A stretch of DNA of 64,000 nucleotides from Natronospira bacteriovora (lineage in GTDB: Bacteria; Pseudomonadota; Gammaproteobacteria; Natronospirales; Natronospiraceae), in NCBI RefSeq assembly GCF_030848495.1, contig NZ_JAVDDT010000001.1, positions 1 through 64,000 of the forward strand, given 5' to 3'. Made by a program: the position numbers and the translations under genes. Of the stretch, positions 1 through 64,000 are shown piece by piece. Under the pieces are notes generated by a model. The model had not been told where the DNA came from, did no database searches, and saw only the letters and a program-made list of their open reading frames with translations. The first letter of the stretch is position 1; each line of letters starts with the position of its first letter.

Positions 1-79
1 CGTCAGGAACAGAAGCCTGAGCCGAAACCGGAACCGCGTCAGGAACAGAAGCCTGAGCCGAAACCGGAACCGCGTCAGG
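1..79 (+). repeat. 36-bp in-frame tandem repeat in the probable RNase E tail
   Basis: Positions 1-36 and 37-72 are identical, and 73-79 begin a third copy before the sequence diverges. The array runs into the window edge, so its full copy number is unknown. Each unit encodes 12 residues and keeps the frame, so gain or loss of units would only lengthen or shorten the disordered tail. Confidence 0.9.
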
Positions 80-255
80 GGCAGGCCTCGGCCGAACTTT
101 CCAATGCGCGTGCTTCACGGCTTGAGGAAACCCGCCAGCATTACGAGCGGACCATGGGGGGGCAGAAAGACGATGCCAACACCCCATCCGGGAAGGAAAG
201 CGAAAAGCGCGAACGGGCTGACACAAGGTCCGGGGACGAGCGAAACGAGTCCTGA
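1..255 (+). CDS. rne: C-terminal tail of probable ribonuclease E (5' end outside window)
   Basis: The frame is open from the left edge and runs 84 codons to a TGA. It is low-complexity Arg/Lys/Glu/Pro-rich sequence: two exact copies of a 12-residue unit (RQEQKPEPKPEP), the start of a third, then a charged end. Disordered, charged, proline-rich tails are typical of gammaproteobacterial RNase E, the endonuclease that scaffolds the RNA degradosome. In Pseudomonas rne lies close to ptpA, kdsB and lpxK, as here. The catalytic half is not in the window, so the name is inferred from composition and synteny. Another repeat-tailed protein is possible. Confidence 0.6.
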   Translation, partial: RQEQKPEPKPEPRQEQKPEPKPEPRQGQASAELSNARASRLEETRQHYERTMGGQKDDANTPSGKESEKRERADTRSGDERNES

Positions 256-275
256 TTCATCGAAGCGATCAGTGA

Positions 276-306
276 AAGCCGGGCTCTCGCAACGAGGGCC
301 CGGTTT
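276..306 (+). terminator. Hairpin terminator after the probable rne gene
   Basis: An 11-bp GC-rich stem (279-289 with 293-303, one G-U pair) closes a 3-nt loop and is extended by A-T pairs on both sides. A short TTT follows on the plus strand. It sits between the convergent rne-like gene and ptpA, so it may work in both directions, although the T tract is short. Confidence 0.55.
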
Positions 307-403
307 ACTGAACACGGCTGGATGCGTAACCCATGGATGCAGAATCCAGGGGCCAGGGAAGCCCAGGCGCGATGACGGCCAATCCAGTGATGGCTGCTTC
401 CGG

Positions 404-883
404 CTACTGACCTTCCCGAGACTGCGAAAGGGACCGTATCAGCCCCTCACAGGCAGCCTCCACGAGATCAAGCACCTGCTCGAACCCCTTGTCCCCACCG
501 TAATAAGGATCGGGTACTTCGCGGATATCGCCTTCTGCATAGTCCAGAAGCAGGCGGAGTCGGGCGCGGCTGGCCCGGGGACGAAGGCGTTCAAGATCGG
601 CCAGATTGGATTCATCGGCTGCCAGAATCAGATCAAAACGCTCGAAATCCTCGATCTCAACCTGTCTGGCCCGAATTCCCGCCAGGGAAATACCGCGTCG
701 GGCTGCAGCCGCCACAGCGCGTTCATCAGCTGGCCGACCGATGTGGTAACCGTGCGTTCCCGCCGAATCGAATTCCACCACAGGCCCGGCCGATTTCTGC
801 TCAATCAGGTAACGAAACACGCCTTCTGCCGTTGGCGAGCGGCAGATATTGCCCATGCAGACGAACAGAATTCGAGTCGTCAT
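404..883 (-). CDS. ptpA: Low-molecular-weight protein-tyrosine phosphatase
   Basis: This 159-residue protein has the normal length for the low-molecular-weight phosphatase family, which dephosphorylates phosphotyrosine through a cysteinyl-phosphate intermediate in the cytoplasm. The P-loop CMGNICRS lies at the N-terminus with nucleophile Cys9 and Arg15, and the general-acid motif DPYY is at about 125-128. In bacteria such enzymes often act on tyrosine kinases of polysaccharide export, but no such kinase is in this window. It continues the direction of kdsB, separated from it by an oppositely oriented small gene. GAGG six bases before the ATG supports the start. Confidence 0.93.
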   Translation of the reverse strand: MTTRILFVCMGNICRSPTAEGVFRYLIEQKSAGPVVEFDSAGTHGYHIGRPADERAVAAAARRGISLAGIRARQVEIEDFERFDLILAADESNLADLERLRPRASRARLRLLLDYAEGDIREVPDPYYGGDKGFEQVLDLVEAACEGLIRSLSQSREGQ

Positions 884-1015
884 CAGAACCTCATGTCTTG
901 GCCACTGGCGAGTCCATTACCTTAAACCATCCCCCATGGAGTGCAAGCAAGGCGTCTTGCGCTGACAACCGGGACAGGAGACACTGACTAGAGGATCACC
1001 TTCAGGAGTGAAGTG

Positions 1016-1303
1016 ATGGCAAGCACGTCTCTGCCGACGGTTGCCGAACTGGAGCAGTTCATTGGTCGCCGCGTACGCTACCTGGGCCATCGCTGGCAGA
1101 TCATCGAGGTACTGGATGAGGAGCTGTCACTCGTGCTTCAGGCCGATGACGACAGTGAGCGCATCATGAGCAATTCACATGGCGAGCCTGTCCGCTCTCT
1201 GCCGGAAATCATGACCCTCAAAGTGAAGGATCCCGAGGGCGAGGGCCTCAACCCGGAACTCGGCCAGCTGGACGTATTGAGCGCCCCGTCTGAACCTGAC
1301 TGA
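1016..1303 (+). CDS. Conserved hypothetical protein, 95 residues
   Basis: I do not recognise a named family. The protein is soluble-looking and acidic, with no signal peptide or membrane segment. A basic/aromatic N-terminal half (GRRVRYLGHRWQIIEVL) looks like a small beta-rich domain, and a less ordered acidic tail follows. AGGAG at 1004-1008 favours the ATG at 1016 (7-nt spacing) over the GTG at 1013. It is transcribed against ptpA and kdsB, and its stop lies 9 bp from that of kdsB. Good ribosome-binding site and codon use support a real gene. Confidence 0.7.
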   Translation: MASTSLPTVAELEQFIGRRVRYLGHRWQIIEVLDEELSLVLQADDDSERIMSNSHGEPVRSLPEIMTLKVKDPEGEGLNPELGQLDVLSAPSEPD

Positions 1304-1312
1304 TCTTCCGGA

Positions 1313-2077
1313 TCATCCGGACGACAGAAGGGATTCAACCTTCTCGAGATCCTCCGGCGTGTCCACACCGGGGCCGGGCATTTCCCCGGCCTGACGAACC
1401 TGGATGCGCAAGCCGATCCACAGGGCACGCAACTGCTCCAGGCACTCGATTTCTTCCAGTTCGCAGGGTGGTTCCTTGGCCAGGCGCCCCAGTACGCCGG
1501 CACGATAGGCATACAGACCAATATGCCGATACACGGCCCTGGGTGTGTGGCCGGAAGCAGAATCGCGACTGCCGGCATTGTCCCGGTCCCAGGGAATCGG
1601 CGCCCGGCTGAAGTAGAGCGCCGAACCACTGCGGGCAATCACCACCTTGACCACGTTGGGATCCATCAATTCCGCGGTCGTTTCCACCGGCCAGCAAAGG
1701 GTTCCAATGTCGGCGGACGCTTCATTGATGAGCTGATCGGCGACATCACGAATCGCCGAGACCGGCATCAGGGGTTCGTCCCCCTGCAGGTTCACCACCA
1801 CATCCTCATCCGCCCATCCGAGTTGTGCCACCGCTTCCGCCACCCTGTCAGTGCCGGATCGGGCATCCGGCGAGGTCATGCAGACGCGGGCGCCGAACTG
1901 TTCGCAATGGGTCCGGATACTGTGGTCATCGGTCGCAATGATGACGGCTTCCGCACCGGCATCACAGGCCCGTTGCCAGACATGCCGGATCATGGGCTCT
2001 CCCGCGATCCGGGCAAGTGGCTTGCCCGGAAATCGAGTGGAGTCATACCGGGCGGGGATCACAACCTTGAAGCTCAT
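1313..2077 (-). CDS. kdsB: 3-deoxy-manno-octulosonate cytidylyltransferase (CMP-Kdo synthetase)
   Basis: It activates Kdo with CTP to give CMP-Kdo, the donor for the inner core of lipopolysaccharide, in the cytoplasm. At 254 residues it is full length. The N-terminal nucleotide-binding motif IPARYDSTRFPGKPL is intact, and NLQGDEPLMP is the conserved substrate loop. The ATG overlaps the ycaR stop by 4 bp (ATGA), so the two are probably translationally coupled. Together with lpxK and msbA it forms a lipid A-Kdo unit. Confidence 0.97.
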   Translation of the reverse strand: MSFKVVIPARYDSTRFPGKPLARIAGEPMIRHVWQRACDAGAEAVIIATDDHSIRTHCEQFGARVCMTSPDARSGTDRVAEAVAQLGWADEDVVVNLQGDEPLMPVSAIRDVADQLINEASADIGTLCWPVETTAELMDPNVVKVVIARSGSALYFSRAPIPWDRDNAGSRDSASGHTPRAVYRHIGLYAYRAGVLGRLAKEPPCELEEIECLEQLRALWIGLRIQVRQAGEMPGPGVDTPEDLEKVESLLSSG

Positions 2078-2268
2078 GAGAGGCGATCCTTTTCCTCCAG
2101 GGAAATCCGGCGGGCCTCCTCCTCCAGCATGACGGGAATACCGTCACGCACGGGAAAGGCGAGACGATCCGCCTTGCAGATCAACTCCCCGGCATTGCGA
2201 TCATGGATCAACTCACCCTTGCAGATCGGGCAGACGAGAAGACCCAGTGTGTTTCGATCAATACTCAT
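2074..2268 (-). CDS. ycaR: Trm112/YcaR family small protein
   Basis: This 64-residue protein has the Trm112/UPF0434 signature: an N-terminal LLVCPICKGEL knuckle and the closing FPVRDGIPVML. Only the CPxC pair plus one downstream Cys (LICKAD) are seen, so zinc binding is uncertain. Its role in bacteria is not firmly known; in eukaryotes Trm112 is an activating subunit for methyltransferases. It sits between lpxK and kdsB exactly as in many Gammaproteobacteria and overlaps kdsB by 4 bp. Confidence 0.92.
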   Translation of the reverse strand: MSIDRNTLGLLVCPICKGELIHDRNAGELICKADRLAFPVRDGIPVMLEEEARRISLEEKDRLS

Positions 2269-2318
2269 TGAAGGGTTTCCCCTGCGAATTGACTGTTACC
2301 CATTCCGAACCACGGGCC

Positions 2319-3299
2319 TCACCCCGCGGTCATGGCCAGGGCCCTCAACTGATCCAGCAGCTCATCGGCATGACTGACCTGGGCCTGAACCGGAACACGC
2401 CACCATGGACGCCCCTCGCACACCGGCAACTTCACGGCATCCTTGTCCGTCATCAGAACGGGTATTCCCTCGTCCCGAGCGGACGGTTGCCAGGGCTGAT
2501 GATCCCCCGGTTCAATCGGGATCACCTCGATTCCACGGGCCCTCAGCGTATCAAAAAAACGCTGCGGCGAACCGATACCGGCCACCGCCTGGACGGGGCC
2601 GGGCGCAAACAGCTCCAGGGGGCGTCTCTCGCCGCTAGCCAGAGCGACCGCCTCCTCCACCAGCAATTGCATCCCGATGCCCGACTCTTCCGGGGGCGTA
2701 CCACCATTCCATACCCGGAAAGTCACGTCCTCAAGCCGTGACAGGGGCTCACGAAGCGGCCCTGCGGGGAACAGCCAGCCGTTGCCGAACCGCCGACCGC
2801 CATCAATGACCGCAACCTCCACATCACGCCCCAGCCGGTAGTGCTGGAGCCCATCATCACAGAGAATGATATCCGGCCTGTGCCGATCGATGAGCATCCG
2901 GCTGGCGGCCACCCGATCCCGTCCCACCACAACCGGGCAAGCGGTCATCCGGTGTATCAGCAAGGGTTCGTCCCCCACCTCACGCCAATCACTGCCCTCT
3001 TCCACCGGCCGGACATCATGGCGTCGCCGACCATAACCCCGGCTGACGATACCGACCCGCAGCCCCATCTCCCGGAGGCGGGTCGCGAGCCAGATCACGA
3101 AGGGAGTCTTGCCCGTGCCACCCAGAGTCAGGTTGCCGATCACCACCACGGGAACCGGGGCGTGCCAGGCGCCTTGGCGGCGGCGCTGATTGAGGCGAAC
3201 CAGGCCGGCCTGTACCCGGGAAAGCTGGCGGAGCAGCCAGGGGGGGCGGTTCCGCCCATACCAGCGGGATTGCAGCCAGGCCTCCAGGTGCGCCCGCAT
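2319..3299 (-). CDS. lpxK: Tetraacyldisaccharide 4'-kinase
   Basis: LpxK phosphorylates the 4' position of tetraacyldisaccharide-1-phosphate to form lipid IVA at the inner membrane. The 326-residue protein has the family's modified Walker A, GNLTLGGTGKTP, near residues 56-67, and a downstream DDGLQHYRL motif. The amphipathic N-terminal stretch probably contacts the membrane. The ATG overlaps the msbA stop by one base (TGATG), which suggests coupled translation of the kinase and the lipid flippase that exports its product. Confidence 0.97.
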   Translation of the reverse strand: MRAHLEAWLQSRWYGRNRPPWLLRQLSRVQAGLVRLNQRRRQGAWHAPVPVVVIGNLTLGGTGKTPFVIWLATRLREMGLRVGIVSRGYGRRRHDVRPVEEGSDWREVGDEPLLIHRMTACPVVVGRDRVAASRMLIDRHRPDIILCDDGLQHYRLGRDVEVAVIDGGRRFGNGWLFPAGPLREPLSRLEDVTFRVWNGGTPPEESGIGMQLLVEEAVALASGERRPLELFAPGPVQAVAGIGSPQRFFDTLRARGIEVIPIEPGDHQPWQPSARDEGIPVLMTDKDAVKLPVCEGRPWWRVPVQAQVSHADELLDQLRALAMTAG

Positions 3300-5083
3300 C
3301 AGTCGTCCTGCTCGGAGAACTGCATTCGGTAGAGCATGGCGTAATGGCCATCCTGAGCCAGCAGATCCGCATGGGTACCTGACTCGATGATACGCCCCTT
3401 GTCCAGCACCAGGATACGGTCGGCCTTTTCCACCGTTGACAGGCGGTGGGCAATCACGAAGGTGGTGCGATTCTCCATCAGGCGGGCAAGCGCCCGCTGG
3501 ATATGGCGTTCAGACTCGGTATCCAGAGCCGATGTAGCCTCATCAAGGATCAATATGGGCGCATCCTTGAGCAGTGCACGGGCGATGGCGATACGCTGAC
3601 GCTGGCCACCGGAAAGCAATACCCCCCGGTCCCCGACCATGGTATCCAGCCCCTCGCCGAGATGCTCGATGAAATCCCAGGCGTAAGCCTGTCGTGCCGC
3701 CTCGATCACCGCTTCGCGATCGGTATCCACCATGCTGCCGTAGGCAATGTTGTGCTCGATGGTGTCATTGAAGAGCACCACATCCTGGCTGACCATGGCT
3801 ATCTGTCGACGAAGATCTTCCCGCCGATAGGCATCCAGCGGTTCACCATCCAGCAGGATTCGGCCGGAAACGGGATCATGGAAACGGGGCAGCAGACTGA
3901 CGAGGGTACTCTTGCCACTGCCGGAACGCCCCACCAGGGCGATGACTTCGCCCGGCCGCACTTTCAGATCAATATCACGGAGCACCGGCTCACCACGGCC
4001 ATAGCGAAAACTGACCTTGTCGAAATGAATCTCGCCCCGCGCCCGCTTCAATCGCTGGCTGCCGCCCGGATCCTCGGATGGGGTGTCCAGCAGTTCGAAC
4101 ACACTCTGGGCGGCAACAATACCCTTCTGCAGGACGGCATTGATGTTGGCAAGGTTGCGAAGAGGTGCCATCAGGAGCATGACAGCCCCCAGAAAGGAAA
4201 CGAAGGCTCCCACGGTGATGCGATCCATGACACCGGGCAAAGTGACGAAATAGATGATCCCCGCGATCCCCACACCGGCGATCAGCTGCACTAACGGCAC
4301 ACTGCCCGCTTCTGTTGCCACCAGGCGCATATGCATGCGGCGATTGCGCTCATTGACCTCTTCGAACCGCCCGGCTTCGTAATGCTGTCCGCCGAACACC
4401 TTCACGACACGCTGTCCGCCGATCACTTCCTCCGCGACCCGGGTGACATCGCCCATGGAGTGCTGGATACGAGCGCTGTATTTGCGAAAACGCTTGCTGA
4501 CATATCGCACAAGGCCCATCAACAGAGGCACGGTTACCAGCAGAAAGGCAGTGAGCGGCAGACTGATCCAGAGCATCCAGGCAAACAGAGCAAGAACCGA
4601 GAGACTGTCCCGCACAAGGACAGTGATGGCCTTGGTTACGGACTCGGCAATCTGCTCGATATTGTACGTCAGCTTGGACACGAGCATGCCGGAAGATGAC
4701 TGGTCGAAGTAACTCACCGGCAAGGACAGCAACTGCCGGAACGTCTCGGTTCGCAACTGCTTGATCACGCGACGCCCCACCCAGCTCATGGAAAAGGTGG
4801 ACAAAAAACCGGTGATGCCTCGAATGATGAAAAGACCCAGCAGCAAGATCGGCATGATGCGCATGGATTCGGGATCGCGGGCAACCAGGGTATCGTCCAT
4901 GAGTGGTTTGAGCAGCGCCGGAAAGCCAGCCTGTGAGACCGCAAAGATCCCCATGGTGACCACAGCCAGCAGAAAGATTCGCCAATGGGGCACGACATAG
5001 CCGAGCAGACGTCGGTAGACCTGCAAGGGCTCGGCATCCTGGTAATGGCTGGGCATGGGATTTGCTGACTGAGCCTTGTTCAT
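3299..5083 (-). CDS. msbA: Lipid A export ATP-binding/permease protein MsbA
   Basis: MsbA flips core-lipid A across the inner membrane. The 594-residue half-transporter has an N-terminal six-helix exporter domain followed by an ABC domain with Walker A GRSGSGKST, signature LSGGQRQR and Walker B ILILDEATSALD. An upstream in-frame start exists, but the ATG at 5083 (MNKAQSANPM) is preferred: it leaves a 10-bp gap after exbD and gives the usual length. It lies between exbD and lpxK in the lipid A operon. Confidence 0.96.
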   Translation of the reverse strand: MNKAQSANPMPSHYQDAEPLQVYRRLLGYVVPHWRIFLLAVVTMGIFAVSQAGFPALLKPLMDDTLVARDPESMRIMPILLLGLFIIRGITGFLSTFSMSWVGRRVIKQLRTETFRQLLSLPVSYFDQSSSGMLVSKLTYNIEQIAESVTKAITVLVRDSLSVLALFAWMLWISLPLTAFLLVTVPLLMGLVRYVSKRFRKYSARIQHSMGDVTRVAEEVIGGQRVVKVFGGQHYEAGRFEEVNERNRRMHMRLVATEAGSVPLVQLIAGVGIAGIIYFVTLPGVMDRITVGAFVSFLGAVMLLMAPLRNLANINAVLQKGIVAAQSVFELLDTPSEDPGGSQRLKRARGEIHFDKVSFRYGRGEPVLRDIDLKVRPGEVIALVGRSGSGKSTLVSLLPRFHDPVSGRILLDGEPLDAYRREDLRRQIAMVSQDVVLFNDTIEHNIAYGSMVDTDREAVIEAARQAYAWDFIEHLGEGLDTMVGDRGVLLSGGQRQRIAIARALLKDAPILILDEATSALDTESERHIQRALARLMENRTTFVIAHRLSTVEKADRILVLDKGRIIESGTHADLLAQDGHYAMLYRMQFSEQDD

Positions 5084-5093
5084 TGCTGTCGCT

Positions 5094-5528
5094 TCATTCC
5101 TGGTCGCCTTCTTCCCGCAGTTCCGCGGTGACGATCTGAATCCTTGAAAAACCGAGGCGGCCGGCCACATCCATGACCGTCACCACCGACTGATGGGAGG
5201 CATTGGCGTCCGCACGAATGGTGACCGGCAGTCTGCGCTCATCCCCCACGAGGCGACGTATGGCACTATCCAGGGTGGACGGACGACTGTTCACCAGTTC
5301 GCGCCCATTGACATAGTAATGCCCGTCGGCCGAGACGATGATCTCGAGCTGACGCTCGTCCTGCTCGGGCGCCCCCTCCAGCGAGGCCTGTGGAAGAATG
5401 ATTTCCAGATCGGCTTCACGCACGAAAGTGGTAGAGACCATAAAGAACACGAGCAGCAGAAACACCACGTCAATCAATGGCGTGAGATTGACCTCCGGCT
5501 CCTCGGAACGACGGGGCCTCAGATTCAT
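5094..5528 (-). CDS. exbD: ExbD/TolR family biopolymer transport protein
   Basis: This 144-residue protein has one N-terminal membrane segment (about residues 17-36) holding the conserved aspartate (LTPLIDVVFLLLVFFM), which takes part in proton-driven energy transfer, followed by a periplasmic domain. ExbD works with ExbB to energise TonB or a TonB-like partner. No tonB is next to it; in Pseudomonas an exbB/exbD pair also sits in this lipid A cluster, so the partner may be elsewhere. Its ATG overlaps exbB by 4 bp. Confidence 0.92.
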   Translation of the reverse strand: MNLRPRRSEEPEVNLTPLIDVVFLLLVFFMVSTTFVREADLEIILPQASLEGAPEQDERQLEIIVSADGHYYVNGRELVNSRPSTLDSAIRRLVGDERRLPVTIRADANASHQSVVTVMDVAGRLGFSRIQIVTAELREEGDQE

Positions 5529-6142
5529 GCCCTTCTCCCGGGCTGCCCGCTGAGCGCATCCACGAGCTTCATGGCTTCCTGTTCCATGTCCACCACCAGT
5601 TCATCCACCTTGCCACGCAGATAGCGGTAGGCAATCAGCGAGGGAATGGCCACGGTGAGCCCGGCGGCCGTAGTGAGGAGCGCTTCCGAGATCCCGCCCG
5701 CCAAGGCACCCGGATCACCGACACCATGGGCCGTAATGGCGGTGAATACCCGCACCATGCCGATCACCGTGCCCAGCAGACCGAGCAGCGGGGTGATGGC
5801 GGCAATCGTGCCCAGGGTATTCAGATAACGTTCCAGTTCGTGCACCACATGACGGCCGACGTCTTCCACCGTGTCCTTGATGAGATTGCGGTCGCCGTGG
5901 CGGTTGGCCAGACCGGCGGCCAGAATCCGGCCCAGGGGGGAATTGTTGCGCAGTGCCTTGACGTGGTCGTCGCTCAGCTCGCCCTTCTGCAGCCAGCGCC
6001 AGGCCTCGGCGGCCAGATGCGGTGGTGTCACGCGATTGCGGCGTAACGTCCAGAGGCGTTCAGCGATGATCCCCACGGCAATCACGGAACAGAGAATGAT
6101 GGGCAGCATCAACCAGCCGCCGGCCTGGATCAGTTCAAGCAT
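5525..6142 (-). CDS. exbB: ExbB/TolQ/MotA family proton channel protein
   Basis: This 205-residue protein has three predicted membrane segments: one near the N-terminus (about 9-27) and two in the C-terminal half around TIAAITPLLGLLGTVIGMV and LLTTAAGLTVAIPSLIAY, the conserved ExbB/TolQ proton-channel core. It forms the motor with ExbD, encoded immediately downstream. The upstream neighbour comEC ends 58 bp away, so all these genes may be co-transcribed. TolQ is the alternative reading, but no tolA, tolB or pal follows. Confidence 0.92.
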   Translation of the reverse strand: MLELIQAGGWLMLPIILCSVIAVGIIAERLWTLRRNRVTPPHLAAEAWRWLQKGELSDDHVKALRNNSPLGRILAAGLANRHGDRNLIKDTVEDVGRHVVHELERYLNTLGTIAAITPLLGLLGTVIGMVRVFTAITAHGVGDPGALAGGISEALLTTAAGLTVAIPSLIAYRYLRGKVDELVVDMEQEAMKLVDALSGQPGRRA

Positions 6143-6200
6143 GAGTGTCTCTTGTGCTCCCGGTTACTGGCCAGGCAGGAATCGCCTTGAGGCCTGCGGA

Positions 6201-8345
6201 TCATTCCTTTACGGCGGCCCGAATACGGGCAACACCTTCGATGCCGCTGCATGATACTGTATTTGCCTCGTGCCCCGAAATCGCCGCTCCCGACCAGCGC
6301 CACCAGTAGCGACGCGCCGACCTGGCCTTGAGACGCCCTTCCCGTCCCACTTCCATCCGCAGCCGCATCGGCCAGTCCAGGATGGCCTGACAGTCAATTC
6401 CATTGCCCGGCGACCAATACAGCCCCGTGCTGTCCAGCCACCACCGCTGACCCTGCTGCTCCCAGGACACCCGGCATCGGGATGCCGTGGCATGGCGATC
6501 CCTGTGCAGCCGAAATGGACCCACCTCGCCGGCGCTGCAAAAACGGGCATTGCCGGGGCTGACCCGACCGGCATCCGCGAGAAACACTCGCCCTTCACCC
6601 CAGGCCTCCATCAGGCCGTCCAGCCGGCCGGGCCCAAGCCCTTCCCCCGCTTCCAGTACCAGAATACTGTCGCCTGCACCCCCCTGCTGCCAGAGCCAGC
6701 GCCGTACGGAGTAATCGATGCTGCGAGCATCACCGCTAACGTGGATGAGTGTTCCCTGTGGCAGGGTGACGCGCCGAATCGCCCCCGGGTGCTGGTTCGC
6801 CGATGTCAGTGACCAATGTTCGATGGTGGTTCGCGGTGGGCCCTGAACACCGACCAGGACCGGCAGTAGCGCCAGAGTGAGCGCCAGACGGGACCAGAGC
6901 GGACCGGGCAGAACCAGGCCCAGGGCTGCCAACAGCCCCAGCGACAGGATACCGGGGTGTGTCTGATTCGCTGCCAGCGTGGGCCCTTCCGCCAGAACCT
7001 CAAGCAGGGGCCACAGCCAGTCCAGAACGGCCTCTGCCGCCGCCAGCGGCCATTGCGCCAGGTCCGCCCAGCCGACACTGAGCATCAAAGCCGCAATCAG
7101 CGATACCGGAACCACCAGGAAGCTGAATACCGGTACGGCCAGTGCATTGGCCAGGGGGCTCGAGAGAGGGCCCTGGGCGAAGAAGATCAGCAACAGGGGC
7201 AGAACGGCCAGACCGGTTACCCACTGGACCCGGACGAAAGTATTCACGGGGGCGGGCCGGTCTCCCGCCGATACCACCATCAAAACCAGACCCACCAGCG
7301 CGAAGGACAGATAGAAGCCGGCATCCATGACAGCCAGCGGATCCAGCAGCAGCACAAGGGCCCCGGCCGTGGCCAGTCCGGCGGTCACCGATGTCCGTCG
7401 CCTCAGCGCAAGCAGAAAGACCAGACAGGCGAACATGATCAGGGCACGGCGCGTGGGCAGGGCAAACCCGGCGAGTGCGGCATACAGGGCCGCCCCGGCC
7501 AGCGCTGCTCCGCCCGCCAGCAGCACCGCCGGCCAGTGACCCGGAAGATAACGTGCCGGGGTGCGCAACAATGCGAAGATGAGGCCGCCCACCAGCCCGA
7601 TATGCAGCCCTGAGATGGCGACCAGGTGCGTCGTCCCGGTGGCGTTGAGGACGGCCCACTGTCCGGGCGAAAACCCGCTACGATCGCCCACGGTCACGCC
7701 ACGTATCAGGGCGGCCGCTTCGCTGCCATCGAGTGACTCATCCAGGGCGAGGGACAAGCGTTCCCTGAACCGATGTAGCCCTCCCCCGCTCCCTTCCAGG
7801 CGAATGGCCGTTGCACGCGGATCGACACGAGCGGTGTTGGCAATGCCGTGGCGAAAACGCCATCGGGCGTGATCGAACTCGCCGTCAAGACGCGGCCGCT
7901 GCGTCTGTTCAAAGCGCAAAGGCAGCATCCATCGTTCACCACTGGACGGTGGCATCGGCGGATGGGACCAGCGAACCCGAATGCTTCGGGGCGGCGTATC
8001 ATCACCCTCCAGGAGAAAATCGAAACGCACCCCGCCCCGATCATGCGCGACCAGACCCTCGATACTTCCGACCGCAAGACTCTCTTCCGGAAAGTCGCCT
8101 CCCTGCAAGGGCAGAAAGTAGGCGATATGCAGCACGGTGACGACGCTTCCGAGAAACAGGCCACCAAGAAACAATCCACGCTGACGAACGTCTGACAGGA
8201 GTAGCAACAGGAGGAGCAGGACGAAGAGGCTCGCCAGCCACCACATTGCACTGAGTCCGGATATCCAGACCAGTGCCAGGCAGGCAAGAAACAGCCCGAG
8301 ACTGAAAGCCGGCATGACGAGTCCCCAATGCGTCCATGCGCCCAT
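6201..8345 (-). CDS. comEC: ComEC/Rec2 family DNA-uptake channel with degenerate metallo-beta-lactamase-like domain
   Basis: ComEC carries single-stranded DNA across the inner membrane in natural transformation. This 714-residue protein keeps the N-terminal membrane helices, an OB-like periplasmic region and the competence domain, with the conserved GTTHLVAISGLHIGLVGG stretch near the middle. Membrane segments continue to about residue 505. The C-terminal ~200 residues align by position with the metallo-beta-lactamase domain of ComEC but lack its HxDxDH motif: the expected site reads LEAGEGLGPG at 564-573. It heads the minus-strand lipid A cluster. The ATG at 8345 is used; an internal Met at residue 11 is an alternative. 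Confidence 0.9.
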   Translation of the reverse strand: MGAWTHWGLVMPAFSLGLFLACLALVWISGLSAMWWLASLFVLLLLLLLLSDVRQRGLFLGGLFLGSVVTVLHIAYFLPLQGGDFPEESLAVGSIEGLVAHDRGGVRFDFLLEGDDTPPRSIRVRWSHPPMPPSSGERWMLPLRFEQTQRPRLDGEFDHARWRFRHGIANTARVDPRATAIRLEGSGGGLHRFRERLSLALDESLDGSEAAALIRGVTVGDRSGFSPGQWAVLNATGTTHLVAISGLHIGLVGGLIFALLRTPARYLPGHWPAVLLAGGAALAGAALYAALAGFALPTRRALIMFACLVFLLALRRRTSVTAGLATAGALVLLLDPLAVMDAGFYLSFALVGLVLMVVSAGDRPAPVNTFVRVQWVTGLAVLPLLLIFFAQGPLSSPLANALAVPVFSFLVVPVSLIAALMLSVGWADLAQWPLAAAEAVLDWLWPLLEVLAEGPTLAANQTHPGILSLGLLAALGLVLPGPLWSRLALTLALLPVLVGVQGPPRTTIEHWSLTSANQHPGAIRRVTLPQGTLIHVSGDARSIDYSVRRWLWQQGGAGDSILVLEAGEGLGPGRLDGLMEAWGEGRVFLADAGRVSPGNARFCSAGEVGPFRLHRDRHATASRCRVSWEQQGQRWWLDSTGLYWSPGNGIDCQAILDWPMRLRMEVGREGRLKARSARRYWWRWSGAAISGHEANTVSCSGIEGVARIRAAVKE

Positions 8346-8481
8346 CAGGGCCGATCACAGCGCCTTCACGTTTTCCCCGACATGAAGTGCTGAGTTCCGG
8401 CCCGCTTTCGTTACAATAGCCACGGCGGCAGTCCGTCGCGGCCCTTTCCGGCCTTCTGGCCAACTCGCTCAAGGATGCGGT

Positions 8482-9054
8482 ATGCCCAGGTCCTTTTTCA
8501 AGCGCCATATGCCCACCAGGGAAATCCTGGCGGAGTATCGCCTGTTCAGACCGTTTGCCGCCCTCCTCAGTGACCCGGGTCTGTGGGCCCTGAGCCGCCG
8601 CAGTACGGCAAAGGCCTTCGGCGTGGGCCTGTTTACGGCCTGGCTGCCGATCCCCTTTCAGACCATCGTCATCATCGCCCTGGTCGCCTTTCTGCGGGTC
8701 AACCTGCCGGTCGCCATCCTGGCCAGCTTCATCTCCAACCCCATCAGCATGGGCCCGATGATGGTGCTGGCCTATGGGCTTGGCAACCTCATGCTGCAAC
8801 AGCCGACACGCACCGAAGATCTGGATTTTGGCCTGGCCATGATCTGGGAAGAGGTCGGTCGGGTCGGGCTGCCACTGATTACCGGCTGCCTGACGCTGGG
8901 GGTGATCACCGGGGTACTGGCCGCGGTGACGATCAATGTCCTGTGGCGGATTTCCCTGGTTCGGCGATTCCGTACCCGGCGGGCCCGGCGACGGCTAATG
9001 GGCATCCGTTTCCGAAGACGGAAACGGAGAAAACCGGACGGTGATTCAGCCTGA
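8482..9054 (+). CDS. DUF2062 family membrane protein
   Basis: This 190-residue protein has the DUF2062 pattern: LFTAWLPIPFQTIVIIALVAFLRVN and SFISNPISMGPMM in an N-terminal helical hairpin, a third segment near residues 130-152, and a very basic tail (RRRKRRK). Function is unknown; it is probably an inner membrane protein. AAGGA six bases before the ATG gives a good start. It faces lolD and diverges from comEC. A TACAAT hexamer at 8412-8417 could be its -10 box, though no good -35 is seen. Confidence 0.88.
   Translation: MPRSFFKRHMPTREILAEYRLFRPFAALLSDPGLWALSRRSTAKAFGVGLFTAWLPIPFQTIVIIALVAFLRVNLPVAILASFISNPISMGPMMVLAYGLGNLMLQQPTRTEDLDFGLAMIWEEVGRVGLPLITGCLTLGVITGVLAAVTINVLWRISLVRRFRTRRARRRLMGIRFRRRKRRKPDGDSA
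9005..9028 (+). repeat. Perfect 10-bp inverted repeat in the tail of the DUF2062 gene
   Basis: Arms 9005-9014 and 9019-9028 are exactly complementary around a 4-nt loop (AAGA on the plus strand, TCTT on the minus). It lies within the last 17 codons of the DUF2062 gene, close to the convergent lolD end. There is no T tract on either strand, so a terminator role is not shown. A weaker 6-bp hairpin follows at 9059-9074. Confidence 0.6.
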
Positions 9055-9083
9055 CTGACCGGAAATTCTTCCGGCCCGGCTGC

Positions 9084-9809
9084 TCAGGCCTTGAGCCAGC
9101 CATCCTCCAGCTCGTGAATAGTGGACATTCGGGCAGCCAGCGCCCGATCATGGGTTACCATAACCAGTGCCGTACCCAACTCTGCGTTCAGTGACAGCAT
9201 GAGATCCGCCACCTGCTCGCCGGTCCGCGAATCCAGGTTGCCCGTGGGCTCATCCGCCAGCAGCACGGCGGGACGTGTCACCAGGGCGCGGGCAATGGCT
9301 GCCCGCTGACGTTCCCCACCCGACAGCTCCCCCGGCTTGTGCCCGAGGCGATGCCCGAGACCGACGGCTTCCAGTAATTCTCCAGCCGCCCCACGGGCCA
9401 GCGCCGTGCCTTCCCGCCGAACCAGCAAGGGCATGGCCACATTTTCAAGGGCCGTGAACTCGGGGAGCAGATGATGGAACTGGTAGACGAAGCCGATGGA
9501 ACGATTTCGCAAGCGTCCGCGCTCCGCATCACTGAGTTCATGCATGGGCTGGCCGTTGACCCAGACCTCACCTTCCGTTGGCTGATCGAGACCGCCGAGC
9601 AGGTGCAGCAGCGTACTCTTGCCGGATCCGGAGGCCCCGAGAATGGCAGCCGTTTCACCCGGTTGTATGGCAAGGGTTACCGCGTGCAGAACCTCGACCC
9701 GGTCACCGGCATCGCTGAAGGCCCGGCTGAGATTGTGGCAGCCGATGGCCGCCCTGCTCAGGGCACTGTCCACGGTCTTCGCATCCCGCGCCTTGTCTGG
9801 CTCATTCAT
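9084..9809 (-). CDS. lolD: Lipoprotein-releasing system ATP-binding protein LolD
   Basis: LolD is the ATPase of the exporter that extracts outer-membrane lipoproteins from the inner membrane and hands them to LolA. The 241-residue protein carries Walker [10 protein letters not shown], the LSGGERQR signature and Walker [13 protein letters not shown]. An upstream in-frame Met exists inside lolC, but the ATG at 9809 matches the family length and overlaps the lolC stop by 8 bp. Only one membrane-subunit gene accompanies it. Confidence 0.96.
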
Positions 9810-11049
9810 AACGCAAAGCCTCCGCCGGCTGGGTGCGTGAAGCGCGCCACGCCGGATACAGCGTCGACAGCACGGAAAGCGTGAAGGCGATGCCGGCGAT
9901 GCGCCCCACATCGGGCCAACGCAGCTCCGAGGGCAGATCACTGATGTAGTAGACATCCGCCGGCAGGAATTCGGTCTGGAACAGCTCTTCCAGCCAGGGC
10001 ACGATCTGATCCACGTTCAGGGCCAATGTGACGCCGAAGGCCAGCCCCAGTAGTGTACCCACGAAACCGATGACCGTCCCCTGCACGATGAATACGGCCA
10101 TGATGGAACGGGGTGTACTGCCGATGGTTCGCAGAACGGCAATGTCCGAGCGCTTGTCATTGACCACCATGACCAGCGTGGAAATGATGTTGAACGCCGC
10201 GACGGCAACGATCAGGAAGAGGATGATGAACATGACCGTCTTCTCGATCTGCAGGGCCGCAAAGAAATTGGCATGCTGCCGTGTCCAATCCCGCACGAAA
10301 TGCCCGCGGCCAAGACTGGCGGCAATGTCCCGCGCCACCGCCGGTGCCCGGAACATATCGTCCAGCTTCAGGCGAAGCCCGCTGATCTCGTCACCAAAAC
10401 GGTAGAGATTGCGTGCGTCATCCAGATGGATGAAGGCATGGCTGCGGTCGTATTCATACATGCCGACTTCGAACAGGCCCACCACCTCGAAGCGTCGCAT
10501 GCGTGGGCGAAATCCGGCCACGGTGATATTGCCCTCGGGCACCAGAAGAAAAACCCGGTCACCCAGCCCCACCCGCAGGGCACGTGCCAGCTCGCTGCCG
10601 AGAATGACACGATACTCGCCGGCGACAAGCTGACTCATGTCACCCTGAATCATCTTCTCGCCCACATCGGAAACGGAGGGCTCATGCTCGGGCAGAATAC
10701 CGCGCACCATGCCGCCGCTAAGCTGACCGTCACGGGCGAGCATGCCTTCCTTTTCAATGAAGGGGGCCGCACCCAGTACCCGCTGATCCACGATGATGCG
10801 GTCCCGGATGTTTTCCCATTCCTCGATCCGTCCACCATAACTGGTGATGCTTGCATGGGAGACCATGCCGAGAATGCGTTCACGCAGTTCCTTCTCAAAA
10901 CCGTTCATTACCGACATCACGGTAATCAGCGCCATCACGCCAACAGTGATCCCGAGCACGGAAGTGAGCGAGATGAAGGAGATGAAGTGATTGCGGCGCT
11001 TGGCGCGAAGATAGCGAAGGCCGACAAAAATTTCGTAGGGTCTGAACAT
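9802..11049 (-). CDS. lolC: Lipoprotein-releasing system transmembrane protein LolC/LolE
   Basis: This 415-residue protein has the LolC/E layout: an N-terminal helix ([19 protein letters not shown]), a large periplasmic domain of about 220 residues, and three C-terminal helices ending in [18 protein letters not shown]. It binds lipoproteins at the inner membrane and works with LolD. E. coli has two different permeases, lolC and lolE; only one is here, so it may be a LolF-type homodimer or its partner may be elsewhere. sfsA is upstream with a 9-bp gap. Confidence 0.92.
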
Positions 11050-11058
11050 GGGGCGGGA

Positions 11059-11802
11059 TTAAACCATAGCTGGGTGATTGTGGATAGCGTGGACCTGGTC
11101 ACGGGTCCGCGCCGTGAGCCGCCGGTCCAGGCGAATGCCGCGTGGTGACAGGCTCGCGCCGTAAGCCAGCACTTCCACACCGGCATCGGCGGCGGCAGCC
11201 AGGGCATCGGCATACGCCGGATCAATGGCCCGCGCCGGTTCGACCACGGCCACGTCCTCACGTTGCACACAGAAGAGCAGAACGGCCCGCTCACCAGCCG
11301 CCGCCGAAGCACGAAGGTGTGCCAGATGCCGCACGGCACGGGTACTCACGGCGTCCGGAAACAATGCCCGCCCGGCTCCGGCCCCGGCGGTCACATTCTT
11401 CACCTCGACCCAACAACGCCTGCCCGGCTTCTCCAGCACAATATCAGTGCGCCCGCCGGACGGATGCCGGACTTCACGCCGCAGCTGCTGATAATCGGCC
11501 AGCTCCGGAATGCGCCCGCTCTTGATGGCCTCCACCACCAGGGCATTGCTGCGCCCGGTGTGGATGCCGGCGAGCGCCCCCGTACCGGTCTCCACCAGCT
11601 CCCAGGTCCACCGCAGCTTGCGTCCGGGGCGATCGGCCGGGCTGAGCCAGACTCGCAGCCCCGGCGCCCGGCAACCGAGCATGGAGCCGGTATTCGGGCA
11701 GTGCGCCGTGACACGGCGACCATCATCCAGAACGACGTCGGCCAGAAAACGCTTGTATCGGCGGATGAGTCGCCCGGACTGCAGTGGGGGATCGAATTCC
11801 AT
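11059..11802 (-). CDS. sfsA: Sugar fermentation stimulation protein SfsA homologue
   Basis: This 247-residue protein is a full-length SfsA: N-terminal RLIRRYKRFLADVVL, then AHCPNTGSMLGC, and the nuclease-like PSGGRTDIVLE...CWVEVKNVT core. SfsA was named for enhancing maltose use in E. coli and binds DNA non-specifically; its cellular role is unsettled. The ATG at 11802 (MEFDPPL) is chosen over an upstream frame extension because family members begin there. A TATAGT hexamer (minus strand, 11843-11848) could be its -10 box. Confidence 0.93.
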   Translation of the reverse strand: MEFDPPLQSGRLIRRYKRFLADVVLDDGRRVTAHCPNTGSMLGCRAPGLRVWLSPADRPGRKLRWTWELVETGTGALAGIHTGRSNALVVEAIKSGRIPELADYQQLRREVRHPSGGRTDIVLEKPGRRCWVEVKNVTAGAGAGRALFPDAVSTRAVRHLAHLRASAAAGERAVLLFCVQREDVAVVEPARAIDPAYADALAAAADAGVEVLAYGASLSPRGIRLDRRLTARTRDQVHAIHNHPAMV

Positions 11803-11931
11803 GTATCTCCGGCCATGGCGGGCAGGGCAATTCCGGCGACCCACTATATCAGAGGGTGGACGCCCTTTCCCTGCCCGGCAGCGACTGCTATATTTCCCGT
11901 AACGTCAGTGACTTTCGGGGACTTCCTCATC

Positions 11932-12237
11932 ATGACTTCCAGACTTGCCCTGCTCATGGTTGCGTCCATCGCGGCCATCACCGTGACCACGCTCGCCGTG
12001 GCCGAACCCCGCCCGGGTGGTGACCGCCTCCGGGTGGAAGACCCGGAGCAGCGCTCGGTCGCTGTGCCGACCCGAGGCATGACCATGGACAATGTCCGGG
12101 ACGTCTACGGTGAGCCCCGTGATGTTCGCGGCCCGGTGGGTGATCCGCCCATTACCCGCTGGGACTATCGCGACTTCAGCGTCTACTTCGAACACCATCT
12201 TGTGCTTCACAGCGTCATCCGTGACGACGACCGCTGA
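11932..12237 (+). CDS. Small secreted protein with SmpA/BamE-like domain
   Basis: This 101-residue protein has a signal peptide (hydrophobic LALLMVASIAAITVTTLAVA, likely cut before EPRP) followed by a short domain resembling the SmpA/OmlA fold: GMTMDNVRDVYGEPRDV, then PPITRWDYRDFSVYFEHHLV. There is no lipobox cysteine. Similar small proteins occur before agmatine deiminase in related bacteria, but I know of no assigned function. The stop is 2 bp before aguA, so it is very probably the first gene of that operon. Confidence 0.75.
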   Translation: MTSRLALLMVASIAAITVTTLAVAEPRPGGDRLRVEDPEQRSVAVPTRGMTMDNVRDVYGEPRDVRGPVGDPPITRWDYRDFSVYFEHHLVLHSVIRDDDR

Positions 12238-12239
12238 CC

Positions 12240-13319
12240 ATGAATCATGCCTACAGGCTCCCGGCCGAATGGGAGCCTCAAAGTGCCGTACAGCTCACCT
12301 GGCCACACGACCAGGGTGACTGGGAACAGAACCTGGGTCCTGCCCGTGACTGTTTCACACGCATTGCCACCGTGCTTTCCCTGCATCAGACCGTCTTGAT
12401 CATCGCCCGTGACGACGAGGAACGTAAGCGGATCAGTGCCGAGCTCGCCCGGGCCGGGGCCGATTCACGCCACTGCCGCTTTGCTCTGGCGGCGAGCGAT
12501 GATAGCTGGGCGAGGGACCACTCCCCCATCACAGTCATGGAGAACGGCCGCCCCCATCTGCTCAAGTTCGAGTTCAATGGCTGGGGCGGACGCTATCGTG
12601 CGGAAATGGACAATGCCCTCGCCTGGCTGCTGCATGAACAGGGCCTGTTTGGCCATTGCCCCATGACGGCAACCGGAATCGTACTGGAAGGTGGCGCCAT
12701 CGAGACCGATGGTCACGGTCACTTTCTGCTTCGCTCAAGCTGCATCGTGGATGACAAGCGCAACCCGGGCCTCGATCAGGCTGGCATGAGCGATGCATTC
12801 GAGGAATGGCTGGGAGCCCGGCACATTCACTGGCTGGATGTGGGCGATCTGGACGGTGATGATACGGATGGTCATATTGATACCCTGGCGCGCTTCGCCC
12901 CCGATGGGGCCATCCTGCACCAGTATTGCGATGACCCGCAGGACAGCCATTTTGCCTGCCTCAGCGCCATGGCGGACAGCCTGCGCGGCCTGCGGGATCA
13001 TCAGGGCCGGGAACGGGAGCTGATTCCACTGCCTCTGCCGCGGCCGATCCGGGACAGCAGCGGTCGCCGGATGCCCGGAGGCTACGCCAATTTCCTGGTC
13101 GCCAATGAGCAGGTGCTGGTGCCCACCTACAATGATCCCGCCGACGAGGTGGCCATCAACCGCATTGCCCGTGCCTATCCGGATCATCAGGTTCGCGGCA
13201 TTGATTGCCGGGCGCTGGTTCGCCAGGGCGGCAGCCTGCACTGCGTGACAATGCAATACCCGGCCGGTGTGGTTGACGCGGAGGCGGGCCTGCCGGTCAT
13301 GGAGGTAAGACCCGAATGA
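12240..13319 (+). CDS. aguA: Agmatine deiminase
   Basis: AguA hydrolyses agmatine to N-carbamoylputrescine and ammonia, the first step of putrescine synthesis from arginine-derived agmatine. The 359-residue protein has the N-terminal PAEWEPQSAVQLTWPH, the WARDHSPI motif, the DGHIDTLARF histidine motif and the catalytic Cys335 in GGSLHCVTMQYP. It overlaps aguB by 4 bp (ATGA), and the product passes straight to that enzyme. No speA (arginine decarboxylase) is in the window. Confidence 0.96.
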   Translation: MNHAYRLPAEWEPQSAVQLTWPHDQGDWEQNLGPARDCFTRIATVLSLHQTVLIIARDDEERKRISAELARAGADSRHCRFALAASDDSWARDHSPITVMENGRPHLLKFEFNGWGGRYRAEMDNALAWLLHEQGLFGHCPMTATGIVLEGGAIETDGHGHFLLRSSCIVDDKRNPGLDQAGMSDAFEEWLGARHIHWLDVGDLDGDDTDGHIDTLARFAPDGAILHQYCDDPQDSHFACLSAMADSLRGLRDHQGRERELIPLPLPRPIRDSSGRRMPGGYANFLVANEQVLVPTYNDPADEVAINRIARAYPDHQVRGIDCRALVRQGGSLHCVTMQYPAGVVDAEAGLPVMEVRPE

Positions 13320-14197
13320 GACATTTGCCGGTGGCATTGATTCAGGAACGCAATCAGGGTGGCCGAGACGGCAACCTGCGTCGCATTGAAGAGCGTCTTC
13401 GGGAGGCAGCCGCCAATGGTGCCCGACTGGCATTGCTTCAGGAACTGCACAATGGTCCCTACTTCTGCCAGACCCAGGACACGGCCCGCTTTGATCTGGC
13501 GGAAGCCATTCCCGGCCATAGCACTGAACTCCTGGGCCGCCTTGCCGCGGAGCTGGAGCTGGTCATCGTCGCTTCCCTGTTCGAGAAGCGCGCCGCGGGG
13601 CTCTACCACAATACGGCCGTGGCTCTGGACAGTGACGGGCGCATTGCCGGCCGGTACCGAAAAATGCATATCCCGGATGACCCGGGTTTCAATGAGAAGT
13701 TCTATTTTACGCCCGGCGACAGCGGATTTGAGCCCATCGACACGTCGGTGGGTCGGCTCGGCGTTCTGGTGTGCTGGGATCAGTGGTACCCCGAGGCGGC
13801 CCGCCTGATGGCCCTGGCGGGTGCGGAAATGCTGATCTACCCCACCGCCATCGGCTGGTCCGCCGAGGACGATGCGGCCGAACAGGGCCGACAACTGGAT
13901 GCCTGGCGTACCGTGCAACGCGGCCACGCCGTGGCCAATGCCCTGCCCGTGCTGGTCACTAACCGGGTGGGGCATGAACCCCACCCGGAACGCCCCGGGG
14001 AAGGCATCGATTTCTGGGGCCACAGTTTCGTGGCGGGTCCCCAGGGGGAGATTCTGGCCGAAGCCGGTACTGAGCCGGAACTGCTCCAACTCACCCTGGA
14101 TCTTGGCCGCTGCGAACAGGTACGGCGCATCTGGCCCTTCCTTCGCGACCGTCGAATCGATGCCTACGGTGACCTGCTCAGGCGCTACCGCTCCTGA
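13316..14197 (+). CDS. aguB: N-carbamoylputrescine amidase
   Basis: AguB cleaves N-carbamoylputrescine to putrescine, CO2 and ammonia in the cytoplasm. The 293-residue nitrilase-family protein shows the Glu-Lys-Cys triad in LLQELHNGPYFCQ, RKMHIPDDPGF and VLVCWDQWYPEAARL. It starts inside the end of aguA, so the pair forms a complete agmatine-to-putrescine module. A 101-bp gap separates it from mfd. Confidence 0.96.
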   Translation: MRHLPVALIQERNQGGRDGNLRRIEERLREAAANGARLALLQELHNGPYFCQTQDTARFDLAEAIPGHSTELLGRLAAELELVIVASLFEKRAAGLYHNTAVALDSDGRIAGRYRKMHIPDDPGFNEKFYFTPGDSGFEPIDTSVGRLGVLVCWDQWYPEAARLMALAGAEMLIYPTAIGWSAEDDAAEQGRQLDAWRTVQRGHAVANALPVLVTNRVGHEPHPERPGEGIDFWGHSFVAGPQGEILAEAGTEPELLQLTLDLGRCEQVRRIWPFLRDRRIDAYGDLLRRYRS

Positions 14198-14298
14198 ACG
14201 CCGACGGACGGCCGCCATCATGGGACCCGAGCGTCCGGTCCAGGGCTTCCGATATGCGATAATGGCGGTTTCCTTCGGCTGAGCATGCAATTGTTTCC

Positions 14299-17200
14299 AT
14301 GACAGGCAACTCCGGAACCTCCCCCGATTCCCGACCCGCGGTGCAGCTGCCGGACGGGCCACACGATCGACGCCGCTGGGGCCGTCTTTACGGGGCGGCA
14401 CGCAGCCTGCTGCTGGCACGGGCAGCCGCCTCCGCTCGCGGGCCCGTCCTGCTGGTCTGCGAAAGTGTCCAGGAAGCCGAAGCGGTCAGCGCCGAACTGC
14501 GCTTCTTCGCCGGCGAAGACGCGCTACCGGTGATCTTCTTCCCGGACTGGGAGACCCTGCCCTACGACGTCTTCTCCCCCCACCAGGACATCATCTCCGA
14601 TCGCCTCGCTACCCTGGCACGGTTGCCGGGCCTGGAGCGCGGCGTGGTGGTGACAGCGGCACAGACACTGATGCAGCGTCTGCCGCCCCAGGCCTATGTC
14701 AGCGGGGGATCCCTGCTGCTGAGCATGGGTGAACGCCTGGACATCGACGGCCTTCGTGGGCAGCTCGAAAGGGCCGGCTACCGGGCCGTTTCCCAGGTCA
14801 TGGAACATGGAGAGTTCGCAGTACGCGGCTCACTGGTGGATGTCTTTCCCATGGGCAGCCAACAGCCGTTCCGCATTGACCTGTTCGACGACGAGATCGA
14901 ATCCCTGCGCGCCTTCGATCCCGAGACCCAGCTGACCACGGAGAAACTGGAACGTATCCGCATGCTACCGGCGCGGGAGTTCCCCATGAGCGAGGACGCC
15001 ATCCGCGACTTCCGGCAGCGGTATCGACAGCAGTTCGAGGGCGACCCGCAGCAGAGCGAGATCTATCGGGCCATCAGCGGCGGCAACCAGCCCGGTGGCA
15101 TCGAGTATTACCTTCCCCTCTTTTTTGAACAGACCGCCAGCCTGTTCGACTATCTGCCTGATGTGGCCACCGTGGCGCTGACCGAGGGTGCCGGTGGTGC
15201 CGTGGACAGCCACTGGCAGGAGATCCACGACCGCTTCGAGCAGCGTGGCCATGATCACACACGGCCTCTGCTGTCGCCGGCAACCATTGCCCTGACCCCT
15301 GAGGAACTGACGTCTGCCCTGGAACGACACGGCCAGGTGGTGCTCGAACGTCGCGAGGGCGCCGATGATCCCCAGGCCCTGCCGGTAGACAACTTCGACA
15401 CCCTCGCACCACCCCGGCTGCCGCTGGATCACCGCGCCGATGACCCGGCCCGGGCATTGATTGAATTCATCGACAACTTCGAGGGGATCGTGCTGCTGGC
15501 CGCGGAGTCACCCGGTCGCCGGGAAGCCCTCGTGGACATCCTGGCCGAACGTGATCACAAGCCGGTTTCTGTCCACGGCTGGGATGCCTTCATGCAGCGC
15601 CAGCCAGCCCTGGGGGTCTGCGTCGCCGATCTGACCGAGGGCCTGATCCTGCCGAACGAAGGTCTGGCGGTGATTGCCGAACCACAACTGTTCGGCGAGC
15701 GGGCCAGCCAGCAGCGTCGCCGCCGGCGGGCGGCAAAAGACCCGGAAGCGGTCATCCGCGACCTGACCGATCTTTCCGAGGGCGCGCCCGTCATCCATGA
15801 GGAACATGGCGTTGGACGCTACATCGGGTTGCAGACCCTGACCGTGGGCAAGGATCCAACCGAATTCCTGACCCTGGAGTATGCAGGGGGCGACAAACTG
15901 TATGTCCCGGTGGCGTCGCTCAACCTCATCAGCCGTTATACCGGCACCAGCCCTGAGAATGCCCCACTCCACCGTCTTGGCTCCGACCAGTGGGACAAGG
16001 CCCGCAAGCGTGCAGCCCGGAAGGCCCGGGACGTGGCGGCGGAACTGCTGGATCTGTATGCGCGCCGCCAGGCGCGCCAGGGCACGGCTTTCCGGGTGGA
16101 CGAACGTGAACGGCGAGCGTTCGAGGAGGCCTTTCCTTTCGAGGAGACACCGGACCAGGCCACCGCGATTGATGCCGTGGTGGGGGACTTGCGCTCCACG
16201 CAGCCCATGGATCGCGTCGTCTGCGGTGACGTGGGCTTCGGCAAGACGGAAGTGGCCTTGCGGGCCGCTTTCGTAGCGGTGCAGGCGGGCAAGCAGGTGG
16301 CCGTCCTGGTGCCCACAACCCTGCTCGGGCGCCAGCATTACGACACCTTTGCGGATCGCTTTGCCGACTGGCCCGTCAGGATTCGCTCCCTTTCGCGCAT
16401 GGGCAGCGGCAAGGACAGGAGCACCACCCTCAAAGGACTGGAGGACGGCACTGTCGACATCGTCATCGGCACCCACAAACTGCTGTCCAGGGATGTGCGA
16501 TTCAGGGATCTGGGTCTGGTCATCATCGACGAAGAACACCGCTTCGGTGTCCGTCACAAGGAACGGCTGAAACAGCTGCGTGCCGAAGTGGATGTGCTGA
16601 CGCTCACAGCGACGCCCATCCCCCGCACCCTGAACATGTCACTGGCCGGAATTCGCGATCTGTCCATCATCGCCACTCCGCCGGCGGAACGCCTGTCGGT
16701 CAAGACCTTCGTCAATGAATGGTCGGACGGGCTGATCCAGGAAGCCTGTCTGCGCGAAATTCGGCGAGGTGGCCAGGTCTATTTCCTGCACAACGAAGTG
16801 CGCAGCATCGAACGCACCGCCAATCGCCTGCGTGAACTCATGCCTGAAGCCACGATCGAAGTGGCACACGGCCAGATGCGGGAAAGCGAGATGGAGCGGG
16901 TGATGCTGGACTTCTATCACCGTCGGGTGCATATCCTGGTCTGCTCCACCATCGTTGAGAGTGGCATCGACGTGCCGACGGCCAATACCATCATCATCAA
17001 TCGGGCCGACAAGTTCGGCCTTGCACAGCTTCACCAGTTGCGTGGCCGGGTGGGCCGCTCCCATCACCGTGCCTATGCCTATCTGCTGACGCCGCCCCGT
17101 AATGCCATGACCAAGGACGCCCTCAAGCGCCTGGAGGCCATCGAGTCACTGGAGGACCTTGGCGCGGGCTTCACGCTGGCCACTCACGATCTGGAGATTC

Positions 17201-17802
17201 GCGGCGCCGGCGAATTGCTGGGCGACGAGCAGAGCGGGCAGATTCACGAAGTGGGCTTCAGCCTCTATACCGAATTGCTGGAGCGGGCGGTTAAGGCGCT
17301 CAAATCCGGGGAAGAACCGGATCTCGAGAAACCCCTGAATCACGGCCCGGAAGTGGAACTGGGAGTACCTGCTCTGCTGCCGGAAGACTATGTGCCCGAC
17401 GTGCACACCCGCCTGACCCTCTACAAGCGGATTGCCAGTGCCGAGGGTGAGGAGAGCCTGAAGGAGCTTCAGGTGGAGATGATCGACCGTTTCGGATTGC
17501 TGCCCGATTACGCGAAGAACCTCTTTCTCACGGCACAGATCCGCCAGTTGGCCCGTCCACTTGGCATCCGGATGGTGGAAGCGGGGCCGGACGGCGGTCG
17601 ACTCGAATTCGACGAAAATCCGGCCATTGATGCCATTGCATTGATCGAGATGGTTCAGAAGCAGCCGCGTCAGTTCCGCCTGGACGGTCAGACCCGGCTG
17701 CGCTTCACCCTGCCCCTGCCCGACCGGGATGAGCGAATTCAGTTCCTCCGCGGTATCATTGGGCAACTGAAACCCGCCGAATCACAGAGAAAGGCTGGCT
17801 GA
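14299..17802 (+). CDS. mfd: Transcription-repair coupling factor Mfd
   Basis: Mfd removes RNA polymerase stalled at DNA lesions and recruits UvrA. The 1167-residue protein is full length: a UvrB-like N-terminal module, the RNA polymerase-interacting region around residues 490-560 ([14 protein letters not shown]), then the RecG-like helicase with Walker [13 protein letters not shown], Walker [11 protein letters not shown] and TATPIPRTL. The C-terminal module that masks UvrA binding is present. A GATAAT hexamer at 14258-14263 could be its -10 element. Confidence 0.98.
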
Positions 17803-17804
17803 TC

Positions 17805-18668
17805 ATGCATTCATGCGCTCGCAACGCCCCCGACACCGTTTCCGGCAACCGCCCCGGATGGTTTCTGCTCGCCCTGCTGATCTGCAGTGGCATGACCACG
17901 CCACTCGCCCTGGCCGCCGATGATGCGGCCGACGAGCAGAACGGTCCGCGCCTGTCCGTGGAGTTCATTGTCTTCGAACGAAGCAATAACGCCGGACACG
18001 AGGAGGAGCGCTGGCCTGCCCGACCGGGCCTGCCGGCCATCCACGAAGCGGTGGAACTGGACAGCGATCCGGCCCGTGAGCTGCGCCTGGAACGTCGCAG
18101 CAGCGACCTGCAGCTCAATCGGGCAGCCGAGCGGCTGGGAGATTCCCGTGATTACCGAGTGCTGCGGCATGAGCGCTGGGTGTTTCCGGAACGGGAACGC
18201 CAGGAAAGCCCCTTGATTCGTCTGCAACTGGATGAACGCCCTGCCGGTGAGGCGACCACGGCCGATGACGGTGAACCGAGGCGACGGGTCTTTGCGGACG
18301 AGCACCTGCTGGATCAGCCGGACCAGGACAGGGACGAAGCGGCTGAGCGGATCCGCGTCAGTCAGCCGCTGGACGGCACCCTGCGCGTCTTTCGCAACCG
18401 TTATTTCCATGTGTCAGCGGATCTGATCTTCAATCCGGTTGAAGATGCCACCCCCAGCCCGGCAGAACAGGCCCGGCAGCGTCTGCATCGCCTTGAAGCC
18501 CTGCTCGCCGGACAGATCAGCTTCGAGGAATATCAGCAGGAAGAAGAAAGCGAACCGTTTCCCGGTTATCGACTGAACGAGAGCCGGCGAGTTCGCCTGG
18601 GGCAGCTTCATTATCTCGATCACCCGCGCTTCGGGGTGCTGCTGCGCATCGACCGGGAACAGGACTGA
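17805..18668 (+). CDS. csiV: CsiV family periplasmic protein
   Basis: This 287-residue protein has a signal peptide (core WFLLALLICSGMTTPLALA) and the CsiV pattern: an N-terminal VEFIVFERSN segment and a C-terminal half ending in RRVRLGQLHYLDHPRFGVLLRI. In Vibrio cholerae CsiV is a peptidoglycan-binding partner of LpoA needed with D-amino acids; here the role is inferred. It follows mfd after 2 bp, as its homologue does in Pseudomonas, and probably shares its transcript. Confidence 0.82.
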   Translation: MHSCARNAPDTVSGNRPGWFLLALLICSGMTTPLALAADDAADEQNGPRLSVEFIVFERSNNAGHEEERWPARPGLPAIHEAVELDSDPARELRLERRSSDLQLNRAAERLGDSRDYRVLRHERWVFPERERQESPLIRLQLDERPAGEATTADDGEPRRRVFADEHLLDQPDQDRDEAAERIRVSQPLDGTLRVFRNRYFHVSADLIFNPVEDATPSPAEQARQRLHRLEALLAGQISFEEYQQEEESEPFPGYRLNESRRVRLGQLHYLDHPRFGVLLRIDREQD

Positions 18669-18680
18669 CCGACATGGCTT

Positions 18681-18698
18681 CGGGGCCGTCAGGCCCCG
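18681..18698. terminator. Hairpin between convergent csiV and mtnP
   Basis: A 7-bp GC stem (18681-18687 with 18692-18698) closes a GTCA loop and is followed on the plus strand by TTCTTC. It overlaps the last codons of mtnP. With only 20 bp between the two stop codons it is the only terminator candidate for either gene. Confidence 0.4.
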
Positions 18699-19429
18699 TT
18701 CTTCAACAGCTCTGCCATCAATGCCCGAGCCCGCTCCAGCGCGGCGCTGAGATGGGCTTCAATATCCGCATGAATGTCCTGGTCACCGCGACCGGCCGCA
18801 AAGTTGGCGATTACGGCACAACAGGCATAGGACAGCCCCAGCTCACGGGCCAGTGCCGCTTCGGGCATGCCGGTCATCCCCACCATGTCACAGCCCTCCC
18901 GCTCCAGGCGGTTGATCTCTGCCGCCGTCTCAAGCCGTGGCCCCTGGGTGGCGGCATAGACACCTCCCCGGGCCACCTCAACCCCGGCGGCATCCGCCGC
19001 AGCCAGGAGGCGGGCTCTAAGCGTCGGGCAATAGGGCTCGGTGAAATCGATATGGGTCACCGCATCCAGCTCACCCTCGAAGAAGGTATGCTCCCGGCCC
19101 CAGGTGTAATCGACAATCTGGTCGGGAATGGCCACTCCACCGGGCTGCATGTCGGCTCGAATGCCCCCGACCGCCGCCACGGCAAGCACCTGCTCCACAC
19201 CCACCTTGCGCAGGGCCCACAGATTGGCCCGATAGTTCACTTCATGGGGCGGAATGGTATGGCCGTGACCGTGTCGTGCCATGAAAATCACATCAGTACC
19301 GAACAGGCGGCCGTGAATGACCGGCCCCGAGGGCTCACCATAGGGGCTGGACACCACTTCGCGGTGAGTGATCTCCAGACCATCCAGTTCGGTGAGGCCG
19401 GTACCACCGATGATTGCCAATCGCGTCAT
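18689..19429 (-). CDS. mtnP: S-methyl-5'-thioinosine phosphorylase
   Basis: This 246-residue MTAP/PNP-family protein has the phosphate-binding GGTGL motif at the N-terminus, FMARHGHGHTIPPHEVNYRAN, and TQGPRLET...GCDMVGMTGMPEA. Pseudomonads degrade methylthioadenosine via methylthioinosine, which this enzyme cleaves to hypoxanthine and 5-methylthioribose-1-phosphate. The gene order mfd-csiV-mtnP-nagZ matches Pseudomonas, and the next gene, hpt, would use the hypoxanthine. Methylthioadenosine phosphorylase is the alternative specificity. Confidence 0.85.
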   Translation of the reverse strand: MTRLAIIGGTGLTELDGLEITHREVVSSPYGEPSGPVIHGRLFGTDVIFMARHGHGHTIPPHEVNYRANLWALRKVGVEQVLAVAAVGGIRADMQPGGVAIPDQIVDYTWGREHTFFEGELDAVTHIDFTEPYCPTLRARLLAAADAAGVEVARGGVYAATQGPRLETAAEINRLEREGCDMVGMTGMPEAALARELGLSYACCAVIANFAAGRGDQDIHADIEAHLSAALERARALMAELLKNGA

Positions 19430-19499
19430 AGGGAATCCCGTTTATCTGCTTCGCATTGTTCGAGCCAAAAGTGCCCCGCGGAAAGCCAGCCCCCTGCCA

Positions 19500-20057
19500 T
19501 CAGATGGCATAGATGGCCGGCAATTGCCGATGGTATTCATACAGGTCCATGCCACAACCGAATACATAGCGATCAGGAACTTCCAGCCCATAATAATCCG
19601 CCTCGATGGCCGGCGCCTTGTCCCGCTTCTTTCGAACCAGCACGGCGGTACCGACCCGAGCAGCCCCTTCCTCATGACAATATTTTACCAGGGCCTTGAG
19701 AGTCAGCCCCTCATCGAGAATGTCGTCGATCAGCAGCACGCTGCGCCCCTTCAGACTGGAACGGGGCCGGGCCACCCAGTTGAGCTCGCCACCCCGGGTG
19801 CCACCGCCATAGCGGGTGGCATGAATGCTTTCCAGTTGCAGGGAAAAAAGCAGTCTGGGCAACAACTGGCCGGCCGGAACCAGTCCACCCAGCATGACTG
19901 GCAGAACCAGCGGTTCGGTACCCGCCCAATCCCGGTTGATGGCCGCGGCCATTTCGTCATAGGCCGTGGCCACGGCATGCTGGTCATGAATCAGTTCGGC
20001 CGTTTCCGGAAGATCCATCCAGTCTTCACTGGGACCATGACTGGTTTCCGAGGTCAT
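19500..20057 (-). CDS. hpt: Hypoxanthine-guanine phosphoribosyltransferase
   Basis: It converts hypoxanthine (and guanine) with PRPP to IMP (GMP). The 185-residue protein carries the PRPP-binding VLLIDDILDEGLTL and a metal/PRPP loop near VMLGGLVPAGQLL. The C-terminal VPDRYVFGCGMDLYEYHR is typical of HGPRTs. Its ATG overlaps the mscS-family stop by 4 bp. With mtnP 70 bp downstream it forms a salvage pair that recovers the purine ring of methylthioadenosine. Confidence 0.9.
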   Translation of the reverse strand: MTSETSHGPSEDWMDLPETAELIHDQHAVATAYDEMAAAINRDWAGTEPLVLPVMLGGLVPAGQLLPRLLFSLQLESIHATRYGGGTRGGELNWVARPRSSLKGRSVLLIDDILDEGLTLKALVKYCHEEGAARVGTAVLVRKKRDKAPAIEADYYGLEVPDRYVFGCGMDLYEYHRQLPAIYAI

Positions 20058-21199
20058 TGCCGCGCTCCTTCTTGCCGGGACTGTGGTGAATCTTCACCGG
20101 CCGGATCCATCACAATCTGTTCAGGGACATGCAGGGTTCGCGTGGGGAAGGCAATCTCGGCACCATGCTTCTCGATGATTTGTCCCACCCTGATGAGTAC
20201 ATCTTCCTTCACTGCATGGAACTCCGTCCAGACTCTGGTCTCGGTGAAGCAATAGATAAAGAAATCCAGCGAAGAGTCACCGTAAGTATTGAAGTTGACC
20301 ATCAACGTTCGTTCCTTGGTGATCTCGTCATGCTCGTCCAGCATCTGTCGGATATCCTTCAGAATGCCTTCGATGCGAGAGAAATCGTCGTACCGCACCC
20401 CAATGGTCTCGAAAATGCGACGGTGGAACATGCGGGAAGGGTTCTCCAGGGAGATCTGGTTGAACACTGCGTTGGGAACGTACAGGGGCCTCAGGTCAAA
20501 AGTACGAATGACCGTTCTCCGCCAGCCAATCTCCTCTACCGTGCCCTCGATCTCCCGATCCGGCGAACGCACCCAGTCGCCGACCGAGAAGGGACGCTCC
20601 AGATAGATGGTCAGACCACCGAAGAAATTCGACAGCAGATCCTGGGCCGCAAAGCCGATGGCCAGGCCGCCGATGCCCCCGAAGGCCAGCAGGCCGGTCA
20701 GACTGACGCCCAGTGTCTGTAGCGCGATGAGGCCGGCAGACACCAGAATGGTGATGCGCAGCAGCTTGCTGACCGCGTCCACCGTGGTCTGATCCACGCT
20801 CTCGCCTTCCGCATACCAGCGTGACACCAGCTTGGCCTCGATGCGCCGAACGATTCGTATCAACGTCCAGGCCACAATACCGATCAGAATGACATTGCGG
20901 ATGTCCGGCACCGGATCGAGGATGCCGGCGCGAATGTCCTCACCGATCAGGCCAACGGCAAAGCTGATGCCAACCACCCAGATGGCGATGCGCGCCGGCC
21001 GCCGGGCCATGGAAGCAAAGGCGTCGTCCCAGACGCGATCGCTTTCATTCGCCTTTCGCTCAAGGCGAAGGAAAGCACTTCGCACCACCAGATCGAGCAC
21101 CGCCGTGACGAAGATGACCACCCCGATCTGGATAATGGTGCTCCAGTCCAGGGGAATGACCTCGCCAATGGTTTCAACCAGATCCGTCACTTCATTCAT
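20054..21199 (-). CDS. MscS family mechanosensitive ion channel
   Basis: This 381-residue membrane protein has about four or five N-terminal helices, the pore-lining glycine/alanine-rich helix (GLLAFGGIGGLAIGFAAQDLLSNFFGG) and the MscS beta domain (ERPFSVGDWV...VEEIGWRRTVIRTFDLRPLYVPN), then a soluble C-terminal domain. Such channels open on hypo-osmotic shock. The ATG at 21199 is preferred because AAGGAAAT precedes it; a longer frame starts 17 codons earlier. It resembles the YnaI/YbdG group more than the three-helix MscS. Confidence 0.9.
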   Translation of the reverse strand: MNEVTDLVETIGEVIPLDWSTIIQIGVVIFVTAVLDLVVRSAFLRLERKANESDRVWDDAFASMARRPARIAIWVVGISFAVGLIGEDIRAGILDPVPDIRNVILIGIVAWTLIRIVRRIEAKLVSRWYAEGESVDQTTVDAVSKLLRITILVSAGLIALQTLGVSLTGLLAFGGIGGLAIGFAAQDLLSNFFGGLTIYLERPFSVGDWVRSPDREIEGTVEEIGWRRTVIRTFDLRPLYVPNAVFNQISLENPSRMFHRRIFETIGVRYDDFSRIEGILKDIRQMLDEHDEITKERTLMVNFNTYGDSSLDFFIYCFTETRVWTEFHAVKEDVLIRVGQIIEKHGAEIAFPTRTLHVPEQIVMDPAGEDSPQSRQEGARQ

Positions 21200-21268
21200 T
21201 ATCGGTATTTCCTTGCAGCTGCATTGTCGGCACAGACGCGCGTTTCCCAAAAGAGGGAGTGGAAAGCG

Positions 21269-22297
21269 TCATGCATACCCGTTCGACAGCTCGGCAACCC
21301 GTTTGCAGGCCTCCTGCCACCCCAGGGAAAGCCCGGGGCTGGACGGCTGTCCGTCATGTCCGAGGAGGCGGGTCAACCGCAGGCGTGTCGCCGGTAGATC
21401 AGGCTCCCCCACGGCGTCGATGACGGCTATGGCAGCCGCCCGGTCATTGCATACCGGCAGCAGATCGCAACCTGCCTCCAGCGCCGCTCGGGCACGATCA
21501 GGGGCACTACCGATGACCGCGGCACCGGCCATGCACAGATCATCGGCGATCACCGCCCCGCCGAAATTCAACTCATGGCGAAGAATGTCCTGAATCCAGC
21601 GTCCGGAAAAACTGGCGGGCAGGCCATCCACATCCGGGTAGACCACATGGGCCATCATGACGGAGGGCAGATCCATTTTCGCAAGGCGGAAGAAGGGAAT
21701 CATGTCCCATTGGCGCAGATCACTCAGGCTCCGTTCTTCCACCGGCGAATCCACATGGGAATCAGCGACGACACCGCCATGGCCGGGAAAGTGCTTGGCG
21801 GTGGCCGCCATGCCACCGGCATGCATGCCCGCCATGAGGGCCCGGGCAAGGCGGAAGACCACATCCGGATCGTCATGAAAGGCCCGGTCACCGATGACGG
21901 CGCTGGCACCAAAATCCAGATCGACCACGGGGGCGAAACTGAGATCCACACCATGCCCGCGCAACTCACGCGCCATGACCCAGCCGCAGGCTTCCGCCAT
22001 CTGCAGCCCCTGAGCGGACTGTTCTTCATACAGGGCACCGAGAGCCGCCATGGGCGGCAGACGCGTGAATCCCTCACGGAAACGCTGCACCCGCCCGCCT
22101 TCCTGATCCACGGCGATCAGCAATGGCGTCTCACGCGCGGCCCGGATGGAGGCGATCAGCCCCGAGAGCTGGCCGGGGGACTCGAAATTTCGCGTGAAGA
22201 GAATGACTGCCCCGACAGCGGGATGACGCAGCAACTCTGTCTCTTCAGACGTCAGTTCGCTGCCCTTCAGGTCAATCATGACCGGCCCTGCGACCAT
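21269..22297 (-). CDS. nagZ: Beta-N-acetylhexosaminidase NagZ
   Basis: NagZ (glycoside hydrolase family 3) removes GlcNAc from anhydromuropeptides in the cytoplasm during peptidoglycan recycling; its products also induce AmpC in some bacteria. The 342-residue protein has VDQEGGRVQRF, the KHFPGHGGV loop with the catalytic His, and the nucleophile Asp in VIADDLCM. There is no signal peptide, as expected. It lies 3 bp from a YkuD-domain enzyme that could act in the same pathway. Confidence 0.95.
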   Translation of the reverse strand: MVAGPVMIDLKGSELTSEETELLRHPAVGAVILFTRNFESPGQLSGLIASIRAARETPLLIAVDQEGGRVQRFREGFTRLPPMAALGALYEEQSAQGLQMAEACGWVMARELRGHGVDLSFAPVVDLDFGASAVIGDRAFHDDPDVVFRLARALMAGMHAGGMAATAKHFPGHGGVVADSHVDSPVEERSLSDLRQWDMIPFFRLAKMDLPSVMMAHVVYPDVDGLPASFSGRWIQDILRHELNFGGAVIADDLCMAGAAVIGSAPDRARAALEAGCDLLPVCNDRAAAIAVIDAVGEPDLPATRLRLTRLLGHDGQPSSPGLSLGWQEACKRVAELSNGYA

Positions 22298-22300
22298 GCC

Positions 22301-22789
22301 CTACCCCCTGATGGTGACCAGAGTGCCCGGTGACACCCGATCAAAGAGTTCTACCACGGCTTCATTGCGCATGCGAATGCAGCCCTTGGAAAGCGGCACG
22401 CCCATGGGAAAGGCATCGGGTGTGCCATGGATGTAGATGAAGCGCCGCATGCTGTCTACAGTCCCGAAGCGGTTGCGACCCGGCTCCAGACCCGACAGCC
22501 AGAGTATACGGGTGAGAATCCAATCGCGCTCCGGCTGACGGGCAAAGCATGCCTCGTCACAGATCTCACCGGTGGGACGCCGGCCCACGAAAACGGCCCC
22601 GATGGGTTGTCCCGCCCCGATCATGGCACGAATGACGTGCCGGCCGCGGGGGGTACAACCGCTGTCCCGCTGCTCCCCCGGGCCATTCCTGGCAGTGGAA
22701 ACCGGCCATTCCCTGAGGCAGCGTTCGCCTTCCAGCAGCCACAGGCGCTGCTCCGGAATGCTGATGCGGATGTGCCGCTCACCCGGCAT
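22301..22789 (-). CDS. Leaderless YkuD-domain protein (L,D-transpeptidase or L,D-carboxypeptidase)
   Basis: This 162-residue protein is little more than a YkuD catalytic domain. It starts directly in the fold (IRISIPEQRLWLLEG) and ends with the active-site motif HGTPDAFPMGVPLSKGCIRM, including His and the catalytic Cys. No signal peptide or membrane anchor is present, so it should be cytoplasmic. Secreted L,D-transpeptidases crosslink the wall, but cytosolic YkuD enzymes of the ElsL type act as L,D-carboxypeptidases in peptidoglycan recycling. The adjacent nagZ supports that reading. It overlaps the CYTH gene by 11 bp. Confidence 0.85.
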   Translation of the reverse strand: MPGERHIRISIPEQRLWLLEGERCLREWPVSTARNGPGEQRDSGCTPRGRHVIRAMIGAGQPIGAVFVGRRPTGEICDEACFARQPERDWILTRILWLSGLEPGRNRFGTVDSMRRFIYIHGTPDAFPMGVPLSKGCIRMRNEAVVELFDRVSPGTLVTIRG

Positions 22790-23285
22790 CCACGGCCTCC
22801 CTTTCGGCGACTGTCCACTGACGGTAGGGGTGGGTAATCAGCGCCACGTTGTAATAGCGCTCCAGATGGGTAACCTCAGGACCCAGCCAGTGCGGGCGAT
22901 TGACGGTCTGATCTTCCCGCTCCAGTTCCACTTCGGCCACCACCAGCCCGCTGTTGTCCCCGAGAAACTCGTCGACCTCCCAGATATGGCCCGAGTCATG
23001 CACCCAGTGCCGAAACTTCTCGACCTGTGGTCCAGGGCAGAGGTGGTCCAGCATCTCGCGCGCCTCTGTTGCCGGAATGGGATACTCGTATTCCTGACGG
23101 CTGACACCCAGCTCCAGGCTCTTGATGTTCAGCTCCGCCTGCTCACCTCGCAGCCGCAGTCGTACCGAGGCCTTGCCATGACGATGATCGGTCAGATACC
23201 CCTGGCGGAAATGCTGTCGATCCTGGACAACGGCCCGCCAGTCATCATTTCGTACCAGAAACTTGCGTTCGATCTCACGGGCCAT
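22779..23285 (-). CDS. CYTH domain protein (inorganic triphosphatase-like)
   Basis: This 168-residue protein begins with the diagnostic EIERKFLV (ExExK) of CYTH domains, followed by the basic/acidic strands of the triphosphate tunnel (RLRLRGEQAELNIK, EYEYPI, WEVDEFLGDN...VAEVELE). Family members hydrolyse inorganic triphosphate or similar triphosphates; no CHAD domain follows. The ATG at 23285 puts the motif at the N-terminus and is used rather than a start 11 codons upstream. It sits 1 bp after rlmD. Confidence 0.9.
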   Translation of the reverse strand: MAREIERKFLVRNDDWRAVVQDRQHFRQGYLTDHRHGKASVRLRLRGEQAELNIKSLELGVSRQEYEYPIPATEAREMLDHLCPGPQVEKFRHWVHDSGHIWEVDEFLGDNSGLVVAEVELEREDQTVNRPHWLGPEVTHLERYYNVALITHPYRQWTVAEREAVDAG

Positions 23286-23286
23286 G

Positions 23287-24606
23287 TCAGCGCTCGAATA
23301 CGGCCATGGCCTCGGCATGGCCGGTATGGGGAAACATGTCCATGATGCCGGCGGCGATCAGGCGGTACCCCTGATCGTTCACCAGCTGGCCGGCATCACG
23401 GGCCAGGGTCGCCGGATGGCAGGAAACATAGACAATTCGTTCCACACCCATCTTCGGCAGCTGCGGGATGATTTCGCGGGCACCACTGCGAGGCGGGTCC
23501 AGCACGGCAAGGCGGTATTCCCGCCGGGCCCAGCTTTCCCGGGTGACATCCTCGAACAGATTGGCTACATGGAAATCCACCCGATCCCCCAGGCCATTGC
23601 GTTCGGCGTTTTCCCGGCCGCGCCCCACCAGGCCGGCTTCTCCTTCGACGGCGGTGACGGTCGAGCCGGCCCTGGCAATGGGCAGGGAAAAGTTCCCCAG
23701 CCCGGAAAACAGATCCAGCACGGTGTCATCCTTGCCGGCGCCCAGCCACTCCAGGGCTTGATCAATCATCTTGCGATTGATCTCGCGATTGATCTGGATG
23801 AAATCGGTGGGCAGAAAGCGAATCTCCACCTGATGGCTGTCCAGGCGATAACTCAGGGGAGGCGCGGCATCACTCAGGGCCGTCACAGTGTCCGGCCCCT
23901 TCGGCTGAAGGTAGATCCAGAAGCCGCTTTCATGCTCGAACTCCGCGAGAAGGCACAGATCCTCATCACTCAATGGGTCCAGATGGCGCAAAACCAGAGC
24001 AATGTCGTCATCTCCCGCCGCCACTTCGATCTGCGGAAGCCGGGCCCGGACAGAAAGACGCCCCACCAGATCCGAAAGGGCCTCGAGACGACCACCCACC
24101 TCCGGTATGAGCACTTCGCACCGATTCATGTCGGTCACGTAGGGAGTCCGCCGCTCACGGAAGCCCACCAGCACCCGTCCCTTCCGCGGTACGTCCTTCA
24201 CGCCCAGACGGGCGCGTCGCCGGTATCCCCATTCCGGGCCAGTCAGGGTCGGCAGCACGGTTTCCGGGGCCACTCCCCCCAGGCGGCGCATCTGGGCCAG
24301 CAGCGCCTGTTGCTTGCTAGTGCGCTGGGATTCGATGGACAGGTGTTGCAGTGCACAACCTCCGCACTGGCCGAAATATTGGCAGCGGGGTTCAATGCGA
24401 TCCGCCGAGGGCGTGAGCACTTCCAGCGTGACACCCTCGTCCCGGTCGCGACGTTTCTTCTCCCGTCGTACGCGCACACGCTCACCGGGCAATGCGCCGT
24501 GGGCAAAGAAGGTCTTGCCGTTCTCGCCGCTGCCCACACCACGTCCGTCGTGAGCCAGATCGCGGATGTCGATTTCAAGTTCCAGCTCGGTCTTTCTGCG
24601 TCCCAC
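23287..24606 (-). CDS. rlmD: 23S rRNA (uracil-1939-C5)-methyltransferase RlmD
   Basis: RlmD methylates U1939 of 23S rRNA using SAM. The protein has an N-terminal TRAM domain, a 4Fe-4S cysteine cluster (CQYFGQCGGCALQH plus an upstream Cys), a Rossmann methyltransferase core (VLDLFSGLGNFSLP) and the catalytic Cys in IVYVSCHPATLARD. No ATG fits the start; I use the GTG at 24606 (439 residues), just after the exonuclease stop. A GTG at 24642 inside that gene is the alternative. Confidence 0.93.
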   Translation of the reverse strand: MGRRKTELELEIDIRDLAHDGRGVGSGENGKTFFAHGALPGERVRVRREKKRRDRDEGVTLEVLTPSADRIEPRCQYFGQCGGCALQHLSIESQRTSKQQALLAQMRRLGGVAPETVLPTLTGPEWGYRRRARLGVKDVPRKGRVLVGFRERRTPYVTDMNRCEVLIPEVGGRLEALSDLVGRLSVRARLPQIEVAAGDDDIALVLRHLDPLSDEDLCLLAEFEHESGFWIYLQPKGPDTVTALSDAAPPLSYRLDSHQVEIRFLPTDFIQINREINRKMIDQALEWLGAGKDDTVLDLFSGLGNFSLPIARAGSTVTAVEGEAGLVGRGRENAERNGLGDRVDFHVANLFEDVTRESWARREYRLAVLDPPRSGAREIIPQLPKMGVERIVYVSCHPATLARDAGQLVNDQGYRLIAAGIMDMFPHTGHAEAMAVFER

Positions 24607-24608
24607 GC

Positions 24609-25403
24609 CTACTGCCCCTGCCAGACCGGCTGGCTGTGCCACTGCTTGAGAAACTGACGAAAATGCTCGCCCTCACTGTCCTTCAGGAACTGGCGAACCC
24701 GTTCCTGTTCTTCCTCATACGCTCCGGCACCCAGGCGACCACGCATGAACTCGAAACGGAGGAACACCAGATAGGTGTTCAGGGCATCCGTCTCGCAGTA
24801 GTCACGCACCGCCCCGATGTCACCTTCCAGGATTCGATCCCAGACCAGACTCCCGTGCATGCCCAGCTTGCCCGGGAGCCCCAGCATCACGGCCACTTCG
24901 TCCAGTTTGGCGGTGGCACGTGCCTGATAGCCCGCCAGCACGTCCATCAGGTCCAGGTGTCGCCAGTGAAAGCGGTTCAGGTAGTTATTGAATCGAAACG
25001 GCTGGGCATTGTCGCCAGTCTCCCAGTAGGTGGGCGCGGCAATGCCGTGATACAGGGCCCGGTAATGCAGCACGGGAAGGTCAAAGCCGGAACCATTCCA
25101 GGAGACCAGGTCCGGCTGAAATCGCTCCAGGCCTTCAAAGAAGCGCGCCACGATCTCTCCCTCACTGGCATCCGCTTCACCCAGTGTCCAGACCTTGAAG
25201 CGGTCTTTCTGGCGCAAAGCCACGGAAATGGCCACGATCCGGTGCAGATGCAGTGGCAGGAAATCACGCCCGCCGGTTTCCTGACGGCGCCGATGCAACA
25301 TGGCCCGGCCTGTGTCGGCATCGTCCAGGTCACCCAGATCCAGAATCCGGCGCCCGGATTCTGTGTCCGGCACCGTCTCGATATCAAATGCGAGTATGTT
25401 CAA
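24609..25403 (-). CDS. Predicted 3'-5' exonuclease, PolB-like DEDDy family
   Basis: This protein has the DEDD exonuclease pattern: FDIETVP at the N-terminus (motif I), LVSWNGSGFDLPVL (motif II) and a C-terminal aspartate motif (YCETDALNTYLVF). It belongs to the family of predicted exonucleases related to the proofreading domain of DNA polymerase B. I start it at a TTG (25403), because GGGAGGA lies just upstream and the fold begins at once (NILAFDIET). This gives 264 residues. It leads the rlmD-CYTH-YkuD-nagZ run. Confidence 0.85.
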   Translation of the reverse strand: MNILAFDIETVPDTESGRRILDLGDLDDADTGRAMLHRRRQETGGRDFLPLHLHRIVAISVALRQKDRFKVWTLGEADASEGEIVARFFEGLERFQPDLVSWNGSGFDLPVLHYRALYHGIAAPTYWETGDNAQPFRFNNYLNRFHWRHLDLMDVLAGYQARATAKLDEVAVMLGLPGKLGMHGSLVWDRILEGDIGAVRDYCETDALNTYLVFLRFEFMRGRLGAGAYEEEQERVRQFLKDSEGEHFRQFLKQWHSQPVWQGQ

Positions 25404-25514
25404 GGCGTCCTCCCGATGATCAGGCGGCAGTGTAGCAAATGACCACCGCCGGTGGATGATTCGCATGCTGACGACCGATCGCCGGGAGACCCGCGCCTGC
25501 CGTTGAATTCCCGC

Positions 25515-25550
25515 CGCTGCCCGGGCCCACAGGCCCACACCCGGGCAGCG
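25515..25550. repeat. GC-rich inverted repeat upstream of the receptor promoter
   Basis: Arms 25515-25525 (CGCTGCCCGGG) and 25540-25550 are perfectly complementary, separated by 14 nt. No T tract follows on either strand, which argues against a simple terminator. The centre lies about 60 bp upstream of the start point predicted for the downstream promoter, a usual place for an activator site, but no regulator is known. Confidence 0.5.
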
Positions 25551-25557
25551 CCCGGAA

Positions 25558-25586
25558 TAGACCCGTCACGATGCAAGCGGTATCTT
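25558..25586 (+). promoter_or_regulatory. Candidate sigma-70 promoter for the receptor/binding protein/kinase operon
   Basis: TAGACC at 25558-25563 and TATCTT at 25581-25586 are separated by exactly 17 bp. Each matches four of six consensus bases. It lies just downstream of the inverted repeat and would give a leader of about 135 nt before the receptor ATG. Confidence 0.3.
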
Positions 25587-25728
25587 AGGCAGAGAACAAT
25601 CCGGCCACTGCGTTTCCCTCGCCTGCATGGCTCGACTGAACCATGAAATGGGCAGGCACCCGCGTGGACGTGGCGGAATCTGATTATCCGGGGACCAGAA
25701 GGCCTCATTTCACAGGGGATTCAGACCA

Positions 25729-27714
25729 ATGTCATTTTCGCGCCGCCATTTCCGGCCAGGCCAATGCCTTGTCGCTCTGACAGTCACCCTGGCGGGGATG
25801 GCCGCCACACCGGGCCTGCAGGCCGACATCCAGCTCCTCACGGAGGATGCCTATCTGGAGGACATGCCACGCATTCTCACCGGCTCCCGACTGAGACAGG
25901 CCACGGGGGACTCCCCGGTCTCGGTCACCGTCATCGACCGGGAGATGATCGAACACTCCGGAGCGCGGGAAATCCAGGAACTGCTCAGGTTGGTGCCCGG
26001 CATGGTGGTGAGTTACACCTTTGGCCACTGGGCATCGGTGACCCCTGGTTTCGGCGCCGAGGGCTATTCCCGTCGTCTGGAAGTCCTGATAGACGGCCGC
26101 AGTGTCTACACACCCAGTTTCGGTGGTGTCCCCTGGGCCGCACTGCCCTACTCCGTCAGCGATATCGAGCGAATCGAAGTGACCCGTGGCCCCAACAGCC
26201 ACGCTTTCGGCACCAATGCCCTGCTGGGCACGATCAACATCATCACACGGGACCCGGCAGACCGGAGCGGTGGTGAATTCGAGGTACTGGCGGGCGATGA
26301 TTTCGTACACCGCCTGCAAGTACGCCAGTTTGGCTCGTCGGAGCGTACGGACTGGAGTCTTTCCGCCGCCCAGTGGGGTGACCACGGCTTTGATTCCCGC
26401 GTTACGGAGTTCGATGGAAAGAGTCACCGTTTCATCAACGGTCAACTGCGGGTGCTGACCGGCCCCTCCAGCCACGTCATGCTGCGCGGCGGATACAACC
26501 GGGGGCGCCATGAGTGGGGTCGCAGCCATCCTGCCTTCGAACCCCCCCGGGAACAGTACTGGCAGATGCACTTCGGGCAGATGAACTGGGAGTATCAGAC
26601 CCAATCCGGCAATCTTCTGGAATTCCGCTTCGATCATAGCGTGGAACGCATCGAAGAGGATTACTACACCCGCCCCCTGCCAGCGCTCGGATTCACCCAG
26701 GTTTACATTGATGAATACCGTAAAAGCCTACGCACGGAGGCGGAACTCCAGCATACCATCGAGGCCGGGGGACGAAGCCGTTTTCTCTGGGGACTCGGCT
26801 GGCGGGAAGATGAAGTTCGCTCACCTCCCGCCTACTTTCCCGATGGCCCGGCCAGCAACACCTTCCTGCGCACTTTTGCGCAAATGGAATGGCAAGCCAC
26901 AGAGCGAATGACATTCAATGCCGGTGCCATGCTGGAAAATGATCAGATCACGGGCACCGATCTGTCACCGCGGCTTGGGCTGAACTTTCACGCCACGCCG
27001 CAGCATACCGTGCGCCTGGCCGCGGCTCGCGCCACTCGGACACCGGTCCTGATCGAGGAAATGGGCGATTGGTCCATTGACATGCCGGTGGATCGCCGTC
27101 AGATCGTCTTCGCCTCGGGTGGGCTGCAACGGGAAACCGTGGACAGCATCGAACTGGGTCATGTCTTCGAGTCCGCCGACGGCCGAATGACCGTGGATAC
27201 TCGTATTCACTATGACGAAATTCGGGACATGATCATGTACCTGGCTGCCCCCTTTCCGGAGGATCCCTACGACGGTTTCGCCATTGATTTTGACAATACC
27301 GATGAGGCCACTGTCCGCGGCCTCGAAACCGAGGTGGAATTCCGACCTACTGTCCATAACCGTTTTCGACTGGCCTATTCCCTGAAAGACATCAGCAGCA
27401 CTGACACGCTCACGGAAATTTCCGAAAGCGGCCCCAGGCACAACATCAGCCTCTTCGGGCTGCACCGCCTGAGCGGACAGACAGAGATCAGTGGTCAGTA
27501 TTTCTATTACAGCGCCTACAACATCATGAATCTGAACGATGGTGTGGAACGCACTCGACGCCTCGACCTGCGTTTGTCACACAGGCTTGATCCACAACCG
27601 GACAGCACAAGGGTCGCTCTGGTCATTCAAAGTGTCCAGGGCACATACGATGACAGTAGGCCACGAAATCGTTTTGACCGTCGCATATTCGGAGAGATCC
27701 GAATCCCATTCTAG
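25729..27714 (+). CDS. TonB-dependent outer membrane receptor
   Basis: This 661-residue protein has a signal peptide (cut near GLQA-D), a plug domain (VSVTVIDREMIEHSGAREIQELLRLVPG, VLIDGRSVY, IERIEVTRGPNSHAFG, GTINIITRDP) and a beta-barrel of about 450 residues ending in Phe (GEIRIPF). Such receptors import siderophores, cobalamin, sugars or other ligands using TonB-ExbBD. I see no obvious TonB box. The ligand cannot be told from sequence. It is followed by a periplasmic binding protein and a hybrid kinase on the same strand, so it may feed a signalling rather than a nutritional route. Confidence 0.93.
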   Translation: MSFSRRHFRPGQCLVALTVTLAGMAATPGLQADIQLLTEDAYLEDMPRILTGSRLRQATGDSPVSVTVIDREMIEHSGAREIQELLRLVPGMVVSYTFGHWASVTPGFGAEGYSRRLEVLIDGRSVYTPSFGGVPWAALPYSVSDIERIEVTRGPNSHAFGTNALLGTINIITRDPADRSGGEFEVLAGDDFVHRLQVRQFGSSERTDWSLSAAQWGDHGFDSRVTEFDGKSHRFINGQLRVLTGPSSHVMLRGGYNRGRHEWGRSHPAFEPPREQYWQMHFGQMNWEYQTQSGNLLEFRFDHSVERIEEDYYTRPLPALGFTQVYIDEYRKSLRTEAELQHTIEAGGRSRFLWGLGWREDEVRSPPAYFPDGPASNTFLRTFAQMEWQATERMTFNAGAMLENDQITGTDLSPRLGLNFHATPQHTVRLAAARATRTPVLIEEMGDWSIDMPVDRRQIVFASGGLQRETVDSIELGHVFESADGRMTVDTRIHYDEIRDMIMYLAAPFPEDPYDGFAIDFDNTDEATVRGLETEVEFRPTVHNRFRLAYSLKDISSTDTLTEISESGPRHNISLFGLHRLSGQTEISGQYFYYSAYNIMNLNDGVERTRRLDLRLSHRLDPQPDSTRVALVIQSVQGTYDDSRPRNRFDRRIFGEIRIPF

Positions 27715-27787
27715 ACACATCGAGTTTAGCGATTTGCGGGACCCAGGAACGGGATCATTGCCCGGAACAAGCAGGAATCATGGAAGA

Positions 27788-28783
27788 ATGAGCAAAGGCC
27801 AAAAGAATCGGCATCAGTTAAAAGACAGAGCCAGGAAGCCTGGCTCTGTCATGGCCCGTTTTACCGCCTTGTGCTGCCTGATGCTGTTCGTCACACCGAT
27901 CTTTGCCGATGACGGTACGGCTCCACACGGCGGACAATCGTTAGCCGTTCTTTTCAGTGACCAGACGCCACCGTATGAGCAGTTCCGGCAAGGCTTTGAG
28001 GAGGAAATGAACGAGAGCCGGCCTTTCAGCCTGTACCAGACTCGCGAGCTGGATCGATCAGCCGCCGATACGCTGCGAGACGAGCCCTTGATCATTGCAG
28101 TCGGGGCCAGTGCAACCCGATGGGCCCTTGAGAACAGCACGGCTGATGTGTTCGCTACCATGGTTCCCGCGGACAGCATCGAGCAGCTGGGCAAGCGCTT
28201 TCCGGAGCGAAAGCTGCATGCCCTGTACATTGACCAGGCCCCATACCGGCATATGGCGCTGATGCGATCGTCCCTGCCCGATGCCGAGAGAATCACCCTT
28301 CTGTGCAGGGATCCGCAACCTGCCCGCCTGGAAGCGCTGATGGCAGCAGCCGACAGACTGGATCTGAAACTGGAGTTCCGTCAGGTACGAAACCGTTCCG
28401 AGATCATACGCGCGGTCCAGGCAGTGCATCGCGAAACCGATGCCTTCATCGTACTCCCGGCCAGCGAAGCCATGGGGCCAGCGGACCTGCGCGCCTTGTT
28501 GCTACACAGTTTCAGAACGGGGGTGCCCGTATTCGGATACTCCCCGGGCCTGGTGTCGGCCGGCACCATCGCCGCCATTCACTCCAATCCGCAGTCACTC
28601 GGGCGGGAAACCGCCCGTAAATTCAAGGGACTACAGAACAGTCAAGCGCCGAGATGGGCCAGTTCCACTTTCCCCGTACACTATGATCTGACTATCAACC
28701 GCGAGGTCGCACGGTCGCTCGGCATCCCTCTACCGTCCGAATCTGCACTCCGGCAGGCAATTGACAGCATGGAGACCCGGTAA
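27788..28783 (+). CDS. Periplasmic ABC-type substrate-binding protein without cognate transporter
   Basis: The mature part fits the type I periplasmic-binding-protein-like family of orphan ABC substrate-binding proteins (PF04392 type): SLAVLFSDQTPPYEQFRQGF, LIIAVGASATRWAL, FPERKLHALYIDQAP, DAFIVLPASEAMGP and VPVFGYSPGLVSAGTIAAI. A clear signal peptide starts at MARFTALCCLMLF (ATG 27851). The ATG at 27788 would add a basic 21-residue leader. I report the longer form because a perfect hairpin abuts the inner ATG. No permease or ATPase gene is nearby. The stop overlaps the kinase start (TAATG). Confidence 0.82.
   Translation: MSKGQKNRHQLKDRARKPGSVMARFTALCCLMLFVTPIFADDGTAPHGGQSLAVLFSDQTPPYEQFRQGFEEEMNESRPFSLYQTRELDRSAADTLRDEPLIIAVGASATRWALENSTADVFATMVPADSIEQLGKRFPERKLHALYIDQAPYRHMALMRSSLPDAERITLLCRDPQPARLEALMAAADRLDLKLEFRQVRNRSEIIRAVQAVHRETDAFIVLPASEAMGPADLRALLLHSFRTGVPVFGYSPGLVSAGTIAAIHSNPQSLGRETARKFKGLQNSQAPRWASSTFPVHYDLTINREVARSLGIPLPSESALRQAIDSMETR
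27824..27850 (+). repeat. Perfect 12-bp hairpin abutting the inner start codon of the binding protein gene
   Basis: Arms 27824-27835 (GACAGAGCCAGG) and 27839-27850 pair perfectly around a 3-nt AAG loop, and the next base is the A of ATG 27851. AAA precedes the stem, but no T run follows. The AGGA that could serve as ribosome-binding site is buried in the stem-loop. It may act as an attenuator or as a block on initiation at the inner ATG. Confidence 0.6.
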
Positions 28784-31542
28784 TGCGCCTTCGGCTCCGA
28801 ACCCAGATTCTCCTGATCGCGCTACTGCCAACGGCGCTGGTTGCGTTTGTCATTGGTGGCTATCTGCTGATGACGAGAGTCGCTGACCTGCATGAATCAC
28901 AGATTCGACTTGGAGAAACCATTGCGGAACACCTGGCCCCGGCGAGTGAATTTGCCGTGCTCTCCGGCGATCGGCGTGTTCTTGAACGCCTCACGAACCA
29001 GCTCGTGCAAAAGGACAATGTCTGGCAGGTCAGTATCTATGATGCTGAAGATCGTCTGCTGGCCGAGGCCACAAGCTCGCTGGAGAAGTCCGATGTCCCG
29101 GGATGGATAGGCTGGTTTTATCCGGGCTCATCCGAACGACTGCTCTTTGAGGCCCCCATTGAGATTGCCGACGACCCAATCGGGGATTTTGAAGGTCTGT
29201 TCAGCGATCCGGAGACCGCTGCGACGAATGATGCCGTGATCGGCAGGGTCGTTGTGGAGCTCTCATCCCAGCCCCTGCAGAGCCGGCAGGCCGAAGTGCT
29301 CCGATTCGGCAGCCTGCTGATTCTTGTCGGCCTGATAATCGCCTTCGCCCTCGCTACCCGGGCCGGCTTGAATATCGTTCGCCCCATCAACAATGTGGTT
29401 CAGGCATTTCGCCAGTTCGGAAACGGCGACCTGAATACGCGCGTCTCCGTGCAATCTCGTGGTGAAACCGCGCTCCTTGAACAGGGCTTCAATGACCTTG
29501 CCGCGGAAATCCAGACATCTCGCGAACGGATGGAGGCCGAAATCGAGCAGGCCACATCCGAACTGCAGGAAACCCTGGAAGCGGTGGAGATCCAGAATGT
29601 GGAACTGGATCTGGCCAGAAAACGGGCTGAAGAATCGAATCGCATCAAGTCCGAGTTCCTGGCCAACATCAGCCACGAAATCAGAACCCCAATGAACGCC
29701 ATATTCGGCTATACCCAGCTTCTGGCGCGGACAACGGCCAATGACAGCCAGAAGGACTACATACAGACAATCCAGCGGTCCGCCGAATCCCTGCTGGCCC
29801 TGCTTGAGGATGTACTCAATCTCTCACGCATCGAAGCCGGACGCGTTGAAGTGGACAACAACCCCTTCAGCCCGGAAGCCTTGTTCGAGGAACTCATCAC
29901 CATCATGGCCCCAGCGGCGCATGAGAAGGGCCTCGATCTCCTCTGGTGCCCGGAAAGCCCCTTGCCGAGTCAGGTTCATGGGGATGCAGTCAAACTCCGC
30001 CAGATTGTCAGCAACCTGCTCTCCAATGCCTGCAAGTTCACGGACCAGGGCAGCGTGTCACTGAAGGCTCGCGTCGAATCGAAGGCCGAGGGCCGTGGCT
30101 GGCTGGTGGTGAAGGTTGAGGATACCGGCATAGGCATCAGAGACTCAGACCTTCCACGCCTCTTCCAGGCTTTCACTCAACTGGACAGCTCAAGCTCAAG
30201 ACGCCATCAGGGCGCCGGTCTTGGCCTTGTCATCTGCGACCAGCTCAGCCGGCTAATGGGCGGGAATATCCATGTTGATAGCCAGGCCGGTGTGGGCAGT
30301 ACATTCAGTGTGCACATTCCGCTCGATGCGATCGAGCATGCCGATGGCAACGCTCAGATCATCCCGCCAATACTCGTTCAGGCTCAGGATAAGAGCATCG
30401 CATCCAGCCTTGCCGGACGTCTGACCCAAATCGGTGGCCGGATTCTGGAGCCCTCGGTGGCCGATGACAAACCCGGGCCAAAAGATGCCGGGAAGGGAGA
30501 CGACGCCCCTCTGCTGCTGATCGGTCTGAGTCGCCGGGAAGTCGTGGCAATGATTCGGGGAGATGCATCATTGCCTGGCCTGCAGAAGCTTCCAGAGGGT
30601 TTCCGTACAAGCGTGGTGCTTGCCAGCACCCAGGACAGCATCGAACTGGAATCATTGAGAACACGGCTGGGTGCGCCCTGCCTGCCGATGACCTGTTCCC
30701 GCTCCCTGCTTGAGAAGACGCTCGCGGCCGCGAAGGATGAACAGGCGGACACCCTGCCGGTAGCATTGCTTGGCGAAGAAATCAGCGAACAGAGTCACCT
30801 TTCGGGCCTTCGCCTGATGGTGGTCGAGGACAACCGGATCAATCGTCACCTTACCACGGAGTTTCTCGAATCCGCCGGCGCCAGCGTCCGCGCTGCAGTG
30901 GACGGGCATGATGCGCTCGACATTGCCGCGCAATGGAAGCCGGATGCAGTGCTCATGGATATCCAGCTTCCCGACATGGATGGCCTCGAGACCAGTCAAC
31001 GGCTGCGCAAGGGCTTCGGCTATGACAGGATTCCCATTCTTGCATTGACCGCCAGCGCCAGCGAGGAAGAACATCGCCGATGCCTGAGGGGTGGACTGGA
31101 TGCTGTCCTGGTCAAGCCGGTTCGCGCCGAAACCCTGATCAGTCGCGTTCGACGGGCCATCGAGGACTACGCGGAAGAAACACCCACCAGTGAAACACCC
31201 GAGACCACACTCCCCCGGAAAACAAGCAGGCAACCCATGGGGCGAGATGCTTCCGGAAAACTGAGAGCGGATATTGCCGACATGGTGGCCAGTGACTTGC
31301 CGTCGCAGTTGTCCACGGCCAGGACTTTCCTGGAGAAAGGCGACCTCAAGGGGCTGGATTCTGAAGTTCACACCATCAAGGGTACAGCCGCATTCTGTGG
31401 TTTCCCGGATCTTCAGGCCGCATGCGAAGCCATTCGACTGGCCATCGCCGAGACGCGGGCCAACCCGGACGGGCATCTGGAAACGCTCATGGAAACGCTT
31501 GAGCGGGAGGCTCAACAAGTTCTTGATGAGCTCAAGGGTTGA
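28783..31542 (+). CDS. barA: BarA/GacS-type tripartite hybrid sensor histidine kinase
   Basis: At 919 residues it matches BarA (918 in E. coli). Order: membrane segment (about 8-30), periplasmic domain (about 31-175), second membrane segment (about 176-196), HAMP, coiled coil (EIQNVELDLARKRAEESNRIKSEFL), HisKA with His298, ATPase (N box NLLSNACKF, DTGIGI, GAGLGL), a middle region lacking receiver acidic residues, a true receiver with Asp726 (MDIQLPDMDG), and an HPt domain with His863 (HTIKGTAAFCG). BarA/GacS drives UvrY/GacA and the Csr/Rsm small RNAs. Here it is the third gene of an operon with a receptor and a binding protein, which is unusual. Confidence 0.88.
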   Translation: MRLRLRTQILLIALLPTALVAFVIGGYLLMTRVADLHESQIRLGETIAEHLAPASEFAVLSGDRRVLERLTNQLVQKDNVWQVSIYDAEDRLLAEATSSLEKSDVPGWIGWFYPGSSERLLFEAPIEIADDPIGDFEGLFSDPETAATNDAVIGRVVVELSSQPLQSRQAEVLRFGSLLILVGLIIAFALATRAGLNIVRPINNVVQAFRQFGNGDLNTRVSVQSRGETALLEQGFNDLAAEIQTSRERMEAEIEQATSELQETLEAVEIQNVELDLARKRAEESNRIKSEFLANISHEIRTPMNAIFGYTQLLARTTANDSQKDYIQTIQRSAESLLALLEDVLNLSRIEAGRVEVDNNPFSPEALFEELITIMAPAAHEKGLDLLWCPESPLPSQVHGDAVKLRQIVSNLLSNACKFTDQGSVSLKARVESKAEGRGWLVVKVEDTGIGIRDSDLPRLFQAFTQLDSSSSRRHQGAGLGLVICDQLSRLMGGNIHVDSQAGVGSTFSVHIPLDAIEHADGNAQIIPPILVQAQDKSIASSLAGRLTQIGGRILEPSVADDKPGPKDAGKGDDAPLLLIGLSRREVVAMIRGDASLPGLQKLPEGFRTSVVLASTQDSIELESLRTRLGAPCLPMTCSRSLLEKTLAAAKDEQADTLPVALLGEEISEQSHLSGLRLMVVEDNRINRHLTTEFLESAGASVRAAVDGHDALDIAAQWKPDAVLMDIQLPDMDGLETSQRLRKGFGYDRIPILALTASASEEEHRRCLRGGLDAVLVKPVRAETLISRVRRAIEDYAEETPTSETPETTLPRKTSRQPMGRDASGKLRADIADMVASDLPSQLSTARTFLEKGDLKGLDSEVHTIKGTAAFCGFPDLQAACEAIRLAIAETRANPDGHLETLMETLEREAQQVLDELKG

Positions 31543-31545
31543 ATG

Positions 31546-31959
31546 TCATCCGGCGGGCCGCCGCAACATCACCGCAAATGCCACGATCAGGCCCGCCTCA
31601 TCGGTCAGGCTGATCTCGGCCTGACCTGCGCCGCGCTCGCGGCGCAAGGCATCGGCCTTGTCCGAGAAGATGGCGAATGGCTTTCCGGAGACTTCCTGGC
31701 AGCAACCCACGTCACGCAACCACATCCCCTGCCGGAACCCGGTACCGAGCGCCTTCACCAGTGCTTCCTTGGCTGCAAATCGCATTGCCAGATAGCGGAC
31801 CGGGCGTTTGCTGCGGGCAAACTCTTCCAGCTCCCCAGGCATGAGAAGGTGATCGACCAGCCGATCCCCCCAACGCTCGTAAGCGCGCTCAATACGCCGG
31901 ATCTCCACCAGATCCGTTCCAACGCCGAAGAGACCGGGAATCTGCTCAGCGGCCTTCAT
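31546..31959 (-). CDS. acpS: Holo-[acyl-carrier-protein] synthase
   Basis: AcpS transfers 4'-phosphopantetheine from CoA to acyl carrier protein. The 137-residue protein has the family motifs GVGTDLVEIRRIE near the N-terminus and RYLAMRFAAKEALVKALGTG in the middle. It follows pdxJ with a one-base start/stop overlap, the classical pdxJ-acpS arrangement. It converges on the kinase gene with only 3 bp between the two stop codons and no terminator visible. Confidence 0.95.
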   Translation of the reverse strand: MKAAEQIPGLFGVGTDLVEIRRIERAYERWGDRLVDHLLMPGELEEFARSKRPVRYLAMRFAAKEALVKALGTGFRQGMWLRDVGCCQEVSGKPFAIFSDKADALRRERGAGQAEISLTDEAGLIVAFAVMLRRPAG

Positions 31960-32693
31960 CAGGCGGCGACCCGGCTGGCTTCCATGAGCGTTTTCATTTC
32001 CCGTACCGCCTCTGGCAAGCCGGTCAGAACGGCTCGAGCAATGATGGCATGACCGATATTGAGTTCACTGACTTCCGGAATGGCCGCCACGGCCTGGGTA
32101 TTGTGATAGTGCAGGCCGTGTCCGGCGTGAACGATCAGGCCCTTGTCGGCCGCCAGACGTGCGGCCTGCTGCAGGCGCTCCAGCTCTTTTGACTGCACGT
32201 CCCCACTGCTTTCCGCGTACTGACCGGTATGCAGTTCGACGACCGGCGCTCCCACGGCAACAGCGGCCTTGACCTGACGGGGCTCCGGATCAATGAAAAG
32301 GGACACGCGAATTCCCGCCTCGCTCAGACGCGAGACAGCCTCCTTGAGCAGGGGTTTCTGAGAGAGCACATCGAGTCCCCCTTCGGTGGTCAGCTCTTCG
32401 CGCTTCTCCGGCACCAGACAGCAGGCAAAGGGGCGGATCTCCCCGGCGATACCGATCATCTCCTCGGTGACCGCCATCTCAAGATTCATGCGGGTCTGAA
32501 GCAGCTCACTCATGAGCCGCACGTCACGATCAAGTATATGGCGCCGATCCTCCCGCAGATGAATGGTAATGCTGTCCGCTCCATTCATCTCCGCCAGCAG
32601 GGCGGCCTGCACCGGATCCGGATAAACGGTACCCCGTGCCTGACGCAGCGTTGCCACATGATCGACATTGACGCCCAGTTCGATTGGGTGCAT
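31959..32693 (-). CDS. pdxJ: Pyridoxine 5'-phosphate synthase
   Basis: PdxJ condenses 3-amino-2-oxopropyl phosphate (from 4-phosphohydroxy-threonine) with deoxyxylulose 5-phosphate to give pyridoxine 5'-phosphate. The 244-residue TIM barrel begins with [16 protein letters not shown] and contains [14 protein letters not shown] and [13 protein letters not shown]. The ATG at 32693 is chosen over a longer upstream frame: GGGAGAGGTGGG precedes it and the length is standard. It lies between recO and acpS, as in Pseudomonas and E. coli. Confidence 0.97.
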
Positions 32694-32704
32694 CCCACCT
32701 CTCC

Positions 32705-33484
32705 CTAGTTCGACCCCGAATCCAGAGGGTTCTTTTCTGACATCTGATGGCGACCCCGACGCCGAATATCCCTGAGAACCTGCGCTGACTTCAATGGCTT
32801 GCCACCAAGATAGGGCTCCATTGCCTGGGCCAGTAGCCTGCGCGATTCGCGCAGGACGACAGCATCGTCCCATTCGGGCGAATCCCAGCACTCGCTCTGC
32901 AATGCGAGCAGGGTTCGACCTGAAACGGCCTTCGTCCCTGCTTCTCCACCAATGCGCCTGGGTCCAGCCGAGGGATCAAAGCGATAGAGGCGATCCGCTT
33001 CAATGGGAAAACCATCAAGGCAATCCTCACCCAGCGGAAGACCGTAACCTATGCATGTCAACGCCTCGGCTTCGAATCGGCGCAACACCCGGGCCATTGA
33101 TTCTTCCGTGCCCAGACGATGAAGACAGGCCTCATACACAGCATACAGCTCTGGATGCGGATCCTGCCGTCCTGCAAGGCGAAGAATCAGTTCATTGACG
33201 TAGAAACCGGCCAGCAAACGCTCCCCTGCCAGCGCAAGGGGGGAGCCCGCTGATTCCACAGCCGTCAGGGTACCCATTTCACCCCCCAGGCGCCAGGAAA
33301 GCAGAAGCGGCCGAAAGGCCTGCAGGAGTGCTCGCTGTGATGACCGAGGGCGTCGGGCACCACGCGCCACCAGGACCAGACGCCCCTGCTCGCGACTGAA
33401 CACATGCAGAATCAGGCTGCTATCCCGATAAGGCAGATGATGGAGCACGTAAGCGGCCTGTAACTGAGGCCGGCGATCGCTCAT
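32705..33484 (-). CDS. recO: DNA repair protein RecO
   Basis: RecO anneals SSB-coated single strands and, with RecR, loads RecA at gaps. The 259-residue protein has the N-terminal OB fold ([33 protein letters not shown]) followed by a helical domain. I see no zinc-finger cysteine cluster, as in other gammaproteobacterial forms. Its start overlaps the era stop by 4 bp, placing it in the rnc-era-recO-pdxJ-acpS operon. Confidence 0.94.
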
Positions 33485-34380
33485 TCGCTGCTGATCCCCA
33501 TGCTGCCCAGCAGGCGCGGATCATCAGGCCAGCCGGGTCGCACCTTGACCCAGAGATCCAGATGAACCCGGCAACCGAACTGCTCGACCAGTTCCTTGCG
33601 TGCGGCGGTACCGATATCCTTGAGCACCTTGCCCCCCTTGCCGATCACGATGCCCTTTTGCCCTTCGCGTTCAATCCATATGATGGCGCCCAGCTTGAGC
33701 TGGCCATCAACACGCTCCATGGATTCGATCTGGACAGCCAGGGCGTAGGGCACTTCCTGGTGCACTCGAAGCATCAGCTTTTCACGAATGATCTCCGCAG
33801 CGAGAATCCGCTCATTCTGGTCACTGTATTGTTCCTGGGGGAAAAAGGCGGGTGATTCCGGCAGATGATGGCGAATTTCATCCAGTAGCGGCGCAAGATT
33901 GTCCTGCTTGCTGGCTGACAAAGGCACGACGAAGGCGAAAGCCGCCCGTTGCTGCATCTCGGCAATGAATGGCAGCAACTGTTCCCGATCCTTGAGCAGA
34001 TCCACCTTGTTGATCACCAGGCCCAGTGGAAGCTCCAGCCGTTTCAGGGCGTCGAGAATGCGCTGATCCTGCTCGGTCCATTTTCCAGCCTGAACCACGA
34101 AAAGGACCACATCCGCATCTCGCGCCGCTGATTCCGCCAGACGGTTCATCGCCTGATTCATGCGACGGGGCGCATCGGAATGAATCCCGGGTGTATCAAC
34201 GAAAACATATTGAACGGCATCATGGGTCAACACGCCCATGATGCGATGCCGGGTCGTCTGCGGCTTCGCCGTCACGATGCTGACCTTGTGCCCGACCAGG
34301 GCGTTGACCAGAGTGGATTTACCCACATTGGGGCGGCCCACCACACCGACAAGGCCGGCCTGTTTTACTTCCTCAGTCAT
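33481..34380 (-). CDS. era: GTPase Era
   Basis: Era binds the 3' end of 16S rRNA and helps 30S maturation. The 299-residue protein has G1 GRPNVGKST, G3 DTPGIH, G4 NKVD and a C-terminal KH domain (GKGGKVLKDIG). The start overlaps the rnc stop by 4 bp. RNase III and Era both act on rRNA, so coupled expression makes sense. Confidence 0.98.
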   Translation of the reverse strand: MTEEVKQAGLVGVVGRPNVGKSTLVNALVGHKVSIVTAKPQTTRHRIMGVLTHDAVQYVFVDTPGIHSDAPRRMNQAMNRLAESAARDADVVLFVVQAGKWTEQDQRILDALKRLELPLGLVINKVDLLKDREQLLPFIAEMQQRAAFAFVVPLSASKQDNLAPLLDEIRHHLPESPAFFPQEQYSDQNERILAAEIIREKLMLRVHQEVPYALAVQIESMERVDGQLKLGAIIWIEREGQKGIVIGKGGKVLKDIGTAARKELVEQFGCRVHLDLWVKVRPGWPDDPRLLGSMGISSE

Positions 34381-35045
34381 TGCGTCAACCTCTTGAGCAC
34401 GGCAGCGGCAGCGGCCTGTTCCGCCTTGCGACGGCTGCTACCCTCTCCCTGTGCCCGGAATGTGCTACCGGGAACCGAGCAGATCACCTGGAATCGTTGC
34501 TCATGATCCTTACCAAGAATGGCTTCCACATGGTATTCGGGCAACTGCAGGCCCTGACCCTGCAGGCATTCCTGAAGCCGCGTCTTGGGGTCCTTCAGTT
34601 CCGCCGGTGGCGGCAGGCGCTTCAGGCGATCGGCGTAGAGCGACTGGATCAGGCGCTGTGCCGGCTCGAACCCACCGTCCAGATAGACGGCCCCGATCAC
34701 GGCTTCGAGCGCATCGGCCAGAATCGAGCTGCGCCGAAAACCACCGCTCTTGAGCTCTCCGCCTCCCAGAAGCAGCTCATCCCCCAGGGCAAGCTCACCG
34801 GCAATGGCGGCAAGCGTCTCGCGATTGACCAGACTGGCCCTGAGGCGGCTGAGGTCACCCTCTTCCACCTGGGGAAATAGCTCATAGAGTGATTCGGAGA
34901 CGCACAGCCCCAGAACGGCATCACCCAGAAACTCGAGCCGCTCATTATTTTTCCGACCCATGCTGCGATGCGTCAGTGCCGTTTCCAGCAATTCCGGCCT
35001 GGAGAAGGAATAATTCAGTCTTTCAGCAAGAACCTTGCCTGGCAA
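34377..35045 (-). CDS. rnc: Ribonuclease III
   Basis: RNase III cleaves double-stranded RNA, including the rRNA precursor. The 222-residue protein has the signature ERLEFLGDAVLGL, the second acidic site ALEAVIGAVYLDGG and a C-terminal dsRNA-binding domain. The best start is a TTG at 35045, just after the DUF4845 stop. It gives the expected N-terminus (short leader, then NYSFSRPELLETALTHRS); the next in-frame ATG would delete conserved residues. Confidence 0.96.
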   Translation of the reverse strand: MPGKVLAERLNYSFSRPELLETALTHRSMGRKNNERLEFLGDAVLGLCVSESLYELFPQVEEGDLSRLRASLVNRETLAAIAGELALGDELLLGGGELKSGGFRRSSILADALEAVIGAVYLDGGFEPAQRLIQSLYADRLKRLPPPAELKDPKTRLQECLQGQGLQLPEYHVEAILGKDHEQRFQVICSVPGSTFRAQGEGSSRRKAEQAAAAAVLKRLTQ

Positions 35046-35047
35046 GC

Positions 35048-35416
35048 CTATTGCCCCCGGAACTCGTACTGTTTTTCGAAGGAGACAATGAAATCCACAT
35101 TGCCGACGAATGGGACGCGGTGGTCGTACTCAACAACCAGGTGACGCCGACCATCGATATTCGTGATCTGAAATCGGTCAAGCTCGACGGCGGTAATGTT
35201 ACTCACCCGCATATTGCGAATCAGTGCGCGCCTGATCTGCTGAGGTTCGGTCATCTCCGCATCACTGGTAATGGTCTGCATCATCGTGTTGACTGCGTAT
35301 GACTGCATGTAGACCGGCAGAAGACGAATGCCAGCCAATACCACAAGCCCCACGAGCATGAACATGAAAACCCAGCCGATGGTCGTCATGCCTTGCTGAG
35401 ATTGCCTGAGTTTCAT
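35048..35416 (-). CDS. DUF4845 family small membrane protein
   Basis: This 122-residue protein has a short basic N-terminus with a QQGMTTIGWVFMF segment reminiscent of type IV pilin leaders, one membrane helix (about 11-31), and a periplasmic domain ending in DHRVPFVGNVDFIVSFEKQYEFRGQ. That pattern is DUF4845, regularly found between lepB and rnc in Gammaproteobacteria. Function is unknown; the position beside signal peptidase suggests an envelope role. Confidence 0.88.
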   Translation of the reverse strand: MKLRQSQQGMTTIGWVFMFMLVGLVVLAGIRLLPVYMQSYAVNTMMQTITSDAEMTEPQQIRRALIRNMRVSNITAVELDRFQITNIDGRRHLVVEYDHRVPFVGNVDFIVSFEKQYEFRGQ

Positions 35417-35428
35417 AGCGACTACCCT

Positions 35429-36220
35429 CTATCGGATTGACTGGCCCATCCGGCCCCACTGCGGTGCGGCATTGAATGCCTCCCAACTCAGCCAGATGAA
35501 CATGGCCCGGCCACGCAGGTGATCTTCGGGCACCAGACCCCAGTGACGGCCGTCAAGACTGTTGTCACGGTTATCACCGAGCATCAGGTAATGCCCTTCC
35601 GGGATAATAATGCCCTGTTCCAGCTCACGATTGCCATATTCGGCCCCGTGGGGGCTGACCAGCACTTCATGGGAAGCCTCACCCAGCGACTCCTCGATCA
35701 GCACGCTGCCAGGCAACACACGATCCCGGCGTCGATCCACTTCCCGGGGATAGTATTCACCCAGCACGGTCTGGCGAACCCGTTCCCCATTCAGGAACAG
35801 GGTCTTGTCACGATACACGACATGGTCGCCGGGGATCCCTATGACCCGCTTGATGTAATCCTTCGAGGGATTGGGCGGATACCGGAAGACAGCCACGTCC
35901 CCGCGTTCCGGGTTTCCCAGGTCGAGAAAACGGGTTTCCAGCACCGGCAATCGAAGGCCATAGGCGAACTTGTTGACCAGGATGAAATCCCCCACCAGCA
36001 GGGTCGGCATCATGGACGCCGAAGGGATTCGGAAAGGCTCGGCAATGAAGGAACGCAGAACCAGGACGATCAGCAGCACCGGGAAAAAGGCGCGGCTCCA
36101 TTCCACCAGAGTGGGTTCCGGTTCCGCACTGGCCCGCAGTTTCCGCCACCACAGCCGGTCAATGGCCCAGATCAGACCAGTAATGAAGGTGCCCAGCACC
36201 AGAATCAGAGCAAGATTCAT
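35429..36220 (-). CDS. lepB: Signal peptidase I
   Basis: LepB removes signal peptides from exported proteins on the outer face of the inner membrane. The 263-residue protein has two N-terminal membrane segments, the catalytic Ser in IPSASMMPTL, the catalytic Lys in KDYIKRVIGIPGD and the closing GDNRDNSLDGRHWGLV box. It lies downstream of lepA (109-bp gap) in the usual lepA-lepB order, followed by DUF4845 and rnc. Confidence 0.97.
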   Translation of the reverse strand: MNLALILVLGTFITGLIWAIDRLWWRKLRASAEPEPTLVEWSRAFFPVLLIVLVLRSFIAEPFRIPSASMMPTLLVGDFILVNKFAYGLRLPVLETRFLDLGNPERGDVAVFRYPPNPSKDYIKRVIGIPGDHVVYRDKTLFLNGERVRQTVLGEYYPREVDRRRDRVLPGSVLIEESLGEASHEVLVSPHGAEYGNRELEQGIIIPEGHYLMLGDNRDNSLDGRHWGLVPEDHLRGRAMFIWLSWEAFNAAPQWGRMGQSIR

Positions 36221-36329
36221 AGATCAGACGGCACCAACTGGCCATGTCCAATGCCCGTTGCCATAACCCAACTCGGCCAGGAGCCGAATCGCAGACATTC
36301 CACGTGGCCAATCAGAACCATGCCTCCCG

Positions 36330-38123
36330 TTATTTTTTATCAACCTGTAATACGGCAAGAAAGGCTTCCTGGGGAATCTCCACCTTGCCGAGCTGCTTCA
36401 TTCGCTTTTTACCTTCCTTCTGCTTCTCCAGCAACTTCCGTTTTCGCGATACGTCACCACCATAACACTTGGCCGTCACATTCTTGCGCAAGGCCTTCAC
36501 TGTGGTACGCGCAATGATCTGATTGCCGATGGCCGCCTGAATTGCCACATCAAACATCTGCCGTGGAATGATTTCCTTCATTCGCTCGCAGAGATCCCGC
36601 CCCCGATGATAGCTCTGATCCTTGTGGACGATCGTGGAAAGCGCATCCACACGGTCGCCGTTGATGAGTACATCCAGCTTGACCAGCTTGGAGGCCTCGA
36701 ATCGATCAAAATCGTACTCAAAGGACGCGAAACCGCGACTCACCGATTTCAGTCGGTCAAAGAAGTCCAGCACCACTTCACTCATGGGAAGTTCATAGGT
36801 GAGCTGCACCTGCTTGCCGTGGTAGATCATCTTGCGCTGATTGCCGCGCTTTTCCTCACACAGGGTGATCACGGGTCCCACGAAATCCTGGGGAACCAGA
36901 ATGTTGGCAACGATGATCGGCTCCCGAATCTCCTCAACGACGCCCTGGGGTGGCAGACGGGAAGGGTTATCCACCTGAACCACCTCGCCGTCCGTGGTCA
37001 GCACTTCGTAGATCACAGTCGGCGCCGTGGTAATCAGATCCAGCTGGTATTCCCGCTCCAGCCGTTCCTGAATAATTTCCATGTGCAGCATCCCCAGGAA
37101 GCCACAACGGAAACCGAAGCCGAGCGCATCAGACACCTCGGGTTCGTAATAGAGCGCCGCATCATTCAGCCGCAGCTTGGCCAGGGCATCGCGAAAATCT
37201 TCGTAATCACTGCTATCCACCGGGAACAGACCGGCGAACACCCGGGGTTTTACTTCCTGGAAGCCGGGCAGGCGCTCACTGCAGGGACGGTTATCCAGAG
37301 TCAGCGTATCGCCCACCGGCGCACCGTCGATTTCCTTGATCCCGGAAATGACGTAACCCACCTCACCGGTATCCAGAAACTCTCGCCTGGTTTTCTTGGG
37401 CGTGAAACTGCCAACCTCGGTAACCTGGTGAGCACGGCCGGTCGAAAGTACCCGAATGCGATCATTCCCGGTCAGCTTCCCATCCACAATGCGAACCAGT
37501 GATACCACACCCACATAATTGTCGAACCAGCTGTCGATGATCAGGGCCTTGAGCGGCCCGTCCGGGTCACCCTGCGGTGCCGGAACCTTACGCACGAGCT
37601 GTTCAAGCACTTCTTCCACATTGAGACCGGTCTTGGCGCTGACCGAAACGGCCTCGTCCGCCTCCAGCCCGATGATATCTTCAATCTCTTCCTTGACCCG
37701 ATCCGGTTCGGCGGCGGGCAGATCAATCTTGTTCAGTACGGGAATGACTTCCAGACCCTGCTCAATGGCGGTGTAACAGTTGGCCACGCTCTGGGCTTCC
37801 ACCCCCTGGGCAGCATCCACCACCAGCAAGGCACCTTCACAGGCAAACAGGGAGCGTGACACCTCGTAGGAAAAATCCACATGCCCGGGGGTATCGATGA
37901 AGTTCAATTCATAGGTCTGCCCATCTCGCGCCGTGTAATTCAGGGTCACACTCTGGGCCTTGATGGTGATCCCCCGCTCGCGCTCAAGATCCATGGAATC
38001 CAGCACCTGTTCGGCCATTTCCCGATCAGTCAGCCCACCGCATACCTGAATGAAACGGTCGGCGAGTGTCGATTTACCATGATCAATATGGGCGATGATG
38101 GAGAAATTGCGGATGTGCTTCAT
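36330..38123 (-). CDS. lepA: Elongation factor 4 (LepA)
   Basis: LepA is a ribosome-bound GTPase linked to back-translocation and to efficient initiation and 30S assembly. The 597-residue protein starts [19 protein letters not shown] (G1), with DTPGHVDF (G3), NKIDLP (G4) and the LepA-specific C-terminal region ([24 protein letters not shown]). The ATG at 38123 is used rather than an upstream frame extension. A near-consensus promoter lies about 140 bp upstream. Confidence 0.98.
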
Positions 38124-38260
38124 GTAGGACCTGAAGACGGATGAACCGCCGTATCTTATGATTGAGTGCGGCCATTTCACCGCCGCTGGTAAGTTTGGGA
38201 CTCTCTGACCAAAGCGAACTCATCCGCCGTCGGGTGAATGAATGGTTCAGAGATCCCTTG

Positions 38261-38289
38261 ATTATACGGGTCTGGGGCGGCTTCCGAAA
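38261..38289 (-). promoter_or_regulatory. Candidate sigma-70 promoter for the lepA-lepB operon
   Basis: On the minus strand TATAAT (38266-38261) is a perfect -10 hexamer. A weak TTTCGG -35 (38289-38284) lies 17 bp upstream. It sits between the glutaredoxin-like gene and lepA and would give a leader of about 130 nt. Confidence 0.45.
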
Positions 38290-38331
38290 TGCAGGCGGGC
38301 ACTTTCCGGGGAGCCGGTTTGGCGACGAGGC

Positions 38332-38598
38332 CTACTGCGCCTGCCGGCTCAGGGTCTGCGCGAGGCGCTCCGAATCCAAATGCCCGTAGCAGATGACCTC
38401 TTCCCCCAGGGCGAGAACGGGAATCTTGAGCCCATAGCGCCGTTCCAGCTGCGGATCGCCGCTGATGTCGATCTTCTCAATGATCAGCGCCTGGCCGTAA
38501 CGGGCGTGGATGGCCTCGAGCATGGTGTCGCAGAGCCCGCAATTCGGACGCCCGTAAAGCGTCAGGGTCGGTGCTGTTCCGGAATCCCCCGTACTCAT
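38332..38598 (-). CDS. Glutaredoxin-like family protein
   Basis: This 88-residue thioredoxin-fold protein (LTLYGRPNCGLCDTMLEAI) has a CxxC active site (CGLC), then KIDISGDPQLERRYGLKIPVLALG with the cis-Pro. It matches the small glutaredoxin-like family found near rseC/lepA in some Gammaproteobacteria. Its partner is unknown. It overlaps rseC by 4 bp at the end of the sigma-E operon, in the place where mucD is found in Pseudomonas. Confidence 0.85.
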   Translation of the reverse strand: MSTGDSGTAPTLTLYGRPNCGLCDTMLEAIHARYGQALIIEKIDISGDPQLERRYGLKIPVLALGEEVICYGHLDSERLAQTLSRQAQ

Positions 38599-39071
38599 GC
38601 ACGCACCTCGCCACTTTCCGGGCAGCCGGGCGGTGGACCGGGCAAGGCCCGAATGACGGTGGGAGTGGCCAGTGCGGTCGGGGTGCCACGACGAGCCAGA
38701 TAGGCCAGGGGCGCCAGACCCAGCAGGAACCCACCGATGCCAAAGAGAATGACCCAGCCCTCGCCGAGGCCTAGCAGGGGGCCAGCCACGGCCGACACAG
38801 CGACCAGGCCGATCAGGGGCGGCAGATACATGAGAATCGACGCCAGCAAAAGATGACGTTCATCCAGCCCCAGTTCAACCCAGGTACCGGCCGGGAGATC
38901 ATTGGGGTTGTAGGCCCGGACACGGTGCAGTCGTCGACCCAGCCAGCGCCCGATCAAGCCACCCCCACAACCCCGGCCTTCCGCGCAACGTGGACAGTCG
39001 CTGCGGCTGCGGGCCTCCACCCAGGCATGCCCGCCGACCGCCTCGACGATTCTGCCCTGTTCGAGAATCAA
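38595..39071 (-). CDS. rseC: RseC/MucC family sigma-E regulator
   Basis: This 158-residue protein has the RseC pattern: an N-terminal cytoplasmic Cys cluster (CPRCAEGRGCGGG), a beta-rich segment (AYNPNDLPAGTWVELGL) and two membrane helices (about 78-97 and 105-125). RseC modulates sigma-E signalling and is also linked to SoxR reduction. Its start is a TTG at 39071 that overlaps the rseB stop; GGAG just upstream supports it. Confidence 0.9.
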   Translation of the reverse strand: MILEQGRIVEAVGGHAWVEARSRSDCPRCAEGRGCGGGLIGRWLGRRLHRVRAYNPNDLPAGTWVELGLDERHLLLASILMYLPPLIGLVAVSAVAGPLLGLGEGWVILFGIGGFLLGLAPLAYLARRGTPTALATPTVIRALPGPPPGCPESGEVRA

Positions 39072-40093
39072 TCCTGCTCCACCTCGGTCTGGATCACCGC
39101 TGGCAGGGCTTCAAAGGCCTCGGAAATCGCCAGGATCGTGGCACTGGGGGCCTCACCCACCACCGTGAGCTGATGACCGTCCACCACACGCCCGGAGGCA
39201 TTCACCGTGCCCATGCGGGATTCGCCCTCGAAGGCCCGCCGATGTTCACGTTGCGGCTCGACAAATACCGAAACCTGGGCCAGCCCGTCAGAGATGACCA
39301 CGTGGTGAAGCCGCCCTCCCCGCCGGAGTGCCTGCTCCCGCACGGAAACGGCCTGGAATCCCTCGGGGAGCCCTGCGGGCACCCACTCAGGCAAGGCCGT
39401 CTGCTTGTGTTCCTCACCACGGCCGGAGAAGGTGGCATGACGCACGGCATAGCCTTCACTGTCCCCGTCCAGCGTAGGCTTGAATGCATCTTCCGGCAGT
39501 TCTTCCAGGAAATGAATCTCGGTGAAAAGCACCTTCTGGATCACGCCACCGTCCGGCTCCAGCATGTCGCTTCTCAGCGGGATGCCGGTCTCCGTATCCA
39601 GCCAGAAAAGGAATCCGTAGCGATAGTCATCCCGCGGCCGTATGCCCACGACACGACTTTCACGGCCGGCGATGCGGTCACTTCCGAGACTGACGAATTC
39701 GTAATGACTGTCGTCCATGTCCCGCAGGCGCTGGCCAAGATGGGCGTGAAAACGGGTTGCGGATTGACGCAGATCCACCTCGCCAGAGGCGTCCCGAGGA
39801 TGCACGCAGCGCACGGATTCGCCTTCACGTGTCAGCTCTCGCAAGGAACCACTGAGACTTAGCAATCGCTCGCGGGAACTGCCGTCACCACCACGATGAG
39901 TCACTTTCAGGGTTTCAACCTCGTCACCCTGAATCTGCACGAAAGTGCCCTGAAAATGGTGTGAGGCCAGTGCCTCTTCCATCCCGATCAGGGCATCACG
40001 GACAGACGCGCCCTCTGATGCCAGGGCGGAGGTGGCAACCGCCCACAGCAGGCCGGCCGCACAGGCGCCCACAAGTCGGCGATCACCCATCAT
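39068..40093 (-). CDS. rseB: Sigma-E regulatory protein RseB/MucB
   Basis: RseB is the periplasmic protein that binds the anti-sigma factor RseA and shields it from DegS until it senses lipopolysaccharide or lipoprotein intermediates. The 341-residue protein has a signal peptide (LLWAVATSALA), the LolA-like large domain (FQGTFVQIQGDEVETLKVTHR) and the small C-terminal domain (GFQAVSVREQALRRGG...LHHVVISDGLAQVSVFVE). It overlaps rseA by 4 bp. Confidence 0.95.
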   Translation of the reverse strand: MMGDRRLVGACAAGLLWAVATSALASEGASVRDALIGMEEALASHHFQGTFVQIQGDEVETLKVTHRGGDGSSRERLLSLSGSLRELTREGESVRCVHPRDASGEVDLRQSATRFHAHLGQRLRDMDDSHYEFVSLGSDRIAGRESRVVGIRPRDDYRYGFLFWLDTETGIPLRSDMLEPDGGVIQKVLFTEIHFLEELPEDAFKPTLDGDSEGYAVRHATFSGRGEEHKQTALPEWVPAGLPEGFQAVSVREQALRRGGRLHHVVISDGLAQVSVFVEPQREHRRAFEGESRMGTVNASGRVVDGHQLTVVGEAPSATILAISEAFEALPAVIQTEVEQD

Positions 40094-40680
40094 TGGGGAT
40101 TGGCTCCCGATTCCTCGCTCTCGTCCCGTGAATCCGGCTCGTCCTGCTCAATACGGCGCAGACCCGCGGCCTGATCGGTATGATTGACCCGATAGGTGTG
40201 CAAGCGCTGCCAGGGGTCGGAGTCCTCGATACTGAGACGGGTCCCGGCCGATGCCGGCGAGAAACGGGCGGAGGCCGGCCAGGGTGAAGCTTCACTGGCG
40301 GCCCCGGGAACCACTTCGACACGTTCCGGCACATCGTTGAAGTGTTCGCCCTGGAGACCGATGAGCGCCACGGTGGCCACACCGGCTGCCACGGCCAGCC
40401 CGGCGACGGGACGGAGCCATTCCCGCCAGCGCGGCGGCGGTGCCGTGCTCGCATGTTCACGCTCAATGCCGGCCATGACTGAACGGCTGAATTCCGGCCC
40501 GACCAGGGTCATGCCGCTATCGGCGCCTGCTTCCACGAGGCGTGCACAGCGCTGATACCGGTCCCAGACATCCCGAAGTTCGGGATCCTTCTCAAAGCGC
40601 CGAACCAGGAGCCGAGCCTCCCCGTCATCCAGCTCCCCATCCATCAGCGCCGAAATCTGCTCGCGCAGTCTCTCACTCAT
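40090..40680 (-). CDS. rseA: Anti-sigma-E factor RseA/MucA
   Basis: RseA holds sigma E at the inner membrane until cleaved by DegS and RseP. The 196-residue protein has the cytoplasmic sigma-binding domain (REQISALMDGELDDGEARLLVRRF), one membrane helix (about 99-117, AGLAVAAGVATVALIGL) and a periplasmic domain. It follows rpoE by 11 bp in the standard rpoE-rseA-rseB-rseC order. Confidence 0.95.
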   Translation of the reverse strand: MSERLREQISALMDGELDDGEARLLVRRFEKDPELRDVWDRYQRCARLVEAGADSGMTLVGPEFSRSVMAGIEREHASTAPPPRWREWLRPVAGLAVAAGVATVALIGLQGEHFNDVPERVEVVPGAASEASPWPASARFSPASAGTRLSIEDSDPWQRLHTYRVNHTDQAAGLRRIEQDEPDSRDESEESGANPQ

Positions 40681-40691
40681 TCCCGATCTCC

Positions 40692-41264
40692 TTACAACAA
40701 CGGGCGCAGGCGTTCCGAAATGGCCTCACGGGCCCTGAAAATGCGGGATCGCACGGTACCAACCGGGCAATCCATCGCTTCAGCAATTTCTTCGTAGGTC
40801 AGGCCTTCCAGTTCACGCAAAACGATGGCCGTGCGCAGGTCTTCGGGCAGCGCAGCAATGGCATCCTCGACGGTGCTCCGAATTTCATCGGTCAACACCA
40901 TTCCCTCAGGCGTATCCACGTGTTTTAGACGGGCCTGAATCTCGAATTGTTCCGGGTCCTGAAGATCCACGTCCTGATCCACCGGGCGACGGCGCTCGGC
41001 CACCAGGTAGTTCTTGGCGGTATTGATGGCAATCCGGTAAAGCCAGGTGTAGAAGGCACTGTCCCCGCGAAAGTTTGGCAGGGCACGGTAGGCCTTGATG
41101 AATGCTTCCTGGGCAACATCGAGCGCGTCCGCCTGATCACGCACATAGCGTGAAATCAACTTCACGATCTTGTGCTGGTACTTGCGCACCAGCACATCGT
41201 AGGCTCCACGGTCGCCCTGCTGCACCCGTTCGACCAGCAACTGATCCGTTTTCCTGTTGCCCAT
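40692..41264 (-). CDS. rpoE: RNA polymerase sigma factor RpoE/AlgU
   Basis: Sigma E directs the envelope stress response. The 190-residue protein has region 2 (YDVLVRKYQHKIVKLISRYV, DALDVAQEAFIKAYRAL, FYTWLYRIAINTAKNYL) and region 4 (LPEDLRTAIVLRELEGL, YEEIAEAMDCPVGTVRSRIFRARE). The ATG at 41264 gives nearly the E. coli length (191) and is preferred over a frame extension 28 codons upstream. It diverges from nadB, as in Pseudomonas, and a possible sigma-E-type promoter lies upstream. Confidence 0.97.
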   Translation of the reverse strand: MGNRKTDQLLVERVQQGDRGAYDVLVRKYQHKIVKLISRYVRDQADALDVAQEAFIKAYRALPNFRGDSAFYTWLYRIAINTAKNYLVAERRRPVDQDVDLQDPEQFEIQARLKHVDTPEGMVLTDEIRSTVEDAIAALPEDLRTAIVLRELEGLTYEEIAEAMDCPVGTVRSRIFRAREAISERLRPLL

Positions 41265-41310
41265 CCGGGGCCGTTCCTCTGAGTGAGGGGGCGACTCCTC
41301 GTCCTGCCCC

Positions 41311-41337
41311 TGTGACCCTGGCAGGCGCCGGGAGTTC
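41311..41337 (-). promoter_or_regulatory. Candidate autoregulatory sigma-E promoter of rpoE
   Basis: On the minus strand GAACTC (41337-41332) and TCACA (41315-41311) are spaced by 16 bp. This resembles the sigma-E consensus (GAACTT, about 16 bp, TCTGA). It is the expected place for autoregulation. The -10 match is partial. Confidence 0.4.
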
Positions 41338-41463
41338 GCCGGTGACACGAAAAACCGCTCGATTTCCCCTTTTCGTGCTTGACGGGCGCTGGAGCCAGAG
41401 CCCGCTGCACATTAAACTGGCGCCACATTGTAACAGAGCCGGCCTCCACCACACGGACAAACC

Positions 41464-43143
41464 ATGCATCAAGGCAATCCGAGGGATTCAGCTACTTTCG
41501 ACGCCATCGTCATTGGCAGTGGAGCCGCCGGCCTGGCGGCCGCACTGAACCTGCCAGAGGACTGGCGAGTTGCCCTGGTGTCCAAGGGCCCCGCCGATGC
41601 CGGCAGCACGGCCTGGGCGCAGGGTGGCATGTCCGCGGCACTGGACACCGGAGACAGCGTCGATGCTCACGTTCGCGATACGCTGGATGCGGGGGCCGGC
41701 CTGGGCCGCCCTGACGTTATTCGTGCCATTGCCGGCGAGGCGCCGGAGATCGCCCGCTGGCTGTCGGAACTGGGGGTACCCTTCACCCGGGACGCGGACA
41801 ACCACTACCATCTTACCCAGGAGGGCGGGCACCGGCATCGGCGCGTGCTGCACGTCGCCGACTCTACCGGCCGAGCCATTCATGACGCCCTGCGGCAGGC
41901 GGCCGATGCCCGTTCAGGCATTCACTGGCTGACGGATCGTATCGCGGTGGATCTGATCACCGCCCGCCGCCAGCGAATTGCCGGCCCTAACCGCTGCCTT
42001 GGTGCCTATGTCCTCAACCGCGCCACCGGCCATGTGGAGACACTGGCCAGCCCACGGGTTCTGCTCGCCACCGGAGGGGCCAACAAGGTCTATCTCTATT
42101 CCAGCAACCCGGACGGCAATACGGGTGATGGTATTGCCATGGCCTGGCGGGTGGGCTGCCGGGTTGCCAACCTTGAATTCATGCAATTTCACCCCACCTG
42201 TCTATTCCATCCGGAGGCCCGCTCCTTCCTGATCAGCGAAGCCGTACGTGGCGAGGGCGGGCATCTGCTGCTGCCGGACGGTGAACGTTTCATGCCCCGC
42301 TTCCATCCGCAGGCGGAACTGGCGCCGCGCGATATCGTGGCGCGGGCAATCGACCACGAGATGAAACGCCTCGGTCTGGAGCATGTCTGGCTGGACATCA
42401 GCCATGAATCGGCGGAGCGGGTGCGATCCCTTTTCCCCACCATTCACGCAAAACTGGATTCCCTGGGCATCGACATGACCCGGGATCCCATTCCGGTGGT
42501 ACCCGCTGCCCATTACACCTGCGGTGGAATTCTGACGGACCTCCATGGCTGCACCGACCTGCCCGGCCTCTACGCCGCCGGCGAAACAGCCCACACCGGT
42601 CTGCATGGGGCCAATCGCATGGCCAGCAACTCACTGCTGGAATGCCTCGTAATGGGCCGCGCTGCCGCCCGCCATATGTGCGAGACGCCCCTGCCCGCCG
42701 TGGATGCCGACCTTCGCCCCTGGGACGAAAGCCGTGTCACCGACTCGGACGAGGAAATCGTGGTCCGCCACAACTGGCTCGAGCTGAGGCGTTTCATGTG
42801 GGATTACGTTGGCATTGTTCGCAGCCGCAAACGTCTGGACCGGGCGCTGGCCCGTGCCCGGCTGCTACGCTCGGAGATCCAGTCCTATTATGCGGATTTC
42901 CGGGTCACCGACGACCTGCTGGAGTTGCGCAACCTGGCGGAAGTGGCGGAGCTGGTCATCCGTTGCGCCCAGGCCCGCCGGGAAAGCCGGGGACTCCACT
43001 ACAACCTGGACTTTCCGAACCCCGAGCCCGAGGCACTGGCTCGGGATACCGTGCTGCTACCGCCCAACTGGCCGGGAAGATCCCAGGCGCCGGAATGGGC
43101 CTCGTTCCCGCGAGATGCCAGCCCAGCGAAGCCGTGCGCGTAG
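41464..43143 (+). CDS. nadB: L-aspartate oxidase
   Basis: NadB oxidises L-aspartate to iminoaspartate, the first step of NAD synthesis. The 559-residue flavoprotein has the FAD-binding AIVIGSGAAGLAAALNLP, GSTAWAQGGMSAAL, HRRVLHVADSTGRAIHDAL, the AHYTCGGI active-site region and HGANRMASNSLLECLVMGRAA. It is divergent from rpoE. Its last 87 bp overlap the antisense end of ygfX. Confidence 0.96.
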   Translation: MHQGNPRDSATFDAIVIGSGAAGLAAALNLPEDWRVALVSKGPADAGSTAWAQGGMSAALDTGDSVDAHVRDTLDAGAGLGRPDVIRAIAGEAPEIARWLSELGVPFTRDADNHYHLTQEGGHRHRRVLHVADSTGRAIHDALRQAADARSGIHWLTDRIAVDLITARRQRIAGPNRCLGAYVLNRATGHVETLASPRVLLATGGANKVYLYSSNPDGNTGDGIAMAWRVGCRVANLEFMQFHPTCLFHPEARSFLISEAVRGEGGHLLLPDGERFMPRFHPQAELAPRDIVARAIDHEMKRLGLEHVWLDISHESAERVRSLFPTIHAKLDSLGIDMTRDPIPVVPAAHYTCGGILTDLHGCTDLPGLYAAGETAHTGLHGANRMASNSLLECLVMGRAAARHMCETPLPAVDADLRPWDESRVTDSDEEIVVRHNWLELRRFMWDYVGIVRSRKRLDRALARARLLRSEIQSYYADFRVTDDLLELRNLAEVAELVIRCAQARRESRGLHYNLDFPNPEPEALARDTVLLPPNWPGRSQAPEWASFPRDASPAKPCA

Positions 43144-43557
43144 ACGCCGCAGGCCCCGCGGGCAGACGGCGTCCGGGGACAAGACCAGCCAGCGACCACG
43201 GCGACCGCCCGCCGCCACCAGTCTGATAACCATCAGGCTGGCGAAACCCCAGACCACTCGCTGCAGATACCACTCGCCCACCTCCTTGTTGTCACCATCC
43301 AGCAGGCGGAAACGTCCCTGCGGGCCCAGTTCAATGGTGACTGCATCCAGGTACAGGAAGGGAAAGGCCCAGCACAGCAAGTGCTGGCGAAATGCCAGCG
43401 CATTGATCAGCAGCAGGGAAAGCTGAAGCCAGAGGGGCAGATCCGCCAGCAGAATGGCCAGCGCGACCAGGGTATGGATCAGGAGAAAAACGGCAAGAAG
43501 ACGGGGTGAAGCCCCCAGTTCAAGCCGGGTCTGATTGCCGAATCCGTGATACCACAT
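43057..43557 (-). CDS. ygfX: YgfX/CptA family inner membrane protein
   Basis: This protein has the YgfX layout: a short N-terminus (YHGFGNQTRLELGASPRLL), two close membrane helices (about 22-40 and 44-60) and a soluble C-terminal domain. In E. coli YgfX is encoded just after sdhE and has been described as a membrane toxin partner (CptA), although the toxin-antitoxin role is debated. I use the ATG at 43557 (166 residues); an in-frame ATG at 43593 is possible. The gene overlaps sdhE by 38 bp and nadB, antisense, by 87 bp. Confidence 0.82.
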   Translation of the reverse strand: MWYHGFGNQTRLELGASPRLLAVFLLIHTLVALAILLADLPLWLQLSLLLINALAFRQHLLCWAFPFLYLDAVTIELGPQGRFRLLDGDNKEVGEWYLQRVVWGFASLMVIRLVAAGGRRGRWLVLSPDAVCPRGLRRLRARLRWAGISRERGPFRRLGSSRPVGR

Positions 43558-43777
43558 GGGCCAGTTCGCGGTCCCCGGGCTGTGCTCTTCCACTCAGCCA
43601 ATCCCACAACTCGGGATCCTGGCAGGACAGAAGGCGGTCAAAGGCCGCCCGCTCCGACTCGGAAGCGGACGACCAGGACTCGGCCAGATAACGCTCGAGC
43701 ATGACGTCGAGTTCTTTCATGCCGCGCCGACACAACCAGCGCAGGCGGGACAGCTCGCGCGCCCGGTCGCCACTCAT
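43520..43777 (-). CDS. sdhE: FAD assembly factor SdhE
   Basis: SdhE promotes covalent attachment of FAD to SdhA. The 85-residue protein has the family motif LRWLCRRGMKELDVMLERYL (the RGxxE core) and PELWDWLSGRAQP. Its ATG overlaps the sdhB stop by one base (TGATG), so here it belongs to the succinate dehydrogenase operon itself, with ygfX following. Confidence 0.94.
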   Translation of the reverse strand: MSGDRARELSRLRWLCRRGMKELDVMLERYLAESWSSASESERAAFDRLLSCQDPELWDWLSGRAQPGDRELAHVVSRIRQSDPA

Positions 43778-44559
43778 CAGTGCTTGCGCTCTGCCAGCAG
43801 CTTCTTGGTTTCTGCAATGGCCTTGGCCGGGTTGAGCCCCTTCGGGCAGGCCATGGTGCAGTTCATGATGGTGTGACAGCGATAGATCTTGAACGGATCT
43901 TCCAGGTCATCAAGACGCTCTCCGGTGGCCTCATCGCGGCTATCCACGATCCAGCGATAGGCCTGCAGCAATACGGCCGGGCCCAGATAGCGATCACCAT
44001 TCCACCAGTAACTCGGGCAGGACGTCTGGCAGCACGCACACAGGATGCACTCGTAGAGCCCGTCCAGCTTGGCCCGATCTTCCTTGGACTGCAGGCGCTC
44101 CTGATTGGGTGGCGGCGGTGTGTTGGTCTTGAGCCAGGGCTCCACGGAGGCCAATTGGGCATAGAAATGGGTCATGTCGGTGACCAGATCCTTGACCACA
44201 TCCATGTGCGGCAGGGGGTAGATCTTCACGTCACCCTTGATCTCATCACAGGCCTTGGTACAGGCCAGCGTGTTCACGCCGTCAATGTTCATGGCGCAGG
44301 AGCCGCAAATGCCCTCGCGACAGGAACGACGAAAAGTCAGGGACGGATCCATCTCGTTCTTGATCTTGATGATGGCATCCAGAACCATGGGCCCACAGTC
44401 ATCCATATTGACTTCATAGGTGTCCATGGCCGGGTTGGAGCCACTGTCCGGATCATAACGATAGACATGAAAACGCTTGATATTGCCATCCGCGTTTTCG
44501 GCCTTGTGGACCTGGCCCTTCTTGATGCGGGAGTTTTTCGGCAGCCGGAAATCAGCCAT
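43777..44559 (-). CDS. sdhB: Succinate dehydrogenase iron-sulfur subunit
   Basis: SdhB passes electrons from FAD to quinone through three iron-sulfur centres. The 260-residue protein has the 2Fe-2S cysteines in [15 protein letters not shown] with a downstream Cys, and the 4Fe-4S/3Fe-4S ligands in [16 protein letters not shown] and [17 protein letters not shown]. The ATG at 44559 is used rather than a longer frame reaching toward sdhA. Confidence 0.97.
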
Positions 44560-44609
44560 GTCAGTCACTCTCCATTGCAGGCCCCGGCCCGTGGCCGGGG
44601 CAGCCATGA

Positions 44610-46400
44610 TCAGTAGGTACGTGCCTTGGGCGCAATCACTTCCACTTCGTCAGTGAGCGTATTCATGTGCACCGGACGGTAGTCCAGATCCACACCCCCC
44701 TTGCCGTCGTACCAGGCCAGGGTGTGCTTCATCCATTGCTCATCATTGCGATCACTGTAGTCCTCACGGGCATGGGCACCACGGCTTTCCTCGCGATTGA
44801 CGGCAGACTGGATCGTCACCATGGCCTGACCCAGCAGGTTGTCCAGTTCCAGGGTTTCCACCAGGTCGGAGTTCCAGACCAGGGAGCGATCCGCGACAGA
44901 CACGTCCTTGAAGGAAGCGACCGTCTCCTTGAGCTTGTCGATACCTTCCTGCATCACGTCACCGGTACGGAAGACGGCAGCATGATTCTGCATGGTCTTC
45001 TGCATCTCGAGGCGAATGTCCGCGGTGTTACGCGACCCCTTGGCGTTGCGCAGACGATCGAAACGCTCAAGACAGGCATCACCAGCATTTTCCGGCAGGG
45101 GCTTGTGAGCCTGCCCGGGCTTGATCAGCTCACCACAGCGTTCCGCCACGGCGCGGCCGAACACCACCAGATCCAGCAGGGAGTTGGAACCCAGCCGGTT
45201 GGCGCCATGAACGGAGACACAGGCAGCCTCGCCCGCGGCCATCAGGCCCGGCACCACATGATCCGGGTCGCCGTCCTTCAGGGTCAGAACCTCGCCATGA
45301 TAATTGGCCGGAATGCCGCCCATGTTGTAGTGCACCGTGGGCAGAACCGGGATTGGCTCCTTGGTGACATCCACCCCGGCGAAGATGCGTGCGGTTTCCG
45401 CGATACCCGGGAGTCGCTCATTGATCACATCGGCACCCAGGTGTTCAAGATGCAGATGAATATGATCCTTGTCCTTGCCAACACCCCTGCCTTCGCGAAT
45501 CTCGATGGTCATGGAGCGGGAAACCACGTCACGGGACGCCAGATCCTTGGCATTGGGAGCGTAGCGCTCCATGAAGCGCTCACCCTCGGAGTTGGTGAGA
45601 TACCCTCCCTCACCTCGCACACCTTCGGTGATCAGGCAGCCGGCGCCATAGACCCCGGTGGGGTGGAACTGCACGAACTCCATGTCCTGCAGGGGCAGAC
45701 CGGCACGCAATACCATGCCGTTGCCATCACCGGTGCAGGTATGCGCCGACGTGCAGGAGAAATAGGCGCGACCATAGCCACCGGTGGCCAGAATCACGGT
45801 ATGGGCCTGGAAGCGATGGATGGTGCCGTCCTGCAGGTTCCAGGCCATCACCCCGCGACAGGCGCCCTCCTCGTCCATGATCAGATCAAGGGCGAAGTAC
45901 TCGATGAAGAACTCGGCATTGTTACGCAATGCCTGCTGATACAGGGTATGCAGCATGGCGTGGCCGGTGCGATCGGCCGCGGCGCAGGTGCGCTGGGCGG
46001 TGCCTTCCCCGAAATGGGTGGTCATGCCACCAAAGGGGCGCTGATAGATCTTGCCTTCCTCGGTCCGGGAAAAGGGCACACCGTAATGTTCAAGTTCGAT
46101 CACTGCCTTGGGCGCTTCCTTGCACATGTATTCGATGGCGTCCTGGTCACCGAGCCAGTCGGAGCCCTTGACGGTGTCGTACATGTGCCAGCGCCAGTCA
46201 TCCTCACCCATGTTGCCCAGGGAGGCACTGATCCCCCCCTGCGCCGCCACGGTGTGGCTTCGGGTCGGAAAAACCTTGGTGATACAGGCAGTGGACAGGT
46301 TCTTTTCAGCCAGACCCAGGGTGGCACGCAGGCCGGCACCACCGGCACCCACCACCACGACGTCGTACTGATGATCGATAATCTCGTAGGCCTTCGACAT
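44610..46400 (-). CDS. sdhA: Succinate dehydrogenase flavoprotein subunit
   Basis: SdhA oxidises succinate to fumarate in the citric acid cycle and complex II. The 596-residue protein has the FAD-binding [19 protein letters not shown], the flavin-linking His in [10 protein letters not shown], the active-site region [20 protein letters not shown] and [20 protein letters not shown]. The ATG at 46400 ([11 protein letters not shown]) is preferred to an upstream extension. The order sdhC-D-A-B is standard. Confidence 0.98.
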
Positions 46401-46404
46401 TGAC

Positions 46405-46785
46405 TCAGGCTCCGAATGCAACGCGCAGCACGGCAATGATGCCGGCAGCGGCCAGGAAGAAATGGGCGAAACGGGACAGGGTCAGCGCGGCAAGGCGCGA
46501 GCCCTTGCTGGATACATAGTCCTCGATGACCACCTGTACCCCGAGTTCCGAGTGATAGAACAGCACGGCAACGAACAGCACCAGCAGCACGGTCACCAGT
46601 GGCATGGACATCCATTGCTGCACGGTGTGGTAGTCGGCACCGGCCAGACTTACCAGGGAAACGATGAACCAGATGGTGAGGGGAATCAGGGCAACGGCTG
46701 TCAGACGCTGGATCATCCAGTGATGGACACCCTCCCTGGCCGAACCGAGACCCCGTGCACGTTTGAGCGGAGTTCTGAGACTCAT
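46405..46785 (-). CDS. sdhD: Succinate dehydrogenase membrane anchor subunit SdhD
   Basis: This 126-residue protein has three membrane helices; the second carries the haem/quinone-site pattern [16 protein letters not shown]. It anchors SdhAB with SdhC and helps bind haem b and ubiquinone. GGAGGTG before the ATG at 46785 supports the start, which overlaps the sdhC stop by 4 bp. A larger open frame continues upstream but is not needed. Confidence 0.93.
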
Positions 46786-47180
46786 GCCGCACCTCCGGAA
46801 ACCGAATGGGCCGCCAGCCAGGTGACAGCCGTGGCGACAATGGCAGCAAGCACGACCAGATAGCCGGACAGGCGTGCAGTACCCAGATCCAGGCCCTTGC
46901 CGGCATCCCAGAACAGGTGCCGCAGTCCGTTGAAGAAGTGGTAGTAGAAGGCCAGTGTCCATGCCAGCATCAGTGCGCACCCCGCCCATGACGCCATCAG
47001 GCCCTGAGCCGTCGCAAAGGCGCTGGGGCCGGACGCGACCGAAACCAGCCAGTAAACGAGGAAAATGGCCCCAACCGCCAGAAATACGCCACTGATGCGA
47101 TGACTGATGGACAATGCCATCGTCCACGCAAAGCGATAGATCTGAAGATGGGGTGAAACGGGCCGGTTGTCTGCCGCCAT
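46782..47180 (-). CDS. sdhC: Succinate dehydrogenase cytochrome b556 subunit SdhC
   Basis: This 132-residue protein has the conserved RPVSPHLQIYRF entry, SISHRISGVFL at the quinone site, three helices, and the haem-ligand region YYHFFNGLRHLFWDAG. GAGGTG lies six bases before the ATG at 47180, so the GTG three codons earlier is not used. It is preceded by a small SdhAF4-like gene on the same strand. Confidence 0.95.
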   Translation of the reverse strand: MAADNRPVSPHLQIYRFAWTMALSISHRISGVFLAVGAIFLVYWLVSVASGPSAFATAQGLMASWAGCALMLAWTLAFYYHFFNGLRHLFWDAGKGLDLGTARLSGYLVVLAAIVATAVTWLAAHSVSGGAA

Positions 47181-47238
47181 GCGAGTCACCTCTTTGAGAT
47201 TCGAACATTACCGCCTCGCGATGAGGCGATCGATACGA

Positions 47239-47418
47239 TCAGAAGTCGGAGCAGCGCCCCTTGACCTCCCAATCCCCGTAACGGGTGGGCTCAGGGCCCC
47301 TGGGGCCGCCGATCTCGCGGGGAAGGCCATGATTCTCCTCCGAAGCCGACTCAACGGCATCAGCCGTTTCTTCCGCCGGCTGCCGCCCCTTCTTTCCGTC
47401 CACCACGTTCTTGATCAT
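47239..47418 (-). CDS. sdhAF4: SdhAF4-like succinate dehydrogenase assembly factor (DUF1674)
   Basis: A 59-codon frame runs from an ATG at 47418, with GGAG eight bases upstream. It ends in the diagnostic DUF1674/SdhAF4 motif: GPEPTRYGDWEVKGRCSDF. The first 40 residues are charged and low in complexity, as in known SdhAF4 proteins. In mitochondria SdhAF4 binds flavinated SdhA and aids its assembly with SdhB. Standing 58 bp upstream of sdhC on the same strand strongly supports that role here. It is easily missed because of its length. Confidence 0.85.
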   Translation of the reverse strand: MIKNVVDGKKGRQPAEETADAVESASEENHGLPREIGGPRGPEPTRYGDWEVKGRCSDF

Positions 47419-47624
47419 TATCAGGGCTCCGGTGCCGGAAAATTCGAGAGATCCGCGACAGGCACGGCCAGCGATCGCAAACCGCCGAATGTGAAACCGC
47501 CCTGCTCCGGGACCCCGGTATTCTATACGCTGATGCGTCCCGGGCAAAGTCGGTGGCCACCCACCCCTTGCACACGGTTGTACAATGAAGGGACATTCCC
47601 GAATGCGAAGGACAGTTGAGCCCC

Positions 47625-48605
47625 ATGCCACTGACTCAGGAGTCGACATCATCTTCGGCCCACTGGAATGGTTTTTTCGGTCTGGCCATGCAGGGCCCTT
47701 ACAGCGGCAAGGCGACGCAATCACCACACAGGGCGTCATTTCCCGCCGCGGGTGAACCGGGCCCACCGCTGCTATGTGCACTGACGCATCTGCTGCCCCT
47801 GGCGGTGACCGGTGCCGATGCCGAAGCGTTTCTTGACGGCCAGGTCAGTGCGGCCGTCAGCCAGCTGCCCGACGATCGCGCCGTACTCACGGCCTGGCAT
47901 GACCCCAAGGGTCGCGCCCGAACCCTGCTTCATCTCTGGAGGACGCCATCCGGCTTCTGCCTGCTGATGCCCGCGGATCGGCTTGAGCAACTGCTGCCCA
48001 AGCTGCGGATGTACATTCTGCGCTCCAGGGTCGAAATCACGCCACAAAACGATGAGCGTGCAGCCATGGGCCTTTTTGGCGCGCCCACCGAAAGCCAGTC
48101 GGCCTGGCGGTTGCTGGAGGGGACAGAGCACTGCTTTCTGCGTACGGCTTCCGCGGATGCGGCCCGCCAACTCTGGGACGATGCGGGCGAAGAAAACACC
48201 GGTGGCAGCCTGGAATGGCGTCAGCGGGAAATGCTGGCCGGCATCCCGGCCATGCCGGCGGCCGCATCGGAACTGTTCCTGCCGCAATTTCTCGACCTGG
48301 ACCGGTTCGGCGGCCTGAGCTTCCGAAAGGGCTGCTATATCGGCCAGGAAGTCATCGCCAGAACCCACTATCTGGGCAAGGTCAAGCAGCAGCTGGGGCT
48401 GGCCCAAAGCAACCTCCCCGTCACGGCCGGGGTCGCGGTGCGCGATGGACAGGGGCGCAGGCTCGGGCATGTGCTGGATGCAGTACCGACCGGCTCCGAG
48501 AAAAAGAAGTGGCTGCTGCAGCTGGTTCTCAGAGACGACCCGACCAGCGGCGTGCTGAAAGCGGATCAGGAGCCGCCGGTGACACTGAAACGGATAAGCG
48601 ATTGA
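47625..48605 (+). CDS. ygfZ: YgfZ/GcvT family folate-binding Fe-S cluster protein
   Basis: YgfZ uses tetrahydrofolate to support assembly or repair of certain iron-sulfur proteins. The protein (326 residues from the ATG at 47625) has the hallmark KGCYIGQEVIARTHYLGKVK with the conserved Cys, and the GcvT-like fold before it. A TTG at 47616, directly after AAGGA, is an alternative start. It diverges from the succinate dehydrogenase operon, whose SdhB needs Fe-S clusters. A TACAAT at 47581-47586 may be its -10 box. Confidence 0.9.
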   Translation: MPLTQESTSSSAHWNGFFGLAMQGPYSGKATQSPHRASFPAAGEPGPPLLCALTHLLPLAVTGADAEAFLDGQVSAAVSQLPDDRAVLTAWHDPKGRARTLLHLWRTPSGFCLLMPADRLEQLLPKLRMYILRSRVEITPQNDERAAMGLFGAPTESQSAWRLLEGTEHCFLRTASADAARQLWDDAGEENTGGSLEWRQREMLAGIPAMPAAASELFLPQFLDLDRFGGLSFRKGCYIGQEVIARTHYLGKVKQQLGLAQSNLPVTAGVAVRDGQGRRLGHVLDAVPTGSEKKKWLLQLVLRDDPTSGVLKADQEPPVTLKRISD

Positions 48606-48715
48606 GACCATTCAGGGAGAAATTCACCGCCAGCACTAAAGTTCCTCCGCTCACGGCCGATTCAGTTCCTGGAAGGCAGGCAAAACCACGGACTCGGGAA
48701 CGAGGGGCTGAAGGC

Positions 48716-49153
48716 ATGAAGGAACCCAAACCGGCAAAGGTGCACTGGCCACGTCTGGATGGGGTCTACCCCCACTTTCTCAAGGGTGTCTCGCGACGGG
48801 GGCGATGCTTTCACCACATCCCGAACGATGATGTCCCGGGTCTTATCGGGGAAATCCTGCGCGACGATTACGGCAGCGTGATTTCCGTGACCCTGCGAAT
48901 GGACGCGGCGAATCCGGGCTGTGTGACAGTCGCCACCGGTGAGATTCCGGATGCCTGGATGCCCTATGACCATGGCTATGCACAGCAGCTGCCGGCCTAT
49001 CTCCACGCCCTCTCGGAGCTGCTCAGGCAGGGAGAGGAGTCCGAGAACCCGCAGCAGTTGCTGGCCCACGTGGAAGGCTGGTTCGCGCTGACTTCCCGCC
49101 GCACCATGCGCCTGCCCCTGGATCGCCGCCGCTTTCCCGCCCTGGCCTATTAG
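48716..49153 (+). CDS. Hypothetical protein, 145 residues
   Basis: I do not recognise this family. The protein is soluble, with no signal peptide or helix-rich membrane segment. It begins KEPKPAKVHWPRLDGVYPHF and contains FHHIPNDDVPGLIGEILRD, IPDAWMPYDHGYAQQLPAYLHAL and a basic C-terminus (SRRTMRLPLDRRRFPALAY). GAGGGG lies eight bases before the ATG. It follows ygfZ after 110 bp and precedes a stress protein gene. The frame is open further upstream, but no better start is seen. Confidence 0.65.
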   Translation: MKEPKPAKVHWPRLDGVYPHFLKGVSRRGRCFHHIPNDDVPGLIGEILRDDYGSVISVTLRMDAANPGCVTVATGEIPDAWMPYDHGYAQQLPAYLHALSELLRQGEESENPQQLLAHVEGWFALTSRRTMRLPLDRRRFPALAY

Positions 49154-49298
49154 GAAAGCTCTGGAAGAGGTTCCCTGGGCCGCCCCTGGGCCAACCATTC
49201 TCCCATCCCTGCCCCACGGCACCTTGCCCCTTGGATGCCACCCCTTGCCTGGACATCCGATAGCCCCGCCCGTGACTCAGATCAAGCACACCTTGAAA

Positions 49299-49326
49299 TT
49301 CAATGGTAATGTCTCCATGTCATAAT
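49299..49326 (+). promoter_or_regulatory. Candidate promoter of the universal stress protein gene
   Basis: TTCAAT (49299-49304) and CATAAT (49321-49326) are separated by 16 bp, about 70 bp before the gene. The -35 lies inside an 11-bp palindrome, TTGAAATTCAA (49293-49303). Confidence 0.3.
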
Positions 49327-49394
49327 GGGTCGAACAATCACAGGCCAAGGCAGTCCAACTCAGGCCGGCGCGTACCAGAATCAAGGAGAAACCT

Positions 49395-50222
49395 ATGTAC
49401 GAAAGCGCCCTGATCGCGGTCGATTTTTCCCGCTCCAGCCTCCCCATGCTCAAGCGGCTGGGCTACATGGAGAGAATGGGCGTCAAGAATGTCATTCTCG
49501 TTCATACCAAGCCCACGGCCAGCGGAAGCGGCGGTGATGGACCGAAACTGAGCACCCAGGAACTGAAGGACAAGCTGGCCGAGCACGCTGAAGTGCTCAG
49601 CGATCAGTTCCAGGTGGAAACGCGTCTGCTGTCCGGGGACCCGGCGGAGCAGCTGCTGACCCTGGCCAAGGATGAGGACGTGGACCTGATCGTGACCGGA
49701 TCCCGGGCCCACCATCCGGCCAAGCGACTGTTGATCGGCAGCACCGCCTCTGCTCTGGTTCGCAAGGCCGATCGCCCCCTGCTGCTGGAAGATGTGCGGG
49801 ATGCGGATGAGGGGGAAGACAACATTCCACGCCGGGACGGGCCGACACTGCTGGCCACTGACGGTTCCGGTGCCGCCGAGGCGGCGGAGGATCATGCCCT
49901 GCGCATGCTGGGCAAGGACAATCACCTGCGCGTCATTACCGTGAGCTCCAGCAACGACATCGCTCGCGCCTGGCGTCGCCTGGAGCGAATCACCAACAAG
50001 GCGGCGGACGTGGGCGTCCGCCTGATCCGCAGCGTGGACCTGGGGCGGGCCGAGCACGTCATCCCGCAGATCGCGGCCGCCGAACGCGCCTCGCTGATCA
50101 TTACCGGTCGACGTGGCCGTGATGGCGTACGTGGTGTGCGCATTGGCTCAACGGCGGAGGATATCTGTCGCAATGCCAACCGCCCGGTCCTGCTGGTGCC
50201 TGGCACCGAACAAGGCAATTAA
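49395..50222 (+). CDS. Tandem-domain universal stress protein
   Basis: This 275-residue protein holds two UspA domains: residues about 1-132 (YESALIAVDFSRSSLPML ... GSRAHHPAKRLLIGSTASAL) and about 147-270 (TLLATDGSGAAEAAEDHAL ... GRRGRDGVRGVRIGSTAEDI). Both end in the ATP-binding-type glycine loop, which suggests nucleotide binding. Such proteins respond to starvation, redox or membrane stress. AAGGAG lies six bases before the ATG. It ends before a strong hairpin. Confidence 0.92.
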   Translation: MYESALIAVDFSRSSLPMLKRLGYMERMGVKNVILVHTKPTASGSGGDGPKLSTQELKDKLAEHAEVLSDQFQVETRLLSGDPAEQLLTLAKDEDVDLIVTGSRAHHPAKRLLIGSTASALVRKADRPLLLEDVRDADEGEDNIPRRDGPTLLATDGSGAAEAAEDHALRMLGKDNHLRVITVSSSNDIARAWRRLERITNKAADVGVRLIRSVDLGRAEHVIPQIAAAERASLIITGRRGRDGVRGVRIGSTAEDICRNANRPVLLVPGTEQGN

Positions 50223-50245
50223 GCTCAATTAAGCAAGGCATCAGG

Positions 50246-50274
50246 CCAGCCGGGGTCTTATTGACCCCGGCTGG
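50246..50274. terminator. Strong hairpin between convergent usp and lysS
   Basis: A perfect 12-bp GC-rich stem (50246-50257 with 50263-50274) closes a TTATT loop. No clear T tract follows on either strand, so termination would rely on the stem. An adjoining palindrome, GGCGGCGCCGCC, occupies 50273-50284. Confidence 0.55.
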
Positions 50275-50354
50275 CGGCGCCGCCTGAATCCTCACGGCCC
50301 GACTTCCCTTCTCCGCACCGCGACATCCTCTGCGGGGCCGAATGGCTTCGCGAC

Positions 50355-51860
50355 TTACTCCGCACCGCTGTCACCCGCTTCCGGGCGCATGAGCGGGAAC
50401 AGCAACACATCGCGTATGGACGGCGAATCGGTGAACAGCATGACCAGCCGGTCAATACCGATACCTTCTCCGGCCGTCGGCGGCAGTCCGTATTCCAGGG
50501 CACGAATGAAGTCGGCATCGTAGACCATGGCTTCTTCGTCGCCGGCTTCCTTCGAGCGCGCCTGCTCGAGAAACCGCTCGGCCTGATCCTCGGCGTCGTT
50601 GAGCTCCGAGAAGCCATTGGCCAGCTCACGCCCGCCGATGATCAGCTCGAATCGCTCCGTCAGGAAGGCATCGTCATCCTTGCGTCGAGAGAGCGGCGAA
50701 ACCTCGGTGGGGTAGTCAATCACGAAGGTCGGCTGTATCAGGCGATGCTCCGCGGTCTTCTCGAATATCTCAAGCTGCAGCTTGCCGGCACCCCAGGCGC
50801 TCTCCGCGGCGATACCCAGTTTCTCGGCCACGCCGGCGAGGTAATCCCGATCCCGAAGGCGCTTGCGATCCAGGTCATCATTGAACCGCAGAATGGCCTC
50901 TTCCACGGTCAGGCGCTCGAAATCCTTCGAAAAATCGTAGGCCTCACCCTGATAATTCACCACGTCACCACCGGACACCGCTTCGGCAATGCTGCGAAAC
51001 AGGCGCTCGGTGAGCGCCATCAGGTCATGATAGTCCGCGTAGGCCTGGTAGAACTCCAGCATGGTGAATTCCGGATTATGCCGGGTGGACACGCCCTCAT
51101 TGCGGAAATTCCGGTTGATCTCGTAGACCTTGTCCATGCCGCCCACCACCAGCCGCTTGAGAAACAGTTCCGGCGCCACCCGCATGTAAAGCGGCATATC
51201 GAGCGCATTGTGATGGGTAATGAAGGGTCGTGCCGTGGCTCCCCCGGGGATGGACTGCATCATCGGGGTTTCCACTTCCATGAAACCGGAAGCATTCATG
51301 AAGTCGCGCACGATCTGAACGATGCGTGTGCGGACCTTGAACGTCTCCATGACCTCACGGTTCATGATCAGATCCAGGTAACGCTGACGATAGCGGATCT
51401 CCTGATCCTGAAGACCATGAAATTTCTCCGGCAGCGGCCGCAGTGACTTGGTCAAAAGGCGGATGGACTCAACCTTGACCGACAACTCGCCCGTCTTTGT
51501 CTTGAACAGGGTCCCGACGGCACCAACGATGTCACCCACATCCCAGGTCTTGAACGTCTTGTACACGCCTTCCGGCAGGGCATCACGCTGCACGAAGAGC
51601 TGGATACGGCCACTGCTGTCCTGGAGTTTCGCGAAACTGGCCTTGCCCATCACCCGCTTTTCCATCATGCGCCCGGCCACATTGACGCGAATCTCGCCTT
51701 CCTCAAGGGAGTCGCCGCTTCGCTGGCCGTAGGTGCCATGCAGATCCTCCGCCAGGGAATCCCGATGGAAGTCATTGGGGAAGGGTTTGCCGCTCTCCCG
51801 CCAGGCGGCGAGCTTCTCACGACGATGAGTGATGAGCTTGTTTTCCTGTTCCTGACTCAT
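50355..51860 (-). CDS. lysS: Lysyl-tRNA synthetase, class II
   Basis: LysRS charges tRNA-Lys. The 501-residue enzyme has the N-terminal anticodon-binding OB fold and the class II motifs: [10 protein letters not shown] (motif 1), [20 protein letters not shown] (motif 2) and [13 protein letters not shown] (motif 3). The ATG at 51860 ([10 protein letters not shown]) is used; an upstream frame extension is not conserved in character. It lies 82 bp downstream of prfB, the same pairing as in E. coli. Confidence 0.98.
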
Positions 51861-51942
51861 GGGCCTGCTACCCTCCGGGCCGCGGTTGAAAAAATCTGGA
51901 AGCGGCCGGCGCATTCACACCGGCCGGATGACGGAGTCTGGC

Positions 51943-53050
51943 TCAAAGGCCTTTCTTGAGACTGGCCTCGAGGAAGGGATCAAGGTTCCCGTCCAGCACA
52001 CCCTGGGTGTTACCGATTTCCACTCCGGTGCGCAGATCCTTGATGCGCGACTGATCGAGCACATAGGAACGGATCTGGCTACCCCAGCCGATGTCGGCCT
52101 TGCCTTCTTCCACCGTAGCCTGCTTCTCGCGCCGCAGCTGCATCTCGTGCTCATACAGCTTGGCCCTCAGCTGCTTCATGGCCGTGGCCTTGTTCTTGTG
52201 CTGGGAGCGCTCGGTCTGACACTGCACCACGATCCCCGTGGGTTCGTGCACGATTCGAACCGCCGACTCAGTGGTATTGACGTGCTGCCCGCCGGCGCCA
52301 CTGGCGCGATAGACATCGATGCGAAGATCGGAAGGATCAATCTCGATTTCCACATCGTCATCGATTTCGGGGGAAACGAACACGGCGGCAAAGGAGGTAT
52401 GTCGACGATTGCCGGAATCGAACGGGGATTTGCGCACCAGGCGATGCACACCGGTCTCGGTGCGAAGCCAGCCGAAGGCGTAATCTCCCTCGAATTTGAT
52501 GGTCGCGCTCTTGATGCCCGCCACTTCACCGGCGGAACATTCCATCAGGGTGGTGCGGAAGCCCTTCTGCTCACCCCAGCGCAGATACATGCGCAGCAGC
52601 ATTTCCGCCCAGTCCTGGGCCTCCGTGCCGCCGGAACCGGCCTGGATGTCCATGTAGGCATTATTGGCATCCATCTCGCCGGAGAACATGCGGCGGAACT
52701 CCAGACCTTCAATGATGGACTGCACACCATCCAGTTCGGCGGGCAATTCCTGCAGGGTCGCCTCGTCGCCCTCTTCCATGGCCATGTCGAAGAGTTCGGC
52801 GGCATCATCGGCCCGCTGACCGACCTCATCCAGACGATCGACAATCTCCACCAGGCGCGCACGCTCCTGGCCAAGTTTCTGGGCATAATCGGGATTATCC
52901 CAGACGCCGGGATCTTCCAGTTCGCGGGTGACTTCCGTCAGCCGTTCCTTGCGTTCAGCGTAGTCAAAGATACCCCCTCAGCGCGTCGATGCGCTCCCTG
53001 AGGTCCGCGATCTGGCGCTGAATGACGTTGCTTTCGACGGCGTCCGACAC
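51943..53050 (-). CDS. prfB: Peptide chain release factor 2, with programmed +1 frameshift
   Basis: RF2 recognises UAA and UGA. The gene is in two frames: from a GTG at 53050 (GGAG eight bases upstream) it reads 28 codons to an in-frame TGA (52966-52964). There the canonical shift site AGGGGGTATCTTTGAC moves reading +1, and the rest runs to 51943. The product is 368 residues. The tripeptide SPF (stop recognition) and GGQ (peptide release) are present. An ATG at 53071 is possible but lacks a ribosome-binding site. The in-frame stop is autoregulatory, not a mutation. Confidence 0.96.
52963..52978 (-). promoter_or_regulatory. prfB programmed frameshift site
   Basis: On the minus strand AGGGGG (internal Shine-Dalgarno) is followed by TAT CTT TGA C, identical to the E. 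coli site. Slow decoding of UGA when RF2 is scarce allows the CUU-decoding tRNA to slip +1, so RF2 controls its own synthesis. Confidence 0.95.
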
Positions 53051-53156
53051 GATCTTTACTCCAGCTTGCATGAGCATTACGACAGGCGCCCCGGCTGGGG
53101 CGAAAACCCGCGTATGCTACACCATCCGCGCGATCCGATGAACCACAGGCGCCCGC

Positions 53157-54893
53157 CTACACCGCTTCGATCACCTCAATGACCAGTTGCGGGCGGCGCA
53201 GCCCCCGGTATTCATTCACGTCAAGACGATAGGCGAGCCGCACCTGCTCCGGCAGGCCATCCAGCCACTGCGCCGGGGGGTTGAAGGCAATGCCTTCAAT
53301 GGGCGTGGCCACCTGCGGCAGCTGAAGACGGCACTTCAGGTGGCGCTCCCCCACAATCCGGCTGTCAAGCACATGAAACACCCCGTCAAACAGCGGCTCC
53401 GGGAACCCTTGTCCCCAGGGACCGGCCCGACGCAGGGTTTCGGCGAATTCCAGCGTGAAGTCACGTGCCGGCAGCTCCCCGTCGCTGAACACGATACCCG
53501 CCAGGGCATCACTGTCGGCGACCCTATCGACGGCCTGTTCCAATTGCTGACGGAAACGCGAGAGCTGGCTCTCCGGCAGACTCAGGCCCGCCGCCATGGC
53601 ATGACCGCCAAAACGCTCGATCAGCCCGGGATTACGCGTGTCCACATCGGCGAGTACATCCCGAATGTGGATGCCGGCGACCGATCGCAGGGATCCCTTG
53701 AGCCGGCCATTCTCACCCCGTGCCAGCGCGGCCACAGGCCGATGGATCCGCTCCCGGATGCGCGATGCCACCAGACCGACAATGCCGGGATGCCAGTCCT
53801 TCCTGTACAGGGTGACGACCGAAGGCAAACCTTCACCTTCGGCCACCTGCAACCGATCGATGGCGCGTTCGGCCTGTTGCTGCATTTCGAATTCGATGTC
53901 CCGGCGCCGCTGGTTCATGGCATCAAGCACCTGAGCTCTTTCCCAGGCCCGATCCCCATCGGTGGCCAGCAGGGTCTCGATACCGTGTGACATGTCATCC
54001 AGGCGACCGGCTGCATTCAGGCGGGGTGCCACAGCGAAGCCGAGATCGGCGCAATTGATGTCGGTTCGCTGGCGCCCGGCCACGCGTATCAGCGCGTCGA
54101 TGCCCGGGCGCAGGCGCCCCGAGCGCATGCGCTCAAGACCCTGGTGCACCAGAATCCGATTGTTGTGATCCAGCGGCACCAGATCCGCTACCGTGCCCAG
54201 CGCCACCAGATCCAGCCAGTCCGCCAGGCGGGGCTCCTTGCGCTGCCCTTCCGCGAACCAGTGGCGCTTGCGCAGGTGAGCGCGCAGGCCCAGCAAGAGA
54301 TAGAACACCACGCCGACCCCGGCAAGATGGCGGCTGGGGAAGTCATCACCGGGAAGATTCGGGTTGAGGATGGCATTGGCATTTGGCAACTCTGGCCCCG
54401 GCAGATGATGGTCCGTCACCAGCACGTCCACCCCGCGCTCCCGGGCAAGTGCCACGCCCTCCAGGCTCGAGATCCCGTTATCCACCGTAATGATCAGGGT
54501 CGGCGGCTGAGGCCGGCCAAGCGCCAGGGCGACGATCTCCGGCGTCAGGCCGTAGCCGTACTCAAAGCGATTGGGCACCAGATAATCCACGGAGGCCGCG
54601 CCCATGGCACGCAGTGCGTCCAGCAACAGGGCCGTACTGGTGGCTCCGTCCGCATCGAAATCGCCGACCACCAGGATACGACCGCCAGCCAGGTGGGACT
54701 CCAGCAGAGCCACCGCATCGGGCATGCCACCAAGGGCCTCCGGGGTGAGCAGCTTTCCGCTGCCGTAATCCAGCTCCCGCTTGTCGCGGACACCGCGAGC
54801 CGCGTAAAGACGCCGAAGTACCGGGTGAAGGTGGGCCGGGAGGCGCGCGGCATCCGCCACCTGGCGACGCCGGATTCGTGAAGACACACTCAT
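53157..54893 (-). CDS. recJ: Single-stranded-DNA-specific exonuclease RecJ
   Basis: RecJ degrades single-stranded DNA 5' to 3' in recombination and mismatch repair. The 578-residue protein has the DHH-superfamily motifs VVGDFDADGATSTALL, ITVDNGIS and VTDHHLPG, DLVALGTVADLVPL, then the DHHA1 region (IERFGGHAMAAGLSL). Its ATG overlaps the upstream gene's stop by 4 bp. prfB and lysS follow in the same direction, the recJ-prfB-lysS order of E. coli. Confidence 0.97.
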   Translation of the reverse strand: MSVSSRIRRRQVADAARLPAHLHPVLRRLYAARGVRDKRELDYGSGKLLTPEALGGMPDAVALLESHLAGGRILVVGDFDADGATSTALLLDALRAMGAASVDYLVPNRFEYGYGLTPEIVALALGRPQPPTLIITVDNGISSLEGVALARERGVDVLVTDHHLPGPELPNANAILNPNLPGDDFPSRHLAGVGVVFYLLLGLRAHLRKRHWFAEGQRKEPRLADWLDLVALGTVADLVPLDHNNRILVHQGLERMRSGRLRPGIDALIRVAGRQRTDINCADLGFAVAPRLNAAGRLDDMSHGIETLLATDGDRAWERAQVLDAMNQRRRDIEFEMQQQAERAIDRLQVAEGEGLPSVVTLYRKDWHPGIVGLVASRIRERIHRPVAALARGENGRLKGSLRSVAGIHIRDVLADVDTRNPGLIERFGGHAMAAGLSLPESQLSRFRQQLEQAVDRVADSDALAGIVFSDGELPARDFTLEFAETLRRAGPWGQGFPEPLFDGVFHVLDSRIVGERHLKCRLQLPQVATPIEGIAFNPPAQWLDGLPEQVRLAYRLDVNEYRGLRRPQLVIEVIEAV

Positions 54894-55936
54894 TGGGAAC
54901 GATTCTCCCGATGCCCTTCAATCCAGTCCGGCAACAGCACCCGGCGGCGCCAGAATCGACGGCGACCCCACGGGGAGAGCACCACGACGCCGAGGGCACC
55001 CAATTGCAGACGCAATTGTTTCAGCTGGCCACGCAGCAACAGACGTGAAAGGGGCTGGAACCAATCTCGCTCGAGCGCTTCCAGTGCCGCCAGCCAGGCC
55101 GGCTCATCGCCCATCCGTGCGGCCAGTCCTCCTTGTTCGAGGTGCAGGAAATCCTGCCCCTGGATCGGTTCCTTCGCCCACTCATCGGCATCGGCCGGAA
55201 GCGGCGCCTGCTTCAGACCATGATGGATGGCCAGCCCCCGGAAAATGGGATCATCCGCCATCACCCGGCTCCACGGCGGCGGGGTCACCGCCTGCGACAG
55301 GCGACCACCGCCCCAGGGCCAGATTCCACTGACGGGCATCTGCCCGGCCTCGCGTCGTGCGTGATTCACGGGATGGTCGTGAAACAGCATCTGGGTCTCA
55401 TTGATCAGCTGCTCCAGGCGGGATCGATCGGGGCCAGAAGGCATGAAATGAAACAGGTTCCTCCCGCTCACCTCCAGGGGCGAACGGGTCTCGACCTCCA
55501 GGGCATCCGGCAGGCGCAGATACCAGCGATCCGGGGACATGCGCTCGAGACTCAGGCCGTCATCGCCGAAGTGGGCATTGAAGGCTGCCACCAGATCCCG
55601 GGATTCACTCTCGGTGAGATCAATGGTGGCCGAATCCCAGAGCAGCAGGTGATCCTGATCCGCCTGAAGATGGACCGGGTCAACGCGCAGCAGATAGGCG
55701 TCTCCCGGCTGCCCACCCTCACCGAGCAGTGCCAGGGCGGCCTGGGGCCAGGCTCCGCCATCGTTCGTGACCGCGGCTTCCCACTGCCCGCGACTCAATA
55801 ACGCTTCCAGCGCAGGCAATGCCACACCCCGGTGCCGCAGCCCGTCCAGAAGCACGGGGCTGACAGCCAGCAACTGCGGCAGGTTGAGTGTCAGGCCACT
55901 GTCAGGCGTCGGGATCGGGCTGTTAGACTTGTGCAT
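54890..55936 (-). CDS. Phosphoglycerate mutase-like protein (RpfE type)
   Basis: This 348-residue cytoplasmic protein resembles the family variously named cofactor-independent phosphoglycerate mutase-like or RpfE-type, usually encoded beside recJ. Recognisable parts are MLFHDHPVNHARREAGQMPVS and IWPWGGG. The metal ligands of true phosphoglycerate mutase are not evident, so I do not assign catalysis. The ATG at 55936 is preferred over a TTG one codon earlier. It diverges from the Mth938-like gene with only 30 bp between starts. Confidence 0.7.
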   Translation of the reverse strand: MHKSNSPIPTPDSGLTLNLPQLLAVSPVLLDGLRHRGVALPALEALLSRGQWEAAVTNDGGAWPQAALALLGEGGQPGDAYLLRVDPVHLQADQDHLLLWDSATIDLTESESRDLVAAFNAHFGDDGLSLERMSPDRWYLRLPDALEVETRSPLEVSGRNLFHFMPSGPDRSRLEQLINETQMLFHDHPVNHARREAGQMPVSGIWPWGGGRLSQAVTPPPWSRVMADDPIFRGLAIHHGLKQAPLPADADEWAKEPIQGQDFLHLEQGGLAARMGDEPAWLAALEALERDWFQPLSRLLLRGQLKQLRLQLGALGVVVLSPWGRRRFWRRRVLLPDWIEGHRENRSQ

Positions 55937-55966
55937 CAATCAGGCACTCGGGAGCGAGCGGAAAAC

Positions 55967-56365
55967 ATGAAGGTTGAGAAAGACTTCCTCGGTGACGACG
56001 CGCGTCTCCTGATCCGGGCTTACGGACCGGGTGAGGTGCGCGTGAACAATGATCTTATCACGCAGAGCTTCATTCTGACCCCGTTCCGCCTGGACACGGG
56101 CTGGCGCCCGGAGCAATTTAATGAGCTTCAGCCCGGGGATTTTGATGCCATGGTGGCTGAGCGGCCCGAGGTGATTCTCCTGGGCACGGGTGCGAGAACC
56201 CGCATACCGCGTCAGGAAATCCTCGCAGCCGTACTGGGCCAGGGCATTGGCCTGGAATTCATGGATACCGGCGCTGCCTGCCGTACCTTCAACGTGCTGG
56301 TGGCCGAGGAGCGATCCGTGATGGCGGGTCTATTGATGATTGAGGATGAGGGGGAGCCTGACTGA
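55967..56365 (+). CDS. Mth938/DUF498 domain protein
   Basis: This 132-residue protein fits the Mth938-like (AAMDC/NDUFAF3-related) fold: IRAYGPGEVRVNNDLITQSFILTP, then PEVILLGTGAR and GIGLEFMDTGAACRTFNVLVAEERSVMAGLLM. Function in bacteria is not settled; the eukaryotic relative NDUFAF3 assists complex I assembly. The ATG at 55967 matches the conserved N-terminus. It converges on rpoS. Confidence 0.88.
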   Translation: MKVEKDFLGDDARLLIRAYGPGEVRVNNDLITQSFILTPFRLDTGWRPEQFNELQPGDFDAMVAERPEVILLGTGARTRIPRQEILAAVLGQGIGLEFMDTGAACRTFNVLVAEERSVMAGLLMIEDEGEPD

Positions 56366-56370
56366 TTTCC

Positions 56371-56391
56371 TCGCGCCGTCCCCCGGCGCGA
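56371..56391. terminator. Hairpin between convergent Mth938-like gene and rpoS
   Basis: An 8-bp stem (56371-56378 with 56384-56391) closes a 5-nt loop. No T tract follows. It lies 5 bp after one stop codon and about 40 bp after the other. Confidence 0.35.
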
Positions 56392-56413
56392 ATGAATCGA
56401 TTACGCGCACCCT

Positions 56414-56445
56414 GGCTCATTCGAACAGGGGCTCATTCGAACAGG
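56414..56445 (-). repeat. Tandem 16-bp duplication at the rpoS stop codon
   Basis: Two exact, adjoining copies of a 16-bp unit occupy 56414-56429 and 56430-56445. On the minus strand the first-read copy carries the last codons and the TGA of rpoS; the second lies just after the stop. The protein is the same with one copy or two. Confidence 0.95.
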
Positions 56446-57419
56446 GCTTCTTCCGACAAGCCTTCCTTCTCCAGCAGGCGACGCAGGCGCTTGAGCGCGT
56501 CCATCTGGATCTGACGCACACGCTCGCGTGTCACGCCAATGCAATTTCCGACCTCTTCCAGAGTGGCCTTTTCATGGCCGTTCAGGCCGAAACGCCGCTG
56601 TACGACCTCCCGCTGCTTGTCCGTCAGACGACCGAGCCAGACATCCACCACGGCCAGCAGATCCTGATCCTGCAGCAGACGTGACGGGTCGCTGTTGCCA
56701 TCGTCCGGGATCGCATCCAGCAACATGCGGTCACCGTCCTTGCCAATGGGCGTGTCAACGGAAGCAATTCGCTCGTTGAGGCCAAGCATGCGCTCTACAT
56801 CCTGGAGGGGGCGATCGAGGGTCTCGGCGATCTCTTCCGGGCTGGGTTCACGGTCCAGATCCTGAGCCAGCTTTCGCGCGGCCTTCAGGTAGAGATTGAT
56901 TTCCTTGATGACGTGGATGGGCAGGCGAATGGTACGGGTCTGGTTCATGATGGCTCGTTCAATGGTCTGACGGATCCACCATGTGGCGTAGGTCGAGAAA
57001 CGGAAACCCCGCTCGGGATCGAACTTCTCGACGGCATGAATGAGGCCCAGGTTGCCTTCCTCGATCAGGTCCAGCAACGGCAAGCCACGATTGTTGTATC
57101 GCCGTGCGATCTTGACCACCAGGCGCAGATTGCTCTCGATCATGCGCTTGCGCGCCGCTTCGTTCCCGGCCAGGGCCTGGCGTGCAAAATACACTTCCTC
57201 TTCGGGGGTCAGCAGCGGGGAGAAACCGATTTCACTCAGGTACATGCGGGTGGCATCCAGCTGCTCTTCCGCAAAACCACCACGCCCGGTGGCCGATTCC
57301 ACGTCAAAGCTTTCGGCCACCTCCGGGGAATCTCCGCCCCCCTCGTCCGGGTTTCCCCGGGAGGTCACCAGATCCGGATCAGCCGGATCAACATTTCCTT
57401 CCGTCTCTTTGACCCCCAT
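56433..57419 (-). CDS. rpoS: RNA polymerase sigma factor RpoS
   Basis: RpoS directs stationary-phase and general stress transcription. The 328-residue group 2 sigma factor has an acidic variable N-terminus, region 1.2 ([21 protein letters not shown]), region 2 ([37 protein letters not shown]), region 3, and region 4 ([34 protein letters not shown]). Sequence after 2.4 ([20 protein letters not shown]) fits RpoS rather than RpoD. nlpD is directly upstream; in E. coli the main rpoS promoter lies inside nlpD. Confidence 0.96.
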
Positions 57420-57517
57420 AAGACCCCTCTGTCTCTCAAGGCCGCACCCTGGCGCCTGTCAGTGAGCGCTGCACGGCCGGAAGTCATCATTCACCGTGGT
57501 TCCCGATGACCGGAACA

Positions 57518-58279
57518 TCAGCGACGGGCCGGCAGATGCTGCATCGGGTCAACCGCATTACCCTCGGAACGAATCTCGAAGTGCAGCATGGAACGATTAC
57601 CCCGGCCAAGGCCCACTCGGCCAATCCGGTCACCTGCCTGCACTTCATCGCCTTCGTCCACGAGAATCTCCTGATTATGCCCATATGCACTCAGGAAAAC
57701 ATCATCGTGCTTGATGATAATAAGCTTACCGTAACCGATGAGTCCACTACCCGTATACACGACGCGACCGGGACCGGCTGCCATCACGTTGCTGCCTTCC
57801 TCCGCCGCAATCTGGATCCCCTTGCCCATCGCACCGTCACCGAAACGATTGATCAGCTCCCCCTCCACGGGCCAGACCCAGTTGAGGTCCGTCCGGCGAC
57901 GGGGTGGCTGGGTCGGGCGACTGTCATTGCGCCCTTCACTTCCGGGTTGGGATCCTGCGGATGGACGACTGCCGCCGGTGCCGGTGGTGGATGCGGCCGC
58001 TGTGCGCTCACCGCTTGCAGCCGGGCGACGGCCCGGATCCTGCAGAATGAGCTCATCACCGGGATAAATCAGATAGCCTGCGCCAATACCATTCCAGGCC
58101 GCCAGTTCACGGTAATCGATGCCATGACGGAATGCGATGGAATAGAGGGTGTCGCCCTCCTTGACGGTATAGGACTCCGGCGCCCAGCGCAGAGCGCCGG
58201 CACAGGCCGTGATGAACAATGCGAGCAGCAGCGCTGCCAATGCCGCGCCGAATCGCATTGTTCCCCTGTTTCGCATCAT
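57518..58279 (-). CDS. nlpD: NlpD-family LysM/LytM lipoprotein
   Basis: This 253-residue protein has a lipoprotein signal peptide with the lipobox ITAC, a LysM domain (SYTVKEGDTLYSIAFRHGIDY) that binds peptidoglycan, a Pro/Ser/Arg-rich linker and a LytM/M23 domain. The domain is degenerate: the first zinc motif reads GKGIQIA instead of an HxGxDxA type, and the HxH position is altered. So it should be non-catalytic and activate an amidase (AmiC in E. coli). Position before rpoS is the classical one. Confidence 0.95.
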   Translation of the reverse strand: MMRNRGTMRFGAALAALLLALFITACAGALRWAPESYTVKEGDTLYSIAFRHGIDYRELAAWNGIGAGYLIYPGDELILQDPGRRPAASGERTAAASTTGTGGSRPSAGSQPGSEGRNDSRPTQPPRRRTDLNWVWPVEGELINRFGDGAMGKGIQIAAEEGSNVMAAGPGRVVYTGSGLIGYGKLIIIKHDDVFLSAYGHNQEILVDEGDEVQAGDRIGRVGLGRGNRSMLHFEIRSEGNAVDPMQHLPARR

Positions 58280-58358
58280 GGAGGAGTATCCGCTGAGGAA
58301 TGATCGGTTTACCGGCCTAGGCTACAACAGAAGTGCCACGGACTGTAGTGGCGGCCCT

Positions 58359-58940
58359 CTACCAGAAACGCCAGATCAGAAACCCAAGGACACACAGGCA
58401 CACCAGCATCCAGCCGATGAGATCAATGTGCTGTTTCAGTCGTGCCTCCACGGGTGGTCCGCCCCAGCTCACCAGCCAGGCCACGAGAAAGAAACGGCCG
58501 CCCCGACCAATGATGGAGGCCAGAACAAACAGGGGCAGATTGAGTGCCAGGGCGCCGGCGGCGATGGTGAATATCTTGTAGGGCACCGGCGAGAAACCCG
58601 CCAGCAGCACGGCCCAGAATCCCCAGTCGTGAAACCACTCCCGTGCCAGCTCATAGGCCTGGCGATAGCTGGCCTCTTCGATCATCGGCATCACCAGCTC
58701 CATGGCGAAATAGCCCATCAACCAGCCCACCACGCCACCGAGCACCGATGCGATGGTGGTAATCAGGGCGAGACGAAGCCAGCGTCCGGGTCTGGCCAGG
58801 GTCATGGGAGCCAGCATCACGTCCGGTGGCACGGGGAAGAAGGTGGATTCCGCGAAACTCAGGCCCGCCAGGTAATGCGGTGCGTGGGGATGGGCAGACC
58901 AGCGCATGACCCGCCGGTAGAGAAAGGAAAATGGACGCAT
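58359..58940 (-). CDS. yqaA: YqaA/DedA-like membrane protein
   Basis: This 193-residue protein has four or five membrane helices and the SNARE-associated/DedA-like pattern: LSFAESTFFPVPPDVMLAPM with the conserved acidic residue and prolines, and GFSPVPYKIFTIAAGALALNLPLF. The YqaA subgroup has unknown function; DedA relatives are lipid or osmolyte transporters. It lies between pcm and nlpD, overlapping the pcm stop by one base. Confidence 0.9.
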   Translation of the reverse strand: MRPFSFLYRRVMRWSAHPHAPHYLAGLSFAESTFFPVPPDVMLAPMTLARPGRWLRLALITTIASVLGGVVGWLMGYFAMELVMPMIEEASYRQAYELAREWFHDWGFWAVLLAGFSPVPYKIFTIAAGALALNLPLFVLASIIGRGGRFFLVAWLVSWGGPPVEARLKQHIDLIGWMLVCLCVLGFLIWRFW

Positions 58941-59599
58941 CAGATACGCCCGCTCCTCAGGGGCACAAAGCTCACCAGGCCAAGGTTCTCCTCATGGAAC
59001 TCATCACCCTGTCGACGAATGCGCAACAGACGCTGGGCACCGCTTTCACCCACCGGTATGATCAGAACCCCGCCGTCTGCCAGCTGCGCCAGCAGAGCTT
59101 CCGGGACGACGGCAGGTGCCGCCGCCGCCAGAATGGCGTCAAAGGGCGCCTTGTCCCGATACCCTTCGTATCCGTCACCGTGACGAAAATTCACGTTTCT
59201 GATTCCCAGCTCGCGCAGATTGCGGCGGGCTCGCTGCAGCAGCGCCCCGATACGCTCCACGGAAAAGACCTCACCGACGAGGCCGCTCATCACTGCCGTC
59301 TGATAGCCACAGCCGGTGCCGATCTCGAGCACCTTCTCCGGCTTGCCTTGTTCAATCAGCGCTTCGGTCATGCGTGCCACCACCCAGGGCTGGGAAATGG
59401 TCTGACCATGACCGATGGGCAACGCCGTATCCTCATAGGCCCGACTGGACAGCGCCTCATCGACAAACAGGTGCCGGGGTATGTGGCGTATGGCTTCAAG
59501 CACTGCGGGGTGCTGGATTCCGTTTTCCTGCAGCCGCCGCACCAGGCGGTCACGAGTTCGGGCCGATGTCATGCCGATACCACTCTGCAACGGTGTCAT
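58940..59599 (-). CDS. pcm: Protein-L-isoaspartate O-methyltransferase
   Basis: Pcm methylates isoaspartyl residues so that damaged proteins can be repaired. The 219-residue protein has [19 protein letters not shown], the SAM-binding [15 protein letters not shown] and [10 protein letters not shown] use the ATG at 59599, which overlaps the surE stop by 4 bp (ATGA); an in-frame start nine codons upstream exists. SurE-Pcm-NlpD-RpoS is a conserved stationary-phase survival cluster. Confidence 0.95.
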
Positions 59600-60354
59600 T
59601 GGGCTATTTCCCCCTTGTTGAGCCAACCGGCGATCTGATCAATGGCCGAATACCGGGTCAGATCCACCTGCAAGGGGGTCACTGACACCGCGCCCGACCG
59701 CACGGCATGAAAATCCGTCCCCGGCCCGGCATCTTCCTCCCCGCCGGCCGGGCCGATCCAGTAGACCGTCCGGCCCCGCGGATCGGTGTCCCTGACGACG
59801 GCCTCGGCGCGCTTGCGATGCCCGAGACGGGTCGCCTCGAAACCACGGAGGGCGTCATAGGGCAGATCCGGCACGTTCACATTGAGAATGGTGTCGGCCG
59901 GGAGTGGATCTCTTTTCATGCGCGCAATGAGTTCCAGCACCACCCTGGCCGCGGTTTCATAATGACCACCACCGTTGATGACCAGGGAAACCGCAATGGC
60001 GGGCAGACCCAGGAAACGCCCTTCCATCGCCGCCGAAACAGTCCCGGAATAAAGGACATCGTCCCCCAGGTTGCCACCCTCATTGATGCCGGAGACCACC
60101 ATGTCCGGCTGCTTATCCAGCAACCCGGTAATCGCCACATGGACGCTATCGGTGGGCGTACCTTCAACGCAGAAAACGCCGGGGCCTGTTTCGTGAATTC
60201 GCAGGGGTCGATCCAGGGTCAGGGAGTTGCTGGCACCGCTTCGGTTGCGATCCGGCGCGAAGACCACCACCCGGGCAATGGTGGCGAGTTCCGCCGCCAG
60301 GACACGGATACCGGTGGCAAGGTAACCATCATCGTTGCTGACCAGAATCTGCAT
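59596..60354 (-). CDS. surE: 5'/3'-nucleotidase SurE
   Basis: SurE is a metal-dependent nucleotidase and exopolyphosphatase linked to stationary-phase survival. The 252-residue protein begins [14 protein letters not shown] with the two metal-binding Asp residues, and contains [20 protein letters not shown] and [23 protein letters not shown]. The ATG at 60354 places the motif at the N-terminus; the open frame further upstream is spurious. It leads the minus-strand run to rpoS. Confidence 0.97.
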
Positions 60355-60406
60355 AGTGTGATCTTCCGGGTTGCCGGCCCGGACGCTCTGGCCCGGGGCG
60401 CGGCAC

Positions 60407-60415
60407 ACTATACCA
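60407..60415 (-). promoter_or_regulatory. Candidate extended -10 promoter for surE
   Basis: On the minus strand TGGTATAGT fits an extended -10 element (TGnTATAAT with one mismatch). No convincing -35 is seen, which is tolerated by extended -10 promoters. It lies about 50 bp before the surE ATG. Confidence 0.4.
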
Positions 60416-60503
60416 TCCCCGCCCCCGGACCGAGCGTTCATGCCGGTGCCCGGATCATGGTAACTTGTTCCCCATGTCCGCATCGGCCTCCCGGGAGGGC
60501 GCC

Positions 60504-61046
60504 ATGAGCCAGAGGAACTCACTCTCCGACGAGGATATCGCACTGTTTCGGGAAAGCCTGGATGGCGTACGCCCCCTGCCGGACGACAACCGTGCCGAGC
60601 GTGCTTCACGCCGCCCCCCTCCCCGGGCCCGTTTCCGCCGCGCTGACGAGGAAGCCGTCAAGGAGGCCTCCCTTGCCGGTGACTGGGAGGAATTGCCCGA
60701 AACCGGGGAAGTGCTTCAGTACGCCAGACCCGGCGTCCGGCGAGATGTCCTGCGCCGCCTTCGACGGGGGCGGATCCCCGTGCGTGATGAACTGGATCTG
60801 CACGGGCTGAACTGGCGTGATGCCCGGCTCTGTGTTGCCTATTTCCTGGCCGAGTGTCAGGCACGTGACATTCGCTGCGTGCGCCTCATCCACGGCAAGG
60901 GGCTGCGTTCCGGAAACAATGGACCTGTGATCAAGACCCGGTTGAACAGCTATCTGCAGAAACGCTCGGATGTCATCGCCTTCTGCTCGGCGCGGCAGAA
61001 CGACGGCGGCACCGGGGCAATGTATGTCCTCGTCGGCGGTGGCTGA
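60504..61046 (+). CDS. smrA: Smr-domain DNA endonuclease family protein
   Basis: This 180-residue protein has a charged N-terminal half and a C-terminal Smr domain ([33 protein letters not shown], then [11 protein letters not shown] and GAMYVLV). Stand-alone Smr proteins of this size are predicted nucleases; the cellular role is unclear. GGGAGGG five bases upstream favours the ATG at 60504 over the ATG at 60474. It diverges from surE. Confidence 0.9.
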
Positions 61047-61116
61047 CCGGGATACTCAGGGGTTCAATCGAAAGCCCGCGAAAGCTCATGACCACGACCA
61101 ACAGGAGTAAATCACC

Positions 61117-61263
61117 ATGTCCATCGATGTGAATCTGCTCACCGGCATCCTCGCCATCATTGGGGGGGTGCTCATTCTCATCAAGCCCAAGCTGCTGAAC
61201 TACATCGTGGCAATCTATCTGATCGTGGTGGGCGTTCTGAAGGTGCTGCCCTACGTCACCTGA
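61117..61263 (+). CDS. DUF3096 family small membrane protein, 48 residues
   Basis: A 48-codon frame from ATG 61117, with AGGAG at 61102-61106, encodes a protein that is almost all membrane: LLTGILAIIGGVLILI, then KPKLLNYIVAIYLIVVGVLKVL. The KPKLLNYIVAIYLI turn between two hydrophobic segments is typical of DUF3096. Function is unknown. It lies 70 bp after smrA and 42 bp before a secreted barrel-like protein, on the same strand. It is shorter than usual gene-calling limits. Confidence 0.85.
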   Translation: MSIDVNLLTGILAIIGGVLILIKPKLLNYIVAIYLIVVGVLKVLPYVT

Positions 61264-61305
61264 ACCGCGGCCATCCCTTATTACCGATCGGGGGAGGTAT
61301 CAGTC

Positions 61306-61881
61306 ATGAATCGAGGCAGACTGCCTGCGTGTGCAGGCCTTGTGATCGTACTGATGTGGCTGTCCCCGCCAGTGACGGCCGGCCACTGGTCAGCGTCCAT
61401 CCAGACAAGCAGTCAGTCCATCGACCGTGTCATTACCCGCGGTGACATCTGGTGGAGTGAGGTTGATGATCGCAGAGCGGGCCTGGGTGTCGGTCTGGCG
61501 TATCACGTCACGCCGGACTGGCGCCTGGGTGCCCGTTATCAGCGCAGCCGTGGATTCGCGGTCACCAACAGCTGCCCCGACAACGGTGCCTGCCCGCTCA
61601 TCCTGATCAGCGAAAGCGGCCGACTGCAGATGTTTACCGTCGACATGGCACGGCAGTGGGAAATCGGCTCCAACTGGAGCCTGGGCGCGGGCCTGGGCTG
61701 GATGCAGTGGGAATTCGATACCAGCGGCATCCTGCCCGGTGACAGCGGGGGTGATCCCTACCTGTCCGCCGCGATCAGTCGCACCCTTGGCAATGCCTGG
61801 CGTGCCGAGCTGGGCATGGAGTGGTCGGATATCCGTTATCGCGCAACCCGGCTCAGCTTCACCCGCACGCTGGGACGATAA
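61306..61881 (+). CDS. Small outer-membrane beta-barrel-like protein
   Basis: This 191-residue protein has a signal peptide (CAGLVIVLMWLSPPVTAG, probably cut before HWS). Alternating strands follow: GLGVGLAYHVTPDWRLGARYQ, LQMFTVDMARQWEIGSNWSLGAGLGWMQWEF, YLSAAISRTLGNAWRAELGMEW, and a last strand RATRLSFTRTLGR. The pattern suggests an eight-stranded OmpA/OmpW-like barrel, though the end is not a classical C-terminal Phe. Two cysteines (SCPDNGACP) probably form a loop disulfide. I do not know its ligand. GGGGAGG precedes the ATG. Confidence 0.75.
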   Translation: MNRGRLPACAGLVIVLMWLSPPVTAGHWSASIQTSSQSIDRVITRGDIWWSEVDDRRAGLGVGLAYHVTPDWRLGARYQRSRGFAVTNSCPDNGACPLILISESGRLQMFTVDMARQWEIGSNWSLGAGLGWMQWEFDTSGILPGDSGGDPYLSAAISRTLGNAWRAELGMEWSDIRYRATRLSFTRTLGR

Positions 61882-61886
61882 TGGGC

Positions 61887-61919
61887 GGCCCCTGCCGCCT
61901 CGTAATGAAGGCAGGGGCC
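61887..61919. terminator. Hairpin between the barrel-like protein and the enoyl-CoA hydratase gene
   Basis: A perfect 10-bp stem (61887-61896 with 61910-61919) closes a 13-nt loop between two convergent stop codons (61881 and 61932). No T tract follows, so it is a likely but not certain bidirectional terminator. Confidence 0.5.
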
Positions 61920-61931
61920 CATCGATCGGCA

Positions 61932-62690
61932 TCAATGCTTGGCCGCCAGCCGTTCCACCAGGGCATGCATGGCCGCCTGGGTTTCCTTGCTGAACCAGAC
62001 ATCGCTAATCGCTTCCGCGGTTTCCCTGTCCACGTCAGAGAACAGCCCCATGAGATCCGAACGCACGGTTCGGCGGGTACTGGCCACAGCCACCGGGGGC
62101 TGCTCGGCAACGTAGCCGGCCCATTCCAGCGCTCTCTGGCGAGTGGCTTCACCGTCGTCCGCCAGGTGATCCACCAGCCCCACCCGTTGGGCTTCCTCGG
62201 GCAAGAGCAACTCGCCGGCGGCCAGCATACGGTTGGCGGTGCCACCACCCACCAGGCGCACCAGGGCATGGCAGATCACATCCGGAACCGGCAGACCCAC
62301 CTGAACCTCGTTGAGGCCGATGCGGAACTCACCCCGACTCATCACGCGGTGATCACAGAAAAGGGCCAATACCGCACCACCGGCCGGGCTATGCCCGGTA
62401 ATGGCAGCGGATAGGGGTACCGGGCACTCGGCCAGACGCCGCAACAGGCCGAGAAAATCGCCCCAGAAGGCACTGATCTCCTCCCGTGACAGACGCAGCA
62501 GGGTCGGAACGTCCAGACCGGCGGAAAACATCCTCTCGCTCCCGGACAGCACGACAGCCCGGGCACCACCGGCCACGGCCTCGGCCAGGGAGGCGTCCAG
62601 GGCCTGCACCAGTTGCGGGTTGAGGGCGTTGACCGGCGGGCGATTGAGCCTGAGCTCGGTCACAGCCCCATGCTGTTCCACATCAATCAT
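61932..62690 (-). CDS. Enoyl-CoA hydratase/isomerase family protein
   Basis: This 252-residue crotonase-fold protein has NRPPVNALNP near the N-terminus, FSAGLDVPTLL (first oxyanion-hole segment) and AAITGHSPAGGAVLALFCDHRVM (second). These resemble delta3,delta2-enoyl-CoA isomerases (dodecenoyl-CoA isomerase type) more than hydratases, but the exact reaction is not certain. GGAG nine bases upstream favours the ATG at 62690 over a GTG two codons earlier. It overlaps truD by 8 bp, an unusual partner. Confidence 0.88.
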   Translation of the reverse strand: MIDVEQHGAVTELRLNRPPVNALNPQLVQALDASLAEAVAGGARAVVLSGSERMFSAGLDVPTLLRLSREEISAFWGDFLGLLRRLAECPVPLSAAITGHSPAGGAVLALFCDHRVMSRGEFRIGLNEVQVGLPVPDVICHALVRLVGGGTANRMLAAGELLLPEEAQRVGLVDHLADDGEATRQRALEWAGYVAEQPPVAVASTRRTVRSDLMGLFSDVDRETAEAISDVWFSKETQAAMHALVERLAAKH

Positions 62691-63726
62691 CTTCACTGTC
62701 TCCGTTTTTCCGAAAGTCGATCAATTCACGCAGGACCGCTGTGGCAAAGGCTCCAGCCGGCAGCTGAAAGCTCAGCTGCAGGGTGTCGGTAGTGGACGAC
62801 CAGAGCAGATCGGACACCTTGAGTCTCAGGGGGCGGCGGTCATGTTCCAGTCGAGCACGGGTCAGACACTCAAGTAATGCCGGAGCCCCATGAGCAGCAG
62901 CTGTTTCAAGGGCGGCCACATCAGCCGAGGCCGGTGTCTCGCCACCACCCCAGAGCGGTCCGCTTGGATGAATATCGCCGATACGGCAACGTCTCACCAG
63001 TTCCTCGTCAACCATGTCTGCGGCAAAATGACTGCGACTGCCATCCAGAATCATGCGATCACCCGCCATGACCTGATGCCAGGTACCGGAGCGCACACGT
63101 TCCGCCAGCACTTGATTGAAGAGCCAGGAGCGGCCCGCCGACAGCAGCAGGCTTCGCCGGTTTCCCCGGCGCGGCAAGCGTCCGCGCAAAAGCTGCTCCA
63201 CATTGTCGCCGTCACGTCCGAATCGTTGCGGCCCAAAATAGTTGGGCACACCATGACTCGCCACACGGGCCAGGCGCTTGTCCAGCTCCGCTGAATCCAC
63301 ATCCAGATCGCGCACCACCAGCAGAAAGCGATTCCCCTTGAGACTGCCGGTACGCAGCTTTCGCCGATGGCGATGAACCGCCAGAATGCGGGCATCCTCG
63401 AGTCGCCAGTCGCGCGGGCTGCTTGACCCGGTCACGGGCACGCTGAACCACTGGCGGGCCACGGCCCGGCGATCCTTGAGCCCGGCCTGACCGACATCCC
63501 TGACCCCGACACCCGCCGCCGAGGCCAGTTGACGCGCCACCCAGTGAGTATTGGCATTGCGTTTCTCCACGTGCAGCAGCCAGTGGTCACCGTCGTCATC
63601 CGGGTCAAAACCCAGCACCTCATCGACACGGAAATCCGCCACCGTGGCTCGAATGAGGCCCGAACCCGCCGGCCCGCCATGGGCCCGGGGCAGCGCATCT
63701 TCCGAATAGCGATAGTCGATTGTCAT
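62683..63726 (-). CDS. truD: tRNA pseudouridine(13) synthase TruD
   Basis: TruD makes pseudouridine 13 in tRNA-Glu. The 347-residue protein has the catalytic Asp in GLKDRRAVARQWFSV, the preceding HVEKRNANTHWVARQLA, then VPNYFGPQRFGRDGDN, all diagnostic of TruD. The ATG at 63726 lies 2 bp after the ispF stop; a longer frame is not needed. ispF-truD-surE is a common gammaproteobacterial order; here smrA and others are inserted before surE. Confidence 0.96.
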   Translation of the reverse strand: MTIDYRYSEDALPRAHGGPAGSGLIRATVADFRVDEVLGFDPDDDGDHWLLHVEKRNANTHWVARQLASAAGVGVRDVGQAGLKDRRAVARQWFSVPVTGSSSPRDWRLEDARILAVHRHRRKLRTGSLKGNRFLLVVRDLDVDSAELDKRLARVASHGVPNYFGPQRFGRDGDNVEQLLRGRLPRRGNRRSLLLSAGRSWLFNQVLAERVRSGTWHQVMAGDRMILDGSRSHFAADMVDEELVRRCRIGDIHPSGPLWGGGETPASADVAALETAAAHGAPALLECLTRARLEHDRRPLRLKVSDLLWSSTTDTLQLSFQLPAGAFATAVLRELIDFRKNGDSEDD

Positions 63727-63728
63727 GA

Positions 63729-64000
63729 TCAGGCCGCTGCCGTTCTCGGGCAAAGCAGAACCACCGCATGGGCCGCAATGCCTTCTTCACGGCCAAGGGC
63801 ACCGAGACCCTCACTGGTGGTGGCCTTGATGTTGACTCGATCCGTCGGCAACGAGAGATCCGTGGCCAGCACGGCCCGCATGTCCGGAACATGCGCCTTG
63901 AGCCTGGGGCGTTCGGCAACCACCGTGAGATCGGCATGGAGGGGACGCAGCCCGCCGTCATCCAGTCTTTGCATCACCCGAGCCAGAAGCTGGCGGCTGT
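63729..64000 (-). CDS. ispF: 2-C-methyl-D-erythritol 2,4-cyclodiphosphate synthase (5' end outside window)
   Basis: The last 89 codons of IspF are present; the start lies beyond the right edge. The sequence ADLTVVAERPRLKAHVPDMR, then RVNIKATTSEGLGALGREEGIAAHAVVLL, is the conserved C-terminal half of IspF, which forms cyclodiphosphate in the non-mevalonate isoprenoid pathway. The metal-binding DxH near the N-terminus is not in the window. The order with truD supports the call. Confidence 0.95.
   Translation of the reverse strand, partial: SRQLLARVMQRLDDGGLRPLHADLTVVAERPRLKAHVPDMRAVLATDLSLPTDRVNIKATTSEGLGALGREEGIAAHAVVLLCPRTAAA

Follow-up and report, generated by a model that had tools for sequence, protein, structure and literature searches.

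BarA/GacS controls the global Csr/Rsm switch, but little is known of the signal it responds to in nature (PMC7695008, PMC8639471). In the window analyzed here, a 64,000-nucleotide stretch of Natronospira bacteriovora DNA, the gene for a BarA/GacS-type kinase directly follows those for a TonB-dependent outer-membrane receptor (TBDR) and a type I-fold periplasmic binding protein (PBP), which raises the question of whether the three proteins act in a single sensory pathway and how widely such an arrangement occurs. The conservation of this trio across many gammaproteobacteria suggests that BarA usually gets its signal via a protein dedicated to capturing it, which is missing from E. coli. We consider it likely that the TBDR, the PBP and the single Cache (sCache) domain of the kinase form a relay across the cell envelope that feeds the BarA/UvrY/Csr pathway.

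Organization of the locus

The TBDR (661 amino acids; positions 25729 to 27714) consists of a plug (PF07715) and a barrel (PF00593), the PBP (27788 to 28783) falls into Pfam family PF04392 (ABC_sub_bind), and the 919-residue hybrid histidine kinase (28783 to 31542) is assigned to the BarA/GacS type by NCBIfam model NF008318 (BarA) and by synteny with the E. coli barA locus. All three genes lie on the plus strand. Within the kinase, Pfam places an sCache_4 periplasmic sensor domain at residues 31 to 166 (PF09984; 28873 to 29280), followed by HAMP (PF00672; 29371 to 29514), HisKA (PF00512; 29647 to 29841), HATPase_c (PF02518; 29980 to 30327), a receiver domain (Response_reg, PF00072; 30817 to 31152) and Hpt (PF01627; 31276 to 31524), and this order, sCache-HAMP-HisKA-HATPase-REC-Hpt, is that of BarA/GacS. 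On one side of the trio are rlmD (rumA; 23287 to 24642, minus strand), which stands beside barA in E. coli and is conserved next to the trio, and, between rlmD and the trio, a gene that we read from its sequence as 3'-5' exonuclease-like (24609 to 25538, minus strand) and whose position is conserved. On the other side, acpS (31546 to 31959, minus strand), also conserved in position, forms a convergent boundary and is followed by pdxJ, recO, era, rnc and lepB. Both flanking genes lie on the minus strand, and the trio is thus the entire plus-strand unit.

The gene order, direction and spacings given in a preliminary description of this locus hold. The PBP stop and the kinase start overlap by one base (TAATG, 28781 to 28785), and the gap between TBDR and PBP measures 73 bp from the ATG at 27788 or 136 bp from an inner ATG at 27851; the inner start yields a precursor of 310 amino acids with a clean predicted signal peptide (MARFTALCCLMLFVTPIFA; 27851 to 27907, plus strand). 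Ahead of the inner ATG, and ending right before it, lies a perfect inverted repeat (27824 to 27850; 12-bp arms, 3-base loop), which is not visible at the same junction in the two other Natronospira genomes. This hairpin is terminator-like on the minus strand only. The loop region carries an AGGAAG that could be a ribosome-binding site and might control PBP translation.

Conservation of the trio

A search of 56 related genomes for the PBP found a match in 14, with the TBDR before and a BarA-like kinase after it at most of these loci; several of the genomes (G001, G002, G005, G009, G016 and others) hold the trio between rlmD/exonuclease and acpS-pdxJ-recO-era, as in the window. A profile built from 27 PBPs and run on 369 species genomes of the class matched in 99 of them; the matches fell visibly into a high-scoring subfamily on the one hand and weak PF04392 relatives on the other. 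We defined the PBP subfamily as the genome-sampled loci with a PBP score of at least 140 bits (n = 72). Among these 72 loci, which were partly fetched for holding PBP or BarA matches so that all fractions are conditional on that choice, 67 have a sensor protein directly downstream of the PBP, 52 have directly upstream of it a TBDR, always of the one subfamily, and 49 have both. We count 40 family codes with PBP-sensor pairs, 29 with trios and 14 with kinase trios at the rlmD/acpS locus; the trio is therefore not restricted to close relatives. Such a restriction would have told against the relay first suggested for it. The junctions are tight as well: of 134 PBP stops, 93 overlap the next start by 4 bp (NTGA) and 5 by 1 bp. 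The arrangement is more than chance, and the unit is kept in dozens of families.

Some loci depart from the standard order. In 18 of the 67 PBP-sensor pairs there is no TBDR directly upstream, some of these loci being truncated by contig ends. Locus L043 (7351 to 11830) has the order BarA-PBP without a TBDR at the rlmD-pdxJ locus, and L048 (4184 to 10311) has TBDR-BarA-PBP away from it. At L030 (6346 to 13136), the rlmD/acpS locus of a complete genome, the TBDR is spread over several frames and the kinase over two around an intact PBP frame, which may reflect module decay under way or sequencing errors. In L127, L128 and L144 (Motiliproteus, Cycloclasticus), two to three tandem TBDRs of the same subfamily precede a single PBP and a single kinase, an arrangement in which several receptors might feed one sensor. 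TBDRs of this subfamily also occur with no PBP nearby (L084, L085, L091, L096, L113, L135), and their neighbors might hint at the ligand class. We also sought natural PBP-kinase fusions via long open frames, but the frames examined proved to be overlapping open frames.

The kinase and the place of PBP-linked sensors among BarA proteins

Several lines of evidence bear on the identity of the kinase. Its best match among 164 NCBIfam models is NF008318 (BarA), with 579 bits over residues 3 to 913; this is below the cut-off of 890, a naming cut-off that does not define the wider orthologue group. It is the one BarA-like kinase in the N. bacteriovora genome at an E value of 1e-30, and the trio holds the position beside rlmD that barA has in E. 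coli. The genome further encodes a UvrY orthologue (51% identity), located upstream of uvrC with one gene between, as well as a single CsrA. In E. coli, BarA signals to UvrY and thereby to the Csr system. A pattern search for GacA upstream sites gave one near match, compared to two with the reversed-pattern control. Because of the rlmD synteny, the sole BarA-like kinase, the UvrY with its uvrC synteny and the presence of CsrA, we regard orthology of the kinase with E. coli BarA as most likely; the preliminary description had left open whether it is the true BarA/GacS.

Starting from E. coli BarA instead of the PBP, we ran its residues 1 to 261 against the 369 species genomes and found matches in 94. 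Of the 85 matches that include the N terminus, 60 have a PBP ending at most 400 bp upstream. Across the 369 genomes, PBP and sensor occur together in 61, the PBP alone in 12, the sensor alone in 22 and neither in 274 (Fisher P ∼ 1e-38, a statistic that ignores ancestry). The PBP-linked module is the common state among the BarA-type sensors sampled, a generality that goes beyond the preliminary description. No PF04392 protein was found in E. coli in a control search. In an unrooted tree of the kinase core, the PBP-less BarAs, including that of E. coli, lie among the PBP-linked ones, with 11 label changes compared to 16.4 in shuffles. Judging from the spread of PBP-linked BarAs and their common locus, the lack of a PBP, as in E. 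coli BarA, is probably derived; the unrooted tree itself cannot separate gain from loss. We go further only tentatively, and give slightly less than even weight to the reading that ancestral BarA/GacS did not sense metabolites directly but formed the last, kinase step of a TBDR-PBP-Cache relay, and that the model organisms in which its signal has been looked for (E. coli, probably Pseudomonas and Legionella too) come from lineages that lost the PBP. If it is true, identifying what these TBDR/PBP pairs bind could reveal the natural Gac signal.

Coupling between the binding protein and the sensor domain

We compared pairwise divergences over 84 trios and assessed them with 200 permutations. PBP divergence correlates with that of the periplasmic domain (rho = 0.48), and the correlation persists with the kinase core held constant (0.45; 0 of 200 permutations). 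The correlation with the kinase core is lower (0.20) and falls to 0.04 once the periplasmic domain is controlled for (58 of 200 permutations). Changes in the PBP go with changes in the periplasmic domain, then, and not with those in the kinase core of the same protein. The divergence of the TBDR is correlated with that of the PBP and also with that of the periplasmic domain, and in the latter case a correlation of 0.31 is left with kinase core and PBP held constant (0 of 200 permutations).

The AlphaFold2 model of the sensor (pLDDT 89.9) is a single Cache domain whose fold neighbors in the PDB are CdgS9, CitA and DcuS. At a helix break (residues 54/56) where the long helix coming out of the membrane gives way to the following one, estimated from helix length to be ∼35 Å from the membrane, the model places the motif ASEFAVLSGD (residues 54 to 63; 28942 to 28971, plus strand), which corresponds to the family consensus ASEYGxFSGN. 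This consensus is enriched in PBP-linked sensors, histidine kinases and GGDEF proteins alike, and is weak in PBP-less BarAs. The link between motif and PBP is confounded by ancestry; on independent pairs it runs in the same direction in nearly all that differ, but only about 3 of 6 do (P = 0.25), and the comparison is underpowered. We propose residues 54 to 63 as a candidate docking or relay site for the PBP. The acetate pocket of E. coli BarA includes Thr98 and Ile136 (PMC8639471), and the corresponding residues in the window kinase are E95 and E127; PBP-linked sensors as a group do not share the E. coli BarA pocket residues or the histidines of GacS.

The type I fold that had been read from the PBP sequence is borne out by its AlphaFold2 model (pLDDT 91.2), which is two-lobed over residues 27 to 301. 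Its nearest PDB structures are CD0873 (6hnj, Z = 23.6), a Vibrio cholerae protein (3lkv, 21.6) and TrpX with L-Trp (3lft, 21.0), and LuxP, TorT and XylFII complexes are also among the matches. Three loops, LDQPxxR, PDPxxxN and GFSxAYVxAGA, are conserved in the subfamily. The Natronospira PBP has diverged in the PDPxxxN loop (D204 to A and N209 to G), and its ligand may therefore differ from that of the rest of the subfamily. The nearest NCBIfam family of the TBDR is NF053590 (TOL_0244; 185 bits against a cut-off of 645), and Pfam finds in it plug and barrel only, with no N-terminal signaling domain.

One sensory input with several outputs

A scan of named genomes with a TBDR profile gave 80 loci, 62 of which carry the PBP, followed by a sensor in 57 of the 62. 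The output domains of these sensors vary. In Gammaproteobacteria (Thiohalobacter, Sedimenticola, Motiliproteus and Cycloclasticus), we find HK-REC-Hpt; HK-REC is largely a betaproteobacterial form (Rhodoferax, Rhodocyclales), and Undibacterium, Azonexus, Thiohalobacter and others have sensors with GGDEF or GGDEF-EAL. Pfam assigns an sCache_4-HAMP input to all of the 7 examples with differing outputs. Since the same input is joined to GGDEF or GGDEF-EAL proteins in other bacteria, TBDR-PBP-sCache is a portable input module that is attached to kinases and to GGDEF/GGDEF-EAL proteins. Off the rlmD locus, several module copies (L023, L025, L027, L048, L051, L155 and L161) have a LuxR-type response regulator of ∼220 to 235 amino acids directly upstream. 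More distant PF04392 proteins stand beside GGDEF-EAL proteins with no TBDR in L198, L201, L202 and L203, a possible further pairing of a binding protein with c-di-GMP signaling.

Proposed relay and alternative explanations

In the relay that we favor, the TBDR would, judging from its family, bring a ligand that is scarce outside the cell through the outer membrane, and the PBP, with its predicted TrpX-like fold and no transporter, would capture it in the periplasm. Loaded or empty, the PBP would then dock on the sCache domain of BarA, probably near the kink of the first helix, as the co-evolution and the PBP-linked motif suggest. From there the signal would pass through HAMP and the HisKA-REC-Hpt phosphorelay to UvrY and on to CsrA, components that are all encoded in the genome and whose wiring we take from E. 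coli. Several observations count against the relay, among them the 73- to 136-bp gap with its hairpin between TBDR and PBP in N. bacteriovora, the kinase score under the BarA cut-off, the confounding of the motif link by ancestry and the diverged loop of the Natronospira PBP. We are less sure of the role of the receptor than of that of the PBP because the TBDR is absent from about one-fourth of the loci and has decayed in L030, where PBP and BarA are kept.

These same loci, together with the tandem TBDRs before the PBP in L127, L128 and L144, favor an alternative in which the PBP partners the BarA sCache domain and the TBDR is a separate, co-regulated nutrient importer, the ligand entering via porins or being periplasmic. 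We regard this as unlikely given that TBDRs of a single subfamily lie directly upstream in 52 of 72 loci and that the TBDR correlates with the periplasmic domain beyond what kinase core and PBP account for. It is improbable that the Cache pocket of this BarA itself binds a small carboxylate as the signal, the mode proposed for E. coli, with the PBP as a modulator or bystander. The related folds of CitA and DcuS and the response of E. coli BarA to acetate and formate (PMC8639471) fit such direct sensing, but the pocket residues named for E. coli BarA or for GacS are conserved neither in the window nor across PBP-linked sensors, and no bystander would stay in place in 40 families or vary together with the periplasmic domain.

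That the kinase is a BarA paralogue recruited to the cluster, and not the orthologue feeding UvrY/Csr, would fit its score under the NCBIfam equivalog cut-off and the module copies away from rlmD, which often come with a LuxR-type regulator of their own (L023, L025, L051). This is rather improbable in view of the rlmD-barA synteny, the lack of a second BarA-like kinase at an E value of 1e-30, the nesting of E. coli BarA among trio kinases in the core tree and the presence of UvrY and CsrA. PF04392 proteins do occur with a permease and an ATPase, as in the ordinary operon PF04392-PF02653-ABC_tran at L204, so that the PBP might serve an ABC importer encoded elsewhere, with the kinase regulating uptake. 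In line with the preliminary description, however, no permease or ATPase lies near the trio. Nor did an importer partner turn up elsewhere, which would also have told against the relay first suggested: the 2.998-Mb genome (97% complete) encodes a single PF04392 protein and, at that completeness, no PF02653 permease, a family present in 12 of 14 control genomes, and an ABC ATPase lies within 4.5 kb of the PBP at 1 of the 72 loci, on the opposite strand. The importer explanation is largely refuted, and we give it very little probability.

If most BarA-type kinases have a PBP and an outer-membrane receptor, their ligand becomes a tractable biochemical question. If the relay is real, beta- and gammaproteobacteria use one sensory input for two-component as well as c-di-GMP outputs, and a TBDR feeds a signaling protein instead of a transport protein.

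Comparison with known systems

In open-access PMC papers we found neither a TBDR-PF04392-sCache module nor a BarA/GacS binding protein described, and TonB is not mentioned in a review of GacS (PMC7695008) or in the E. coli BarA paper (PMC8639471). Binding protein-coupled sensor kinases are known from XylFII-LytS, TorT-TorS and LuxP-LuxQ (PMC6321045). The module resembles these in combining a type I-fold PBP with the periplasmic domain of a membrane sensor kinase, the action of the PBP on the sensor being our proposal here, and differs from them in its PF04392 PBP, its BarA-type single Cache domain, the dedicated TBDR ahead and the interchangeable HK or GGDEF/EAL outputs. With BarA/UvrY and GacS/GacA it shares the full domain architecture, the rlmD-linked locus and the presence of UvrY and CsrA in the genome, whereas the TBDR and PBP genes in one apparent operon with the kinase, and the lack of conservation of the acetate pocket and the GacS histidine pair, set it apart.

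NspS/MbaA and ScrB/ScrC are systems that link a binding protein to c-di-GMP. Like the module variants of beta- and gammaproteobacteria, they pair a binding protein with a GGDEF-EAL protein; the variants described here differ in the PBP family, in the presence of a TBDR and in the BarA-type sCache sensor. Activation of kinases and diguanylate cyclases by solute-binding proteins is regarded as widespread (PMC9602780). The PBP belongs with TrpXYZ-type ABC importers in family and fold (3lft, 6hnj) but comes without permease and ATPase. Finally, the TonB-dependent transducers FecA and FpvA also couple a TBDR to gene regulation; in contrast to these, the TBDR of the trio has neither an N-terminal signaling domain nor an adjacent sigma/anti-sigma pair, and its signal would pass via a soluble PBP.
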